Of a stretch of 54,437 nt of DNA, positions 1 to 54,437 are shown piece by piece. The notes beneath the pieces are model-generated. The model did not search any database. It was given only the letters and a program-made list of their open reading frames with translations, and was not told where the DNA came from. The stretch's first letter is position 1. Every line of letters begins with the position of its first letter. Position numbers and translations under genes: made by a program. The DNA is from Fimbriimonadia bacterium (lineage in GTDB: Bacteria > Armatimonadota > Fimbriimonadia > Fimbriimonadales > JABRVX01): positions 1 through 54,437 of the forward strand of contig JABRVX010000029.1 in assembly GCA_039961735.1 (NCBI GenBank), given 5' to 3'.

Positions 1-92
1 GGACGGCGATGCCACGTTCGCGAGCCGATTCCGCCTGCTGACCCGGTGGCGTTGTGGGTGGGGGGTATCTGCGCACCGTGGACAGCCCTCCC

Positions 93-115
93 GTCACGCT
101 GAGCCTGTCGAAGCG
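93..115 (+). repeat. Dispersed intergenic repeat, copy 1
   Basis: The 23-base unit GTCACGCTGAG-C-CTGTCGAAGCG. It differs by one base from the copy at 158-180 and recurs inverted at 240-278. Short palindromic units of this kind are scattered between genes in many high-GC bacteria. Confidence 0.75.
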
Positions 116-157
116 CGGCCCAGGGCGTCCATTGTCGGGGCGTCCTCGTCATTATAA

Positions 158-180
158 GTCACGCTGAGCTTGTCGAAGCG
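158..180 (+). repeat. Dispersed intergenic repeat, copy 2
   Basis: Same 23-base unit as at 93-115 with a single C-to-T change (GAGCTTGTCG for GAGCCTGTCG), in the same orientation 65 bases further on. Confidence 0.75.
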
Positions 181-239
181 TGCAATCGTGCGCCGCGAGC
201 GTTGTGGCAAGAGGTGATAGTGTGCGACGGGCGAGGCCA

Positions 240-278
240 CGCTTCGACAGGCTCAGGCTTACACAGGCTAAGCGTGAC
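240..278 (-). repeat. Dispersed intergenic repeat, copy 3, inverted and interrupted
   Basis: The reverse complement of the unit is split here. CGCTTCGACAGGCTCAG (240-256) and GCGTGAC (272-278) are separated by 15 bases that look like a partial duplication of ACAGGCTAAG. With the copies at 93 and 158 it can form an inverted-repeat pair. Confidence 0.65.
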
Positions 279-326
279 GGAAGGAGCCGCGTTGGCAGTA
301 ATTGGCCACGCCTCGTGGCGATGAGC

Positions 327-3083
<2,757 letters not shown>

Positions 3084-3102
3084 GTTTCGGAAGGTTGGGC
3101 GG

Positions 3103-3108
3103 AGTATA
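3103..3108 (-). promoter_or_regulatory. Candidate -10 element for valS
   Basis: TATACT on the minus strand, about 20 bases before the valS ATG, in the atpG-valS gap. No good -35 is visible at 17 bases. The same hexamer occurs upstream of tRNA-Gly and the prepilin gene in this window, which supports it as the local -10 form. Confidence 0.35.
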
Positions 3109-3123
3109 CCAGCGGCAGCGCCT

Positions 3124-3984
3124 TTACCCTGAGAGTGCTTCGGCGCCGGCGACGACCTCGAGCAGTTCCTTCGTAATGCCGGCCTGACGAACGGTATTTG
3201 CGTGGAGGGTCAACTCACGGATCATCGTGGCGGCGTTATCCGTGGCAGCGCTCATGGCGGTCATCCGGGAGCCGTGCTCGCTGGCATTCGCTTCGATGAA
3301 AGCTTGATAGACGAGCGTCCGGAGGTAGTGGGGCAGGAGCCTGCCGAGAAGCTCGGCAGCGGAGGGTTCGAAAATATAGTCGAGCGCAGGGCCGTTCTCG
3401 CCATCGCTCGGCGGCTCGATGGGCAGGAGCTGGGTCACGGTCGGCACTTGCTTCAGCGGGGAGATGAACTTGCTGTACACCACATAGATGGCATCCGTCT
3501 CGCCGGAGACGAACATCTCCGTGATGCGCGCTGTCACAGTTCCCGCGTCTACGAGTGTGGCACCCGTCGGCGGGAACGAGTAATGCTCGGCCACCTGATA
3601 GCCGCGCTTGGAGACGAACGCCTGGCCCTTTTTACCCACGGTGATGAGCCGCCACGCCTCGACCGGCCGCTCCCTCAGTAATCCCTCCGCGCATCGCAGG
3701 ATGTTCGTGTTGAAGCTGCCGCACAGACCGCGATCCGAAGTGATGAGCAGCGCCCCGGCGCGTTGGATGGGACGAACGGCGAGCAGCGGATGATCTGGCA
3801 GGTCCCCCGCCGCTCCGAGCTGCCGCATCAGATCCAGCATCTTCTCTGAGAACGGGCGTGCTTGCAACACACGGTCTTGCGCTCTCTTCAGTCGCGCCGC
3901 CGCGACCAGCTTCATCGCGCGAGTGATCTGCTGGATGCTCTTGGCGGTTCGTATGCGCCCTCGGATCTGCTTCAGCGTTGCCAT
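3124..3984 (-). CDS. atpG: F1F0 ATP synthase gamma subunit
   Basis: Central rotor shaft of F1, coupling proton flow to ATP synthesis at the inner face of the membrane. The 286 residues match the family. The N-terminal helix is typical (MATLKQIRGRIRTAKSIQQI, then TRAMKLVAAARLKRAQ). The C-terminal helix carries the family signature, seen as ERGSRM-like EHGSRMTAMSAATDNA followed by N-KQAGIT-type residues (VRQAGITKELLEVVAGAEAL). It starts 6 bases after the atpA stop, so the two are co-transcribed. No atpH, atpD or atpC is present nearby. Confidence 0.98.
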   Translation of the reverse strand: MATLKQIRGRIRTAKSIQQITRAMKLVAAARLKRAQDRVLQARPFSEKMLDLMRQLGAAGDLPDHPLLAVRPIQRAGALLITSDRGLCGSFNTNILRCAEGLLRERPVEAWRLITVGKKGQAFVSKRGYQVAEHYSFPPTGATLVDAGTVTARITEMFVSGETDAIYVVYSKFISPLKQVPTVTQLLPIEPPSDGENGPALDYIFEPSAAELLGRLLPHYLRTLVYQAFIEANASEHGSRMTAMSAATDNAATMIRELTLHANTVRQAGITKELLEVVAGAEALSG

Positions 3985-3990
3985 CTCAGT

Positions 3991-5511
3991 CTACTTGAAC
4001 AGCTCCTTGAAGCGCTCCACGGCCTTTCGCAGTGTGTCTTCGGTCTCCGCGCTGAACTCGCCGGTGGCGCGGATGGTCTCCGGTACGTCGGGATAGTTCG
4101 CCTTCACGAACTCCAGCAGCTCCGACTCGAAGCGCGGCACATCGGCGGGGTCTATATCGTCCAGATAGCCAGCCGACCCGCTGAAGATGGAAATCACTTG
4201 GTCTTCCACGGGCATGCCGGAGAACTGGGGCTGGTTGAGCAATGCCTGCAGATGTTCACCCCGAATGAGCTGGTTCTGCGTGGCTTTGTCCAGGTCGGAT
4301 GCGAACTGCGCGAACGCCTGCACCTCGCGATACTGTGCCATGTCCAATCGCAGACGACCGGCCACCGACTTCATCGCCTTGATCTGAGCGCTTCCGCCCA
4401 CGCGGCTTACCGAGATGCCCACGTTGATGGCGGGGCGCACGCCAGCAAAGAACAGGTCGGGCTCCAGGTATATCTGGCCGTCCGTGATCGAGATGACGTT
4501 CGTCGGAATATACGCCGACACGTCGCCGGCTTGCGTCTCGATGATCGGGAGGGCGGTCAGGCTTCCTCCGCCCTTCTCGTCGTTCAGCTTTGCGGCACGC
4601 TCCAGCAGCCTGCTATGAAGGTAGAAAACGTCGCCGGGGTATGCCTCCCGTCCCGGAGGCCTGCGCAACAGCAAGGATACCGCTCGGTAGGCCTGTGCGT
4701 GCTTCGACAGATCATCGTACACCACCAGCGCATGCATGCCGTTGTCGCGGAAATACTCGCCGATGGTTGCGCCAGCGAACGGGGCCAGGTACTGCATCGC
4801 GTTCGAATCGTCTGCGGACGCGACGATGACCGTCGTGTAGTCCATGGCTCCGAATTGCTTCAGCGAGTCCACCACTCGCGCGATGGTGGACATGCGCTGA
4901 CCGATGGCGACGTAGATGCAGTAGACCGGCTTGCTGGTCTCCTGCGTGTGCTTCTGGTTGATGATGGTGTCCACGCAGATGGCCGTTTTGCCCGTCTGGC
5001 GGTCCCCAATGACCAGCTCTCGCTGACCGCGGCCAATCGGGATCATCGAATCGATGGCCTTGATGCCGGTCTGCAACGGCTCTTTGACCGGCTGGCGCTC
5101 GACCACGCCAGGAGCCACGGTCTCGAGTTTGCGGAACTCGTCGGACTGAATTGGCCCGCCGCCGTCCACTGGCTGACCGAGGGCGTTGATGACTCGACCC
5201 AGCACGCCGCGTCCGACCGGGATCTCGATGATGCGCCCGGTGCGCTTTACCTCGTCGCCTTCTGAGATGGCACTGTCGGAGCCGAGCAAGATGGCGCCGA
5301 TGTTGTCCTCTTCGAGGTTCAGCGCCAGGCCGAAGACGCCGCCTGGGAACTCCAGTAGCTCTCCCATCATGGCGTCCTTCAGGCCATACACGCGGGCGAT
5401 GCCGTCGCCCACCTGTAGCACGACGCCCACGCTCTCGACGGTGGTGCCGCTGCGAAACTCGGTGAGTTCCTTCTCTAGGATGCTGGTGATCTCTTCCGGT
5501 CGAATGGGCAT
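3991..5511 (-). CDS. atpA: F1F0 ATP synthase alpha subunit
   Basis: Non-catalytic nucleotide-binding subunit of the F1 hexamer. It has the Walker A motif GDRQTGKTA and the alpha-type segments [19 protein letters not shown] near the start and [13 protein letters not shown] near the middle. I chose the ATG at 5511 ([16 protein letters not shown], 506 residues) because it gives the normal family N-terminus and has AGGGGGA about 9 bases upstream; a longer frame from 5577 adds 22 residues unlike the family. It leads an atpA-atpG pair. The expected upstream atpB-E-F-H genes are absent: a nitroreductase lies upstream instead. Confidence 0.97.
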
Positions 5512-5614
5512 GTCGGTCTGTCCCCCTGCGCATGAAGCCGCCGGTGCCTCGCCCATAAGGACCCAGGCACACGGCAAACCGCGTCCGCCCCGAAGCGGCG
5601 CGGTCAGTCCGCTC

Positions 5615-5620
5615 TTTATA
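5615..5620 (-). promoter_or_regulatory. Candidate -10 element for atpA-atpG
   Basis: TATAAA on the minus strand about 104 bases before the atpA ATG, with only a weak TTCGAC 19 bases upstream. The leader between it and atpA contains a GC-rich hairpin (CCGC...GCGG around 5585-5602). The absence of other ATP-synthase genes upstream implies a promoter somewhere in 5512-5647. Confidence 0.35.
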
Positions 5621-5647
5621 CCTCAGAGCCTCCTGCGCGGTCGAAGC

Positions 5648-6157
5648 TCACCAGAGGTTCGTGTGGATGCGGCTTTCATCGAATCGCTCGGGATGTTCCG
5701 GTGTGTCTGCGGGTATGCCGATGGGCACGAAGGCGAAGGGCTCGACGTAGCTAGGCAACTGAAAAGCGCGGCGGAAGGAAAGCACGCGCTCTGGGTCCGG
5801 GTAGACCGCAGTCCACACCGCGCCCAAGCCCAACCCGTGCGCCATCAGCAGCAAGTTCTGCGTGGCGGCGGCGAGGTCTTGCGGCCACAGATCGCGATAC
5901 TTGACGCCGGTGGTGTCGGAGCAGACGAGAACGCCGACGCTGGCCTGCTTGCTCATCTGGGCGTAGGGATGGATTAGGGCGACGGTGTCTAAGAGGCGTC
6001 GGTCTCGAACGACGATGAAATGCCAAGGTCTCTGGTTGCCGGCAGAGGGAGCGTACATTGCCGCGAGAAGCATCTCGCGCACAGATTCTTCGGGGATCTC
6101 GCCCGGGGCGAAGTTTCGGATGCTTCTGCGGTGCAGGATTGCCTCGCGCAGGTCCAT
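5648..6157 (-). CDS. Nitroreductase family protein
   Basis: FMN-dependent oxidoreductase of the nitroreductase fold, presumably NAD(P)H-using; the substrate cannot be told from sequence. The 169 residues are at the short end of the family. The N-terminal FMN-binding motif is RRSIRNF (residues 10-16). MYAPSAGNQRPWHFIVV (33-49) and the C-terminal GLGLGAVWTAVYP segment are typical. A good ribosome site (ACAAGGAGAG) sits 3-8 bases upstream of the ATG. It precedes atpA on the same strand with a 136-base gap. An 8-bp hairpin (CTCCGCCT/AGGCGGAG) lies upstream at 6177-6198. Confidence 0.93.
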   Translation of the reverse strand: MDLREAILHRRSIRNFAPGEIPEESVREMLLAAMYAPSAGNQRPWHFIVVRDRRLLDTVALIHPYAQMSKQASVGVLVCSDTTGVKYRDLWPQDLAAATQNLLLMAHGLGLGAVWTAVYPDPERVLSFRRAFQLPSYVEPFAFVPIGIPADTPEHPERFDESRIHTNLW

Positions 6158-6261
6158 GGTCTCTCCTTGTCGTGTACTCCGCCTACGGCGAGGCGGAGAA
6201 GTGTCGCTATCTCCCTTCTCGCGAAGAATCGCACAATCCTGCCGAGGTGGGCCCTTTGTTG

Positions 6262-6294
6262 ATGCCTCCGCCGCAAGCGGTGGAGATATTCATG
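6262..6294 (+). repeat. Palindromic intergenic repeat, copy A
   Basis: ATGCCTCCGCCGC-AA-GCGGTGGAG, then ATATTCATG. The centre folds as a hairpin of about 9-10 bp with one G:T pair. A second copy is at 22307-22339, where the loop reads TT and three to four flanking bases differ. Confidence 0.7.
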
Positions 6295-6308
6295 GCTCTC
6301 ACGAAGCG

Positions 6309-6336
6309 CGAGGGGCGGGTGATTGCCCGCCCCTCG
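6309..6336 (-). terminator. Strong hairpin after the prepilin operon
   Basis: An 11-bp perfect stem (CGAGGGGCGGG/CCCGCCCCTCG) with a 6-base loop starts 7 bases beyond the stop of the 57-residue gene. No T-run follows on the minus strand, so it may act as a 3' stabiliser or a factor-assisted terminator. Confidence 0.6.
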
Positions 6337-6342
6337 ACGAGA

Positions 6343-6516
6343 CTACATGCCTGGAGCCGAGCCGGGTGGAACCGCTCCGGGCGGGTCACCGTATCGCTCT
6401 GGAACCTGGCCCGGATCGGTGCCCTGGCCTCCCATGTAGCGAGCCACGACGAAGCCCGCAATAACGATCAGAACGACCAAGACGATGATCAGCCCGAGCT
6501 TGTTATCCTTGCCCAT
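6343..6516 (-). CDS. 57-residue single-span membrane peptide, coupled to prepilin gene
   Basis: Unrecognised small protein. ATG is at 6516 and TAG at 6343-6345. It begins MGKDNKLGLII, followed by one hydrophobic span of about 18 residues (roughly 7-25: LGLIIVLVVLIVIAGFVV). After ARYMGGQ comes a proline- and glycine-rich tail ending in PPGAVPPGSAPGM. The start lies 6 bases after the stop of the prepilin-like gene, and GGCGGAG inside that gene's end serves as ribosome site, so translation is probably coupled. The stop is followed at once by a strong hairpin. Short basic N-terminus plus one span suggests an inner-membrane protein with a periplasmic or surface tail. Function is unknown; a role in assembling or anchoring its pseudopilin partner is an inference from position. 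Confidence 0.75.
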   Translation of the reverse strand: MGKDNKLGLIIVLVVLIVIAGFVVARYMGGQGTDPGQVPERYGDPPGAVPPGSAPGM

Positions 6517-6522
6517 TGCCGA

Positions 6523-7389
6523 CTACTCCGCCAGACACCCGTAGATCCAGGTCATCCACTTGATGTTTGCGGCATTCGCGTCGCGCCGGCTTTGGTCTCG
6601 ATGCCAGCTGTCGCCGCAGGAAGCGGGCACGTCCGCGATGTTCATGGTAGGCTTCACCTGGTCCCATCGGTAGAACTTGGTGTGGCTGTCGAGGAACGTG
6701 ATGTTGAGGCCGCCTCCGTTCTCATTGAAGCCGGAGAGTGACTCGCCTTGCTTGCCTGCGATGTGGCGGGTCGAAGCACAGATGCCGGCGCAGTTCACGC
6801 ACATGTTATCCGTTTCATAGCCCTTGAACCTGTTGTGCCCGGAGATGGACACACACTCGTTGATGGTGGTTCGGTAGCTTCCCGGTACGGAGTCGGCGAA
6901 CCAGACGTTCTTGGCCTTCGAGCGAACCAGGCGTTCGCGAACGATAATCGCATTGTCGCCGCTGTACCAACCCCCAATTCCGACGTTCAATCCGATGTTC
7001 AGCCATCCGTGGTTGTCGTCCTCGGAGTAGTTCCACCGCGTCGCGAACTTCGCTGGGTTGTTGAGCCGCGTGTCGCGGTTCTTATCACGGGATGGGCAAA
7101 GCAGCACCTGCTTCGACTTGACGTAAGGTTGGATGAGCCCGGTCCAGATGTAGCCGGCCGGGAAGCTGTCCGGATTGTTGATATGCACGCGACCATAGAA
7201 CAGGGTGCCGTTCTGGTCGAGCGTATACATCGTGCCTGCCTTGCCGAGTTGATTGCTGTTGCTCGCGCACTGGGTCTTCATGGCGGCCTCGCGCGCCTGC
7301 GCGAAGACAGGGAAGAGAATTGCTGCAAGGATTGCGATGATTGCGATAACGACCAGCAGCTCGATAAGGGTGAAACCTTTTCGCTGCAT
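6523..7389 (-). CDS. Prepilin-type N-terminal cleavage/methylation protein (DUF1559-like)
   Basis: Type IV pilin or type II secretion pseudopilin-like secreted protein. It starts [18 protein letters not shown]: a short basic leader, the prepilin peptidase site G|FTLIE, then the hydrophobic helix. The following [11 protein letters not shown] is a hallmark of the large paralogous families in Armatimonadota and Planctomycetes. The C-terminal part has the [17 protein letters not shown] segment like the H-x-DGH region of DUF1559 proteins. The ATG at 7389 (288 residues) is chosen because GGGAGG lies about 9 bases upstream and an extended -10 at 7431-7439 overlaps the longer frame that begins at 7440. 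The minor-pilin role is inferred; no pilus assembly genes are in the window. Confidence 0.92.
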
Positions 7390-7430
7390 CCGAGATAACC
7401 TCCCTATACGAGAATGAAGTGACGGCATAG

Positions 7431-7439
7431 AGTATATCA
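7431..7439 (-). promoter_or_regulatory. Extended -10 promoter of the prepilin-like gene
   Basis: TGATATACT on the minus strand, that is TGn followed by TATACT, about 42 bases before the ATG at 7389. The predicted transcript has a leader of about 35 bases with the GGGAGG ribosome site. The -35 (TCGCAA) is poor, as is usual for extended -10 promoters. Confidence 0.55.
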
Positions 7440-7528
7440 AGGATTCCAGGGATTTGCGAGTTAGCGCATCGAATTGGCGATGATCGCCTCGGAATGTACT
7501 CGATTAGGCGCATTCTGTGACAAAACGC

Positions 7529-8125
7529 TCATAGTCCCCATTCCATCGCATCCGGGTCCGGCCTGCCCAAACACTGCAGCGCCCGCCGCACCACACCGTC
7601 CACCAGCTCGTTCACAGTGGTCTGCCCGAAGTAGAAGCTCGGGCTGGCAGGCAGAACGATCGCTCCGGCCTCCGTGACCGCAACCAGGTTGCGCAGGTGA
7701 ACCAGGCTGAGCGGACTCTCTCGAATTAACAGCACCAGTCGCCGACGCTCCTTCAGCGCCACGTCTGCAGCCCGCGTGATTAGATCGTCCGATACGCCGT
7801 GCGCGATCCGCCCGACAGTACCCATGGAGCACGGGGCAATCAGCATCCCTTCGTGTCGGAACGACCCGCTCGCAGGCGGAGTCAAGAAGTCGCGATGGCC
7901 CAGGAACCGTACGTTGGGCAGTGGAGGCAGTCCCAAGCCCTCGGCGCTCGGCCTCTCCGGGTCTACGGTTAATCCCAACTCCTGCTTCAGCACGATGGCA
8001 GCGGGTGGCGAGATGATGGCGTACACCTCGTCGAAAGCGGTGGCCACGCGTTGGAGCGCGCAGACGCCATAGATCGCCCCACTTGCGCCTGTGATCCCTA
8101 GGACGACCCGTCCCGATGCGCTCAA
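7529..8125 (-). CDS. ubiX: UbiX-family flavin prenyltransferase
   Basis: Makes prenylated FMN, the cofactor of UbiD-type decarboxylases, from FMN and dimethylallyl phosphate. The 198 residues match the family. The N-terminal flavin loop is GITGASGAIYG (residues 9-19), MLIAPCSMGTVGRIAHG is the conserved middle, and RESPLSLVHLRNL the C-terminal motif. The start is a TTG at 8125 overlapping the stop of the preceding gene (TTGA), so it is translationally coupled to the DUF255-like gene. No ubiD is within the window, so the decarboxylase partner must be elsewhere. In many genomes this family serves menaquinone or ubiquinone synthesis or aromatic-acid decarboxylation. Confidence 0.93.
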   Translation of the reverse strand: MSASGRVVLGITGASGAIYGVCALQRVATAFDEVYAIISPPAAIVLKQELGLTVDPERPSAEGLGLPPLPNVRFLGHRDFLTPPASGSFRHEGMLIAPCSMGTVGRIAHGVSDDLITRAADVALKERRRLVLLIRESPLSLVHLRNLVAVTEAGAIVLPASPSFYFGQTTVNELVDGVVRRALQCLGRPDPDAMEWGL

Positions 8126-10113
8126 TCCTTTGCCCCCTTAGTCACTTTCAAGTAGCGGTCCGTGGCCATCGCTATGCCCGCCCGCTCCATCTCGGCGCCG
8201 CTCAGACTCCCTCCGAAGGCGTATAGAATGCGCCGCGCGAGCTGCAGGTGCTTGCGATCGCCGACAATCTCGTGCAGTTCGAGCACCAGCATTGCAGCAG
8301 CCGCGTTGGGCGAGATCATCTCGCCGTCCTCGACAGGCTTTAGGCTGATCATCCCGTTCCGAACGAGCTTGCTATCCACCGACTGCCCAGCCGCAAGCCG
8401 CGCTCGGTTACGATCGTCTCTGCGTCGGTCCTCGCTCCGCCACCACAAACCCCACCATCCATGGCGGTCCTCGAATGCCGCCTCGATCCGCTCGGCCTGC
8501 TTGACAGCAAAGTGGAGATATGCCTCGTCGCGTGTGACTCGGTACAGGACGATGGCGGCCCGTGCGGGCCACACCTGATCCGCAAGCAGACCCTCTGGGG
8601 CTCCAGGACCGTGGGGCAACAGACCAAACCGGTCTCTTGGAAGCTCCATCAGTTGGTTCACCGTGCGTCGGGCCACCTCGATATACTGGGAGTCTGCCAG
8701 CACCTCGCCGGCCGACGCGAAGGCGTACGCAGCAGCACCGTTGAGGTTGGTGTATACCGAGCTGTCCTTTGGCGGCATCATCGTCTTTCGTGCCGGGGCA
8801 TCCGCCATCTTGTCCACTGCGTCAGCCACTATCTCGCGGGCGTCCATCACGGATGTGCCCATCGCCTCCGCAACTTGCTCATAGGTTCGCGCAGCCCGCA
8901 GCGCGTGAAGAGAAGAGTTCCAGCCTAGCCCCTCCTTACCTTCGATGCCGAAGCGCAACGTCGCCGCGGTCAGTTCCGACGGCGTCAGGATGCCTTGAAG
9001 GTCTCTGACTGACCAGGCGTAGTAGCGCCCTGGTTCCTCGGGTTTGAAGGCACCGGCAATCCCCGTGATGAACGTGCCTTCGACCTGATCCCACATCTCG
9101 GACTGCAGCAGGTCGGCTGTGCGGCGAGCGACGGCGATGAACGACGGATTGTCCAGCAGAACACCTGCCCGAGCGTACAGTGATAGCATCTGAGCGTTGG
9201 CCTCGGTGAGCTTGGCGAAGTCGGGGAGTGTCATCTGGCGGTCGCGACTGCGAAGGTGGAAGCCACCGTGGACGGGATCGTGCAGTGCGCTATCTGCCAA
9301 CCGCTCGAGTGCTGCCGTTAGAATGCGCTCGGCCTCGAGGTCACCACCTTCTGCACGGTGTAACAAGAACCCTAGCGCCGCACCATCCAGCCGCTTTCCC
9401 ACCTCACCCGGTCGCAGGAAGCCGCCATTCGCTGAGTCGAAGAGCCTCACAATCGCATCGCGCGCCTCGATCACCGCTTGGACGCTTGGCGCAGCCGGGC
9501 GCTGCTCCGATGCCACGATGGCTTCCTCGACGCGAGCCCTCACCCTCACGACCGACCGAACGACTTCGCTGCGATTCAGCGACCACAGATCTATCGCGTT
9601 CTTCACGAAGAGCAGCATGCTTGGATCGCCGTCGGGTGGCAACGGCCCTGTTGCGGCATACACCTCGCCTTCCGGCGTGGCTGCCAGATAGAGCGGCAAC
9701 CCCGCCACATCGGAGGCGGCCTTGGCTTGCCACGCCAGCGAGTCTGCCAAGTCGGGCCGCTGAGCCGCATCCACCTTGACGCACACGAAGTGGCTGTTCA
9801 GATACTGGGCTATCTCGGGCTCGCCGAAGCACGACTGACCGAGCACCTGCGCCTCGTTGCTCCAGAACACACCGACGTCTACGAACAGTGGTTTGTCTTC
9901 GCGCTCGGCACGGGCCAGCGCCTCGGCCCCCCACTCGCTCCAATCGACCAACTCGTAGCGACAGGCCCAGAGATAGCCGGAGGAGGAGTTCTTGAGCGCG
10001 TTGGCGCGCCCATGCACTTCGTACCGCTCGAGGTACTTCGCACCCATCGCGGCTAGGGCTATGACCAGCACTACGTTGGCGAGCACTCGGTGGTTCGGCT
10101 TCAGACGCTGCAC
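8122..10113 (-). CDS. DUF255 (YyaL/SSP411-like) protein lacking the CxxC motif, membrane-anchored
   Basis: 663 residues from GTG 10113. Residues 10-24 are a hydrophobic N-terminal anchor. Residues 57-150 align with the thioredoxin-like DUF255 domain (WGAEALARAEREDKPLF, then EIAQYLNSHFVCVKVD and QRPDL). The rest resembles the six-hairpin-glycosidase-like half of these proteins, including ANAQMLSLYARAG and GRYYAWS. In the family, CHWC follows the G-Y-S-T segment. Here the aligned stretch reads GVFWSNEAQV, so both cysteines are replaced (S85 and A88) and thiol redox chemistry is not possible. The anchor also differs from the usually soluble family. The function of the family is poorly known. Its coupling with ubiX is by overlap only. 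Confidence 0.8.
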   Translation of the reverse strand: MQRLKPNHRVLANVVLVIALAAMGAKYLERYEVHGRANALKNSSSGYLWACRYELVDWSEWGAEALARAEREDKPLFVDVGVFWSNEAQVLGQSCFGEPEIAQYLNSHFVCVKVDAAQRPDLADSLAWQAKAASDVAGLPLYLAATPEGEVYAATGPLPPDGDPSMLLFVKNAIDLWSLNRSEVVRSVVRVRARVEEAIVASEQRPAAPSVQAVIEARDAIVRLFDSANGGFLRPGEVGKRLDGAALGFLLHRAEGGDLEAERILTAALERLADSALHDPVHGGFHLRSRDRQMTLPDFAKLTEANAQMLSLYARAGVLLDNPSFIAVARRTADLLQSEMWDQVEGTFITGIAGAFKPEEPGRYYAWSVRDLQGILTPSELTAATLRFGIEGKEGLGWNSSLHALRAARTYEQVAEAMGTSVMDAREIVADAVDKMADAPARKTMMPPKDSSVYTNLNGAAAYAFASAGEVLADSQYIEVARRTVNQLMELPRDRFGLLPHGPGAPEGLLADQVWPARAAIVLYRVTRDEAYLHFAVKQAERIEAAFEDRHGWWGLWWRSEDRRRDDRNRARLAAGQSVDSKLVRNGMISLKPVEDGEMISPNAAAAMLVLELHEIVGDRKHLQLARRILYAFGGSLSGAEMERAGIAMATDRYLKVTKGAKD

Positions 10114-10143
10114 TCTCTCGATACCCTCTAGAGGCAGACTACC

Positions 10144-11184
10144 CTACTGAGGCTCATCCGTCTCCGGAGCCTCACCCGCGCGGAGAAGATGCTGAGGGTT
10201 GGTCGGCGCATCGCTGGCGGGCCGCAGAAGCCGCCCCTCATCCTCGTTCACCCCGTTCGCAGCGCGGAGGAGGGTCGGGGACTCCTTGCGCCACTCTAGC
10301 CGCTTGCGGAGAGCCGGCAGCGCGTCGTCAATCGCCTTCCGCACCGGGTGGTCATGCGGCAAAGCCGCCGACGTGCTCAAATAGAACGACTCCGTGTGAT
10401 GATCGCCTACGTACACCAGTGCCTTCACTGCCGCCACTGCGGTCTCGGGGGAGGCGAGCAACACTACGTTGTGCAACGCCTGGATCTCGCGGGCGGTGAA
10501 CTTGCCCGCGTGAGAATCGGACAGCTTGGGCAAGAGCCTCTTCAGCGCCTCCTCCGCGGCCACTGACACAGAACCACCCGCCCGAAACTGCTGTGCGACC
10601 GCGCCGCACGCCAGCGGGTCGCCCGTCAGCCCGAGCGCTCTGACCAGCCGACTTCGGTACTGATCGTGAGTCGGGACGCCAGCGAGGCCGATGGAGAAGA
10701 AGATGAGGCACCACCAGCCCCTCATCAGGAAGTAGACCGTTGCTGCGATGGCTATCCACCGAAATACCCATTTCCGCCACAAGATGCCGTGGCTAAGGCG
10801 CCGAAGCCGGTTAGCCAGGCGCTTCACGGGGTCCGCCCCTCGGATCTGCGCAAGCACCGGAAGGAAGCGGTCTGCATGTTGCGGGCGGGTCTCCAACGCC
10901 TGGAGCAGCGGCTCGCGCGCTCGGGATCCATACACCAGCAGCCCGGCTTGCGCCATCGCGGTGACGCGCGCGTTGCGGCGGACCAAGTTGGAGATCAGAA
11001 AGGCCACGCGGCGCGGAACGTCCCGCGGCATCATCTGTCGGCGCTTGCCGCATTGGGAGCATCGCCAATAGCCGCCCGGCTGTGGCAACACAGTGTCGCA
11101 AGGATGACCGCATCCGCGACAGAAGGCGACCGCTTCGTCTTCCTTGCGAATCTGAACCTCTTCCGGGGACGGCTTGCGCTCCAT
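10144..11184 (-). CDS. Zinc-ribbon protein with central membrane segment and helical repeats, unknown
   Basis: I do not recognise this 346-residue protein. The N-terminus carries a zinc-ribbon-like set of cysteines (C22, C25, C29, then C42 and C45 in YWRCSQCGKR). A strongly hydrophobic stretch near residues 138-168 (WVFRWIAIAATVYFLMRGWW and following) gives one or two membrane spans. The flanking parts (RNARVTAMAQAGLLVYG and DPLACGAVAQQFR through AVAAVKALVYVG) look like short HEAT-type helical repeats. The C-terminus is charged and proline-containing. It is 30 bases upstream of the DUF255-like gene on the same strand and downstream of tRNA-Gly, whose promoter could also serve it. A protein-protein scaffold at the membrane is a guess. 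Confidence 0.75.
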   Translation of the reverse strand: MERKPSPEEVQIRKEDEAVAFCRGCGHPCDTVLPQPGGYWRCSQCGKRRQMMPRDVPRRVAFLISNLVRRNARVTAMAQAGLLVYGSRAREPLLQALETRPQHADRFLPVLAQIRGADPVKRLANRLRRLSHGILWRKWVFRWIAIAATVYFLMRGWWCLIFFSIGLAGVPTHDQYRSRLVRALGLTGDPLACGAVAQQFRAGGSVSVAAEEALKRLLPKLSDSHAGKFTAREIQALHNVVLLASPETAVAAVKALVYVGDHHTESFYLSTSAALPHDHPVRKAIDDALPALRKRLEWRKESPTLLRAANGVNEDEGRLLRPASDAPTNPQHLLRAGEAPETDEPQ

Positions 11185-11237
11185 GCTGAGAAGTGTACGT
11201 CAGGAAGGCCGGCCGGGTGGCGAAGTGGGCAACGAAA

Positions 11238-11312
11238 TGGAGCGGGAGACGAGGCTCGAACTCGCGACCCTCTCGTTGGCAACGAGATGCTCTACCACTG
11301 AGCTACTCCCGC
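11238..11312 (-). tRNA. tRNA-Gly (anticodon GCC)
   Basis: The cloverleaf folds fully on the minus strand. The acceptor GCGGGAG pairs with CTCCCGC. The D-arm is GCTC...GAGC. The anticodon stem TCTCG/CGAGA carries loop TTGCCAA with GCC at positions 34-36. The T-arm GCGAG/CTCGT carries TTCGAGC. The discriminator T is followed by an encoded CCA at 11238-11240. Length is 75 bases. It closely resembles the Escherichia coli glyV-type tRNA. Confidence 0.97.
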
Positions 11313-11325
11313 TCGGCAATTCGAA

Positions 11326-11354
11326 AGTATACCAAAGTCGTGCGCGAATGGCAA
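11326..11354 (-). promoter_or_regulatory. Promoter of tRNA-Gly
   Basis: On the minus strand, TTGCCA (11349-11354), a 17-base spacer, then TATACT (11326-11331). The predicted start near 11319 is about 7 bases before the mature tRNA end. This is the best sigma-70-type promoter in the window and sets the local -10 consensus. Confidence 0.75.
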
Positions 11355-11412
11355 GCTACTGGGCAAGTTGCGCTCTCGTGGCTCCGACGTCCCGCCGGAG
11401 GGGGCCTGGGTG

Positions 11413-11426
11413 CCCGCCTTCGCGGG
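11413..11426. repeat. Short palindromic hairpin between tRNA-Gly and rocD
   Basis: CCCGC-CTTC-GCGGG inside TGCCCGCCTTCGCGGGGACG, a form common as an intergenic palindrome in many genomes. A second small palindrome, CCCGT-CGG-ACGGG, lies about 30 bases downstream. Confidence 0.45.
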
Positions 11427-11506
11427 GACGACACGGTGCTGCGCGTCCCGTCGGACGGGGGCACCGCCGGGACGGCGAAACTGCCGTGCAACCGCTGGGC
11501 CGGGGG

Positions 11507-11536
11507 TTCACAGGAACGGACGCAGGCCGGTATGCT
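11507..11536 (+). promoter_or_regulatory. Candidate promoter of rocD
   Basis: TTCACA (11507-11512), an 18-base spacer, then TATGCT (11531-11536). The predicted start near 11543 would leave a very short leader that still includes AAGGAG at 11543-11548. Confidence 0.45.
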
Positions 11537-11557
11537 CGGACCAAGGAGCAACGACGT

Positions 11558-12826
11558 ATGACACCCACCACCAAGACCGGCATGCTGGACCGGCTGCTGA
11601 AGGACGGCATTCCCGCCACCGTCGAGGCGCTCTCGCACGAGGAGACGCTCGCCCTCACCGACGAAGTGTGCGCCCACAACTACCACCCTATCCCTGTCGT
11701 CATCACCCGCGGCGAGGGTGCGGAGGTGTGGGACAAGGAGGGTAACCGTTACTACGACATGGTGGGATGCTACTCCGCGCTGGCGCACGGCCACCGTAAC
11801 TACGCCGTGATGAAAGCAGCGTTGGAGCAGATGCAACGCGTCACTCTCACCTCACGCGCCGTGTACACCGCCGAGATGGCCGTTTTCCTCGCGGCGCTTT
11901 GCGAGTTCTGCGACGCCGAGATGGCCTTGCCAATGAACTCCGGCACCGAAGCCGTGGAGACCGCCATCAAGCTGGCTCGCAAGTGGGCGCACACGGTGAA
12001 GGGTGTACCACGTGGCAAGGCGGAGATCATCGCTGCCGAAGGCAACTTCCACGGGCGGAGCATCGCAATCGTCAGCTTCTCGACGGAGGACCAGTACCAC
12101 GAGGGCTTCGAGCCGCTTACGCCGGGCTTCTCCATAGTGCCGTTCGGGGATGCTCCGGCCATTGAGCGAGCCATTACGCCAAACACCGCCGCCGTGCTTC
12201 TGGAGCCCATTCAAGCCGAAGGCGGCATCATCGTGCCGCCGCCAGGCTACCTCGCAGAAGTGAGACGCATCTGCACCGAGCGCAACGTGCTGCTCATCTG
12301 GGACGAGGTGCAGACCGGTTTCAGTCGCACAGGCCGGCGCTTCGCGTGGCAGTGGGAGGATGCCAAGCCCGACATGATGGCGCTCGGCAAGGCGCTGGGA
12401 GGTGGCCTTTACCCCGTCTCGGCGGTGGTAGGCCGGCGCGACGTGCTCGGCGTCTTCCAGCCAGGCGATCATGGCAGCACGTTCGGGGGCAACCCGCTCG
12501 CCTGCGCGGTGGGTCTCGCCGCGCTCATGGAGATGCTGCGGCACCGCCTCGATGAACGGGCGGAGGAACTGGGAGCCGTGTTGCGAGAGGGTCTGCAGCC
12601 GCTAGTCGGCGATCAGGTGAAGGAGGTCCGGGGCAAGGGGTTACTGGTCGGCGTGGAGTTCCACGCCTCGGCGGGCACGGCGCGTGACCGGATTCCGAAG
12701 CTCCTCGACCGGGGAATTCTGACAAAGGATACGCATCAGCAGACGCTCCGCTTCGCGCCGCCGCTCACCATCAGTCGCGAGCAATTGGACGACGCGATCC
12801 GGCGCATCCGGGAAGCTCTTGCCTAG
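11558..12826 (+). CDS. rocD: Ornithine aminotransferase-like class III aminotransferase
   Basis: PLP-dependent aminotransferase of subgroup III, probably ornithine to glutamate semialdehyde. The 422 residues match ornithine-oxo-acid transaminases. Hallmarks are ALPMNSGTEAVETAIKLAR, EGNFHGRS, LIWDEVQTGFSRTG, the PLP lysine in LGKALGGGLYPVSAV (about K278) and HGSTFGGNPLACAV. The ATG at 11558 is chosen because AAGGAG stands 9 bases upstream. An in-frame extension to 11174 would run through the tRNA and its promoter and is not used. The gene stands alone, without an arginine-degradation cluster. Acetylornithine or 4-aminobutyrate specificity cannot be excluded by eye. Confidence 0.9.
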   Translation: MTPTTKTGMLDRLLKDGIPATVEALSHEETLALTDEVCAHNYHPIPVVITRGEGAEVWDKEGNRYYDMVGCYSALAHGHRNYAVMKAALEQMQRVTLTSRAVYTAEMAVFLAALCEFCDAEMALPMNSGTEAVETAIKLARKWAHTVKGVPRGKAEIIAAEGNFHGRSIAIVSFSTEDQYHEGFEPLTPGFSIVPFGDAPAIERAITPNTAAVLLEPIQAEGGIIVPPPGYLAEVRRICTERNVLLIWDEVQTGFSRTGRRFAWQWEDAKPDMMALGKALGGGLYPVSAVVGRRDVLGVFQPGDHGSTFGGNPLACAVGLAALMEMLRHRLDERAEELGAVLREGLQPLVGDQVKEVRGKGLLVGVEFHASAGTARDRIPKLLDRGILTKDTHQQTLRFAPPLTISREQLDDAIRRIREALA

Positions 12827-12919
12827 ACGGGCGGCGTTCTGCAACAGAATCGCCTGCGTAGTGCCCTACGGGCCACAACGGTTATAGGGTTTCACGAGCT
12901 GCCAGTGTCGGCCAGGGTG

Positions 12920-12946
12920 GTGCGGGCGGCCTTCGGCCGCCCGCAC
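12920..12946. terminator. Perfect hairpin with UUCG tetraloop after rocD
   Basis: An 11-bp GC-rich stem closes the loop C(UUCG)G: GTGCGGGCGGC...GCCGCCCGCAC. It lies between rocD (plus) and the convergent propeller gene (minus) and can serve both directions. There is no T-run on either side. Confidence 0.65.
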
Positions 12947-12966
12947 TCGTCATTCAAGCCAACCCG

Positions 12967-14433
12967 CTACCATGGATCGCCAGGTATTCCGAAGTTGACC
13001 AGCACGATGTTAAGATCGGCGAGGTCCACCAGGCCGCTGCCGTCGAGATCGGCGTCGTTCGGTGCGGGGTTCCCGAACTCGACGAGCACCTTATTCAGGT
13101 CGATCAGGTTCACGTGGTTGTCTTGCACCGCATCCCCGTTGATCAGTTGGAAGCTCATCGGCGTGGTCGTTCCCGCTTGCAGCGCATACACGCCGGGCAA
13201 CGTCTGGCGAAGCCAGTGGGTGTGTTTGAGCGAGGCGATGAACAACCCGCTCAGCCGCGTGACTGCCACGAAGTGGCCGTTCGAATCCGGCCGAATGGGG
13301 ATGACGAACTCGCGCGCTGGCGGCATCGAATCCTTAAGATGCAGCTCGAGCGGCTCGAACTGGGGGTCTGCCCGATAGTGCCCGAGGTGGATGTCGCCTT
13401 CGATCTGGCTGAACTGCAACCACGCACCGATCACGTCAGGCAAGATGCCCATCGCAGGATAGCTGCGGGTCCAGACAACCACGCCCTCCGACACGTCTGG
13501 CTCGGTATCGGCACCGATCGAGCCGCCAGCCTGGCTAATCAAGAACTCCTCCTCCGTAGAGAGGTCGTAGCCCATGATGACGGGAGCACCGTAGCGATAG
13601 TCCTCCCAAACGACGATGTTGCCCCAGATTGCGGGGTTCCTCTGATCGCCGGGGGCAATGCAGATCGGTTTGGGGGGTATATCCGGATCATCGATTCGGC
13701 GTGCGTAGATGTCCGTGTCCCAGCCGACCAGCGAGACAAACTCGTAAACGACCCAGTTACCGCTTATTGCCGGCGCGGCTTCCTCATCGAGGGTTCTCGT
13801 CAAGTTGGTCTCCGCGCTCAGCACTCGCAGGTCCTTGAAGAAGAGGTCCCACGCTCCGTCTGGTTGTGGCCGGTTATCCGACCAAACCACTTTGTATCCG
13901 AACACGTCGGGACTACGCTGAACGTCGGGCTCCATGCACACGGGATACGTCTGCATGGAGTCGAGGTCGCAAGCCCACACGTCTGGACCGAACCCGGCTA
14001 GCGAATCGAGCTCGTAGACCACGTTGGGCCCGAAGCAGCGAGGCCGCTTCTCGGGGTCAGGGGAAGCAGCCACGGGGAACTCCGGACTGCCCGGTGGCCA
14101 TACGAGGCCCCAGATGTCGGGACCCGTGGCCCAACGGTAATCCTCCCAAACGCACAGAGGCGCTCCGCGCCACATTCCGATCTGCGGCCGGAGCTGATCG
14201 CGCAGGGCTTGACACACCGGAAACGGCCACGGGTTTCGCAGGTCGGTGCCCCAGATATCGAACCCGGGGTCGGTACCGGACCGGTCGTCGGCCCAAACCA
14301 CCATGCCGTAGGAGACGGATGGCTGCCATTCCGTCTGGGGGCCGACGGAGATAGGAAACTCGACGACCTGCTGTGCTGCCGCCGCGCCCGCGCAGCTCAG
14401 CGCCAGCAGGACAAACAGTATTCGATCGAACAT
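12967..14433 (-). CDS. Secreted beta-propeller protein with dockerin-like C-terminus
   Basis: 488 residues. An N-terminal signal peptide (MFDRILFVLLALSCAGAAAA) probably cleaves before QQ. The body repeats the pattern of V-V-W/Y followed by ED or DNR several times (VVWADDR, LCVWEDYR, VVYELDS, VVWSDNR, VVYEFVS, VVWEDYR, VVWTRSY), about 50-60 residues apart. This matches a TolB-like propeller of six or seven blades. The last 50 residues hold two EF-hand-like calcium loops (NGDAVQDNHVNLIDLNKV and NDADLDGSGLVDLADLNIV), the dockerin type I pattern. Such tails are common in secreted proteins of Armatimonadota without a true cellulosome. A well-placed AGAGGAGG precedes the ATG. Confidence 0.85.
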   Translation of the reverse strand: MFDRILFVLLALSCAGAAAAQQVVEFPISVGPQTEWQPSVSYGMVVWADDRSGTDPGFDIWGTDLRNPWPFPVCQALRDQLRPQIGMWRGAPLCVWEDYRWATGPDIWGLVWPPGSPEFPVAASPDPEKRPRCFGPNVVYELDSLAGFGPDVWACDLDSMQTYPVCMEPDVQRSPDVFGYKVVWSDNRPQPDGAWDLFFKDLRVLSAETNLTRTLDEEAAPAISGNWVVYEFVSLVGWDTDIYARRIDDPDIPPKPICIAPGDQRNPAIWGNIVVWEDYRYGAPVIMGYDLSTEEEFLISQAGGSIGADTEPDVSEGVVVWTRSYPAMGILPDVIGAWLQFSQIEGDIHLGHYRADPQFEPLELHLKDSMPPAREFVIPIRPDSNGHFVAVTRLSGLFIASLKHTHWLRQTLPGVYALQAGTTTPMSFQLINGDAVQDNHVNLIDLNKVLVEFGNPAPNDADLDGSGLVDLADLNIVLVNFGIPGDPW

Positions 14434-14516
14434 TCCAAGCCTCCTCTTTGGGTTAGCTCGATGACCGATCGGAAGAGCCGCCGTGAGGGCGACACAGACC
14501 GCCCCACACCCATGAT

Positions 14517-14522
14517 ATTATA
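14517..14522 (-). promoter_or_regulatory. -10 element of the propeller gene
   Basis: TATAAT on the minus strand, 84 bases before the ATG, giving a leader of about 76 bases that ends in AAAGAGGAGG. The -35 region 17-18 bases upstream is weak (TGGCCA-like). Confidence 0.5.
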
Positions 14523-14595
14523 CAGCAGGAATCGGCGAGTGGCCAGATTTGCAGGGTGCGGGATCCGCGGGGGAGCAACGGATGAAACCAAACCG

Positions 14596-14613
14596 CGACC
14601 CCGTGGGGGGTCG
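14596..14613 (-). terminator. Probable terminator downstream of aspS
   Basis: A 7-bp stem CGACCCC/GGGGTCG with a 4-base loop is followed on the minus strand by the T-rich CGGTTTGGTTTC. It lies about 165 bases beyond the aspS stop and just upstream of the propeller gene promoter. Confidence 0.5.
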
Positions 14614-14777
14614 AGGGGGAAATCGGCCTGGGGTGAGCGTCCCGCTCCGCGGCCTGCAGAGCGTGGCCTTATGACGCCCTCCCCATCCGGGTTTTCTCAG
14701 CAGTAGCATTCTATCAAAGTCCGACGCAATATGCAACCCGGCAGTCGTCCTAGGTGTGAAGTTCGAGCAGATTTCGG

Positions 14778-16583
14778 CTAATCTTTTTGACCGCCGTCGT
14801 CTTTCGGGGCTGTCTCGCGAAGCGCGAGGCCCAGCTCTTCCCACTGCTCGTCCTGGATGGGCGCAGGTGAGTCCATCAGCGGATCGTAGCCGGCAGCGAT
14901 CTTGGGGAAGGCGATCACCTCGCGGATGTTCTCGTCGCCCATCAGGAACATCACCAGCCGGTCAATCCCCGGTGCGATTCCGCCGTGAGGCGGCGCGCCA
15001 TACTCGAAGGCCTCCAACATATGCCCGAAGCGGTCCACCTGGGTGTGGGCGTCTATGCCGAGCAGGTCGAACACTTTCGCCTGGATGTCGCGGCGGTGAA
15101 TACGGATGGACCCGCTAGCCCATTCCACGCCGTTGCACACCACGTCGTAGCACTGCGCGCGAATGCGCCCCGGGTCCGAGTCGAAGAGGGGTAAGTCCTC
15201 TTCGTGCGGCATGGTGAAGGGGTGATGCGAGGAATCCCACCGCTGCTCTTCTTCGTTCCATAGCACCAGCGGAAAGTCGGTAATAAAGCAGAAGTACAGC
15301 TTCGAAGGGTCGCGCAGGTCACACCGCGAGCCGATCTCCACCCTCAGGCGAGCCAGGGCCTCGTCTGCCACCGCCTTCGCGTCAGCTACGATGCACACCA
15401 GGTCTCCATTCTCGGCCTCACACCGCCGGGCGATCTCGGCGATGCGCTCCTCGCTCAGATGCTTGGCGGCGGCCCCTTTCGCGCCCTCGTCGGTGAGTGC
15501 TAAGTACGCCATGCCCTTCGCGCCGAAGGACTTGGCGAACTCCACTAGCTCCTCGATCTCCCGACGGCTGAGCGAGGCACCGCCGGGGTATCGCACCGCT
15601 CGGACCACGCCCCCCGAGTCCAACACGCTGCGGAACACCGCGAACTCCGAGTCCGCCACCAGGTCGTTCAGCGTCTTCAGTTCGAGGCCGAACCGCAGAT
15701 CGGGCTTGTCGGTGCCGAAGCGTTCCATCGCCTCGTCGTAGGTGAGGCGCGGCCACGGAGAAAGCATCTCTTTGTTCGAGAGCTGTCGCACCACCGAAGA
15801 CGTCAACTCCTCGGTGAGCGAAAGGATGTCTTCTTGCTCGACGAAGGACATCTCGAGGTCGAGCTGAGTGAACTCGGGCTGCCTGTCCGCGCGTTGCGCC
15901 TCGTCGCGGAAGCAACGGGCGATTTGGAAGTAGCGCTCCACACCACCCACCATAAGAAGCTGCTTGTACTGCTGTGGCGACTGCGGCAGCGCGTAGAACT
16001 TCCCGGGTGCCAACCGATAGGGCACCACGTAGTCGCGGGCGCCTTCGGGCGTGGCTTTGGTCATGATCGGCGTCTCGACTTCCAGAAAGCCGCGCTCATG
16101 GAGAAAATCGCGGATCAGCTTGACCACTTTGTGCCGTACTTCCAGTCGCTCGTACATGCTGGGGCGGCGCAAGTCTATGTAGCGGTGCTTGATGCGCAGC
16201 TCTTCGTTCACGGACTGCATCTGACGCTCGTCCGACACGGGGAAGGGTAGCACCTTGCACGTGTTGAGCACCTCGATCTCGCGGGCCTCCAACTCGATGT
16301 CGCCGGTAGGCATCGCCGGGTTCTCCGCGCCGGGCTGACGGAGATGAACGGGGCCGGTGACGGACAGTACGTATTCGCTCTTAACGTCGCGGAGGCCGAG
16401 GCGCTCCACGTCGTCGGCGCGCACCACGATCTGCGTGATCCCGGTACGGTCACGCAGGTTGATGAACACGAGGTCGCCGTGGTCGCGGATGCGATGCACC
16501 CAGCCGTTGAGGGTCACGTCCCTGCCCACGTGCTCCTTGCGTAGTTCCCCGCATCCGTGCGTTCTCTTCTTCCAGCGTGCCAA
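14778..16583 (-). CDS. aspS: Aspartyl-tRNA synthetase (bacterial type)
   Basis: Class II synthetase charging tRNA-Asp, and tRNA-Asn if non-discriminating. About 601 residues, with the OB-fold anticodon domain first (VTLNGWVHRIRDHGDLVFINLRD), then motif 2 (YFQIARCFRDEAQRADRQPE) and motif 3 (GGIAPGIDRLVMFLMG). The GAD insertion between them shows the long bacterial form. I prefer the TTG at 16583 (MARWKKRTHGCGELR): GGGGAGG lies 9 bases before it but directly touches the TTG at 16592, which would add three residues. The gene diverges from the large secreted-protein gene. Confidence 0.96.
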   Translation of the reverse strand: MARWKKRTHGCGELRKEHVGRDVTLNGWVHRIRDHGDLVFINLRDRTGITQIVVRADDVERLGLRDVKSEYVLSVTGPVHLRQPGAENPAMPTGDIELEAREIEVLNTCKVLPFPVSDERQMQSVNEELRIKHRYIDLRRPSMYERLEVRHKVVKLIRDFLHERGFLEVETPIMTKATPEGARDYVVPYRLAPGKFYALPQSPQQYKQLLMVGGVERYFQIARCFRDEAQRADRQPEFTQLDLEMSFVEQEDILSLTEELTSSVVRQLSNKEMLSPWPRLTYDEAMERFGTDKPDLRFGLELKTLNDLVADSEFAVFRSVLDSGGVVRAVRYPGGASLSRREIEELVEFAKSFGAKGMAYLALTDEGAKGAAAKHLSEERIAEIARRCEAENGDLVCIVADAKAVADEALARLRVEIGSRCDLRDPSKLYFCFITDFPLVLWNEEEQRWDSSHHPFTMPHEEDLPLFDSDPGRIRAQCYDVVCNGVEWASGSIRIHRRDIQAKVFDLLGIDAHTQVDRFGHMLEAFEYGAPPHGGIAPGIDRLVMFLMGDENIREVIAFPKIAAGYDPLMDSPAPIQDEQWEELGLALRETAPKDDGGQKD

Positions 16584-16930
16584 TCCGTGCAACCTCCCCA
16601 GGCAGTTCTCGGAATCTACCCTAGCGCTACCGTGGTAAGCCCAGTGGGCGGCCGCCCCTACTTAGAGGCACCAGATGCGGCAGCCAACCGCACCCAAGAC
16701 CACCCGGAGCAGCCGAACGTCGGGGCGCCACGATCTGATCGGATAAGCACCCCCAGCACTTCTACTATGTTGCGGGATATTGCGCTTCTCGCGGCTCCGG
16801 CGAGGTAACTTTTCGGGGGTGGAAGTGACTCCTATTCGATGGAGAACCTCCCCATGTCCGGTACCCTTACCGGTGTCTGTCCCAAAAGGCGGGATAGGAT
16901 GAGAGAGGCTCCAGAAGGGAGCATGACGAG
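16584..16930. other. Divergent intergenic region between aspS and the 1355-residue gene
   Basis: No gene is visible. It contains the palindrome GGGCGGCCGCCC (16646-16657) and a 6-bp hairpin CCGGTA-CCCT-TACCGG near 16858-16873. Promoters for both neighbours must lie here, but I see no convincing -35/-10 pair. Confidence 0.5.
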
Positions 16931-19900
16931 ATGAAACGCTTGTTTGTGTTTCTAATTACCGGATGGGGAGGGTTAGGACTGATCCTCGCGCCCTTGATCT
17001 GTAGCGCGCAGATTCAGCAGGACCCCCAACCTACCCCTGATCCGCCTGGAACGATTCGGCAAGTCACCTGGCACTTCCAGCAAGATCCCCTCGACAACCT
17101 AGCGCGGTCGTTCGGCGTGTACGTCGATCCTTTGGTGCCGCCGGCCTGGCAGATGCTGGGGAAGCTCGAGCTGGTCTACGACAGGAACCTACAAGACGAC
17201 TTCGACTTTCGGATCACCTCGGAGGGGTACAACAAAGTCCTGAACGTGGAGGGCGACAAGTTCGCCTTTCACGTCGAAAGGCCCTTCGTCGGAGAGGCAT
17301 CCGTGCGCTTCAAGGAGACTGATGCCACGCCCGCGGGCAACTGGGCCCTCGACGTCGGCGGCGTAATGTTCGGCCCCGTCGCCGGCAGGGACCCGGCCAA
17401 GTTCCACGTTCGGTTTGGCGGCACCTATAGCATAGATACGGGCATCACGCGGGCCGACAAGGCGTTAGCCTGGCACACCGTGAAGTGGAAGGTGAGCCAC
17501 GACTCGTCGCCTCTGCATATGAAGATGCACCGGTACATCGAGGTGTACTTTGACAACGTGCTGGTCGCTCGACACGGATACCCGTCGGGCATCCACTCGA
17601 TGAAGTTTGTCCACTGGCAAGGGGACGACGACGCGATTACGCACCGGGTACTCCTTGACGACATCTCGTTTGTCGAGACGCTGGGGGAGACCAACAGGGT
17701 GGCGCCCCTGTCACCCAACGTGGATGGCTCGCTCGACCCGCTTGGTGTCAGCACGGACGACTTCGACGTCATGTCTGAGGCGAGCGCAGCGGTGCGACAA
17801 TGTCTGGAGGCGGGCTACGCTGCATACGTGCAGATGGATGTCCCACCTGGGGCGGCAGCGCGCGTGTTGGGCGACCCGGAGGACCACTACGTGCATCTGT
17901 GGGTTAACGAGGCGGGCCAAGACACCCTGTCTGGAACGGCAAGAACCGTTGCCATCCCGCTCGATACGGTGCCCTTCTACGAGGTGCCATTTGGCGGTGG
18001 ATGGTATCGTGCGGTGTTCGGTGCAAACGGAGCTCTAGGCGTCTCCAAGCCGCCGCTCTGCAACGACTACGAGGTAAGCCCCGGCCTCTACTGGATCACT
18101 GCCGCCATCGTCCAAGGCGATGATCCCTTCTCGCGCATGGACGCACGTACGACGCCTCTCCTCACGCACGGCGGGTTCCCCACGCGCCTGCTGGCGTTCG
18201 ACGAGCGGCTCCTGCTCGTCCAGGGGCAGACGGTGACTGGGTTCGCGGAGGGCGAGGCGAAGCGGGTTCTCGTGGCCGCCCAGGCGCATGAGAAGTGGGG
18301 TACGTGGACCGGGGATCACACGACCAGGGTCGACCTGGCCGACAATAATATCGGGCAGACCGTCCTCTACCCCCGGCCCGAGTCCACCTACTACGCCCCA
18401 GGGCTGTACCGCGGAGTCGGGTCTTCCACCATGATGAACTTCGCCTACCGCCTGCCGGTCTCGGATACCGACCGTGGCAAGCTGCACAAGGTGGTGATCG
18501 AGTACCCGGTGGACGAGCCGCGCGACATGGTGTTCTCCGTGACCGAGATCCTGAAGTGGGGGCCCGACTTCGTGCACTCCCCGCGCGAGCCCATGTCCGC
18601 CTGCGTGTTCCTTGCGGGAAACACCATCACCTCGGAGCAGGAGCTCGGCTCGGTCGGAGGCCAGCCGCGGTCCATCATGCCTACCGCAGGGCCGCCGAGC
18701 TACGCCGAACGGACCTTCTACATCTATCCGGGCGGGTACCCCGACAGCCAAGGCGGTGGACAGCTCCTGGTGTCGGCGATGACGCGAACCGGCGGCATGC
18801 CCGCTGCCATCCGCGCGATCCGGGTGTACGTGCTCGAACAGGAGCTTCCCCCCGGGGCGCCCTTCTCCGTTGGCATTCCCACGGATGCGCTCGACCCTCT
18901 CCAGGTCGGCATGTACTTCGAGTCTCCGGGAGCCATGCGCAACGTGTTCGGCACGTGGGTCTCTGGCATCCCCGAGAAGGAGTACCAGAACGACTGGACG
19001 CGCGCTCCCACCTGCTGGAACCTACCCGCGAGGTACCACGCGCTGAAGAACTACATCGCCTACACACGGTACGTGAACTGGCACTTCCGCGACCAACTCG
19101 GCCAGGTGCCTGATTACCTGGACACGCTCAGCTTCGACGTGGTGTACTACGGCGAGGCGATGTTCCCCACGGACGTGTTCGACACGATGAACTTCGAGAT
19201 GGTCCCGGGTCAGAAGGTGGCTCGGCCCAACGTGGTCCCGGCGCCTCCAGTGAAGTACATCGGCGAGTTCATCGAGACGAACTCGTGGCCCAATGACAAC
19301 GCCCCAGGCTACTTCGCAGACTACTACACAACAATGCCGCCCTCACCCATCGCGGACTTCGACTTCGCCGGCTTCACCGCCGCGGTATGCCAAGGCAAGG
19401 GGCTGAAGTTCCTGCCCGTGATTGACTTCCGCGGCACGCCGGAACTGGACTACCTCTGCTTCCCCCGAAAGTTCACCGGCCACCCAGGCGACTCTTCCGT
19501 CAACGGCTGGAAGCCTGAGCACGTGGAGCAGAATGCCGATCACCCCAACCTCCTCCGCATGGTGTCCAACATCGGCATGGTGGCGACCGGCTTCTATATG
19601 ACGACGGAGACCACTGCCGACATGAGCCACGGCGGCGCGCTGAACGGAGGCTACAACCCTCTGCATCCCACGGTGCGGTCGCGCATCGTGCAGCTCGCAG
19701 AGGACCTCCACGAGCGCCTTCGCCCCTTCATGGCGGGCACCAACTACCTGGGTGGGTTGTTCGATAACGTGGGAGTCGGTTCGGTGGCGATCCTGATGGA
19801 CGAGAGGTCCTGCACCAACCAGATGATCACTCAGTTCAACGGGGCCATCTGGGATGCCGGACACCTCCAGAGTCAGTTCCCGATCGGCGACAACTACTGG

Positions 19901-20998
19901 CGGCAGAGCCAGTTCTCGTTCGACGACGCCACCTGGGAGCAGTTCGTCAATTACTGCCAACCACCGAAGCCGCCAGACGAGCCCGACCCACAGCAGTACC
20001 CGGGCAACAACAGGTTTGCTCGCCGGTACCGCTACCTAAACGACGCAGACGACTGGCAGCGCTGGCGCGACTTCCGCGCATCGGCAATCGCGTCGCTCTA
20101 CAAGGACTTCCTGGACGAGGTGAGCGGCAGCGGCAACACGGCGCCCAAGCTCGCCCTGCTCTACCTGGCGCCAACGGCGCCCAACATCAACCTGAACTAC
20201 GCCGAGTTCGCCCACTGGGAGAACCCCACGGCGATTCCCAACTACCTGCGCGACGCCGCGGTGCTACCGGCTGATATCCACGCCTGGCTCCACGAGGAGG
20301 GCGGTGAAGACCTGACGGAGCGCATCATCTACGTGCCCCCCACCTTCAGCATGATCCAGACCATGTACGGGTGGCCGCCTGGCAAGGGTGAGGTCAGCAC
20401 GTACAACAGACTTCCAAGGGGCTGGAGTACGGGCTTCAACCCGGACGGTAACCCTCAGACGGGCCCCGACACGCTCTGGATCCGCCAGCGGTGGTACGAC
20501 TACGACAGCAGCGCCAACGAGGCAACGGGTTGGGTCAAGTATCGCGACTACACGTTGGACAGCTACTTCCCAGCGTACTCCCCTGGTGTGAGTCCGCTCT
20601 TCGGCACGGGTGCGTGGGTGTACCACGACTTCGTCGAGCCGAGCGTGGAGTATGACCGCAACAACCCTAACAACATGCACGGGTGGGGACTCAACGACTC
20701 CTCGACCTACAGAGACTACCCCGTGTTCGGCGCAGTTTCCGAGCCTGCGGACGTGTTCGTCTCGTGGAGTCAGTACAGGAAGCCGGTCTTCGCACAGGAC
20801 CCTGGACCCGCCTCGACCAAGGCATGGGGAGTCCCTTATTACTCCTTCTACGACTACTTCATCAACCGGATGCAGCAGAAGAACATCAGTCTGATGCTCA
20901 TGGGCGGTTGGGACACGACTGCGATCTTCGGACATGAGAAGGACCTAAAGGATGCACTCTACTATGGCAAGTTCATCGAAGAGCCCCCTGGCCCGTAG
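16931..20998 (+). CDS. Very large secreted protein, jelly-roll plus TIM-barrel-like, unknown function
   Basis: 1355 residues I do not recognise as a named family. A signal peptide occupies residues 1-26 (hydrophobic core GLGLILAPLICSA, cleavage before QIQQ). Residues about 60-250 look like a LamG/concanavalin-type beta sandwich (FRITSEGYNKVLNVEG, HTVKWKVSHD, RYIEVYFDNVLVARHG, HRVLLDDISFVE). Residues about 775-1065 resemble a glycoside-hydrolase-type barrel: GLKFLPVIDFRGTPELDYL, YNPLHPTVRSRIVQLAEDL, YLGGLFDNVGVGSVAILMDE and WQRWRDFRASAIASLYKDF. D/E-bearing strand ends in these segments could be catalytic, but this is unproven. There is no sorting signal at the C-terminus. GGGAG is 9 bases upstream of the ATG. 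It overlaps the start of the PEP-CTERM gene downstream. Confidence 0.85.
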   Translation: MKRLFVFLITGWGGLGLILAPLICSAQIQQDPQPTPDPPGTIRQVTWHFQQDPLDNLARSFGVYVDPLVPPAWQMLGKLELVYDRNLQDDFDFRITSEGYNKVLNVEGDKFAFHVERPFVGEASVRFKETDATPAGNWALDVGGVMFGPVAGRDPAKFHVRFGGTYSIDTGITRADKALAWHTVKWKVSHDSSPLHMKMHRYIEVYFDNVLVARHGYPSGIHSMKFVHWQGDDDAITHRVLLDDISFVETLGETNRVAPLSPNVDGSLDPLGVSTDDFDVMSEASAAVRQCLEAGYAAYVQMDVPPGAAARVLGDPEDHYVHLWVNEAGQDTLSGTARTVAIPLDTVPFYEVPFGGGWYRAVFGANGALGVSKPPLCNDYEVSPGLYWITAAIVQGDDPFSRMDARTTPLLTHGGFPTRLLAFDERLLLVQGQTVTGFAEGEAKRVLVAAQAHEKWGTWTGDHTTRVDLADNNIGQTVLYPRPESTYYAPGLYRGVGSSTMMNFAYRLPVSDTDRGKLHKVVIEYPVDEPRDMVFSVTEILKWGPDFVHSPREPMSACVFLAGNTITSEQELGSVGGQPRSIMPTAGPPSYAERTFYIYPGGYPDSQGGGQLLVSAMTRTGGMPAAIRAIRVYVLEQELPPGAPFSVGIPTDALDPLQVGMYFESPGAMRNVFGTWVSGIPEKEYQNDWTRAPTCWNLPARYHALKNYIAYTRYVNWHFRDQLGQVPDYLDTLSFDVVYYGEAMFPTDVFDTMNFEMVPGQKVARPNVVPAPPVKYIGEFIETNSWPNDNAPGYFADYYTTMPPSPIADFDFAGFTAAVCQGKGLKFLPVIDFRGTPELDYLCFPRKFTGHPGDSSVNGWKPEHVEQNADHPNLLRMVSNIGMVATGFYMTTETTADMSHGGALNGGYNPLHPTVRSRIVQLAEDLHERLRPFMAGTNYLGGLFDNVGVGSVAILMDERSCTNQMITQFNGAIWDAGHLQSQFPIGDNYWRQSQFSFDDATWEQFVNYCQPPKPPDEPDPQQYPGNNRFARRYRYLNDADDWQRWRDFRASAIASLYKDFLDEVSGSGNTAPKLALLYLAPTAPNINLNYAEFAHWENPTAIPNYLRDAAVLPADIHAWLHEEGGEDLTERIIYVPPTFSMIQTMYGWPPGKGEVSTYNRLPRGWSTGFNPDGNPQTGPDTLWIRQRWYDYDSSANEATGWVKYRDYTLDSYFPAYSPGVSPLFGTGAWVYHDFVEPSVEYDRNNPNNMHGWGLNDSSTYRDYPVFGAVSEPADVFVSWSQYRKPVFAQDPGPASTKAWGVPYYSFYDYFINRMQQKNISLMLMGGWDTTAIFGHEKDLKDALYYGKFIEEPPGP

Positions 20999-22232
20999 GG
21001 CTTGCCGCAGGACGCGACCTCTCGGCGCGGCTTCGGCCGCCCCGAGAGGGGCGCTCGCGGCACTGCTCGCACTGATAGCACTCTCGCCTTGCATGGGCGT
21101 CGAGTACACCCACCGCTTGCTGTGGGGTGATATCTCCAGCGCAGGCTGGGGGCATCTCAGCAACAACGGCCATTACTTCTTGATCGGTAGGCCAGCATCA
21201 GGCGGCCCACGCCGCCTTATGCTAGATGGTAACCTGCTTCCTGAGGAGATTGGCGGCCTGACCGAGCTAACGCCCGGTGGAGTTGACGATGCGGGCAACT
21301 GGATGGTAGTGGGCAACCTGATCGAGTACCCAGGCTACGCACGTGTGATGTACAACGGAGTGATCCAGAACGAGAACTGGTTCGATGGTCCTTGGAGGTC
21401 GCTAATGGCGCACCTCAACCCGCAAGGGAAGATGATGTGGACGAATGGCAGCACCGTGCGTGCCACGGTGATGAAGCAGGGGGTGGACTATTCGGATCAG
21501 TGGACGGACGGGTGGTATGACAGAAGTTGGGACGTGACACCGGAGGGCAGGATTCTGTGGTGGGGCCGTGGATACGGAGAGGCCCAGCCCGAGCTGTGGT
21601 TCGACGGCGAGGCGCTCGCCCGCCGGTACGATCTGGGCGAGTGGGAGGTAACCCCTTCCGAGTGGGGCTCGATGCCCTGGCAGGCGAACGACTCGGGCGA
21701 AGTGGCGTGGGTGCTGCGTCGGTTAGTGGACGGTAGATACTACCGCTACCACGTCTTCAAGGGGGATTACGACCTGACTGCGGAGGTATTGGGACCGAAC
21801 CGCGACGCCCTTGACAGCTTTGCACGGATCAACTCCTCTGGTCGCGTGCTCTGGGGAAACGGATATCGCTTCTGGCTCGATGAGACACCCATGTTCTTCG
21901 ATCAGTCACTGCCTGACAACACCGCCTTCCCCCAACGGCTGAACGAACGCAACGACATCGTGTGGTACCGGCAGAGGTTCGTCGGCAGTCAGGGCAGCCG
22001 GTCGCTCTTCGTCAACGACTACGATCTCACTGCTGGGATCGGCTTGACCCAAGGCACCGCCTGGGGCGTCCAGGTGTGCGACCTGAACGACCGAGGCGAC
22101 GTGCTCTGGACGGTGGCCGACCCCACCACGCTCAAGTGGTCTCTCTACCTCTCCTCCCCCGTCCCGGAGCCGGGTTCCCTCCTGCTCCTGCTCCCGAGCG
22201 CGGCGTTGCTGCTGAGACGGCAAAGGGGGTGA
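20964..22232 (+). CDS. PEP-CTERM sorting-domain protein
   Basis: Secreted protein of about 422 residues. An arginine-rich N-terminus is followed by a hydrophobic signal core (GALAALLALIALSPCMG). Its body repeats the motif of residues such as LNDRGDVLW, INSSGRVLW and NDSGEVAW, like other bacterial extracellular proteins with N-x-x-G-x-V-x-W repeats. It ends SSPVPEPGSLLLLLPSAALL then LRRQRG: the PEP motif, hydrophobic span and basic tail that exosortase processes. The ATG at 20964 has AAAGGAT about 10 bases upstream; an ATG four codons earlier touches that site. The start lies inside the end of the 1355-residue gene (35-base overlap), so the two are coupled. The segment 22065-22174 is nearly identical to the gene at the right end of the window. 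Confidence 0.88.
   Translation: MASSSKSPLARRACRRTRPLGAASAAPRGALAALLALIALSPCMGVEYTHRLLWGDISSAGWGHLSNNGHYFLIGRPASGGPRRLMLDGNLLPEEIGGLTELTPGGVDDAGNWMVVGNLIEYPGYARVMYNGVIQNENWFDGPWRSLMAHLNPQGKMMWTNGSTVRATVMKQGVDYSDQWTDGWYDRSWDVTPEGRILWWGRGYGEAQPELWFDGEALARRYDLGEWEVTPSEWGSMPWQANDSGEVAWVLRRLVDGRYYRYHVFKGDYDLTAEVLGPNRDALDSFARINSSGRVLWGNGYRFWLDETPMFFDQSLPDNTAFPQRLNERNDIVWYRQRFVGSQGSRSLFVNDYDLTAGIGLTQGTAWGVQVCDLNDRGDVLWTVADPTTLKWSLYLSSPVPEPGSLLLLLPSAALLLRRQRG
22065..22174 (+). repeat. 110-base segment duplicated at 54257-54366 (inverted)
   Basis: Encodes GVQVCDLNDRGDVLWTVADP to the PEP motif. It matches the reverse complement of 54257-54366 at 109 of 110 bases; the single difference is G22161 against A, giving V for I before PEPG. 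Flanking coding sequence is clearly diverged. Confidence 0.9.
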
Positions 22233-22306
22233 GGGGACGCGTATGAGCCACGACGCTTCCAACCCGTGCACGCGCGGCACCAGCGGCATGCGATGGGTTG
22301 GTGCAA

Positions 22307-22339
22307 ATGCCTCCGCCGCTTGCGGTGGAGGCTTCCATG
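22307..22339 (+). repeat. Palindromic intergenic repeat, copy B
   Basis: ATGCCTCCGCCGC-TT-GCGGTGGAG, then GCTTCCATG. It pairs with the copy at 6262-6294 and folds into a 10-bp hairpin with one G:T pair. It lies between the PEP-CTERM gene and gyrA. Confidence 0.7.
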
Positions 22340-22441
22340 TAGGGCGCCGCCCCACACCGCGCTGAGTCCGCAGCGCGAGGGGTTTCGTTACGATCCTCTA
22401 CCGCAGGCGGCGAATTCGGGCTTCCGGGCGGGCTTTCCGGG

Positions 22442-22447
22442 TACAAT
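22442..22447 (+). promoter_or_regulatory. Candidate -10 element of gyrA
   Basis: TACAAT about 42 bases before the gyrA ATG; no good -35 is visible. The ribosome site is a modest GTAGGGAC 8-15 bases upstream of the start. Confidence 0.35.
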
Positions 22448-22488
22448 CCTAGTATTCCTCAGAAGCTAGCGACGGGTAGGGACTTTTC

Positions 22489-24954
22489 ATGGCTGAAGCG
22501 GGACAGGGCATCGGCACGGTTCAGATCGAGGAGGAGCTGAAGCGCTCCTACCTCGATTATGCGATGTCGGTTATCATCGCCCGCGCGTTGCCCGACGCGC
22601 GAGACGGCCTGAAACCCGTCCAGCGCCGCATTCTATACGCGATGCGCGAGCTGAACCTGACACCCGACCGCCAGCACACCAAGAGCGCGAAGGTGACCGG
22701 AGAGGTCGCCGGCAACTATCACCCCCACGGCGGCGAGGTGATCTATCCCACGATCGCCCGGCTTGCGCAGCCTTTCAACATGCGCTATCCGCTGGTGGAC
22801 GGTCAGGGCAACTTCGGGAGCGTGGACGGCGACCCGCCCGCCGCCATGCGATATACCGAGGTCCGCTTGACCCCCTACGCTATGGAGTGCCTGGAGGACA
22901 TAGACCGCGAGACGGTGGACTGGCGCCCGAACTACCTTCAGGACCGCGAAGAGCCCGTCGTTCTCCCAGGCAAGTTCCCAAATCTGCTCTGCAACGGCGG
23001 TGCCGGCATCGCGGTGGGAATGGCGACGAACATCCCCCCGCACAACCTGACCGAGGTGATCAACGCGCTTCTGCATCGGATCCGCAAGCCCGACTGCAGT
23101 TTGGACGAGATCATGGAGCATCTACCCGGCCCGGACTTCCCGACGGCGGGGCTGATCCTTGGCGTGAAGGGCATCCGCCAAGCCTACGAAACCGGTCGTG
23201 GTTCCATCATCATGCAGGCCCGGCACCAGATCGAGCCGATGGAGCACGGTAAGGCTGCCATCGTGATAACCGAGCTGCCGTATCAGGTGAACAAACGCAC
23301 GCTGCTGGAGAACATAGACTTGCTGGTGAAGTCGAAGAAACTCGACGGTATCACCGCACTAAACGATTACAGCAACCGCCTCGGCATGAGGGTGGTTATA
23401 GAGTTGAGGCGGGATGTCAATCCTAACACCATTCTCAACTTTCTGCTGAAGCACACCGCACTGCGCTCCTCCTTCGGCGTTAACATGCTCTCGCTCGTGG
23501 ACGACGTGCCGCGCTGCCTACCGTTGTTGACCATTCTGGATCACACGATCGCGCATCGGCGCGAGGTGATTCGGCGCCGCACGGAGTACGAGCTATTCCG
23601 CGCACAGGACCGCGCACACCTATTGGAAGGGTTCCAGATCGCGATTCGATTCCTCGATGAGATCATCGCGCTGATCCGCGGGTCCGAGACCGCTGAGGCC
23701 GCGCGACGCGAGATGGTAGTCCGCTTCGGAATGAGCGTCGTGCAGGCAAACTATATTCTCAGCATCCAGCTTCGACAGTTGGCACGCCTGGAGCAGCAGC
23801 GCATTGACGATGAGTACCGTGCACTACTTCGTACCATCGGCTCACTACTACACATCCTGTCCGATCCCGAACGGCTAACACAGATCATGATTGACGAGTG
23901 GACTGCGCTGCGTGACAAGTACGGCGACGCCCGACGTACGAAGATCACCCCTCACGAGCCGGGCGAGGTACGTGACGAGGACTTGATACCGGAAGAAGAG
24001 ACGATTGTCACCATCACCCGAGACAATTACATCAAGCGTGTGCCCATCGACTCCTACCGCACCCAACGGCGCGGTGGTAAAGGTGTCATCGCTCAGACGA
24101 CGAAAGAGGAGGACACCCTCTCCCACCTTTTCCAGGTGAGCACCCACCACTACATCCTGTTCTTCACGGACCGCGGGCGGGTGTATCGGCTCAAAGCATA
24201 CGAGATCCCGGAGAGCAGTCGTCAGGCGAAGGGCTCGCCGATTATCAACTATATCGCGATAGCTTCGGATGAGAAGGTGACGGCCACCCTGAGCGTTCGT
24301 GAGTTCCGCGCCGACGGCTATCTGGTGATGGTGAGTCGGCGAGGCGAGATCAAGCGCACCCAGCTCTCGCAGTTCCAGAATCTGCGAGCGAACGGGCTGA
24401 TTGCATTCGACTTAGAGGAGAACGATGCGCTGGTGTGGGTGCACCACACGCACGGGTCCTCAGATCTCACTCTCATATCGCGGAATGGTATGTGCATCCG
24501 CTTCCCCGAGGAGGAGGTGCCTTCGAGAGGACGCGCAGCGGGAGGCGTGAGAGGCATGCGACTGGCTCCGGACGACGAAGTGGTAAGCAGCCTAATCGTG
24601 GACAACAATGCCACGTTGCTCGTGGTCTCCGAGAATGGCTACGGCAAGCGAACGGCTTTCGATGAGTACCGCGGTCAGCACCGTGGAGGCAAGGGCATCA
24701 TCACGATGAAGTGCACGGACAAGACGGGGCGCGTTGTAGGGGCCGAGGCTGTCACCGACAAGGATGTGGTCTTGCTGATGTCTGAGCAGGCGAAGGCTAT
24801 TCGCGTTCGGGTGCGAGAGATCCGTGTCATCGGTCGGAACACGCAGGGTGTCCGTGTGCATACTCTGCGAGAAGGGGATCGCCTCGCCAATCTCGCCAAG
24901 GTGATCGAGGAACCTCAGAACATCGAAGACGAGCAGGGCACCCTCAACCTGTGA
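22489..24954 (+). CDS. gyrA: DNA gyrase subunit A
   Basis: Breakage-reunion subunit of the type IIA topoisomerase that supercoils DNA. 821 residues. The catalytic tyrosine is Y122 in [12 protein letters not shown], at the same number as in E. coli. The C-terminal wrapping domain has the GyrA box QRRGGKG near residues 526-532, which marks gyrase rather than topoisomerase IV. The quinolone-determining loop reads [14 protein letters not shown], so the positions numbered 83 and 87 are Glu and Pro instead of Ser and Asp. It leads a coupled cluster: its stop overlaps the GTG of the archease gene. gyrB is not in the window. Confidence 0.97.
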
Positions 24955-25370
24955 AGCCGTTCCAGTTTCTCGAACACACTGCCGACAAAGGGGCGATAGC
25001 TTACGGCACCACTCTAGAAGAGCTCTTCGCGAACGGCGCGCTCTCGATGGTCTCGCTGATGTGCCGGCCGGATGCCGCGCCCGTGACCGAGGAGCGACGC
25101 ATCGAACTCAGTGCGCCCGATCTCGAGACGCTGTTCGTCCGCTGGCTGAGCGAACTCGTATACCTGCTCGATACCGAGGGGCTGCTAGGAACTCGATTTC
25201 AGGTGGAGAGTGTCCGGGACGACGCGATGGCCGCAATTGTCGGCTTCGCACGAGTGGACCGCGAGTCGTTCGCGCAGGAAGGTGCGCTCGTCAAAGCTAT
25301 TACCTACCATGGTCTCGAGATCGTGCAGAAGTCGGGGGTATGGAGTGTTACCTACTACGTTGACGTGTGA
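24951..25370 (+). CDS. Archease-family protein
   Basis: 139 residues matching archease, the small activator that helps RtcB-type RNA ligases with guanylylation and GTP use. It has the early [14 protein letters not shown] segment with the family HTAD motif, and [13 protein letters not shown] near the C-terminus, where conserved acidic and histidine residues bind metal. The start is a GTG that overlaps the gyrA stop (GTGA), and its own stop overlaps the next start in the same way. No rtcB is in the window. Pairing with gyrA is unusual but may be only operon economy. Confidence 0.93.
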
Positions 25371-25825
25371 GGTGTGAGGTGCCGACCGTCGAGAACTCCG
25401 TGATCATCCGAGCTCCGCTGGACAGAGTATACGCCATCGCGAAGGACGTGGAGCGATTCCCCGAGTTCATGCCGGACGTGAAGGAGCTGTCCGTGCTGGA
25501 GCGTGACGGCAACCGTGTGGTCACACGTTGGGCAGGAGTTATTCAGCAGTTCAGAGTGACGGTTCGCTGGACCGAAGAGGATCTGTGGGACGATGTATCG
25601 CACACCTGCACCTTTCGGCAGCTCGAGGGCGACTACGACCGACTAGAAGGCACCTGGACGTTCACCGAGGTGCCAGAAGGAACATGCTTCCGATCCGAGG
25701 TCACCTATGAGTACAACGTGCCGCTGTTAGGCCCGCTAGTGGGAAGGGTGGTCAAGCACCTGGTCTCCACTAACATCCAGAACCTCCTGGATGCCGTCAA
25801 GCGCAGGGCGGAGAACCACGGGTGA
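25367..25825 (+). CDS. SRPBCC (START/COQ10-type) lipid-binding-fold protein
   Basis: 152 residues of the Bet v1/START-like helix-grip fold. The start is typical (ENSVIIRAPLDRVYAIAKDV, then ERFPEFMPDVKE), with the C-terminal helix LVSTNIQNLLDAVKRRAE. Relatives include COQ10-like quinone-binding proteins and the RatA subfamily; the ligand here is unknown, and I do not infer toxin function. The start is GTG 25367 overlapping the archease stop; a second GTG at 25379 within the tandem GTGAGGT repeat is equally possible. It is the third member of the gyrA operon. Confidence 0.88.
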   Translation: MRCEVPTVENSVIIRAPLDRVYAIAKDVERFPEFMPDVKELSVLERDGNRVVTRWAGVIQQFRVTVRWTEEDLWDDVSHTCTFRQLEGDYDRLEGTWTFTEVPEGTCFRSEVTYEYNVPLLGPLVGRVVKHLVSTNIQNLLDAVKRRAENHG

Positions 25826-26029
25826 TGCGATGGCCGGCATGAAAGACCGTGGCCCTATGAGCATGCGATTCTCGCCTCTACCCGCTGCTGGTTGACCGCT
25901 AGTGTCGAGATTGCTTAGTTAGGCAATCGGTAGCCGAAGGGAAATCGCTTGGCAACTGAACAGCGTATCCCACTGGCGAAGGGGTATAGTGGGTCCCGAA
26001 CGACAGAGCCGAGTGGCTGTTGTAGTCAT
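25826..26029. other. Spacer between SRPBCC and helicase genes
   Basis: About 200 bases without a gene. A small hairpin GATTGC...GCAATC lies at about 25909-25928. No T-run or clear promoter is seen. Confidence 0.4.
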
Positions 26030-28045
26030 ATGAAAGGTTACGACCCTAGTCTCAGGGCGCTCGTCGAATATTATCTGCGCTGTCTCGAGATCGAAAGACG
26101 CCACGAGGCGGAGTTCGCCTCGAGCGCCATGGGCAGACTCGTCTACCGACTCACCGTTCCGAAGGACGACGCTTGGAACTGTGCGTTTGTCGGAGACACG
26201 GATGCGCTTGCGCGCTGTGCCCAAGCAGCCCTCAAGAAAAACGCTCCGGTCATGTTTGCGGTACTAGTGAGGGTCAAAGAGGGCAGACTTCAGCCGGTAG
26301 CAGGTGTCCTCGGCCGCATCGCGAGCAACGCGTTCGAGCCCGACCCGCAGAACCTTCATGTGACCTCGCCGCTCGATAGCGAGCTTCCGGAGGACCAACT
26401 GGTAGCACTTCGAGACCTGTTCGAGCGAGCAGTCCGAGCCGGACCCACTGCCTTCGTCAACACGGTGCTCTCGGCTGCCAGCGGTCTTGAAGTAGTCCAT
26501 CTGGCGCCCGATGACGACCCGTACGCGTTAGAGATCGGTGCGGTAGCGTTCATGCCATGTCTTATGGTTATCGAGGCCGAAGCTCGATACGACCAAGGCC
26601 TGGTGAGGGAGTTGACGCAGATTGCCGAGGAACCGACTGCCTACGCCGGCTGTGCACTCGAGTACCTGTTCGCGCCTCGGCGCGGCGTGGGTACACCTAC
26701 GCTCGACGACATCTTGAGATGTCTTGCCAGCCCGTTGTCACCTACCTTCGCGCAAGCGGAGGTGATGGCGCTCGCCTGCCATGATCCGCTCGTGACCGTA
26801 ACTGGCCCACCGGGTACCGGGAAGACTCTTACCATCGTAGCTCTGGTCGCCGAGTCTCTCCTTCGGAACGAGTCGCTTCTTCTTGCCAGCAAAATCAACT
26901 TCGCAGTGGATGCCGCCGTAGCCCTTGCGGAACGAGTGCTTGGGCCGGTTCTTTTGCGGACGGGCAGTGAGACGGCACGAACCACACTGGCACTTCAACT
27001 TGCTAACCTGAGCAATACTACTACCTGGCCCCGTACCGGGATACTCGCGCAACTTCCAGAGGAACCTACTACGCCTCCGCTTACCAGCCTCGACAGGGAT
27101 TTGCGCACCATGAGACGGCTCTCCTGTCGCTTGGCCACCTGCCATTTCCCTCTAAAGTGGTGGAACTTCCTATCTAAGGCTCGTGCCCGAAAGTTCTGCG
27201 AGGTGTGGCAGAAGCTGACAGCCGACTTGGAGGCGACGTGGACAACGGTCATCCCGTACATGAGAGCGCAGCGGACTACAAAACTCCGGCAGAGGCTCGA
27301 CAGCCTGCTTTCGTCAGCACGGCCGCACCTGAGTCGACTGACTTCGGCGCTGTCGGCGGGAACGCGAGAGCGGCACCGGTGCTTCGAGACGTTAGTACGA
27401 CTCGGGTTCCCCGTCGCAGTCACGAATCTGGCAGTGTCGTCGAATCTTCCGCTGCGCCGTGGTATGTTCGACGTGCTGATCGTGGATGAGGCCTCGGCAT
27501 GCGACCCGGCATCGCTGATACCTCTCCTCTACCGCGCCAAGAGGGCCGTCATCGTAGGCGATCCGCATCAGCTGACACATATCTTTCAGCGAAACGTGGA
27601 GCAGGTGGTACCCGTGCCGCAGCTCCGCTCGGTGGAAGGAGCCGTTGTTGCCGCGTCGTTCTCGGCATCGAGTTTTCACCTAGCCTCTCAGATAGCTTCC
27701 GCGTCATCTCAGCGAACCCTTCTCGATCACTTTCGCTGTCCACCACCCATCATTCGTTTTGCGAGCAGCAGGTTCTACGCTGGCACTCTCAGGATTCGTA
27801 CGCCGGAGCGTCCAGATGCAATCACCTCTCACTGCGTCGAGGGTTCGCATACTACCGTGCGCGGACGTAGCAAGACGAACCAGAACCAAGTGAGAGCAGT
27901 GTGCGAGCTACTCGTAGCACTGGCAGAGCAATGCCCCGGTGAGAGCCTCGGTGTAGTAACCCCGTGGCGTGCGTTCAAGGAGGATGTACGTCGAGAGCTC
28001 TCGGCGAATCCCCTCCTTCAGCGAGACTCGGAAGCGGCAGGCTGA
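26030..28045 (+). pseudogene. Superfamily 1 helicase, N-terminal part (frameshifted)
   Basis: Upf1/Dna2-type (AAA_11/AAA_12) SF1 helicase carrying motifs I-IV. Walker A is GPPGTGKT (residues 259-266 from ATG 26030). Motif II is VDEAS (about 485-489), with GDPHQLTHIF after it as motif III, and GVVTPWRAFKED near the end. About 230 residues precede the ATPase core and are not recognisable. The frame then stops at 28043-28045, just where motif V should follow; motifs V and VI continue in another frame from about 28027. A two-base GA duplication at 28023-28026 would explain the shift. A TTG at 25949 could extend the start by 27 residues. Ribosome site is weak. It is not part of a recognised defence cluster. 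Confidence 0.75.
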
Positions 28046-28599
28046 TCGCAGACACCGCCCATGGTTTTCAGGGTACGGAGGTGGACAATGTCGTCTTTGC
28101 GACAGTGCTAGGCGATGACGCGGACAGTGCCGCGCTGTCATGGCTCGAGAACCCGAATCTGTTCAACGTCGCCATCACTCGGGCACGAAAGAGGTTGATA
28201 GTGGTAGGGAGCCCTGTTGTCCTTGCCAGCACGAAGTCTCGACTCCTCCGCGCCCTGTTGACCACGTGCGACACGGAAGACGAGATCACGAACGCCGGAG
28301 GTACGCTACACCCCATCGGGTCCTGGCTTCAATCCCTAGGTCTTTCGGTGATACCCAACAAACAGTGCCGCGGCTTCCCAGTGACGATGCACGGTGTAGC
28401 TGGTAGTACGCAATGGTGCCTGCGGATGCTCGAGTGGGACGATCTGACCATGGACAGCGCAATCGAGATGCTGCGGGTAACGACGGACAGGTATGACTTG
28501 GAAGCTTTGGGGGTCAAGTATCTTATCGTGCCGCCAGTCGGGGCTCAGGATGTAGTAACACGTTGGCTGGCGGAGAACGCTCTCGTACCAGGTATCTGA
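27964..28599 (+). pseudogene. Superfamily 1 helicase, C-terminal part (frameshifted)
   Basis: Continues the helicase in the -1 frame. Motif V is TAHGFQGTEVDNVVFATVLG and motif VI is FNVAITRARKRLIVVG. About 95 further residues (GSWLQSLGLSVIPNKQCRGF through RWLAENALVPGI) form an unrecognised C-terminal domain, possibly restriction-endonuclease-like in size but without motifs I can assign. True continuity with the upstream part begins near 28027 (LGSGRLIADTAHG); coding before that is antisense to nothing and probably spurious. Whether this is a real mutation or a base-calling error cannot be decided here. Confidence 0.7.
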
Positions 28600-28618
28600 A
28601 GGGTCCGCAGGCAACACG

Positions 28619-30502
28619 TCAGAAGTCTATGACGATGCTGTAGACCCCGTCGGAGAGCTTGCTTTGCACCTTCAAGCCACTCTTATTGAGGACGGCGATC
28701 ATGGCTCGGTTCTCACGCAGGACCTCGGCAGTGAAGCCACGGATACCGTTACGCCGCGCGATCTCGGCGAGGTATTTCAGCATGAAGCTGCCGATACCCT
28801 TGCGCTGCCACTTGTCGCGTACCAGGAAGGCGACCTCCGCACGGTTGGTCTTCGGGTCGAGGTAGTAGCGCCCGACCGCGATGATCTCCTCGCCGTGTGC
28901 CTCGGGCAGCGTCGCCACGATTGCCACCTCGTTGCGGTGGTCTATGTACACGAAGTCCTGAACTTGCTTCTGAGGTAGCTTCTTCATCGTGCGCATGAAC
29001 CGGTAATACACTGTCTGCTCCGACAGGTCGTAGAAGAGGTCGCGCACGTTAGGCTCGTCCGTGGGGTGGATGGGTCGGAAGTTGACCTGAGTGCCATCGG
29101 CGAGGAGCATGGATGTCCGCAGTTCCTCCGGCCCGACGATGATCCGTCCCTCGACGTCGCGCATGCCCGGGCGGATATACTTGCACTCGATGGCTTCCCG
29201 GAAGAGCTGGGCGCGAAAGTCGGGGTGTGCAATGCTGATCAGTGCCAGCGCTCGCTGCTGTACCGTCTTGCCATGGAGGTATGCAACGCCATACTCCGTC
29301 ACCACATAATGCACGTCGCCGCGTGTCGTCACCACGCCCGCACCAGGGCTTAGCACTGAGACGATCCTGGAAACGGTACCATTCTTAGCGGTCGAAGGCA
29401 ACGCGATGATCGCCCTACCGTCCTCCGCACGCGCGGCACCGCGGTTGAAGTCCACCTGGCCGCCGATGCCCGAATAGAACCGAGTGCCAAGCGAGTCCGC
29501 ACACACCTGACCCGTCAGGTCCACTTGTAGCGCCGTGTTGATGGCCACCATCTTGTACTGCTGCGAAATCACATACGGATCGTTCACATATTCCGTGGGG
29601 CGCAAGCAGAAGGACGGGTTGTTGTCTATGAAGTCGTACACCTTCCGCGAGCCCACCACGAAACTTGCCACTACCTTTCCGCGGTCGGTAGTCTTGCGGG
29701 ACCCGTTGATCACTCCCCGTCCCACCAGCTCGACGATGCGGTCGGAGAACATCTCCGTGTGCACACCGAGGTCTTTCTTGTCCTTCATGAACTCCAGAAC
29801 TGCCTGGGGGATTCGACCGATGCCAAGCTCGATGGTCGCCCCGTCGTCTACCAACGATGCTACGTACTCACCGATGCGCGTCGTTACCTCGGTCAGCTCC
29901 ACCGGCCGCACCTCCATCAGTGGCACGTCCACTGGTACGAGGTAGTCGATCTCCTCGGCGGAGAGGAAGGTGTCACCGAGGGTGCGCGGCATCTGCGGAT
30001 TCACCTGTGCTATCACCATCGAGGCATTCTCGGCGGCCGCCTTCGTGATATCCACGGAGATGCCTAGGCTACAGCGTCCGCGCGAGTCGGGCGGGCTTAC
30101 TTGTACGAGCGCTACGTCCAGCGGGTACTGACCCGTGCGAAACAAGCGGGGGATCTCGGAGAGGAAGATGGGAGTGTAGTCCCCCAGACCCTCCTGAATC
30201 ACGTCGCGTACGTTCTCGGCGATGAAGAAGCTGTTCACTCGGAACTGCTCGGCCAATTCCTTCTCCGCATAGGGGGCCTCGCCCATAGTAAGTAGGTGAA
30301 CGATCTCGGTATCCGCCAGCTCGTTCGCGCGAGCGACCAGCGCCCTCACCAACTCTAACGGCTGGCCGCAGGCAGATCCTATGAACACACGTTCACCGGG
30401 ACGGATGTGGGAGACCGCCTGCTCGGCCGTGCGGATCTGGCTCTTGTACTTGACTTGCCACTCCGGATCGTAGCTGACCTGCTTCTCGTGGTTCATGATC
30501 AT
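28619..30502 (-). CDS. Acetyl-CoA hydrolase/transferase fused to GNAT acetyltransferase
   Basis: 627 residues with two domains. Residues 1-450 form an acetyl-CoA hydrolase/CoA-transferase of the 4-hydroxybutyrate CoA-transferase type (RPGERVFIGSACGQPLELV, catalytic-Glu region LGVHTEMFSDRIVEL, FYSGIGGQVDFNRGA). Residues about 475-620 form a GNAT domain with the acetyl-CoA-binding VRDKWQRKGIGSFML and the ENRAMIAVLNKSGLKV segment. The start overlaps the stop of the ADP-forming synthetase by 4 bases, so the pair is translationally coupled. This implies CoA ester turnover (acetate or another short acid) linked to an acetyl-transfer activity on protein or small molecules; the GNAT target is unknown. 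Confidence 0.93.
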   Translation of the reverse strand: MIMNHEKQVSYDPEWQVKYKSQIRTAEQAVSHIRPGERVFIGSACGQPLELVRALVARANELADTEIVHLLTMGEAPYAEKELAEQFRVNSFFIAENVRDVIQEGLGDYTPIFLSEIPRLFRTGQYPLDVALVQVSPPDSRGRCSLGISVDITKAAAENASMVIAQVNPQMPRTLGDTFLSAEEIDYLVPVDVPLMEVRPVELTEVTTRIGEYVASLVDDGATIELGIGRIPQAVLEFMKDKKDLGVHTEMFSDRIVELVGRGVINGSRKTTDRGKVVASFVVGSRKVYDFIDNNPSFCLRPTEYVNDPYVISQQYKMVAINTALQVDLTGQVCADSLGTRFYSGIGGQVDFNRGAARAEDGRAIIALPSTAKNGTVSRIVSVLSPGAGVVTTRGDVHYVVTEYGVAYLHGKTVQQRALALISIAHPDFRAQLFREAIECKYIRPGMRDVEGRIIVGPEELRTSMLLADGTQVNFRPIHPTDEPNVRDLFYDLSEQTVYYRFMRTMKKLPQKQVQDFVYIDHRNEVAIVATLPEAHGEEIIAVGRYYLDPKTNRAEVAFLVRDKWQRKGIGSFMLKYLAEIARRNGIRGFTAEVLRENRAMIAVLNKSGLKVQSKLSDGVYSIVIDF

Positions 30503-32592
30503 TCCCCTAACTTAAGAGTGATCCTGGCGTCCGCGGCGATGGGCTCCATTCCCACTGGACCGGTGATAAGCGGGTTGATGTCCATCTCCTCGATCTGCGG
30601 GAAGTCCGTGACGAGCTGACTGATTCGTTGGAGTGCGGCAGCAATCGCATTGATATCCACGCGAGCCTGGCCCCGCGCGCCTTGCAGCAGCGCTGCCGAG
30701 CGTGTGCTCATCAGCATCTGCACCGCTTCGTCCGCCGTGATGGGTGCAAGGTGGAAGGTTACATCCTTCATAACTTCGACGAAGATGCCGCCGAGTCCGA
30801 ACATCAGCATCGGACCGAACTGCGGATCTCGGGTGACACCGATGATCACCTCGCGGCCGGGCTTGCACATCTCCTCGACATAGACACCGTCCAGTCTGGC
30901 ATCCGGCATGCGCTTGCCGATTCGGAGCATCATCAGCTCGTAAGCATCCCGCACGTCGTCCGGGGTATTCAGACGCAGCTTGACACCACCTATGTCCGAT
31001 TTGTGGATGATATCCGGTGAGTGGATCTTCATGGCGACGGGATAGCCGATCAGGGTAGCTACCTCTACGGCCTCTTCCACCGAGTATGCGACCCGTCCCT
31101 TTGGCACGTTGAAGTCATAGGCGCGCAAGATGTCTTTGGCGTCCGCCTCGCCTACCTGAGTGCGGTGCAGTCGGTTGTGACGCGTAATGATGCGCTCCAC
31201 TCTGCGTCGGTTGACGGGGAAGCGCGCTAGCACCCTCGGGGGCCTGCGCCGCCATGCGGCGTAGTCAACCATGGCACGCAGTGCATCCACCGCTCGTTCG
31301 GGTGAAGTGAAATCCGGCAGGTTGTGCGCAACTAGCTCCGCCCGCCCGGGCATCACGTCCGCGCCTCCCATGAATACCGCAAGAACGGGCTTCTCGCCGC
31401 GAACGCAGCCAGCGATCGCACGAGCGGTGTCTGCCGCCCGAGTCATCGCTTGCGGGGTCAGGATAGTCACGATGGCGTCCACTGCGTCATCGTCCTGCGC
31501 GGCGTTCACGGCCATCGCGTAGCGCTCCGGGTCGGCATCGCCGAGAACGTCTATGGGATTACCGACGCTGGCCGCTGCAGGAAGCTTCTCTCGCAACGCC
31601 TCCGCGGCTTCTTCGAGCGGTCCGACCTGCATCCCCGCGCTCTCCGCAGCATCGGCGGCCATGATGCCGGGGCCTCCTGCGTTCGTCACGATGGCCACGC
31701 GGTTGCCCTTGGGCAGCGGCTGCATGGCAAAGGCGGTCGCGTAGTCCATCAACTGCTCGAAGGAGTCCGCGCGGATGACACCCGCCCGACGAAAAGCTGC
31801 CCCGTATGCAATGTCCGCTCCGGCCAGGCTGCCAGTGTGCGAAGAAGCAGCCTTCGCGCCGGCTTGCGTGGTACCCACTTTCAGGATCACGACGGGCTTC
31901 ACCGAGGCGACGTTCTCGGCAACTCGGATGAATTGGTTGCCGTCCGTGATGCTCTCCAGGTAGAGCACGATGACCTTAGTATCCGGATCGTCGGCGAGAG
32001 CGGCCAGGAAATCAGTCTCGGTCAAATCGGCTTTGTTGCCCATGCTGATCAGCTTGGACAGACCCAGCAGCCTCCCGGCGGCCCAATCCAGGATGGCCGT
32101 ACACAGCGCGCCGGATTGCGAGACGACGGAGATCCCCCCCGTGAGTGGCATCTGGGTAGCGAAGGAAGCGTTTAGCTTGTGGTGCGTGTTGATCAGGCCC
32201 AGGCAGTTCGGCCCCATCACCCGAACGCCGCGCGAGGTGCAGTAGGTGGCGATCTCGTGCTCCAGCTTGGCCCCATCGGCGCCCGTCTCGCGGAATCCGG
32301 CGGTGATGATAATAATTGCTTGTGCGCCCGCCTGCACCGACGCTTCGACGGCAGCCTTCACCGCAGGCGTCGGTACTGCGACCACGCTCAACTCGATGGG
32401 CTCGCCGTAGCTCTTGAGGTCCGGGTAACACCGGAACCCACAGACCTCGTCCGCGCTGGGGTTGACGGGTACGACCGGCCCTTCGAACTCACCCTTCCTC
32501 AGGTTGTCCACAATCGCGTAGCCGACCTTGCCGGGGGTACGCGATGCGCCGATCACTGCGACCGATTTCGGTGTGAGCAAAGCCTCTAACAT
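30499..32592 (-). CDS. ADP-forming acyl-CoA synthetase (fused alpha-beta)
   Basis: Interconverts an acyl-CoA, ADP and phosphate with free acid, ATP and CoA. 697 residues in the usual order: CoA-binding Rossmann domain (VAVIGASRTPGKVGYAI), ligase-CoA domain with the phospho-histidine H252 in SSHTGSLAGAD, and a C-terminal ATP-grasp domain (YPVAMKIHSPDIIHKSDIGG and EEMDINPLI). The ATG at 32592 (MLEALLTPKSVAVIGAS) fits the family start and has GGAAAGGA about 9 bases upstream; a frame extending to 32664 adds 24 residues with no homology. Coupled to the hydrolase-GNAT gene. Together the two look like a split version of the Pat-type synthetase-GNAT fusion. Confidence 0.95.
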   Translation of the reverse strand: MLEALLTPKSVAVIGASRTPGKVGYAIVDNLRKGEFEGPVVPVNPSADEVCGFRCYPDLKSYGEPIELSVVAVPTPAVKAAVEASVQAGAQAIIIITAGFRETGADGAKLEHEIATYCTSRGVRVMGPNCLGLINTHHKLNASFATQMPLTGGISVVSQSGALCTAILDWAAGRLLGLSKLISMGNKADLTETDFLAALADDPDTKVIVLYLESITDGNQFIRVAENVASVKPVVILKVGTTQAGAKAASSHTGSLAGADIAYGAAFRRAGVIRADSFEQLMDYATAFAMQPLPKGNRVAIVTNAGGPGIMAADAAESAGMQVGPLEEAAEALREKLPAAASVGNPIDVLGDADPERYAMAVNAAQDDDAVDAIVTILTPQAMTRAADTARAIAGCVRGEKPVLAVFMGGADVMPGRAELVAHNLPDFTSPERAVDALRAMVDYAAWRRRPPRVLARFPVNRRRVERIITRHNRLHRTQVGEADAKDILRAYDFNVPKGRVAYSVEEAVEVATLIGYPVAMKIHSPDIIHKSDIGGVKLRLNTPDDVRDAYELMMLRIGKRMPDARLDGVYVEEMCKPGREVIIGVTRDPQFGPMLMFGLGGIFVEVMKDVTFHLAPITADEAVQMLMSTRSAALLQGARGQARVDINAIAAALQRISQLVTDFPQIEEMDINPLITGPVGMEPIAADARITLKLGE

Positions 32593-32853
32593 CGCCTGCA
32601 GTCCTTTCCAGATGGCTGGGTGTCTACAGCGGGTCGGCGACTCCAGTCTTACATCCGAACTCACCGGTCCACTTCGGCCCTGCCCATTGCTAGGTCCGTC
32701 CGCTCACACCCATCGCCTCGGGTACGTTACCCTATGCAGTAGCCTCGACTGAGCTTGGCATAGGGCCCTTTGAGCAATTTGGCACAAGCGAAGTCGCACC
32801 CGGAACGGGGAGCGTTCGTACGGAACTGGAGAACATCGAGGGAGATAGTCGAC

Positions 32854-33150
32854 GTGGAGATATCGCTTCGAGAACCGAATAGCGGGCAGCCGTACCCCAT
32901 AGTGGAGGGAGGCGCACACGGGACCCTGCTGATCGTCAGCCGGTCCTTCGCCGACGTGTACCCGTTCTACAAACTAGCCGGCCAGACGGGTGCCGTAACC
33001 CTGAATGCCCTAAGGGATGCCGTCCAAAGGCTCGGCACAGAGCGCACCGTGGACTACAACGAGCCGACCGAAGGCAATGTCGGCCACGTGTGCGCCCTGC
33101 TTGCCGACTGGGCCGAGCGCAACCCCGCCGGCGTCTGGGAAGTGACCTAA
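32854..33150 (+). CDS. Small conserved-looking protein of unknown function
   Basis: 98 residues I do not recognise, starting at GTG 32854 (MEISLREPNSGQPYPIVEGG) with GAGGGAG 9 bases upstream; a TTG at 32770 would add 28 less plausible residues. Codon third positions are GC-rich as in neighbours, supporting a real gene. It is acidic, without signal peptide or membrane segment, and ends AERNPAGVWEVT. It is short and adjoins a decayed gene. It could be an immunity-like or cytosolic accessory protein, but nothing in the sequence proves this. It converges with the SRAP remnant, whose stop overlaps its own. Confidence 0.6.
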   Translation: MEISLREPNSGQPYPIVEGGAHGTLLIVSRSFADVYPFYKLAGQTGAVTLNALRDAVQRLGTERTVDYNEPTEGNVGHVCALLADWAERNPAGVWEVT

Positions 33151-33468
33151 GTAACCGCCCGGATGCACTCCGGGCCCACACTCCTCTGGTTGTTCACGTA
33201 GGTGCTGACCGGCCGGACTTCCATTGCCGCCGCCGGGAGGACTGGAGCAGCCCGAGCGGGCGTTCGGGCTTGGCGCTATCCTGGTATCGTAGTCCTCCGG
33301 CCTCAAAAGCACCGGCATGCGGTCGTGAATGAGCGCCATCGTCTCGTTCAGCTCGGTCGCCAAGAGCATTGCAGGTCTCCGGTGCCTCCCCGTTTGGATT
33401 GTTCCAGACACTCCGTAGAACTTCGATAGAGCATCAATCGGCGGGCTCATCGTGTATCTTGCGCACAC
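33147..33468 (-). pseudogene. SRAP/YedK-type (SOS response-associated peptidase) gene remnant
   Basis: Decayed DNA-protein-crosslink sensor gene. The start still encodes VCARYTMSPPIDALSKFYGV, matching the MCGRYT start with the catalytic Cys2. After about 35 residues the frame jumps to ATELNETMALIHDRMPVLL then RPEDYD, the C-terminal third with the conserved His of HDRMP. The middle, including the conserved GFYEW glutamate region, is gone. A further frameshift puts the end (MEVRPVSTYVNNQRSVGPEC) in another frame, ending at TAG 33147-33149. About 320 bases remain of the usual roughly 660. No intact copy is in the window. Confidence 0.8.
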
Positions 33469-33645
33469 GATCCGATCCTACACCCCTGCAATGCCGATGG
33501 TACAGGTTCTTTGCTGGTGCGGAACGGGCGTTTCTCTGGTAACATTGGAATGTCTTGAACGCCCCACGACGCCGGCGGAGATGCAGAGTCGCTCTCTGTC
33601 GAGGTCTGGTTCAGCACAACCGACGTACCTCAACGAGGAGGAGAT
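33469..33645. other. Region upstream of ilvE
   Basis: 177 bases between the SRAP remnant and ilvE. I see no clear promoter, leader peptide or T-box. The ribosome site GAGGAGGAG directly precedes the ilvE start. Confidence 0.4.
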
Positions 33646-34572
33646 ATGGCGATAATGAGCGGTCGAGAGACACAAGCGGTGGTTGCCCCTGTAAGCACGG
33701 GTCCCCTGGTCTGGTTGAATGGAGAAGTTTGTCCCCTGGAGAAGGCGGTCACCAAAGTCGGTGACCATGCCCATCTGTATGGTGATGGCCTATTCGAGGG
33801 CATTCGCATTTACAGCCGAAACATCTTCAAGCTGGACGAGCACCTGAACCGGCTGTACCAAGGCATCAAGTCCCTGTCCATCGAGGGCATGATGCCAAAG
33901 GAGGAACTGCGGAAGATCGTGCTCGACACCTGTGCGCAAGCTGGGATATCGGATGGATACATCCGCCTGAACGTGACTCGCGGAACCGGTCTGGGGCTGG
34001 ACCCGCGAAACATCAAGCAGGTGCCGAACGTGATGGTGATGATCAGCCACCTTCGGCTGTACACACCCGAGATGTACGAAACGGGCCTGACTGCCATTAC
34101 CTGCTCCACGCGGGTATTCCCCCCGCAGTGTCTCGACCCGCGGATCAAGACGATCGGGCGCTATGTGGCGAACATACAGGCCAAGATCGAGGCGAACTCC
34201 CAGGGCGCTGGCGAGGGGATCATGCTCAACGTGGAGGGAACCGTCGCCGAGGGTACCGGTGACAACCTGTTCGTGGTGCGGGGTAACCGGCTTTCGACGC
34301 CCACCGCGAGTTGCGGCATCCTCCGCGGCATCACACGCGACACTGCGCTCTCCATCGGAGCCGAGATGGGGATGGACGTGGTAGAGGAGAGACTGTCTCT
34401 GTTCGACGTCTACAACGCGGACGAAGCCTTTCTTACCGGTACCGCAGCCGAGATCATCGGCATGGTGAAGCTGGACGGCAGGACCATCGGGGATGGGCAT
34501 CCCGGCCCCGTCACCAAGCAAATCACGCAGCGGTTCCGAGAGCTGACCACGACCGTGGGAGAGAAGTTCTAG
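33646..34572 (+). CDS. ilvE: Branched-chain amino-acid aminotransferase (class IV)
   Basis: PLP enzyme for the last step of valine, leucine and isoleucine synthesis. 308 residues. The family start is seen as LVWLNGEVCPLEKAVTKVGDH, with LYGDGLFEGIRIY, the PLP lysine K168 in DPRIKTIGRYVANIQAKIEA, NVEGTVAEGTGDNLFVV, CGILRGITRD and AFLTGTAAEI. Compared with typical IlvE (K-x-x-N-Y), an arginine stands where asparagine is usual before the tyrosine. D-amino-acid transaminase or aminodeoxychorismate lyase activity is a less likely alternative for this fold. A strong terminator follows. Confidence 0.93.
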   Translation: MAIMSGRETQAVVAPVSTGPLVWLNGEVCPLEKAVTKVGDHAHLYGDGLFEGIRIYSRNIFKLDEHLNRLYQGIKSLSIEGMMPKEELRKIVLDTCAQAGISDGYIRLNVTRGTGLGLDPRNIKQVPNVMVMISHLRLYTPEMYETGLTAITCSTRVFPPQCLDPRIKTIGRYVANIQAKIEANSQGAGEGIMLNVEGTVAEGTGDNLFVVRGNRLSTPTASCGILRGITRDTALSIGAEMGMDVVEERLSLFDVYNADEAFLTGTAAEIIGMVKLDGRTIGDGHPGPVTKQITQRFRELTTTVGEKF

Positions 34573-34610
34573 CCCAAATCCGAAACTGTGCCCTGTACGG
34601 GCTACGCTGC

Positions 34611-34641
34611 CGGTTGCCGCCGATGTGCTCGGCGGCAACCG
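34611..34641 (+). terminator. Intrinsic terminator of ilvE
   Basis: A perfect 13-bp stem (CGGTTGCCGCCGA/TCGGCGGCAACCG) with loop TGTGC is followed by TTTCTTG. It lies 38 bases after the ilvE stop. Confidence 0.85.
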
Positions 34642-35226
34642 TTTCTTGACGAGCACCCGTAGGAATGACTGCCTGGCCGGCAAGGTATCCGGAGGGTAGA
34701 GGATGATTGCTCACCAATCCGGCCCTCATTTCTGGGCGGCGTGACCAGAGCATCCGCAGGAGCCGCAGCATCTGTCGCCGATTCGGACCGAGGCATGGAA
34801 TAGGCCTTCAGGGCATCCGTTGGCACCATCGGCCGGCGCGCTCGCCGGTGCCAATCAGGTGAGGCCCACCTACGAGTCTGCGGGGAATGCTTGGCAGGCA
34901 TCGAGGCATCCAATCTGACTTGCGAAACGTAGCAGAAGTGGGCGATCCTAACCTATTGGATAGGCGATTAGGACAAGATCGCTCGGCACTGGTACAGGGA
35001 AGAAGGCCAGGATTCCCGGTAGGTAGCCAGTGGGACGTATGCGAACGGTCCTGGGCGTCGCTTCGTCCTACTTGATGCGGGGACTGGGCACGTCCCCCTG
35101 CTGGGTTGGCCTGACGAGGCCAATCAGGTAGATTCGAAGCGGCGAACCAGGGAAGGACAACTCGGGAAATCGCGGACCGGACCTACTCCGACAAAGAGGT
35201 TCGGGAAGGGTCCAAGGGGGTACATC
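34642..35226 (+). other. Long structured gene-free region upstream of clpC
   Basis: 585 bases with no supported gene. Hairpins include TTGGCA...TGCCAA enclosing CCGGCG-CGCT-CGCCGG (34820-34854). A nested pair at 34947-34972 has CCTAA/TTAGG around CCTAT-TGG-ATAGG. TTGGCC-TGACGA-GGCCAA lies near 35105-35122. I looked for a CIRCE element and for signatures of RNase P RNA, tmRNA and SRP RNA and saw none. It could be a long clpC leader or hold a small RNA. Confidence 0.5.
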
Positions 35227-37719
35227 ATGTGGCAGCGCTTCACTGAGAGAGCGCGCAAAGTAGTTTTCTTTGCACAAGAGGAGGCTCAGCGCTTCGGCGA
35301 GGGATACGTTAGTACCGAGCATCTCCTACTTGGTCTTGTTCGAGAGGCGGACAGCGTGGCTGCTCGCGTTCTGGACCGGATGGGCATTAGTCTCAGCAGG
35401 CTTCGCACCGAGATCGAGCGCCAGCTTCCGCGAGGCGAGTCTCGGTCCGCTCAGGAGATGCAGCTCACTCCGAGGGCCAAGCGCGTGATCGACCTGGCCT
35501 ACGACGAGGCACGGCAGCTCAACAACAACTACATCGGCACCGAGCACCTGTTGCTGGGACTGATCCGCGAAGGCGAGGGCCTGGCCGCACGTGTGCTGTC
35601 CAAGCTGAACGTGGATTTGGAGAAGACGCGCCGTGAGGTCATGTCGCTTCAGGAGAACGAATCCACCAACGTACCTGCATCCCATTCGCCGCGCAGGCGC
35701 AACACGCAGACACTGGACGAGTTCGGTAGGGACTTGACCGAATACGCACGTCAGGGCAAGCTGGACCCCGTGATCGGCCGCCACACCGAGATCGAGCGGG
35801 TCATGCAGATCCTTGCCCGCCGCACGAAGAACAATCCCTGCCTCATCGGCGAACCGGGCGTCGGCAAGACAGCTATCGCCGAGGGTCTGGCTCAGCGCAT
35901 CGTCTCGAACGACGTGCCCGATCAACTCAAGGACCGCCGCATCGTTGCTCTGGACCTGGCCGGGTTGGTAGCAGGCACCAAGTATCGCGGCGAGTTCGAG
36001 GAGCGCATGAAGCGCGTGATGGAAGAGGTGCGACGCGCTCAGGGCGAAGTCATCCTGTTCATAGACGAGCTTCACACGCTGGTAGGTGCAGGTGCTGCGG
36101 AAGGTGCAATCGATGCCAGCAACATCATGAAACCCGCCCTCGCGCGTGGCGAACTACAGTGCATCGGAGCCACCACCGCAGACGAATACCGCAAGTACAT
36201 CGAGCGAGACGCCGCGCTCGAGCGGCGCTTCCAGCCCGTGCAGGTGCGCGAACCTTCCTACGAAGAGGCCGTGGACATCCTCAAGGGGCTCCGGGACCGT
36301 TACGAGTCGCACCACAAGGTAGACATCCGAGACGACGCAATCGAGGCAGCCGTGGGGCTCTCGAATCGTTACATCACCGACCGCACACTGCCCGACAAGG
36401 CGATAGACCTGATTGACGAGGCGGCTTCGCGCGTACGGCTGCAGCTCACCCTGCCGCCGCTCGAACTGCGACAAGAAAAGGGCAGATTGGACGCCCTGCA
36501 GCGCGAGATCGAGGCACTCAGTCGCAAGAACGAGTTCGACGAGCGACTTGTCAAGCTCCAGGCCGAGCAGGAAGAGCTGAAGGCGAAGCTCGACGAGCGC
36601 ATGACCTCGTGGAAGGAGCACATCTCGGAGAACCCGATTGTGGGTGAAGACGAGATCGCGCACATCGTGCAGAGCTGGACCGGAATCCCCGTGTCCCGAT
36701 TGGTGGAGGCCGAGAGCCAGAAGCTGCTGCGCATGGAAGAGGAACTGCACCGACGCATCATCGGACAGGACGACGCCGTGGGCGCAGTGAGCCGAGCCGT
36801 GCGGCGCGCGCGCAGCGGCATGAAGGATGTCAAGCGCCCGATGGGCACTTTCATCTTCCTCGGACCGACTGGTGTCGGCAAGACCGAGATGGCTCGCGCG
36901 CTGGCCGAGTACCTGTTCGACAATGAGAACAGCCTTATCCGAATCGACATGTCCGAGTACATGGAGCGATTCGCCGTCAGTAGGCTGGTCGGTGCGCCTC
37001 CTGGATACGTGGGCTACGATGAAGGCGGTCAGTTAACCGAGGCAGTGCGCCGCAACCCGTATAGCGTGGTGCTGTTGGACGAGATCGAGAAGGCGCACCC
37101 CGAGGTGTTCAACATCCTTCTGCAGGTGATGGAGGACGGGCGCCTGACCGACTCGCAGGGCCGAATCGTGGACTTCCGGAACACGGTAGTCATCATGACC
37201 TCGAACGTGGGCGTGAAGCCCATCGGGGCGGATGCGGGCATGGGCTTCCGCGATACGCGCGAGGACCCCGCCGACCCGAAGGCATACGAGCGCATGAAAA
37301 CCAAGATGATGGAGGAGATGAAGAAGCTCTTCCGTCCGGAGTTCCTAAACCGCGTGGACGAGGTGATCGTGTTCCATGCACTGACACAAGAAGAAATCCT
37401 GCAGATCGTGGACCTGATGCTGGAGCGCGTGAACCAGCAGGCACACGCGCGGAACCTCAGCTTTGCCGCGACCGATTCGGTGAAGCAGTTCCTGGCAAAG
37501 GAAGGGTACGACCCGAACATGGGCGCACGCCCGCTCCGACGCTCGGTGCAGAAATACGTGGAGGACCCGCTGTCCGAGGAGATCCTGCTCGGCAGGTTCT
37601 CAGCAGGCGACACGATTCTGGCCGACATGGATGAGGACGGGCGCATCTTCTTCCGGAAGGACGATCGCACCGAGTCCGGTGGCGGCCCAGAGAAGAAGGA
37701 ACCGGTCACTGTCGAGTAG
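35227..37719 (+). CDS. clpC: Clp protease ATP-binding subunit ClpC
   Basis: Hsp100 unfoldase that feeds substrates to ClpP. 830 residues. Two Clp-N repeats occupy the start ([20 protein letters not shown] and the STEHLLLGL repeats). AAA1 has Walker A GEPGVGKT (208-215). The middle domain carries the UVR-like coiled coil ([20 protein letters not shown] region), which distinguishes ClpC from ClpA. AAA2 has GPTGVGKT (546-553), then the D2-small domain ([20 protein letters not shown]). AAGGGGG is 8 bases before the ATG. The usual ctsR-mcsA-mcsB partners are absent; the gene stands alone after a long leader. Confidence 0.97.
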
Positions 37720-37730
37720 TAATTGCCCCT

Positions 37731-37762
37731 CCCTCTCCCCGTTCTGTGCAGCGGGGAGAGGG
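37731..37762. terminator. Bidirectional hairpin between clpC and ftsH
   Basis: A 10-bp stem CCCTCTCCCC/GGGGAGAGGG with a 12-base loop begins 11 bases after the clpC stop. It is followed by TCGGGGTGAGGG, the pattern of a CCCTCTCCCC...GGGTGAGGG palindrome common between genes in many bacteria. A TGCGATCTCCGCG...TTTGCGGTCTCCGCGTG direct repeat follows near 37830-37865. Confidence 0.6.
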
Positions 37763-37963
37763 TCGGGGTGAGGGCTCGATCTGCGCTGCGCACGGATTTC
37801 GGGGTCGGCTCTCGAGGGAGGCTTTTGTACTGCGATCTCCGCGAACCCTTTGCGGTCTCCGCGTGACACTCCGGGTGGTACCATACCGCCGGCCCGCCAC
37901 TGCGATCTGCGGCGGCAAGTAGTCGATGTCATCGCCGGGGTTCCGAAACTTTGCGGAGGCTCG

Positions 37964-39910
37964 CTAGGCTGGGCCGGGCTCTAAACCGGGACGGCCCTGC
38001 TTGATTCGCACGCTCGCATCCTCGGGCTCCGAATCCTGCTTCGTGACCGGACTTTCGGTACCTGCCAATCGCTCCTCGACGCGAGTGCCCTCGGGCGTAA
38101 CGGCGCCCTTCAAGATTGCTAGGAACTCTTCGCGCCCGATCGTCTCCTTTTCCAGCAGTGCCTTCACCAGTTCATCGAGTTTGTCACGATTCGCGGTCAG
38201 GATCTCCGTGGCCCTGCGGTGACAGCTGTCCACGATCTCGCGCACTTCCTGGTCTATGGCCCGCGCGACGTCCTCGCTGAAGTTGCGATCCTCCATGATG
38301 TCTCGGCCCAGGAATGGGTTGCCGTGTCGGCGTCCGAAGGTGAGCGTGCCGAGTTTCTCGCTCATGCCGTACTCGCACACCATGGCGCGTGCCAACTCCG
38401 TCACTCGCTGCAGGTCTTCTCGCGCCCCGGTCGTGGTCTCGTTGAACACCAGATCTTCGGCGATGCGCCCGCCCAGCAGACCAGTGATCATGTCCAGCAG
38501 CTCGCTGCGCGAGCGATTGTGGCGGTCGCGATCCGGGAGCATCCACGTGGAACCGAGGCTCATGCCCCGTGGCAAGATCGTGATCTTATACACGCGGTCC
38601 CCATGTTCCATCATCTCCCCGACGATGGCGTGGCCCGCCTCGTGGTAGGCGACCACCTCGCGCTCCTTCGGGTCCATCACGCGGCTGGAGCGCTCGGGAC
38701 CGGCGATCACTCGGTCCAGCGCTTCTTCCACGTTTTGCATCCGGATCTCGGTCTGGTCCTTGCGGGCTGCCAGCAGCGCAGCTTCGTTCAGGACGTTCGC
38801 GAGGTCCGCGCCGGTCATGCCGGACGTTCGCTTGGCGAGCACGGACAGGTCCACATCTTCCGCGAGAGGCTTGCCCTTCGCGTGCACTTTCAGGATGGCC
38901 TCGCGCCCGAGTTGGTCCGGCGCGTCCACTACCACCTGGCGGTCGAAGCGTCCGGGACGAAGCAGTGCCGGGTCCAGCACGTCGGGGCGGTTGGTCGCAG
39001 CTAGCAGGATCACTCCGATGTTCGGGTCGAAGCCGTCCATCTCTACCAAGAGCTGGTTCAGGGTCTGCTCTCGCTCGTCGTGTCCACCACCGAGGCCCGC
39101 GCCACGTTGGCGTCCCACGGCATCGATCTCGTCCACGAAGATGAGGCTGGGTCGGTGCGCCTTGGCCGTCTCGAACAGGTCCCGGACTCGCGCGGCGCCG
39201 ACACCCACGAACATCTCGACGAAGTCGGAGCCGGAGATGTGGAAGAACGGGACGCCCGCTTCGCCAGCTACCGCACGTGCGAGGAGAGTCTTTCCGCAAC
39301 CTGGAGGGCCGAGCAGCAGCACGCCCTTAGGGATTTTCGCACCGACGGCTACGTACTTCTTCTGATTGCGCAAGAAATCGACGATCTCGCTGAGTTCCTG
39401 CTTGGCCTCTTCCACGCCCGCAACGTCGGCGAAGGTGGTCTTGGGAACGTTCTCCCCCAATCGCCGCGCTCGACTTCGACCGAACGAAAGGGCCTGGTTC
39501 CCCGACTGCTGAGCCGGTCGGAAGATGAAGAACCAGAAGGCGAGGGCCAAGCCGATCGGCAGCATGAGTGAGGTGAGCAGGGGTAACCACGCTTCGGATA
39601 GCGCCGAACCCACGGCCTTCACCTGGGGCGACTTGTCCAGCGCCGCATTCAGCTCGTCGGAGTAAGGGTACCGCACGCGGGCTCGTATCTTGGTGCCGTC
39701 CTTCAGCGTACCGGTGAAGGTATCGTTCGATATCTCGCCGCTCTTTACGCTCGCGTTGTTGAGATACTCAATGAGGTTGGCCTGAGAGATCTCGGTTACG
39801 TGGTTTCCAAAGGCCCCAATTCCGCCCTTACCGGAAATGAAGACGTAGAAGAGCACGATGCCAACGGCAGCCAATATGAAAAAGGTTCTAGCGCTCCGAC
39901 TCAAAAACAC
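37964..39910 (-). CDS. ftsH: ATP-dependent zinc metalloprotease FtsH
   Basis: Membrane-anchored AAA+ protease for membrane-protein quality control. 648 residues. Two membrane spans (about 10-25 and 108-131) flank a periplasmic domain. Walker A is GPPGCGKT (201-208), where the usual threonine before GKT is cysteine. Second region of homology is [13 protein letters not shown]. The zinc site HEAGH is near residue 422. The start is GTG 39910, but GGAGG touches it; a TTG two codons on (39904) has better spacing. It follows tilS on the same strand with an 87-base gap, the order seen in many bacteria. Confidence 0.97.
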
Positions 39911-39997
39911 CTCCGCCAGGCGAGACGTACACCCAGTTTCTCGTACGTACTGCGAGGCACTACGGTTACGCCGACCATCCGCTTGCGTGCGCGGGCA

Positions 39998-41401
39998 TTA
40001 TACCGCCGGGTCCTTCGGTACGCCAGAAACTAGCAGGCTTACCGTCGTTCGCGACGTAGAGACGGCCCGCTCTGCAGCCCTGCAGCCGAAGGCCCACACG
40101 GGTCCCAGCTCATCGTGGACTACCGGGATGTGAGGGCGCATCCGCTCCGGCACACCGGCTTCCCACAGGAGGTCTTTGATGGGCCTCGCGGCCTTTCCGC
40201 CCACGGGGCGGTACTTAGCAGGAGCGTACGGCTCGACGTACAAGTCACCCTTCAAGGATTGTCGGTCGAGACATGCCTGAGACCTGCACGGGCACGGTTT
40301 GGACTCCCCCTCACGCAGCACGAGGTCGAAGTCCAAGACGGGAATTCGTACGGGCCGGTCCGGGATCAGCGTCAGTCGGTAACTGGTTGCTTGCCATTTC
40401 ACCCATGCTCGGAGTGTCTCTGGCGTCGTCGCGATCCCAACGTTGCTGGTGGGTACGTTGAAGCCGGACTCGACCCCACGGGCCAGCGCCTCACGGACCG
40501 CGTCCACAAACTTGAACCCCGCTTCGTGACTGGGCTGCAGATACTCGATGGCATGAAGGATCAAGCGCCTCTGCACCGCGATAGGCTGAGCCTTAATCCC
40601 TTCGGCGTTCAGCGCCACCTCCAACGGTCGAATGCCTAGGCTCTCCACCCACGAAGGCTGAGGGGCCTTCAGCGAGCGGAACACGTCGTCCGTCAGGGTG
40701 GCAAGCAACTCGTCCTCCGCGGCGATGATCTCGGATAGGCGGGCGATTGAGCGGAAGGAGTACTCTTTATAGCTCTCGGTAACCGCCGTGGTCAGACGAT
40801 GCCGCAGCCCGGCTCTTTCTCGACCTAGCTCGAAGTTGGTGCGATCCACGACCGTTCGCAGGCCGTTGCTCTCGCAGTAACGGGCAGTCTGAGCGCGCGT
40901 GACAGCGAGCAGAGGCCGAAGCAGCGTTCCACGGATGGGGGCTATGCCTCGCAGCCCTCGCAGGCCGGCGCCTCGCATCAAGTGCATGATCACGGTCTCT
41001 GCGTGGTCGTCCAGAGTGTGCCCCGTGGTGATGTAGTCGGCCTGGGCCTCTTGCCGTACCGCCTCCAGGAACTCGTAGCGCGCGACGCGCCCTGCTTCCT
41101 CTATGTTCAGCTTTCGCTCTCTGGCAAGCTCGATAACATCTATCCTCCGTACGTGAAACGGCACGCCGAGCCTCCGAGCGACTCCGGCACAGTGCTCTGC
41201 GTCTGCGTCGGCTTCTTCCCCGCGCATCGCGTGGTGAAGGTGCGCGGCAATGAGTCGCACGCCGAGCTCTGCGGACAGGCTAGACAAGACGTGGAGCAGT
41301 GCCGTGGAGTCCGCCCCACCCGAGAACCCCACTACAACGCGACCGGGACCGAGCCCGTGGATGCGCCAGAATGCTTTGACAGCCTCCACTATTTCGGGCA
41401 T
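39998..41401 (-). CDS. tilS: tRNA(Ile)-lysidine synthetase
   Basis: Converts C34 of the CAU-anticodon tRNA-Ile to lysidine so that it reads AUA. 467 residues. The PP-loop VVVGFSGGADSTALLHVL (S27-S32) starts the N-type ATPase domain, followed by HLHHAMRGEEADAD and TTGHTLDDHAETVIMHLMRG. The C-terminal TilS-C domain ends with RPVGGKAARPIKDLL and the conserved VPERMRPHIPVV. It is paired with ftsH downstream. It is divergent from the DUF512 gene: the two starts are 43 bases apart around a symmetric -10. Confidence 0.96.
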   Translation of the reverse strand: MPEIVEAVKAFWRIHGLGPGRVVVGFSGGADSTALLHVLSSLSAELGVRLIAAHLHHAMRGEEADADAEHCAGVARRLGVPFHVRRIDVIELARERKLNIEEAGRVARYEFLEAVRQEAQADYITTGHTLDDHAETVIMHLMRGAGLRGLRGIAPIRGTLLRPLLAVTRAQTARYCESNGLRTVVDRTNFELGRERAGLRHRLTTAVTESYKEYSFRSIARLSEIIAAEDELLATLTDDVFRSLKAPQPSWVESLGIRPLEVALNAEGIKAQPIAVQRRLILHAIEYLQPSHEAGFKFVDAVREALARGVESGFNVPTSNVGIATTPETLRAWVKWQATSYRLTLIPDRPVRIPVLDFDLVLREGESKPCPCRSQACLDRQSLKGDLYVEPYAPAKYRPVGGKAARPIKDLLWEAGVPERMRPHIPVVHDELGPVWAFGCRAAERAVSTSRTTVSLLVSGVPKDPAV

Positions 41402-41427
41402 GGCAATAGAGTACTCCCATATGGCCC

Positions 41428-41435
41428 GGTATACT
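41428..41435. promoter_or_regulatory. Symmetric bidirectional -10 element for tilS and the DUF512 gene
   Basis: The 8 bases GGTATACT read TATACT on the plus strand (41430-41435) and TATACC on the minus strand (41428-41433). The plus start near 41442 would give a leaderless mRNA beginning at GTG 41444. The minus start near 41421 leaves about 20 bases, including GGGAG, before tilS. Confidence 0.55.
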
Positions 41436-41443
41436 CCCGCTTC

Positions 41444-42796
41444 GTGTCAGAACGGGCTGTGGTTCAGGGCGGGGGGCTGGAGATCGCCGAGGTCGCGCGG
41501 GGCAGTGCGGCGGAGCGGGCGGGACTGCGTGCTGGAGACGTGCTAGAGGCGGCTAACGGCACGCCACTGCAGGACGTGATACAGCTCCGATTCGAGACCG
41601 CAGAGCCCGAGTTCGTGCTTCGGGTGCGCCGTGGCGAGACCACGTTCAATGTCACGGTTTGCAGGGAGTTCGGGGAGGACCTGGGGATCGAGTTCCGGTT
41701 CGAGCTGGGCGACAAAATCCACACGTGTAACAACAAGTGCGTCTTCTGCTTCATCCATCAGATGCCTAAGCGGATGCGCCGCTCGCTGTACCTAATGGAC
41801 GACGATTACCGCCTGTCCTTCCTTCACGGCAACTACGTGACGCTCACGAACCTGAAAGAAGACGAGTTCGAGCGTATCTGTCGCGAAGGATTATCTCCGA
41901 TGTACGTCTCGGTGCACGCCACGGACCCTGTCCTGCGAGGAGGCATGCTGGGACGCAAGGAGCCTGCACCGGTGCTCGACCAACTCGCGACTCTTGCCGA
42001 GAACGGGATTGACAGCCACGCGCAAGTGGTGCTGTGCCCGGGTTGGAACGACGGCGCGGCTCTGGACCGAACCGTGCACGAGCTGGCAACACTCCACCCT
42101 CGCGTATCCGGACGTAGCGCCGGCGTGCTGTCGGTAGCTTTGGTGCCGGTCGGGCTCACGAAGCATCGCGAGCGGCTGACAAAGCTGACCCCAGTGGATG
42201 CAGAGTACGCAGCGGAGTTGTTGAAGCAGGCAGAGGGCCTACGCGCCGAGATGCTGTCCCGAATCGGCACGGCTTTCGTGTTCCCTTCCGACGAGTGGTT
42301 CTTCTATGCAGGCAAGCCCTACCCGCCGCGCAAGTGGTACGAGGACTTTCCGCAGTACGAAGACGGCATCGGCACCTGTCGCAAGTTCATAGACGAAGCG
42401 CGGGCGGCGCTGAGACGGGCTCGCCCTCCAGAGAGGCCGATCTCGGCATCCATCCTAACCTCCCCCCTGCCTGCGAGCGTGATTCGAGATTTCGCCGAGG
42501 CTGCGTCGCGGATCGAAGGCATCTCGCTGAACGTGTGCGTGGTGGAGAACCACTTTTTCGGCCCGCTCATCAACGTGGCGGGGCTGATGACGGGAGCAGA
42601 TATGATCGAGCGAATGGCCCAGCCCGACGTGCGGGACACTGTGTTCGTGCCGTCGGTGTGCGTGAACGCGGAAGGCCTGCTCCTCGACGACATCCCGGCT
42701 GCGGAACTTTCGCGTCGCTCGGACAAGCAGGTAACTGTGGTTGAGCCGAGCCCGACTGTGCTGCTCGCCCATATCGGCGCGCTCACGAGGGGCTAG
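41444..42796 (+). CDS. DUF512 radical-SAM-like Fe-S protein with PDZ domain
   Basis: 450 residues. An N-terminal PDZ-like domain (IAEVARGSAAERAGLRAGDV, residues about 12-33) is followed by the Fe-S cysteines C95-x3-C99-x2-C102 in CNNKCVFCF, the radical-SAM spacing. The DUF512 domain follows (YLMDDDYRLSFLHGNYVTLT, then the C-terminal VVENHFFGPLINVAGLMTG). Function of the family is unknown; it is common in anaerobes and cyanobacteria, often beside a GTPase (Der). I place the start at GTG 41444 because of the promoter; GTG 41459 is possible. A longer frame back to 40982 would run antisense through most of tilS and is not used. Its 3' end overlaps cdsA by 4 bases. Confidence 0.9.
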   Translation: MSERAVVQGGGLEIAEVARGSAAERAGLRAGDVLEAANGTPLQDVIQLRFETAEPEFVLRVRRGETTFNVTVCREFGEDLGIEFRFELGDKIHTCNNKCVFCFIHQMPKRMRRSLYLMDDDYRLSFLHGNYVTLTNLKEDEFERICREGLSPMYVSVHATDPVLRGGMLGRKEPAPVLDQLATLAENGIDSHAQVVLCPGWNDGAALDRTVHELATLHPRVSGRSAGVLSVALVPVGLTKHRERLTKLTPVDAEYAAELLKQAEGLRAEMLSRIGTAFVFPSDEWFFYAGKPYPPRKWYEDFPQYEDGIGTCRKFIDEARAALRRARPPERPISASILTSPLPASVIRDFAEAASRIEGISLNVCVVENHFFGPLINVAGLMTGADMIERMAQPDVRDTVFVPSVCVNAEGLLLDDIPAAELSRRSDKQVTVVEPSPTVLLAHIGALTRG

Positions 42797-43503
42797 GTTC
42801 TCAATAGAGGCAAGACCAGTGCGACGAAGGGGGCGGGGAGCAGAAGGCTGTCTATCCGGTCCAGGATGCCGCCGTGACCAGGAAACAGCGTTCCCGAGTC
42901 CTTCACTCTGGCCCGACGCTTGATCGCCGACTCTAACAGGTCGCCCGCCTGCCCCAGCACTCCGACCGCCAGCCCAATGGTGAGGCCGCATGCCACGCCC
43001 AGATGGGCAAGATGGGCGAGGCCGAGCGCGACCGCAACGCTTGCCACCAAGTTGGCGACGGCGCCTTCCCAGGTCTTGCCGGGAGAAACCCGCGGCGCCA
43101 GCTTGTGCTTGCCCAGACTGCGTCCGACGAAGTAGGCCGCCGTGTCTCCGGCCCACGTAGTGATCAGCAGCGTGAGGACCAGGCGGGCACCCGGCTCCAG
43201 GCCCAACGCGGGCGACCAGTCGCCTGGCGGCGCAATCCGCAGGTAGGCGAATGCAGCAAGCGGGACACCGAGGTAAAGGATGGTGAGGGTTGCTCGAGAA
43301 ACTGCGCCGCCCTGCAACAGCCGGAAGGCTTCGAGGAACCCCGATACGAACACGACTGCCAGGAGGATGATGAAGGGAAGCCCGCCGGGAACAGCCACCA
43401 CCAGGATTGCCAGCGGTGCAGCAACGGCCGCGGTCAGTACCCGCGCTCGAAGGGCGCCTGCAGATGGCGTGGAGCGCAGGCTCGGCCGGTCCTCGTCACT
43501 CAT
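42793..43503 (-). CDS. cdsA: Phosphatidate cytidylyltransferase
   Basis: Integral membrane enzyme making CDP-diacylglycerol from phosphatidate and CTP, the branch point to anionic phospholipids. 236 residues with about six membrane spans. Signature at the end: SPGKTWEGAVANL, then GDLLESAIKRRARVKDSG and FPGHGGILDRIDSLL. The ATG at 43503 lies 22 bases after the LuxR-type gene on the same strand and is probably read from that gene's promoter. The usual frr-uppS-dxr neighbours are missing. Confidence 0.95.
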   Translation of the reverse strand: MSDEDRPSLRSTPSAGALRARVLTAAVAAPLAILVVAVPGGLPFIILLAVVFVSGFLEAFRLLQGGAVSRATLTILYLGVPLAAFAYLRIAPPGDWSPALGLEPGARLVLTLLITTWAGDTAAYFVGRSLGKHKLAPRVSPGKTWEGAVANLVASVAVALGLAHLAHLGVACGLTIGLAVGVLGQAGDLLESAIKRRARVKDSGTLFPGHGGILDRIDSLLLPAPFVALVLPLLRT

Positions 43504-43525
43504 CGGCTGGCAGGATACCAGAGCC

Positions 43526-44161
43526 CTAGTTGGGCCAGCACTTCATGGCGATCTGCACGCGGTTGTTCAGGCCCAGCTTCTTCAGAATGCGGCTCACTAG
43601 GTTCTTGACGCTCTGCTCGCTGAGTTCCAGCTTTAAAGCGATCTCGCGGTTGGAGAGCCCTTGCGCAACGAGGGCCGCGATGTCTTTCTCTCGGTGGCTT
43701 AGCCCTGAATTCCCTCGGCGCGACCGCGTCGTTATCGGCTGCGTGCCATCCAACAACCCCCACGTCTTGCCGGAAGCGACAACTCCGAGCGCCTTGAGTA
43801 GATTCTCAGTGCTGTCGGACCGTTGCAAGATTCCTCGCACCCTCGGGGGGATGGTGCTGGGGGTCAGCCGGATCGGATCATCGGCCAGAAGGACGACACT
43901 GCACGTGGGTGCCTGGGATGCGATCGCCTCGAATTGGCCGCGCGTCATCTCGTCGGCTATCGTGGCGCACAGCAGCAGGATGTCGGGTTGTGCGTCTTTG
44001 CACATCTCGACCACGTCGCAGCTCGAACCGGTACTACCCACCACGGTGATATGCGGATACCCAGATAGCAAGCTCACCATGCCGTCTCGGCAGAGGGTCA
44101 GGGAGTCCGCGATTGCGACACGCATTCTCACCGCAGCGGGGCCGTGCACATGGTTCTGCAT
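43526..44161 (-). CDS. LuxR/NarL-type regulator with degenerate receiver domain
   Basis: 211 residues. The N-terminal half has the receiver fold (MRVAIADSLTLCRDGMVSLL, PHITVVGS, QPDILLLCATI). The expected phosphoacceptor aspartate, five residues after D60, is a cysteine (C65), and the N-terminal acidic pair is reduced to AD-S. The C-terminal LuxR helix-turn-helix is intact (LSHREKDIAALVAQGLSNRE, IALKLELSEQSVKNLVSRIL). So DNA binding is expected but ordinary phosphorelay control is not. The ATG at 44161 is chosen for its GGGGGAG site. It is transcribed from a clear promoter at 44283-44312, ahead of cdsA. Target genes are unknown. Confidence 0.88.
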   Translation of the reverse strand: MQNHVHGPAAVRMRVAIADSLTLCRDGMVSLLSGYPHITVVGSTGSSCDVVEMCKDAQPDILLLCATIADEMTRGQFEAIASQAPTCSVVLLADDPIRLTPSTIPPRVRGILQRSDSTENLLKALGVVASGKTWGLLDGTQPITTRSRRGNSGLSHREKDIAALVAQGLSNREIALKLELSEQSVKNLVSRILKKLGLNNRVQIAMKCWPN

Positions 44162-44282
44162 GGTTATCTCCCCCAGGTGGCTCCGCCCCCAGCCCAGACG
44201 CCGTCTTCTTCGGCCGGCGCCTTGTCTCCGCAGCGACGGGCCGCGGGCGCGCACCTGCTGCGTCTTCTACAAGACCGAGAGT

Positions 44283-44312
44283 ATTATAGCGTTATCATTT
44301 CGGCTTCGGCAA
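44283..44312 (-). promoter_or_regulatory. Promoter of the LuxR-type gene
   Basis: On the minus strand, TTGCCG (44307-44312), an 18-base spacer, then TATAAT (44283-44288). The predicted start near 44275 gives a leader of about 113 bases. Confidence 0.65.
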
Positions 44313-44362
44313 CACCGGATGCGTAAGAAAATGGTTTCACTTGGCGCTTCTTCCGTCTAGTT

Positions 44363-44447
44363 CTGTCTGAACAGAGTGCGGGTTGTAGGGTTATTTGCCC
44401 TAGCTAAATATTCACAAGCCCGCATTTTCACGTGCTCTGCAGGACAG
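44363..44447 (+). other. Multi-part dyad with candidate promoter upstream of the ASCH gene
   Basis: Nested pairing: CTGTC/GACAG, CAGAG/CTCTG, TGCGGG/CCCGCA, TTGT/ACAA with one bulged G, and inside it TAGGG-TTATTTG-CCCTA. Within the AT-rich centre, TTGTAG (44383-44388), 16 bases, then TAAATA (44405-44410) could be a promoter. The dyad may therefore be an operator in DNA or a structured RNA. Confidence 0.45.
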
Positions 44448-44507
44448 CGAGGGAGGAGATCGGAGGGGTTGCCGCCGAAGATTAGAGCCGATGGGGGAAA
44501 ACCGGGA

Positions 44508-44550
44508 CTTCCGCCCGCGCGGCCGTAGTCGCGGCCGCTATTCCGGAAGG
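44508..44550 (+). promoter_or_regulatory. Hairpin sequestering the ASCH gene ribosome site
   Basis: Outer stem CTTCCG (44508-44513) pairs with CGGAAG (44544-44549). Inner stem GCGGCCG pairs with CGGCCGC around loop TAGTCG. The outer 3' strand is the ribosome-binding GGAAGG (44545-44550) of the ASCH gene. It could switch translation; no known riboswitch class fits. Confidence 0.5.
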
Positions 44551-44561
44551 TTGGATGTCGG

Positions 44562-44909
44562 ATGTTCGCTTTGAACTTCTACTCGGATATCTATGGAGAT
44601 GTCCTGCGGAATGACCGCAAGACCGCGACCATTCGCCTCGGCGACAAGTCGAAAAAGTACACCGAGGGTCAGCTCGTTTGGGTGACCATCGGTCGGCGAT
44701 TCGGGCGGCGCCAAAAGCTGTACACTGCGATCATAGATCGGGTGGAGGTGAAGCCGCTGGAGGAGCTGTCGCCCAGGGACATCGAGCGCGAGAATCCTGA
44801 GTTCCGAACCCACGACGATGTGATCGGGCTGCTATCGCGCATCTACGACGACGTGATTACACCGCATCACTTGGTGACGGTGGTGCACTTCTCCCGCGTG
44901 CACGAGTAG
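44562..44909 (+). CDS. ASCH-domain protein
   Basis: 115 residues of the ASCH/PUA-like beta-barrel fold. It has the early KTATIRLGDKSKKYTEGQLV stretch (the K-T-x-T-x-R pattern of the family), then VEVKPLEELSPRDIERENPE and the C-terminal HHLVTVVHFSRVH. ASCH domains bind RNA or nucleotides, and some members hydrolyse N4-acylcytidine; no specific activity can be assigned here. The start is ATG 44562, with GGAAGG 11 bases upstream held in a hairpin. Divergent from the LuxR-type gene. Confidence 0.8.
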   Translation: MFALNFYSDIYGDVLRNDRKTATIRLGDKSKKYTEGQLVWVTIGRRFGRRQKLYTAIIDRVEVKPLEELSPRDIERENPEFRTHDDVIGLLSRIYDDVITPHHLVTVVHFSRVHE

Positions 44910-45041
44910 GCTGTCAGAAACTCGGCAACGCACTGTTCAGGACGCTCTGCGGCCGAGTGAACTTGTGGCACCGATTGTCGTCAAAGCGGTATTGGTTAGC
45001 CTCGCTAACTCCTTCCGGCGAGGCTCGCGAGGCAGAAATAG

Positions 45042-46460
45042 ATGGCACTGCAGACGACACGGGATAAGGTCTCCCACTTGTTGCGAAGGGCGAGCTTCGG
45101 CGCAAGCGTGAGCGAGGTCGAGGAACTCGAGAAGCTCGGCGTGGAGGGCGCGGTGGACCGCCTCCTCGACTTCGAGAAGCTGGAAGAAGGGTTCGATCTC
45201 CCAATCGAGCCGCTCGCTAGGGAGGGCAGGCTCGCCCCACCCGTCGTGGCCCTCTGGTGGACCGCTAGAATGCTCCTGACCCGAAGGCCGCTCCAGGAGA
45301 AGATGGTGCTGTTTTGGCACGACCACTTCGCGTGCAGCGGCGAGAAGGTGACGTCGGGCAATATGCTGTATGCTCAGAACCAACTCTTTCGCCGGCTCGC
45401 GCTCTCCGACTTCCGGACGATCCTGACAGAAGTGTCTAAGGACCCGGCCATGATTTTGTACTTAGACACCCAGACCAACGTGCGGGGACGTCCGAACGAG
45501 AACTACGCCCGCGAGATCATGGAGCTATTCACGCTCGGCGAGGGTAACTACACGGAGGCCGACATACAGGAAGCGGCCCGTGCCTTCACCGGATGGAGCA
45601 TCCAACGACCGCAATCAAACGTCGGTGAGGGAGATGCACTTCCGATGGCTACTTTCGTCAAGCGGCCCCGGCTGCACGATGGAGGCACGAAGAAGGTGCT
45701 GGGTCAAGAGGGCGCGTTCGACGGCGAAGATATCTGCCGTATTCTCGTGGAGCATCCCGCCAGCCGCAGGTACATCTGCAAGAAGCTGTGGGAGTTCTTT
45801 GCCTATCCCGACCCAGAGGAATCCGTGATTCGCGTGCTATCCGAGAGGTTTTTTCAGAGCGGATACAGCGTAAAAGCCGCAATCCGTTATATATTGACTA
45901 GTAAGGAGTTCTACTCCGACAAGGCGGAGCGGGCTCTATACAAGTCCCCAGTGGACTTTGTGGTGGGCACCGCACGTGCGCTCGGCATCGGAGAAATGCT
46001 TGCCCGGGCTCTTCGTCAGAACCGGACCGCGGGCCTCCGAGGGCTTGTTGTCGGGAGGAGTCTGGAACAAGCGATGGCGCGAATGGGGCAGCAGCTGCTT
46101 TACCCGCCCAGCGTGGCCGGCTGGGACGGCGGTGCAGCCTGGATCAACTCCGCCACGATGGTGGAGCGGATAAAGCTCGCAGACATGCTGTTCGCACCGT
46201 CAACGGGAACTCGGGTGGGACGTGGGGTCCCAGCCCAAGCGCTGTTCGGCGAAGGGCCGCACGAAAGCGTAGAGCGAGCAGTAGACAAGGCGCTGCAAGT
46301 GCTAGACGCACGGCTGCCCCGCGAGAAGAGACAGATACTGGTAGAAACGGTGAACAAAGCAGGTGGCACGTCCGCACTGAGCGACACGGCGAAGAGCCAA
46401 GGAATCGCGCGCGGCGTGGCACGCCTCGTGTTTGCGAGTCCGGAGTACCAGTTCTGCTAG
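45042..46460 (+). CDS. DUF1800 family protein
   Basis: 472 residues. Family segments: HLLRRASFGASVSEVEEL at the start, EKMVLFWHDHFACSGEKV, ENYAREIMELFTLGEGNYTE, EAARAFTGWSI and the late YPPSVAGWDGGAAWINSAT. No signal peptide is visible. Function is unknown; DUF1800 proteins are usually encoded just before a DUF1501 protein, as here (37 bases apart). The ribosome site is weak (GAGG). Upstream, 44910-45041 holds a GCCTCGC/GCGAGGC hairpin but no evident promoter. Confidence 0.93.
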   Translation: MALQTTRDKVSHLLRRASFGASVSEVEELEKLGVEGAVDRLLDFEKLEEGFDLPIEPLAREGRLAPPVVALWWTARMLLTRRPLQEKMVLFWHDHFACSGEKVTSGNMLYAQNQLFRRLALSDFRTILTEVSKDPAMILYLDTQTNVRGRPNENYAREIMELFTLGEGNYTEADIQEAARAFTGWSIQRPQSNVGEGDALPMATFVKRPRLHDGGTKKVLGQEGAFDGEDICRILVEHPASRRYICKKLWEFFAYPDPEESVIRVLSERFFQSGYSVKAAIRYILTSKEFYSDKAERALYKSPVDFVVGTARALGIGEMLARALRQNRTAGLRGLVVGRSLEQAMARMGQQLLYPPSVAGWDGGAAWINSATMVERIKLADMLFAPSTGTRVGRGVPAQALFGEGPHESVERAVDKALQVLDARLPREKRQILVETVNKAGGTSALSDTAKSQGIARGVARLVFASPEYQFC

Positions 46461-46497
46461 GTTGGTTTGTCCGACGAAAGGCTGGAGGCAGATAGGA

Positions 46498-47724
46498 ATG
46501 TCGAAGCACCTAACGCGACGAGAGTTTCTAAAGAAGAGCGCCACGGTTATCGCAGTGGGTGCGGTGGCTCCCCCGTGGCTCGCCAAAATAGTGCGCGCCG
46601 ACACGCTCCGCGTCGCACAAGGCGGGAAGATGCCTTCTGATCGGACTCTGGTAGTCTGCCAGTTGACGGGCGGCAACGATGGTCTCAATACCGTGATACC
46701 CTACACCCAGAAGCGCTACTACGAGATGCGTCCGGTGTTGGCGGTGAAAGACGGCGCGGGCATACCTATCTCCGAGGACCTAGCGCTGCATCCAGCACTA
46801 ACAGGTCTGAAGAAGGTTTGGGATCGAAAGCATCTCGCGATCCTGAATGGGGTCGGCTATCCGAATCCGAACCGTTCGCACTTCCGTTCGATGGAGATAT
46901 GGCAGACCGCCAGTACGGACACCGATGAGCGGTATGGATGGCTCGGAAGGTACCTCGACGATGTGGGGAGCCCGAAGAACCCCGTATTGGCTCTCGCGTT
47001 GGGTGTGCAGAAGGAGCAGGCACTCAACGCTCGCAACGTCTCGGTACCCACCTTCGCATCGCTGGCAGACATCCAGGCGATGATCGGTGACACGGATGCC
47101 GAGGCGGCTCTGCGTGCAATCCAAGGCATGGATGCGTCGGAAGGTTCTGCGATGCGCGATGTACAGGCCGCCACCAAATCTGCACTGAACGCGATGGCCG
47201 AACTAAATCGCAACCTGTCCAAGTACGAACCGGTGGGATCGTACGGACAAGATGCCTTCGGGAGGGGATTCCGGCAGATCGCACACCTTATCGCCGTGTC
47301 GCCCGGTACGAGAGTGATCTACTTCTCGGTAGGAGGCTTCGATACGCACTCTGCTCAGGCCGCCCAGCACGAGAAACTGTTGCGACAGTTCGGCGACGCA
47401 CTCGATGCGTTCCTGCTGGAGATTGTGCACATGGGTAAGGCGGACAAGGTGGCGGTGTTAGTGTTTTCCGAGTTCGGGCGGCGAGTGCAGGAAAACGCAT
47501 CGGCTGGAACGGACCACGGTGCAGCAGGTCCTATGTTCGTGGCAGGCGGCGCCGTAAAGGCCGGATTGCACGGCACCTACCCCTCTCTGGACGATCTGGA
47601 CCGCGGCGACCTGAAGCACTCGGTGGACTTCCGACGGGTGTACGCGAGCGTACTCTCGCAGTGGCTCGCCGCCGACGCAGGCTCACTCCTAGGCAAGGAC
47701 TACCAACCGCTCGAGCTATTCTGA
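46498..47724 (+). CDS. DUF1501 family protein with Tat-like signal
   Basis: 408 residues. The start MSKHLTRREFLKKSATVIAV is a twin-arginine-type signal (TRREFLKK then a hydrophobic stretch). The body has the alkaline-phosphatase-superfamily-like pattern of DUF1501: VVCQLTGGNDGLNTVIPY at the start, SVGGFDTHSAQAAQHEKLL in the middle, VLVFSEFGRRVQENASAGTD and HGAAGPMFVAGG. The ATG at 46498 has GGAGG 9-10 bases upstream; a longer frame from 46432 overlaps the DUF1800 end and is not needed. The product is probably exported and metal-binding. Substrate unknown; DUF1800 partner directly upstream. Confidence 0.93.
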   Translation: MSKHLTRREFLKKSATVIAVGAVAPPWLAKIVRADTLRVAQGGKMPSDRTLVVCQLTGGNDGLNTVIPYTQKRYYEMRPVLAVKDGAGIPISEDLALHPALTGLKKVWDRKHLAILNGVGYPNPNRSHFRSMEIWQTASTDTDERYGWLGRYLDDVGSPKNPVLALALGVQKEQALNARNVSVPTFASLADIQAMIGDTDAEAALRAIQGMDASEGSAMRDVQAATKSALNAMAELNRNLSKYEPVGSYGQDAFGRGFRQIAHLIAVSPGTRVIYFSVGGFDTHSAQAAQHEKLLRQFGDALDAFLLEIVHMGKADKVAVLVFSEFGRRVQENASAGTDHGAAGPMFVAGGAVKAGLHGTYPSLDDLDRGDLKHSVDFRRVYASVLSQWLAADAGSLLGKDYQPLELF

Positions 47725-47895
47725 AAGCGCTGCATATCCCATCGGTCTGGTAGTGTCAGTAATCCGAGTCGTCGCAGAGTGGGATGATGTCCCCGCTCAG
47801 GTGTAGGTGTGATGCCTTCTTCTCTCGCGCGTGATGACTCGTCTACACGCTCAGATCATGCTCCTCGGGCCGGGTGGCGAGCATGTCCTGACTCC

Positions 47896-49086
47896 CTATC
47901 CGCCGTAGCGAGAAGAGGGTGACGATGTGTCGACCGCCGTCGTCCGGTCGAGATTGGCGGACACCGCACTCTCCGAAGGTGCGCGCAGTGCCGACTTCAG
48001 CGATGCCAGCAAGCTAGGATCGGGCACCAGCCCCAGCCCCGGTCCCTCCGGCACTACCACATGCGAGTCCTCGTATCGCACCCGCTCGGCGCACACATCG
48101 TCCGCATACAGCCGCGGGCCGCTGCAATCGGAGATATACTCCAGGTTCGGTGCCACGGCACCTAACTGTGCTTGAGCTGCAGTGCCCAGCGATAGCTCCT
48201 GCGTGGTACCTATCAAGCATGGTAGCTCGGCCGCTTGTGCGACGCGCATCATGCCCAGCGCAGCCTCGAAGCCGCCGATGAATACTAGCGCTACATTCAG
48301 AATGTCAATGCTGCGGTGGCGAATCATCTCCATCACGTGCACGCGCGAATACGCGTGCTCGCTAACGGGCAAAGGACACGCTCGCCGGAACTCCGCGAAG
48401 CCCTCGTAGTCGTGTCTCAGCGCTGGGCTTTCCACGAGCAACGGGCCGTACTGCAGCAACCTCCGTGTTACTGCAAGCGCTTCCTTCCATGGTAGTATGT
48501 TGCTGAAGTCCAGCGACTTCAGCGTAACCTTGTTGCCATGCTCGTTGCGAAACTGTGCACAGAAACGTTCGTCTAGGTCCGGGCGCCGACCCACGTAGAG
48601 TCGGAAAGCGTTGTAGCCCTCCGCGATGCGCTGCCGCACCGTCTGCAGACTCTCCTCGACTTGCTCTTCCGTGGTGATGCGGAAGATGGGGTAACAAACG
48701 GGAAAGCGATCCCGGCACCTGCCACCCAGCAAGGTGCTCACCGGCACTCCCAACGACCGCGCCACCACGTCGTGCAGCGCCATGTCCACTCCGCATCGAA
48801 TCACGGCGCCCATGTCGTACACATACACCTGCTCGGGGAAAGCTTGCAGCATGCGGGCGTTCAAAAGAGATATCCGGTGTGGGTCCTCACCTACCAGGAG
48901 ATCGTTCAGCGTGCGCTGCAGGTCCGCAAGGTCGGGCACGTACAGAGGTAGGTGGCCTAGGTCCGACATCTCGCCCCACCCAACGGCACCATCCGCCGTC
49001 CGCAGCTCGACGATCACATGATAACTGAGCAGGCCAGTATGCCGTCGTGTGGCGACGGGATGCAGAAGCAACTCACTGATCTTCAT
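47896..49086 (-). CDS. Enolase-superfamily (mandelate racemase/muconate lactonizing) protein, divergent active site
   Basis: 396 residues with the capping domain and barrel of the superfamily (VIRCGVDMALHDVVARSLGV, VSTLLGGR, CLIGTTQELSLG). Metal-ligand candidates are D193, E219 and E243. The catalytic K-x-K of the second strand is missing: the aligned segment reads AFRLYVGRRPD. The later lysine before the GG turn is also missing (ILNVALVFIGGF). The third ligand region reads PVSEHAYS rather than the usual DE pair. So it may be a non-canonical enzyme of the fold. It overlaps the upstream hydrolase gene by 14 bases, ending a three-gene operon with a 2-hydroxyacid dehydrogenase, which suggests sugar-acid metabolism. 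Confidence 0.88.
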   Translation of the reverse strand: MKISELLLHPVATRRHTGLLSYHVIVELRTADGAVGWGEMSDLGHLPLYVPDLADLQRTLNDLLVGEDPHRISLLNARMLQAFPEQVYVYDMGAVIRCGVDMALHDVVARSLGVPVSTLLGGRCRDRFPVCYPIFRITTEEQVEESLQTVRQRIAEGYNAFRLYVGRRPDLDERFCAQFRNEHGNKVTLKSLDFSNILPWKEALAVTRRLLQYGPLLVESPALRHDYEGFAEFRRACPLPVSEHAYSRVHVMEMIRHRSIDILNVALVFIGGFEAALGMMRVAQAAELPCLIGTTQELSLGTAAQAQLGAVAPNLEYISDCSGPRLYADDVCAERVRYEDSHVVVPEGPGLGLVPDPSLLASLKSALRAPSESAVSANLDRTTAVDTSSPSSRYGG

Positions 49087-50914
49087 GCAGCGCCTTCCTC
49101 ATTAGCGGTATGTCGGCTACCTCTAGCATCCTCGCAGGTTTCGCATAGCCGGGAAAGTCCTCACGCTCGAACAAGTCGAGGTAGCTGCGGAGGGTCTGCT
49201 GCCCGTACGCACGATTTATGCGTGGATCCAGTAGAGCTGCGAGGTATGCCACCTGTCCACCTGCCGGCCCGAACCCCCACACCTCTATGTTTTCTATGTC
49301 GATGTCGCGCCGGGATTCCAGATAGTCTATCGCACGACTGATATCCCACGCCCACATGATCACATCGGGTCGCCCTAGGTAGGTTGCCAAGCGCATGTCG
49401 AGACCTGGCAGGCTTCCGAACCCCCTGCCGTCCAATCGCATCTCTGCGAACTCCTCACGCCTCTCCGTCGGCACCGCGTCCGTGTCGCTCAGGCCCTTCT
49501 CGGAAAAGATGATTCGCACAGGCTGCATGCCGACGGGTCTGCGCAGCAGGGTGAAGGGGATGCGAAGACCGGGCTCGGCCAGAAACGACCCACGGAACAG
49601 TTCGCCTTCGGCCGTTGCCTCACGCGTCACTTCGGCCTGCAGGGGGATGCGCTCGGGAGACGGATACAGACGCACCAGGCGATTACGCAGTGTAGCTTTC
49701 AGGTTCCCCGGACCAGTCTCTTCGGCAGCCTTTGCCAGCCGCTGTGCTTTCTCTTTGGCAAGGTCTCGCAGCGATTTCGCATCGGCGGGTGCTTTGCCGC
49801 CTGGAAAGCAGAACGATTGCGGGCTATTCGGGTCCTCCACATTGATTGGTGGGTCTCCGTCCTTTGCGGGCAGTTCCCGCGGTTCGGGTGCTGGGCCGCC
49901 GTCACCGATGCCCTGCAGGTGCTTGCGGAAGAAGCCATACATGCTCTCGCGCATCGGCTTGCTGTAGTCGTGCCCGCCCGGAGCGACGAACATACGGCAA
50001 TCCTCGGCCTTGCCTGCAGCCTCGTAGAACGCGGAGAGCTTCTCGTGCGAGCGAACGAGCCCAGGTTTCGGGAACTCCGGGTCCTCCTCCGCTCCTATCA
50101 GCAGCACCGGACGTGGGACGGCAAGCGCCATCACGTCGCTGCGGTCGCCAATGCCGAACACCCCTGGCACGTGATTGCAATAGCACCCATTGTGGTAGTT
50201 GTCTTCGTAGCTCACCGCATAGCACACCGGCACATAGCAGGAGATTCTGTCGTCCACGGCCGCCGCATACATCGTAGCCATGCCACCGCCCGATGCGCCG
50301 GTCACGCCGATGCGTGTGCCGTCCACCTCGGGCCGCGTCAGCAGGTAGTCAATCCCTCGCACCACGTCCCATACCATCAGCCCGAGAGGAGGTAGTGATG
50401 CCAGGTGTAGATTCCAGTCGGAGTGGTTGCCAGGGAAGTTGCGTTCGTCGTCGTTCGGACCATAGAACCCGGGCATGTCTATGCACAACACGACGAAACC
50501 GTACAGTGCCAAGCCGACGCACCGTGCCTGCACCACAGGCTGCAGCTTCTTCTGTGGCCAGTGCCCGACGGGGCATACCACTGCGGGGAATGGTCCGCCA
50601 CCGTTGATAGGGATATACAGGTAAGCGGTCGCGTAGAACTTGGGCAGCGGCTCGAACACCACCTTCTCTATCACGTACCCATCGCGCTCCAGCCTGCCTG
50701 TCACTGTCGCGTCGAGCGGAGTCTTTTCTGGCAACGGGCGAAGCCCTAGTGCACCTAACAACTCGTCCTTCCATCGAGCGCGCGACGTATCGGTCAGCTC
50801 GGACGGTGCACGGCCCTTGATGAGCTGGCGAATCTGTGCGTCGAGGTAGTTGGGCACCATGTTTCTGTCCACTTGCTGATTCAGTGTCATTGCCAGTATT
50901 AGCGATAGCAGCAT
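49073..50914 (-). CDS. Tandem alpha/beta-hydrolase (acetylxylan esterase-like)
   Basis: 613 residues. The first half is an acetylxylan-esterase-like alpha/beta hydrolase: GGPFPAVVCPVGHW, the nucleophile S208 in GVTGASGGGMATMYAA, and a late GGHDYSKPMRES histidine. The second half repeats the fold (AWDISRAIDYLESRRDIDIE, IEVWGFGPAGGQVAYLAALL), but the nucleophile elbow reads GFGPAGG, with no serine, so it is likely inactive. The N-terminus (LLSLILAMTL) is short and hydrophobic and could be a weak signal. Start ATG 50914 is 3 bases after the dehydrogenase gene stop. De-esterification of carbohydrates is the best guess. Confidence 0.85.
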   Translation of the reverse strand: MLLSLILAMTLNQQVDRNMVPNYLDAQIRQLIKGRAPSELTDTSRARWKDELLGALGLRPLPEKTPLDATVTGRLERDGYVIEKVVFEPLPKFYATAYLYIPINGGGPFPAVVCPVGHWPQKKLQPVVQARCVGLALYGFVVLCIDMPGFYGPNDDERNFPGNHSDWNLHLASLPPLGLMVWDVVRGIDYLLTRPEVDGTRIGVTGASGGGMATMYAAAVDDRISCYVPVCYAVSYEDNYHNGCYCNHVPGVFGIGDRSDVMALAVPRPVLLIGAEEDPEFPKPGLVRSHEKLSAFYEAAGKAEDCRMFVAPGGHDYSKPMRESMYGFFRKHLQGIGDGGPAPEPRELPAKDGDPPINVEDPNSPQSFCFPGGKAPADAKSLRDLAKEKAQRLAKAAEETGPGNLKATLRNRLVRLYPSPERIPLQAEVTREATAEGELFRGSFLAEPGLRIPFTLLRRPVGMQPVRIIFSEKGLSDTDAVPTERREEFAEMRLDGRGFGSLPGLDMRLATYLGRPDVIMWAWDISRAIDYLESRRDIDIENIEVWGFGPAGGQVAYLAALLDPRINRAYGQQTLRSYLDLFEREDFPGYAKPARMLEVADIPLMRKALHEDQ

Positions 50915-50917
50915 CTG

Positions 50918-51901
50918 CTACGCCCTCCGAACTTCTGGGTTGACTGGGTGGGGAAGCATCTCACCCACGAGGCCTGCTACCAGATTCTGGGCGGCGATGC
51001 GAGCCATGCCCGTTCGCGTCTGCACACTCGCCGATCCGATGTGCGGCGTCAGCACCACGTTCTCCAGACCCAGTAAGGGGTCGTCCATCGGCAGCGGCTC
51101 CGTCACGTAGACGTCCAGGCCTGCCGCCGCGATCTCGCCCGCAGCGAGCGCGCGAGCGAGCGCAGCCTGATCCACCACTCCACCGCGTGCCGTGTTCACG
51201 AAGACCGCCGTCCGCTTCATCTTTCGGAACTCCTCGGCCCCGAATAGGTTTCGCGTCTCGTGGGAGAGGGGCAAGTGCACCGACACGAAGTCGCTCTCGG
51301 CGAGCAGATCGTCCAGGCTCACCCGCAGTGCACCCAACTCTCGTTCCGCCTGCTCGTTCGCCGATCGGTCGGTATACAGAATGCGCATTCCGAAGCCGAG
51401 GCCCCGCCGAGCTACCGCCGTCCCGATGCGCCCCATCCCTACGATGCCCAGCGTCGCGCCGTGCACGTCCTGTCCTACCATGTACATCAGGCTCCAAGAC
51501 TTCCACCTGCCCCCGCGCACGACCCGCTCGCTTTCGCCGATGCGTCGCGCCGCCGCCATCAGCAGAGCCCAAGCCAGGTCGGCGGTGGTTTCGGTCAGCA
51601 CGCCTGGGGTGTTGCCCACGGCCACGCCGCGCGCGGTGCAAGCGGGTACGTCTATGTTGTCGAACCCCACGGCACAGTTGGACACCACGCGCAGCTTCGG
51701 CGCGGCGTCTAGCAGCTCGGGGTCAATCCGATCGGTGAGGAAGACCAGCAGCCCCTCCGCCTCGCGCGCCTCGCTGAGCAGGGTCTCGCGCGGCACAGGC
51801 ACGTCGGCGGGCTCCCACTGGCGAAGATTGGCGTGAGCGCGGATGAGGTCGAGGGCTTCTTCGGGCATCCATCGGGTGACGTAGGCGTTTGGCTTGCTCA
51901 T
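50918..51901 (-). CDS. D-isomer-specific 2-hydroxyacid dehydrogenase
   Basis: NAD(P)H-dependent reduction of a 2-oxo acid; closest by motif to glyoxylate/hydroxypyruvate reductases. 327 residues. The nucleotide-binding GxGxxG reads GIVGMGRIG (about 153-160). Catalytic residues are R239 in NTARGGVVD, E268 in YVTEPLP and H287 in TPHIGSAS. It is the first gene of the three-gene minus-strand operon and diverges from trmD (starts 74 bases apart). The ribosome site is weak. Confidence 0.94.
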   Translation of the reverse strand: MSKPNAYVTRWMPEEALDLIRAHANLRQWEPADVPVPRETLLSEAREAEGLLVFLTDRIDPELLDAAPKLRVVSNCAVGFDNIDVPACTARGVAVGNTPGVLTETTADLAWALLMAAARRIGESERVVRGGRWKSWSLMYMVGQDVHGATLGIVGMGRIGTAVARRGLGFGMRILYTDRSANEQAERELGALRVSLDDLLAESDFVSVHLPLSHETRNLFGAEEFRKMKRTAVFVNTARGGVVDQAALARALAAGEIAAAGLDVYVTEPLPMDDPLLGLENVVLTPHIGSASVQTRTGMARIAAQNLVAGLVGEMLPHPVNPEVRRA

Positions 51902-51975
51902 GGCGGTGGAATCCGGTTTCCGTGCGCACCCGTCGCTTTCCTGCCCACGACCTCGGCTGCCACAATGCCTTTAGC

Positions 51976-52725
51976 ATGCGAATTGACGTGATCACGCTCT
52001 TTCCCGACCTCATCCGATCGGCCACACGGTACAGTATGGTGAAGCGTGCACAAGAGGATGGAATCGTGCAAATTTCCGTTACGGACCCGCGGGACTTCAC
52101 TCCCGATCGGCACCGCACTGTGGACGATTCGCCCTTCGGAGGCGGCCCAGGCATGGTGATGAAGGTGGAGCCCATCGAGAAGGCGCTCGCCGCCTGCCGA
52201 GAAGCCTCCGGTTTGAATGGCAGGGTCCTCCTGACCGAGCCACAGGGCAAGCCGATGACCCAGGCGGACGCGCGGCGTTGGGCGAACGAGCCGTCGCTCA
52301 TCATCGTTTGCGGCCACTACGGCGGCGTGGACCAGCGCGTGGCGGACCACCTCGCCGACGAAAGCGTGTCTATCGGTGACTACGTGCTGACCGGCGGCGA
52401 GATACCGGCTCTCGTCATCATAGATGCGGTCACGCGCTTGCTCCCCGGCGTACTGGGAAACGAGGAATCGCCCGAAAAGGACAGCTTCGAAGAGGGGCTT
52501 CTGGGTTACCCGCAATACACCCGGCCGGAGGGCCACCACGGTTGGCGCGTGCCCGAGGTATTATTGTCCGGCCACCATGGGGCCATCCAGCGGTGGCGGC
52601 GCGCCCAGCAACTCCTGAGAACCAGGCGGCTCCGGCCGGACTTGTTTGCGCGTGCGCCGATAACAGCGGAGGACGTCCGGCTGATGGCCGAGACGGTGCA
52701 AGGAGACGAGAATGAGCCAGGCTGA
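51976..52725 (+). CDS. trmD: tRNA (guanine-N1)-methyltransferase TrmD
   Basis: Methylates G37 in tRNAs with SAM, preventing frameshifts. About 250 residues. The SPOUT trefoil knot region contains [16 protein letters not shown], then [19 protein letters not shown] near residues 132-150. The start [13 protein letters not shown] is canonical, so ATG 51976 is used; a frame from 51889 would overlap the divergent dehydrogenase gene. No ribosome site is visible, so it may be leaderless. The stop overlaps rplS by 14 bases. Confidence 0.96.
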
Positions 52726-53062
52726 GCTACTGGCGGCCGTGAGCGCCGCAAACATGAAAACCGACTTGCCGGAAATCCGCCCCGGCGACACGTTGGCCGT
52801 CAGCGTGCGCGTCATCGAAGGCGGCAAGGAGCGTATCCAGGTTTTCGAGGGCACCGTAATCGCCCTCAAACACGGCGGCGTCGCGGAGACGGTCACCGTA
52901 AGGAAGATCAGCCACGGCATAGGCGTCGAGAGAACCTTCCCGCTTCACTCCCCGCGCGTGGCCAAGTTCGAGGTGAAGCGGCGCGGCAAGGTGCGCAGGG
53001 CAAAGCTCTATTACCTGCGCAAGAAGGTTGGCAAGGCCGCTCGCATCAAGGAACTGCGCTAA
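52712..53062 (+). CDS. rplS: 50S ribosomal protein L19
   Basis: 116 residues at the 30S-50S interface. Hallmarks are [33 protein letters not shown] and the C-terminal [21 protein letters not shown] strong AAGGAG site precedes ATG 52712, which lies inside the trmD end. The order trmD-rplS-lepB is widely conserved. Confidence 0.98.
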
Positions 53063-53065
53063 CCC

Positions 53066-53986
53066 ATGCCGGAAGGACCCTCCGGGCTTACCGTCTTCAT
53101 CGAAAGCATCGCCCGCGCCCAACTCACGACGGTGATGATCGTGATGGTAATCGCGACGGTGGTCCGGGCAGGTGCGATCCTCGGTCGTGAGCGGACCTAT
53201 GGGCTGAACGCAAAGGTGCTGCACATCCTGGCGGACCTCGCAGATGCCATCATCTATGCCGGCATTCTCGTCTTCATGGTCATCCGACCCTTCGTGCTGC
53301 AGACGTTCTGGATCCCGAGCGAGTCGATGGAGCAGACACTGCTGAAGGGCGACTACCTGGTGGTGAACAAGGCCGTATACCGCACCAGGGACCCGAAGGC
53401 GGGCGAGATCGTGGTGTTCCGCGCTCCCGACGAGGCACTCACACCGGGGCAACCCATCGGGAAAACCGACTTTATCAAGCGCTGCATAGGAACCCCAGGG
53501 ATGTTGGTGGAGATCCGCGACGAAGGAGGCGGTTCCTATCGGCTATACCGGGAGGGCAAGCCCGTCGAAGAGAAATATCTCGGTTCGCCAATCCCCGCGG
53601 CGTTCAAAGTGGTCAAGTTAGACCCATCGAAGCTGTTGCCCTCTGAGCGGGCTTGGCTGCGAGACGTCTGGCGAAAGGACTTGCCTGATTACGTCTCGCT
53701 GCAGCGCGAGATTCAGATCGACCCCTTCACGCAGGAGAATGTGGAAGTCACCACCGTCTTGATGCACAGACTCTTCGGCGAGGGCCGCGAGCTGGGCGAG
53801 AAGTTGTGGTCACTGCCCGCCGAGCCGCTGCCGCCCGACCACTACCTGATGATGGGCGACAACCGGTCGTATAGCAGCGATGGTAGGGTCTGGGGCCTGG
53901 TCCAACGCTGGCGCATCATCGGTCGGGCGGACTACGTGTTCCTCCCCCTCTCCCGCTGGCAAGTGGTCCCGAACAACCCGTATTAG
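53066..53986 (+). CDS. lepB: Signal peptidase I
   Basis: Removes signal peptides at the outer face of the inner membrane. 306 residues. Hydrophobic spans are near 18-38 and 60-80. The catalytic serine S87 sits in WIPSESMEQTLLKGDYLVVNK and the lysine K138 in KTDFIKRCIGTPG. The C-terminal GDNRSYSSDGRVWG box is intact. It starts 3 bases after rplS. Insertions between the Lys box and GDNR box (about 150-270) make it longer than minimal forms. Confidence 0.96.
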   Translation: MPEGPSGLTVFIESIARAQLTTVMIVMVIATVVRAGAILGRERTYGLNAKVLHILADLADAIIYAGILVFMVIRPFVLQTFWIPSESMEQTLLKGDYLVVNKAVYRTRDPKAGEIVVFRAPDEALTPGQPIGKTDFIKRCIGTPGMLVEIRDEGGGSYRLYREGKPVEEKYLGSPIPAAFKVVKLDPSKLLPSERAWLRDVWRKDLPDYVSLQREIQIDPFTQENVEVTTVLMHRLFGEGRELGEKLWSLPAEPLPPDHYLMMGDNRSYSSDGRVWGLVQRWRIIGRADYVFLPLSRWQVVPNNPY

Positions 53987-54168
53987 AGTCCTAACCGAAC
54001 ACGCAGGGCGTTGAAACAGAGAACGACCCCCGGCTGCCGACCGAGTCGCTGCGACTGCCGACGTCGAACGCGCCCCCGCTTGCCACCTACCTCGAGAGCC
54101 ACAACGTCGGGCGATGGCCTTCGGGACTGCGCGAGCCTGCTCGCGCTTTCATCCGAGAGGGTGGAAGC

Positions 54169-54437
54169 TCACGCATCCCGCTCGCTGCCCCTGCGTGACC
54201 TCCTGCGCCGAGCGACGGCCATGAGCAGCAGCGCGGCGGCTACCAGTGCCGCACCCCCCGGCTCCGGGATGGGGGAGGAGAGGTAGAGAGACCACTTGAG
54301 CGTGGTGGGGTCGGCCACCGTCCAGAGCACGTCGCCTCGGTCGTTCAGGTCGCACACCTGGACGCCGCTGTAGTTCGTCACTCCCACCCCGGCGATCAGG
54401 TTCACGTCGTTGACGAAGAGGTCGTTCCAGCAGCGCG
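54169..54437 (-). CDS. PEP-CTERM protein, partial (5' end beyond window)
   Basis: The frame is open to the right edge and reads (R)CWNDLFVNDVNLIAGVGVTN, then a stretch identical to the gene ending at 22232, then SSPIPEPGGAALVAAALLLM and an arginine-rich tail. The PEP motif, hydrophobic span and basic end mark an exosortase substrate. Only the last 88 residues or so are visible; the protein start lies outside. 53987-54168 between it and lepB shows no gene. Confidence 0.85.
   Translation of the reverse strand, partial: RCWNDLFVNDVNLIAGVGVTNYSGVQVCDLNDRGDVLWTVADPTTLKWSLYLSSPIPEPGGAALVAAALLLMAVARRRRSRRGSERDA
54257..54366 (-). repeat. Inverted near-identical copy of 22065-22174
   Basis: 109 of 110 bases match the reverse complement of 22065-22174. 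It covers the stretch from GVQV to the PEP motif; beyond it the sorting tails differ. Confidence 0.9.

Follow-up and report, generated by a model that had tools for sequence, protein, structure and literature searches.

The window analyzed here is the whole of contig C29 (G000:C29:1-54437; 54,437 nucleotides) from a 3.24 Mb genome assembled in 77 contigs, of which the contig ends and chosen stretches were examined directly. It harbors two PEP-CTERM genes in opposite orientation that have a 110-bp module in common (Table 1). A first-pass annotation of this DNA had spoken of two such genes; the description is accurate for the first, which is complete, and applies to the second only as a 3′ end of 88 codons that runs off the contig. 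PEP-CTERM proteins are recognized by a C-terminal PEP motif, a hydrophobic helix, and a basic cluster that match TIGR02595. In a six-frame search with this model, both copies exceed the 16-bit cut-off (20.4 bits for the second copy and 17.1 for the first gene), and an hmmscan of the first gene remains below the cut-offs (TIGR02595, 13.8 with a cut-off of 16; Pfam, 14 with a cut-off of 20.7). An exosortase-type gene is present in the genome (C59:9240-9518; exo_archaeo core model, 53.8 bits, cut-off 23). Both C29 genes are presumably expressed and their products sorted.

Table 1. Features of the two PEP-CTERM genes in the window
Feature	Position	Strand	Description
Complete PEP-CTERM gene, 426 aa	20952..22232	+	ORF; signal-peptide-like N-terminus, predicted 8-bladed β-propeller (~aa 47-406), C-terminal membrane helix (aa 407-425), basic end
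Second recently shared stretch in first gene	21632..21716	+	85 bp, 95.3% identical to decayed fragment C58:6897-6981
Shared module, first copy	22065..22174	+	codons 372-408; last three strands of last blade up to PEP motif
PEP box, 26 nt encoding LS(T/S)PVPEPG	22149..22174	+	12 genome matches at ≤3 mismatches
Private membrane tail of first gene, SLLLLLPSAALLLRRQRG then stop	22175..22232	+	nearest tail C44, 62%; 24% to second copy over 66 bp
3′ end of second PEP-CTERM gene	54169..54437	-	88 codons 54172-54435, stop 54169-54171; upstream part lost at contig end
Private tail of second copy, GAALVAAALLLMAVARRRRSRRGSERDA	54172..54256	-	24% identical to first gene's tail
Shared module, second copy	54257..54366	-	109/110 to first copy
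Upstream block of second copy	54367..54437	-	same in C29 end, C41, C44, C57; one difference in C76

The product of the first gene is predicted to be a β-propeller, i.e., a circular array of four-stranded blades. The AlphaFold2 model (pLDDT 78) has strands over aa 52-403 followed by a predicted helix at aa 407-425, and VIA-align relates it to WD40-type propellers (Z of 14-16) and to the 8-bladed design Tako8 (Z of 13.3). A blade number of eight is suggested by the best-matching solved propellers. In Foldseek the TM-scores are low (TMq 0.21-0.42) and the top rows are acylaminoacyl peptidases, which are taken merely as propeller matches; therefore, a fold class but no family is claimed for this protein. 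In the model, the module comprises strands 372-378, 384-389, and 396-403 as well as the PEP motif, such that its 3′ border coincides with the start of the membrane helix. A full-length relative with a homologous last blade is encoded at C4:140193-141535 (38% identity over aa 11-363). Its last blade and PEP tail lie in another frame than the body, with the shift near the position of the 5′ border of the module.

The two C29 copies of the module are identical at 109 of 110 bases, lie in opposite orientation, and are 32,083 bases apart; a recount of the bases thus reproduces exactly the identity, orientation, and approximate 32-kb spacing that the first-pass annotation had given. The sole mismatch is a GTC/ATC (Val/Ile) exchange 13 bases ahead of the 3′ end of the module, and the longest exact match is 96 bases. 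The identity extends to silent positions, as had also been claimed, with 36/36 third codon positions equal within the module vs only 6/13 in the best-aligned stretch upstream of it. The flanks are diverged, in agreement with the same account: 35 of 54 aligned bases are equal in the upstream block (65%), where LFVNDYDLTAGIGLTQGTAWG stands opposite LFVNDVNLIAGVGVTNYSG, and 16 of 66 in the tails past the module (24%). The second copy is retrieved from its own genome with E = 7e-51, and none of 20,000 column shuffles reached an identity run as long as the observed one. The near-identity of the pair is real and far from chance.

The pair is not special. The proposed search of the genome with the 110-base segment returns six good copies (84-100% identity), all with sharp borders and all located 3′-terminally in a PEP-CTERM propeller gene or its remnant. 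C29 holds two of them; the others are in C57, C44, C76, and C41. Relative to the first copy, the module is identical at 109/110 bases in the C29 end, and the identity is 96% in C57, 91% in C44, 90% in C76, and 84% in C41.

No more than about 240 bases separate five of the six copies from a contig end, because these copies run into a longer near-identical repeat that was collapsed by the assembler. In 14/14 pairs tested, contig ends with a common repeat agree over exactly 100 bases, which is the mark of an assembler halting where a repeat of more than ~100 bases forks. The ends of C29, C41, and C44 coincide, apart from two further bases in C44, and the final 100 bases of C29 are those of C41; therefore, these copies are preceded by a longer repeat common to all three, and the contig into which it was collapsed is absent from the assembly. 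C57 and C76 also end together, with 100 bp in common that are partly non-coding, and their ends share an 80-base overlap with that of C58. The upstream shared part of five of the six copies leads into an assembly region that is missing or broken.

These observations bear on the reading that the module in the middle of C29 is an assembly artefact, i.e., a repeat misjoined into the contig. The fragmentation of the genome, the exact 100-base overlaps, and the position of most copies at contig ends would all suit such an error. However, the longest exact match between the C29 copies is shorter than the 100-base overlap at which the assembly branches, which makes a false join in mid-contig unlikely; moreover, the frame is open across both borders and two other gene groups display the same pattern. 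A chimera is accordingly regarded as highly improbable.

The copies do not share a single history along their length. In the upstream block (~70 bases), the C29 end is identical to C57, C44, and C41 (100%), C76 has one difference, and the first gene is only 65% identical. In the module, the second C29 copy is closest to the first (99%), followed by C57 (95%), C44 (90%), and C41 (83%). In the tail, the C29 end is closest to C57 (67%) vs 24% for the first gene, whose own tail is closest to that of C44 (62%). Upstream block, module, and tail thus each give different relationships, and one tree cannot fit all three. A simple full-length duplication is rejected, since identities differ from block to block, and the conflicting block-wise identities exclude a uniform divergence of full-length duplicates, which upholds the earlier preference for recent conversion over old paralogy. 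The borders of identity are sharp and the relationships on both sides of them conflict, as is expected for gene conversion. Of the earlier phrase “gene conversion or local domain copying”, conversion is supported by the block identities and “local” is not, the copies being scattered over five contigs.

The boundary at the sorting signal recurs in other genes. For a wider comparison, 57 PEP-CTERM 3′ ends were aligned ungapped in 1,596 pairs, with the body taken as the 96 bases before the PEP box, plus the tail; the ungapped score was used because gapped end-to-end scoring, with terminal gaps left unpenalized, was too noisy. Mean identity is 0.32 for the body and 0.40 for the tail. Pairs reaching at least 0.80 in either part occur only within the six-copy family and in two further groups. 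In the first (C58, C71, and the start of C44), propeller genes have 116-118 bp in common at 91-97% up to the PEP region, beyond which the tails are unrelated. In the second (C25 and C39), the pattern is a mirror image: the body is 52%, the PEP box 100%, and the tail 95% identical, with identity that begins just before the PEP box and runs through the tail and stop codon into the 3′ flank. Identity therefore starts or stops at the PEP box in three gene groups. The PEP box itself has 12 matches in the genome at up to three mismatches vs 0 for a reversed-pattern control. A recombining module near the sorting signal in a larger family, as the first-pass annotation had envisaged, is thus found in the six copies and in two further gene groups with the same breakpoint. 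Recent sharing inside the propeller body is seen in a separate trio (C49, C77, and C3).

On the basis of these patterns, the probable explanation is that paralogues have recently undergone homologous gene conversion, in tracts that stop at the PEP box, where homology ends. The members would constitute a genome-specific family of secreted β-propeller proteins with a PEP-CTERM sorting tail, among which stretches of coding DNA may be exchanged by homologous recombination without crossing over. A tract entering the last blade would extend to the PEP box and stop there for want of common sequence in the tails and in the intergenic DNA that follows, such that each gene retains its own membrane tail while the blade before it is made alike. 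In the mirror case of C25 and C39, the tract would have taken in everything from the PEP box through the tail into the 3′ flank, and its limit just ahead of the box would reflect the excessive divergence of the bodies. Homologous (RecA-type) recombination is the presumed agent, with a one-way transfer and a choice of donor copy implied. Replacement was in register, the upstream block being still homologous (65%) and the reading frame and predicted propeller architecture of the first gene intact, which fits homologous gene conversion. The cut points fall unusually neatly at the sorting signal; otherwise, this would be ordinary gene conversion.

Several copies are in decay. Upstream of the module, C57 and C76 each have an in-frame TAG and carry the palindrome GGGCGGGACGCCCG in an array, the tail of C76 is truncated with loss of the helix, and the C58 fragment (6897-6981), of the same gene type as the first gene, carries a TGA stop. 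At least two copies are thus decayed. From the TAG and TGA stops, the lost tail, and the C4 frame shift it follows that the family is turning over and that some shared copies are dead. The TAG codons and arrays of C57 and C76 and the truncated tail of C76 mark some shared copies as non-working, and these could stem from segmental duplication instead.

A copy-and-paste process is also considered, in which duplicated 3′ pieces of propeller genes are joined to new tails or bodies via short or illegitimate homology at the PEP box or palindromic repeats. It would account for the similar propeller-gene fragments that, like the decayed C58 fragment, adjoin palindrome arrays at C33 and C24, for the partly non-coding 100 bp common to the C57 and C76 ends, and for the tail and intergenic flank that C25 and C39 have in common as one unit; a Y1-type transposase, of a kind able to move such palindromes, is also present. 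The module of the first gene, however, sits in register in an intact propeller behind an upstream block homologous to that of the other copies, which denotes replacement and not insertion, and the process is considered unlikely.

Palindromic-repeat arrays occur at several contig ends (C58:6980-7122, C33:1-97, C24:31989-32208, C11:1-330, and C67:1-340) and consist of GGGCGGGACGCCCG with GTGCCAC or of GGCATCGCCGTCCCGGCGATG. Those in C58, C33, and C24 are joined to propeller-gene fragments, and the 48-bp unit of C33 keeps the frame open (VAMGYHTGGTPVPPPS). The single Y1-type (IS200/RAYT-like) transposase gene, at C59:226-546, is a candidate mover of such palindromes.

Incomplete copies with stops (C57, C76, and C58) beside a complete gene, together with one breakpoint region in three gene groups, are also what a cassette system might leave, in which variation of the last blade of expressed surface proteins, or of their pairing of body and anchor, would be drawn from the incomplete 3′ copies as silent donors, as it is from pilS for pilE. 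Against this, the module is homogenized and not varied, the copies are scattered with no recombinase or array seen adjoining them, and nothing points to an expression site; such a system is very improbable. Hardly more probable is a role of the PEP box as a preferred exchange point at which propeller bodies are re-paired with different exosortase tails, with truncated 3′ copies as the donor store, which would make it a shuffling system for the bodies and anchors of PEP-CTERM surface proteins.

Diversity-generating retroelements combine a reverse transcriptase with a template repeat, and a repeated segment of ~110 bp near the C-terminus of a surface protein is reminiscent of them. Unlike in these elements, the copies differ at other bases besides adenines, and the genome has no reverse transcriptase: a search for RVT_1 gave no match, and the same search was positive in 3/14 control genomes. 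At the sensitivity of that search, elements of this or any other reverse-transcriptase type are excluded.

Relatives that might represent a donor or an unconverted state were sought. A genome_contigs scan found none, the family level is occupied by this genome alone, and the class (113 genomes) returned weak matches in three other genomes. The weak matches inspected were of no help in this respect: L059, although a PEP-CTERM protein, has repeats of a different type, and L060 is a propeller-like repeat protein without a PEP tail.

Intragenomic gene conversion among paralogues of bacterial surface proteins is known from pilE/pilS of Neisseria and the Hop proteins of Helicobacter. As in those systems, short near-identical tracts with sharp borders lie inside otherwise diverged surface-protein paralogues. 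In contrast to them, conservation here applies to the terminal propeller blade, each gene has a membrane tail of its own, and neither an expression locus nor a silent array is apparent. The mechanism is known, and the setting is new; no report joining “PEP-CTERM” with “gene conversion” was found in the incomplete literature collection searched.

PEP-CTERM proteins have been described as numerous within a genome, with few recognized domains, rapid turnover, and a tail module of about 24 aa (Haft et al. 2006, PMC1569441), and they are among the fastest evolving proteins of their genomes (PMC1569441). That study describes lineage-specific spread of the tail module as well as gene duplication and loss, and “recombin” appears nowhere in its text. 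The present genome resembles those families in its many PEP-CTERM proteins and its exosortase-type gene but differs in that exchange ends at the tail, which is mostly left private. Recently amplified or disrupted β-propellers, in which blades are amplified within one gene, have been reported by Pereira et al. 2022 (PMC9218822). Rapid blade turnover, near-identical blades, and genes broken by stops or frameshifts are common to both cases, whereas the blade described here is common to genes on different contigs. Paralogue recombination with breakpoints at the sorting signal would provide a concrete route for the fast evolution of PEP-CTERM proteins. In genomes of this kind, assemblies from short reads are interrupted within such genes, whose number and full sequences are thus underestimated.

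Other repeats were observed along the contigs. The opposite end of C29 (1-115) also lies in a repeat, common to C75, C70, and C25 (72-115 bases, 99-100% identity). Just upstream of a 1355-aa ORF at 16931, 240 bases of C29 (16674-16912) match the start of C53 (16-252) at 92% identity, and this part of C53 itself matches C14:49603-49779 at 88%. The contig ends C7:6045-7536 and C42:1-1490 carry long stretches that resemble themselves at an offset of about 74 bases (70-75% identity) and are probably one tandem-repeat region.
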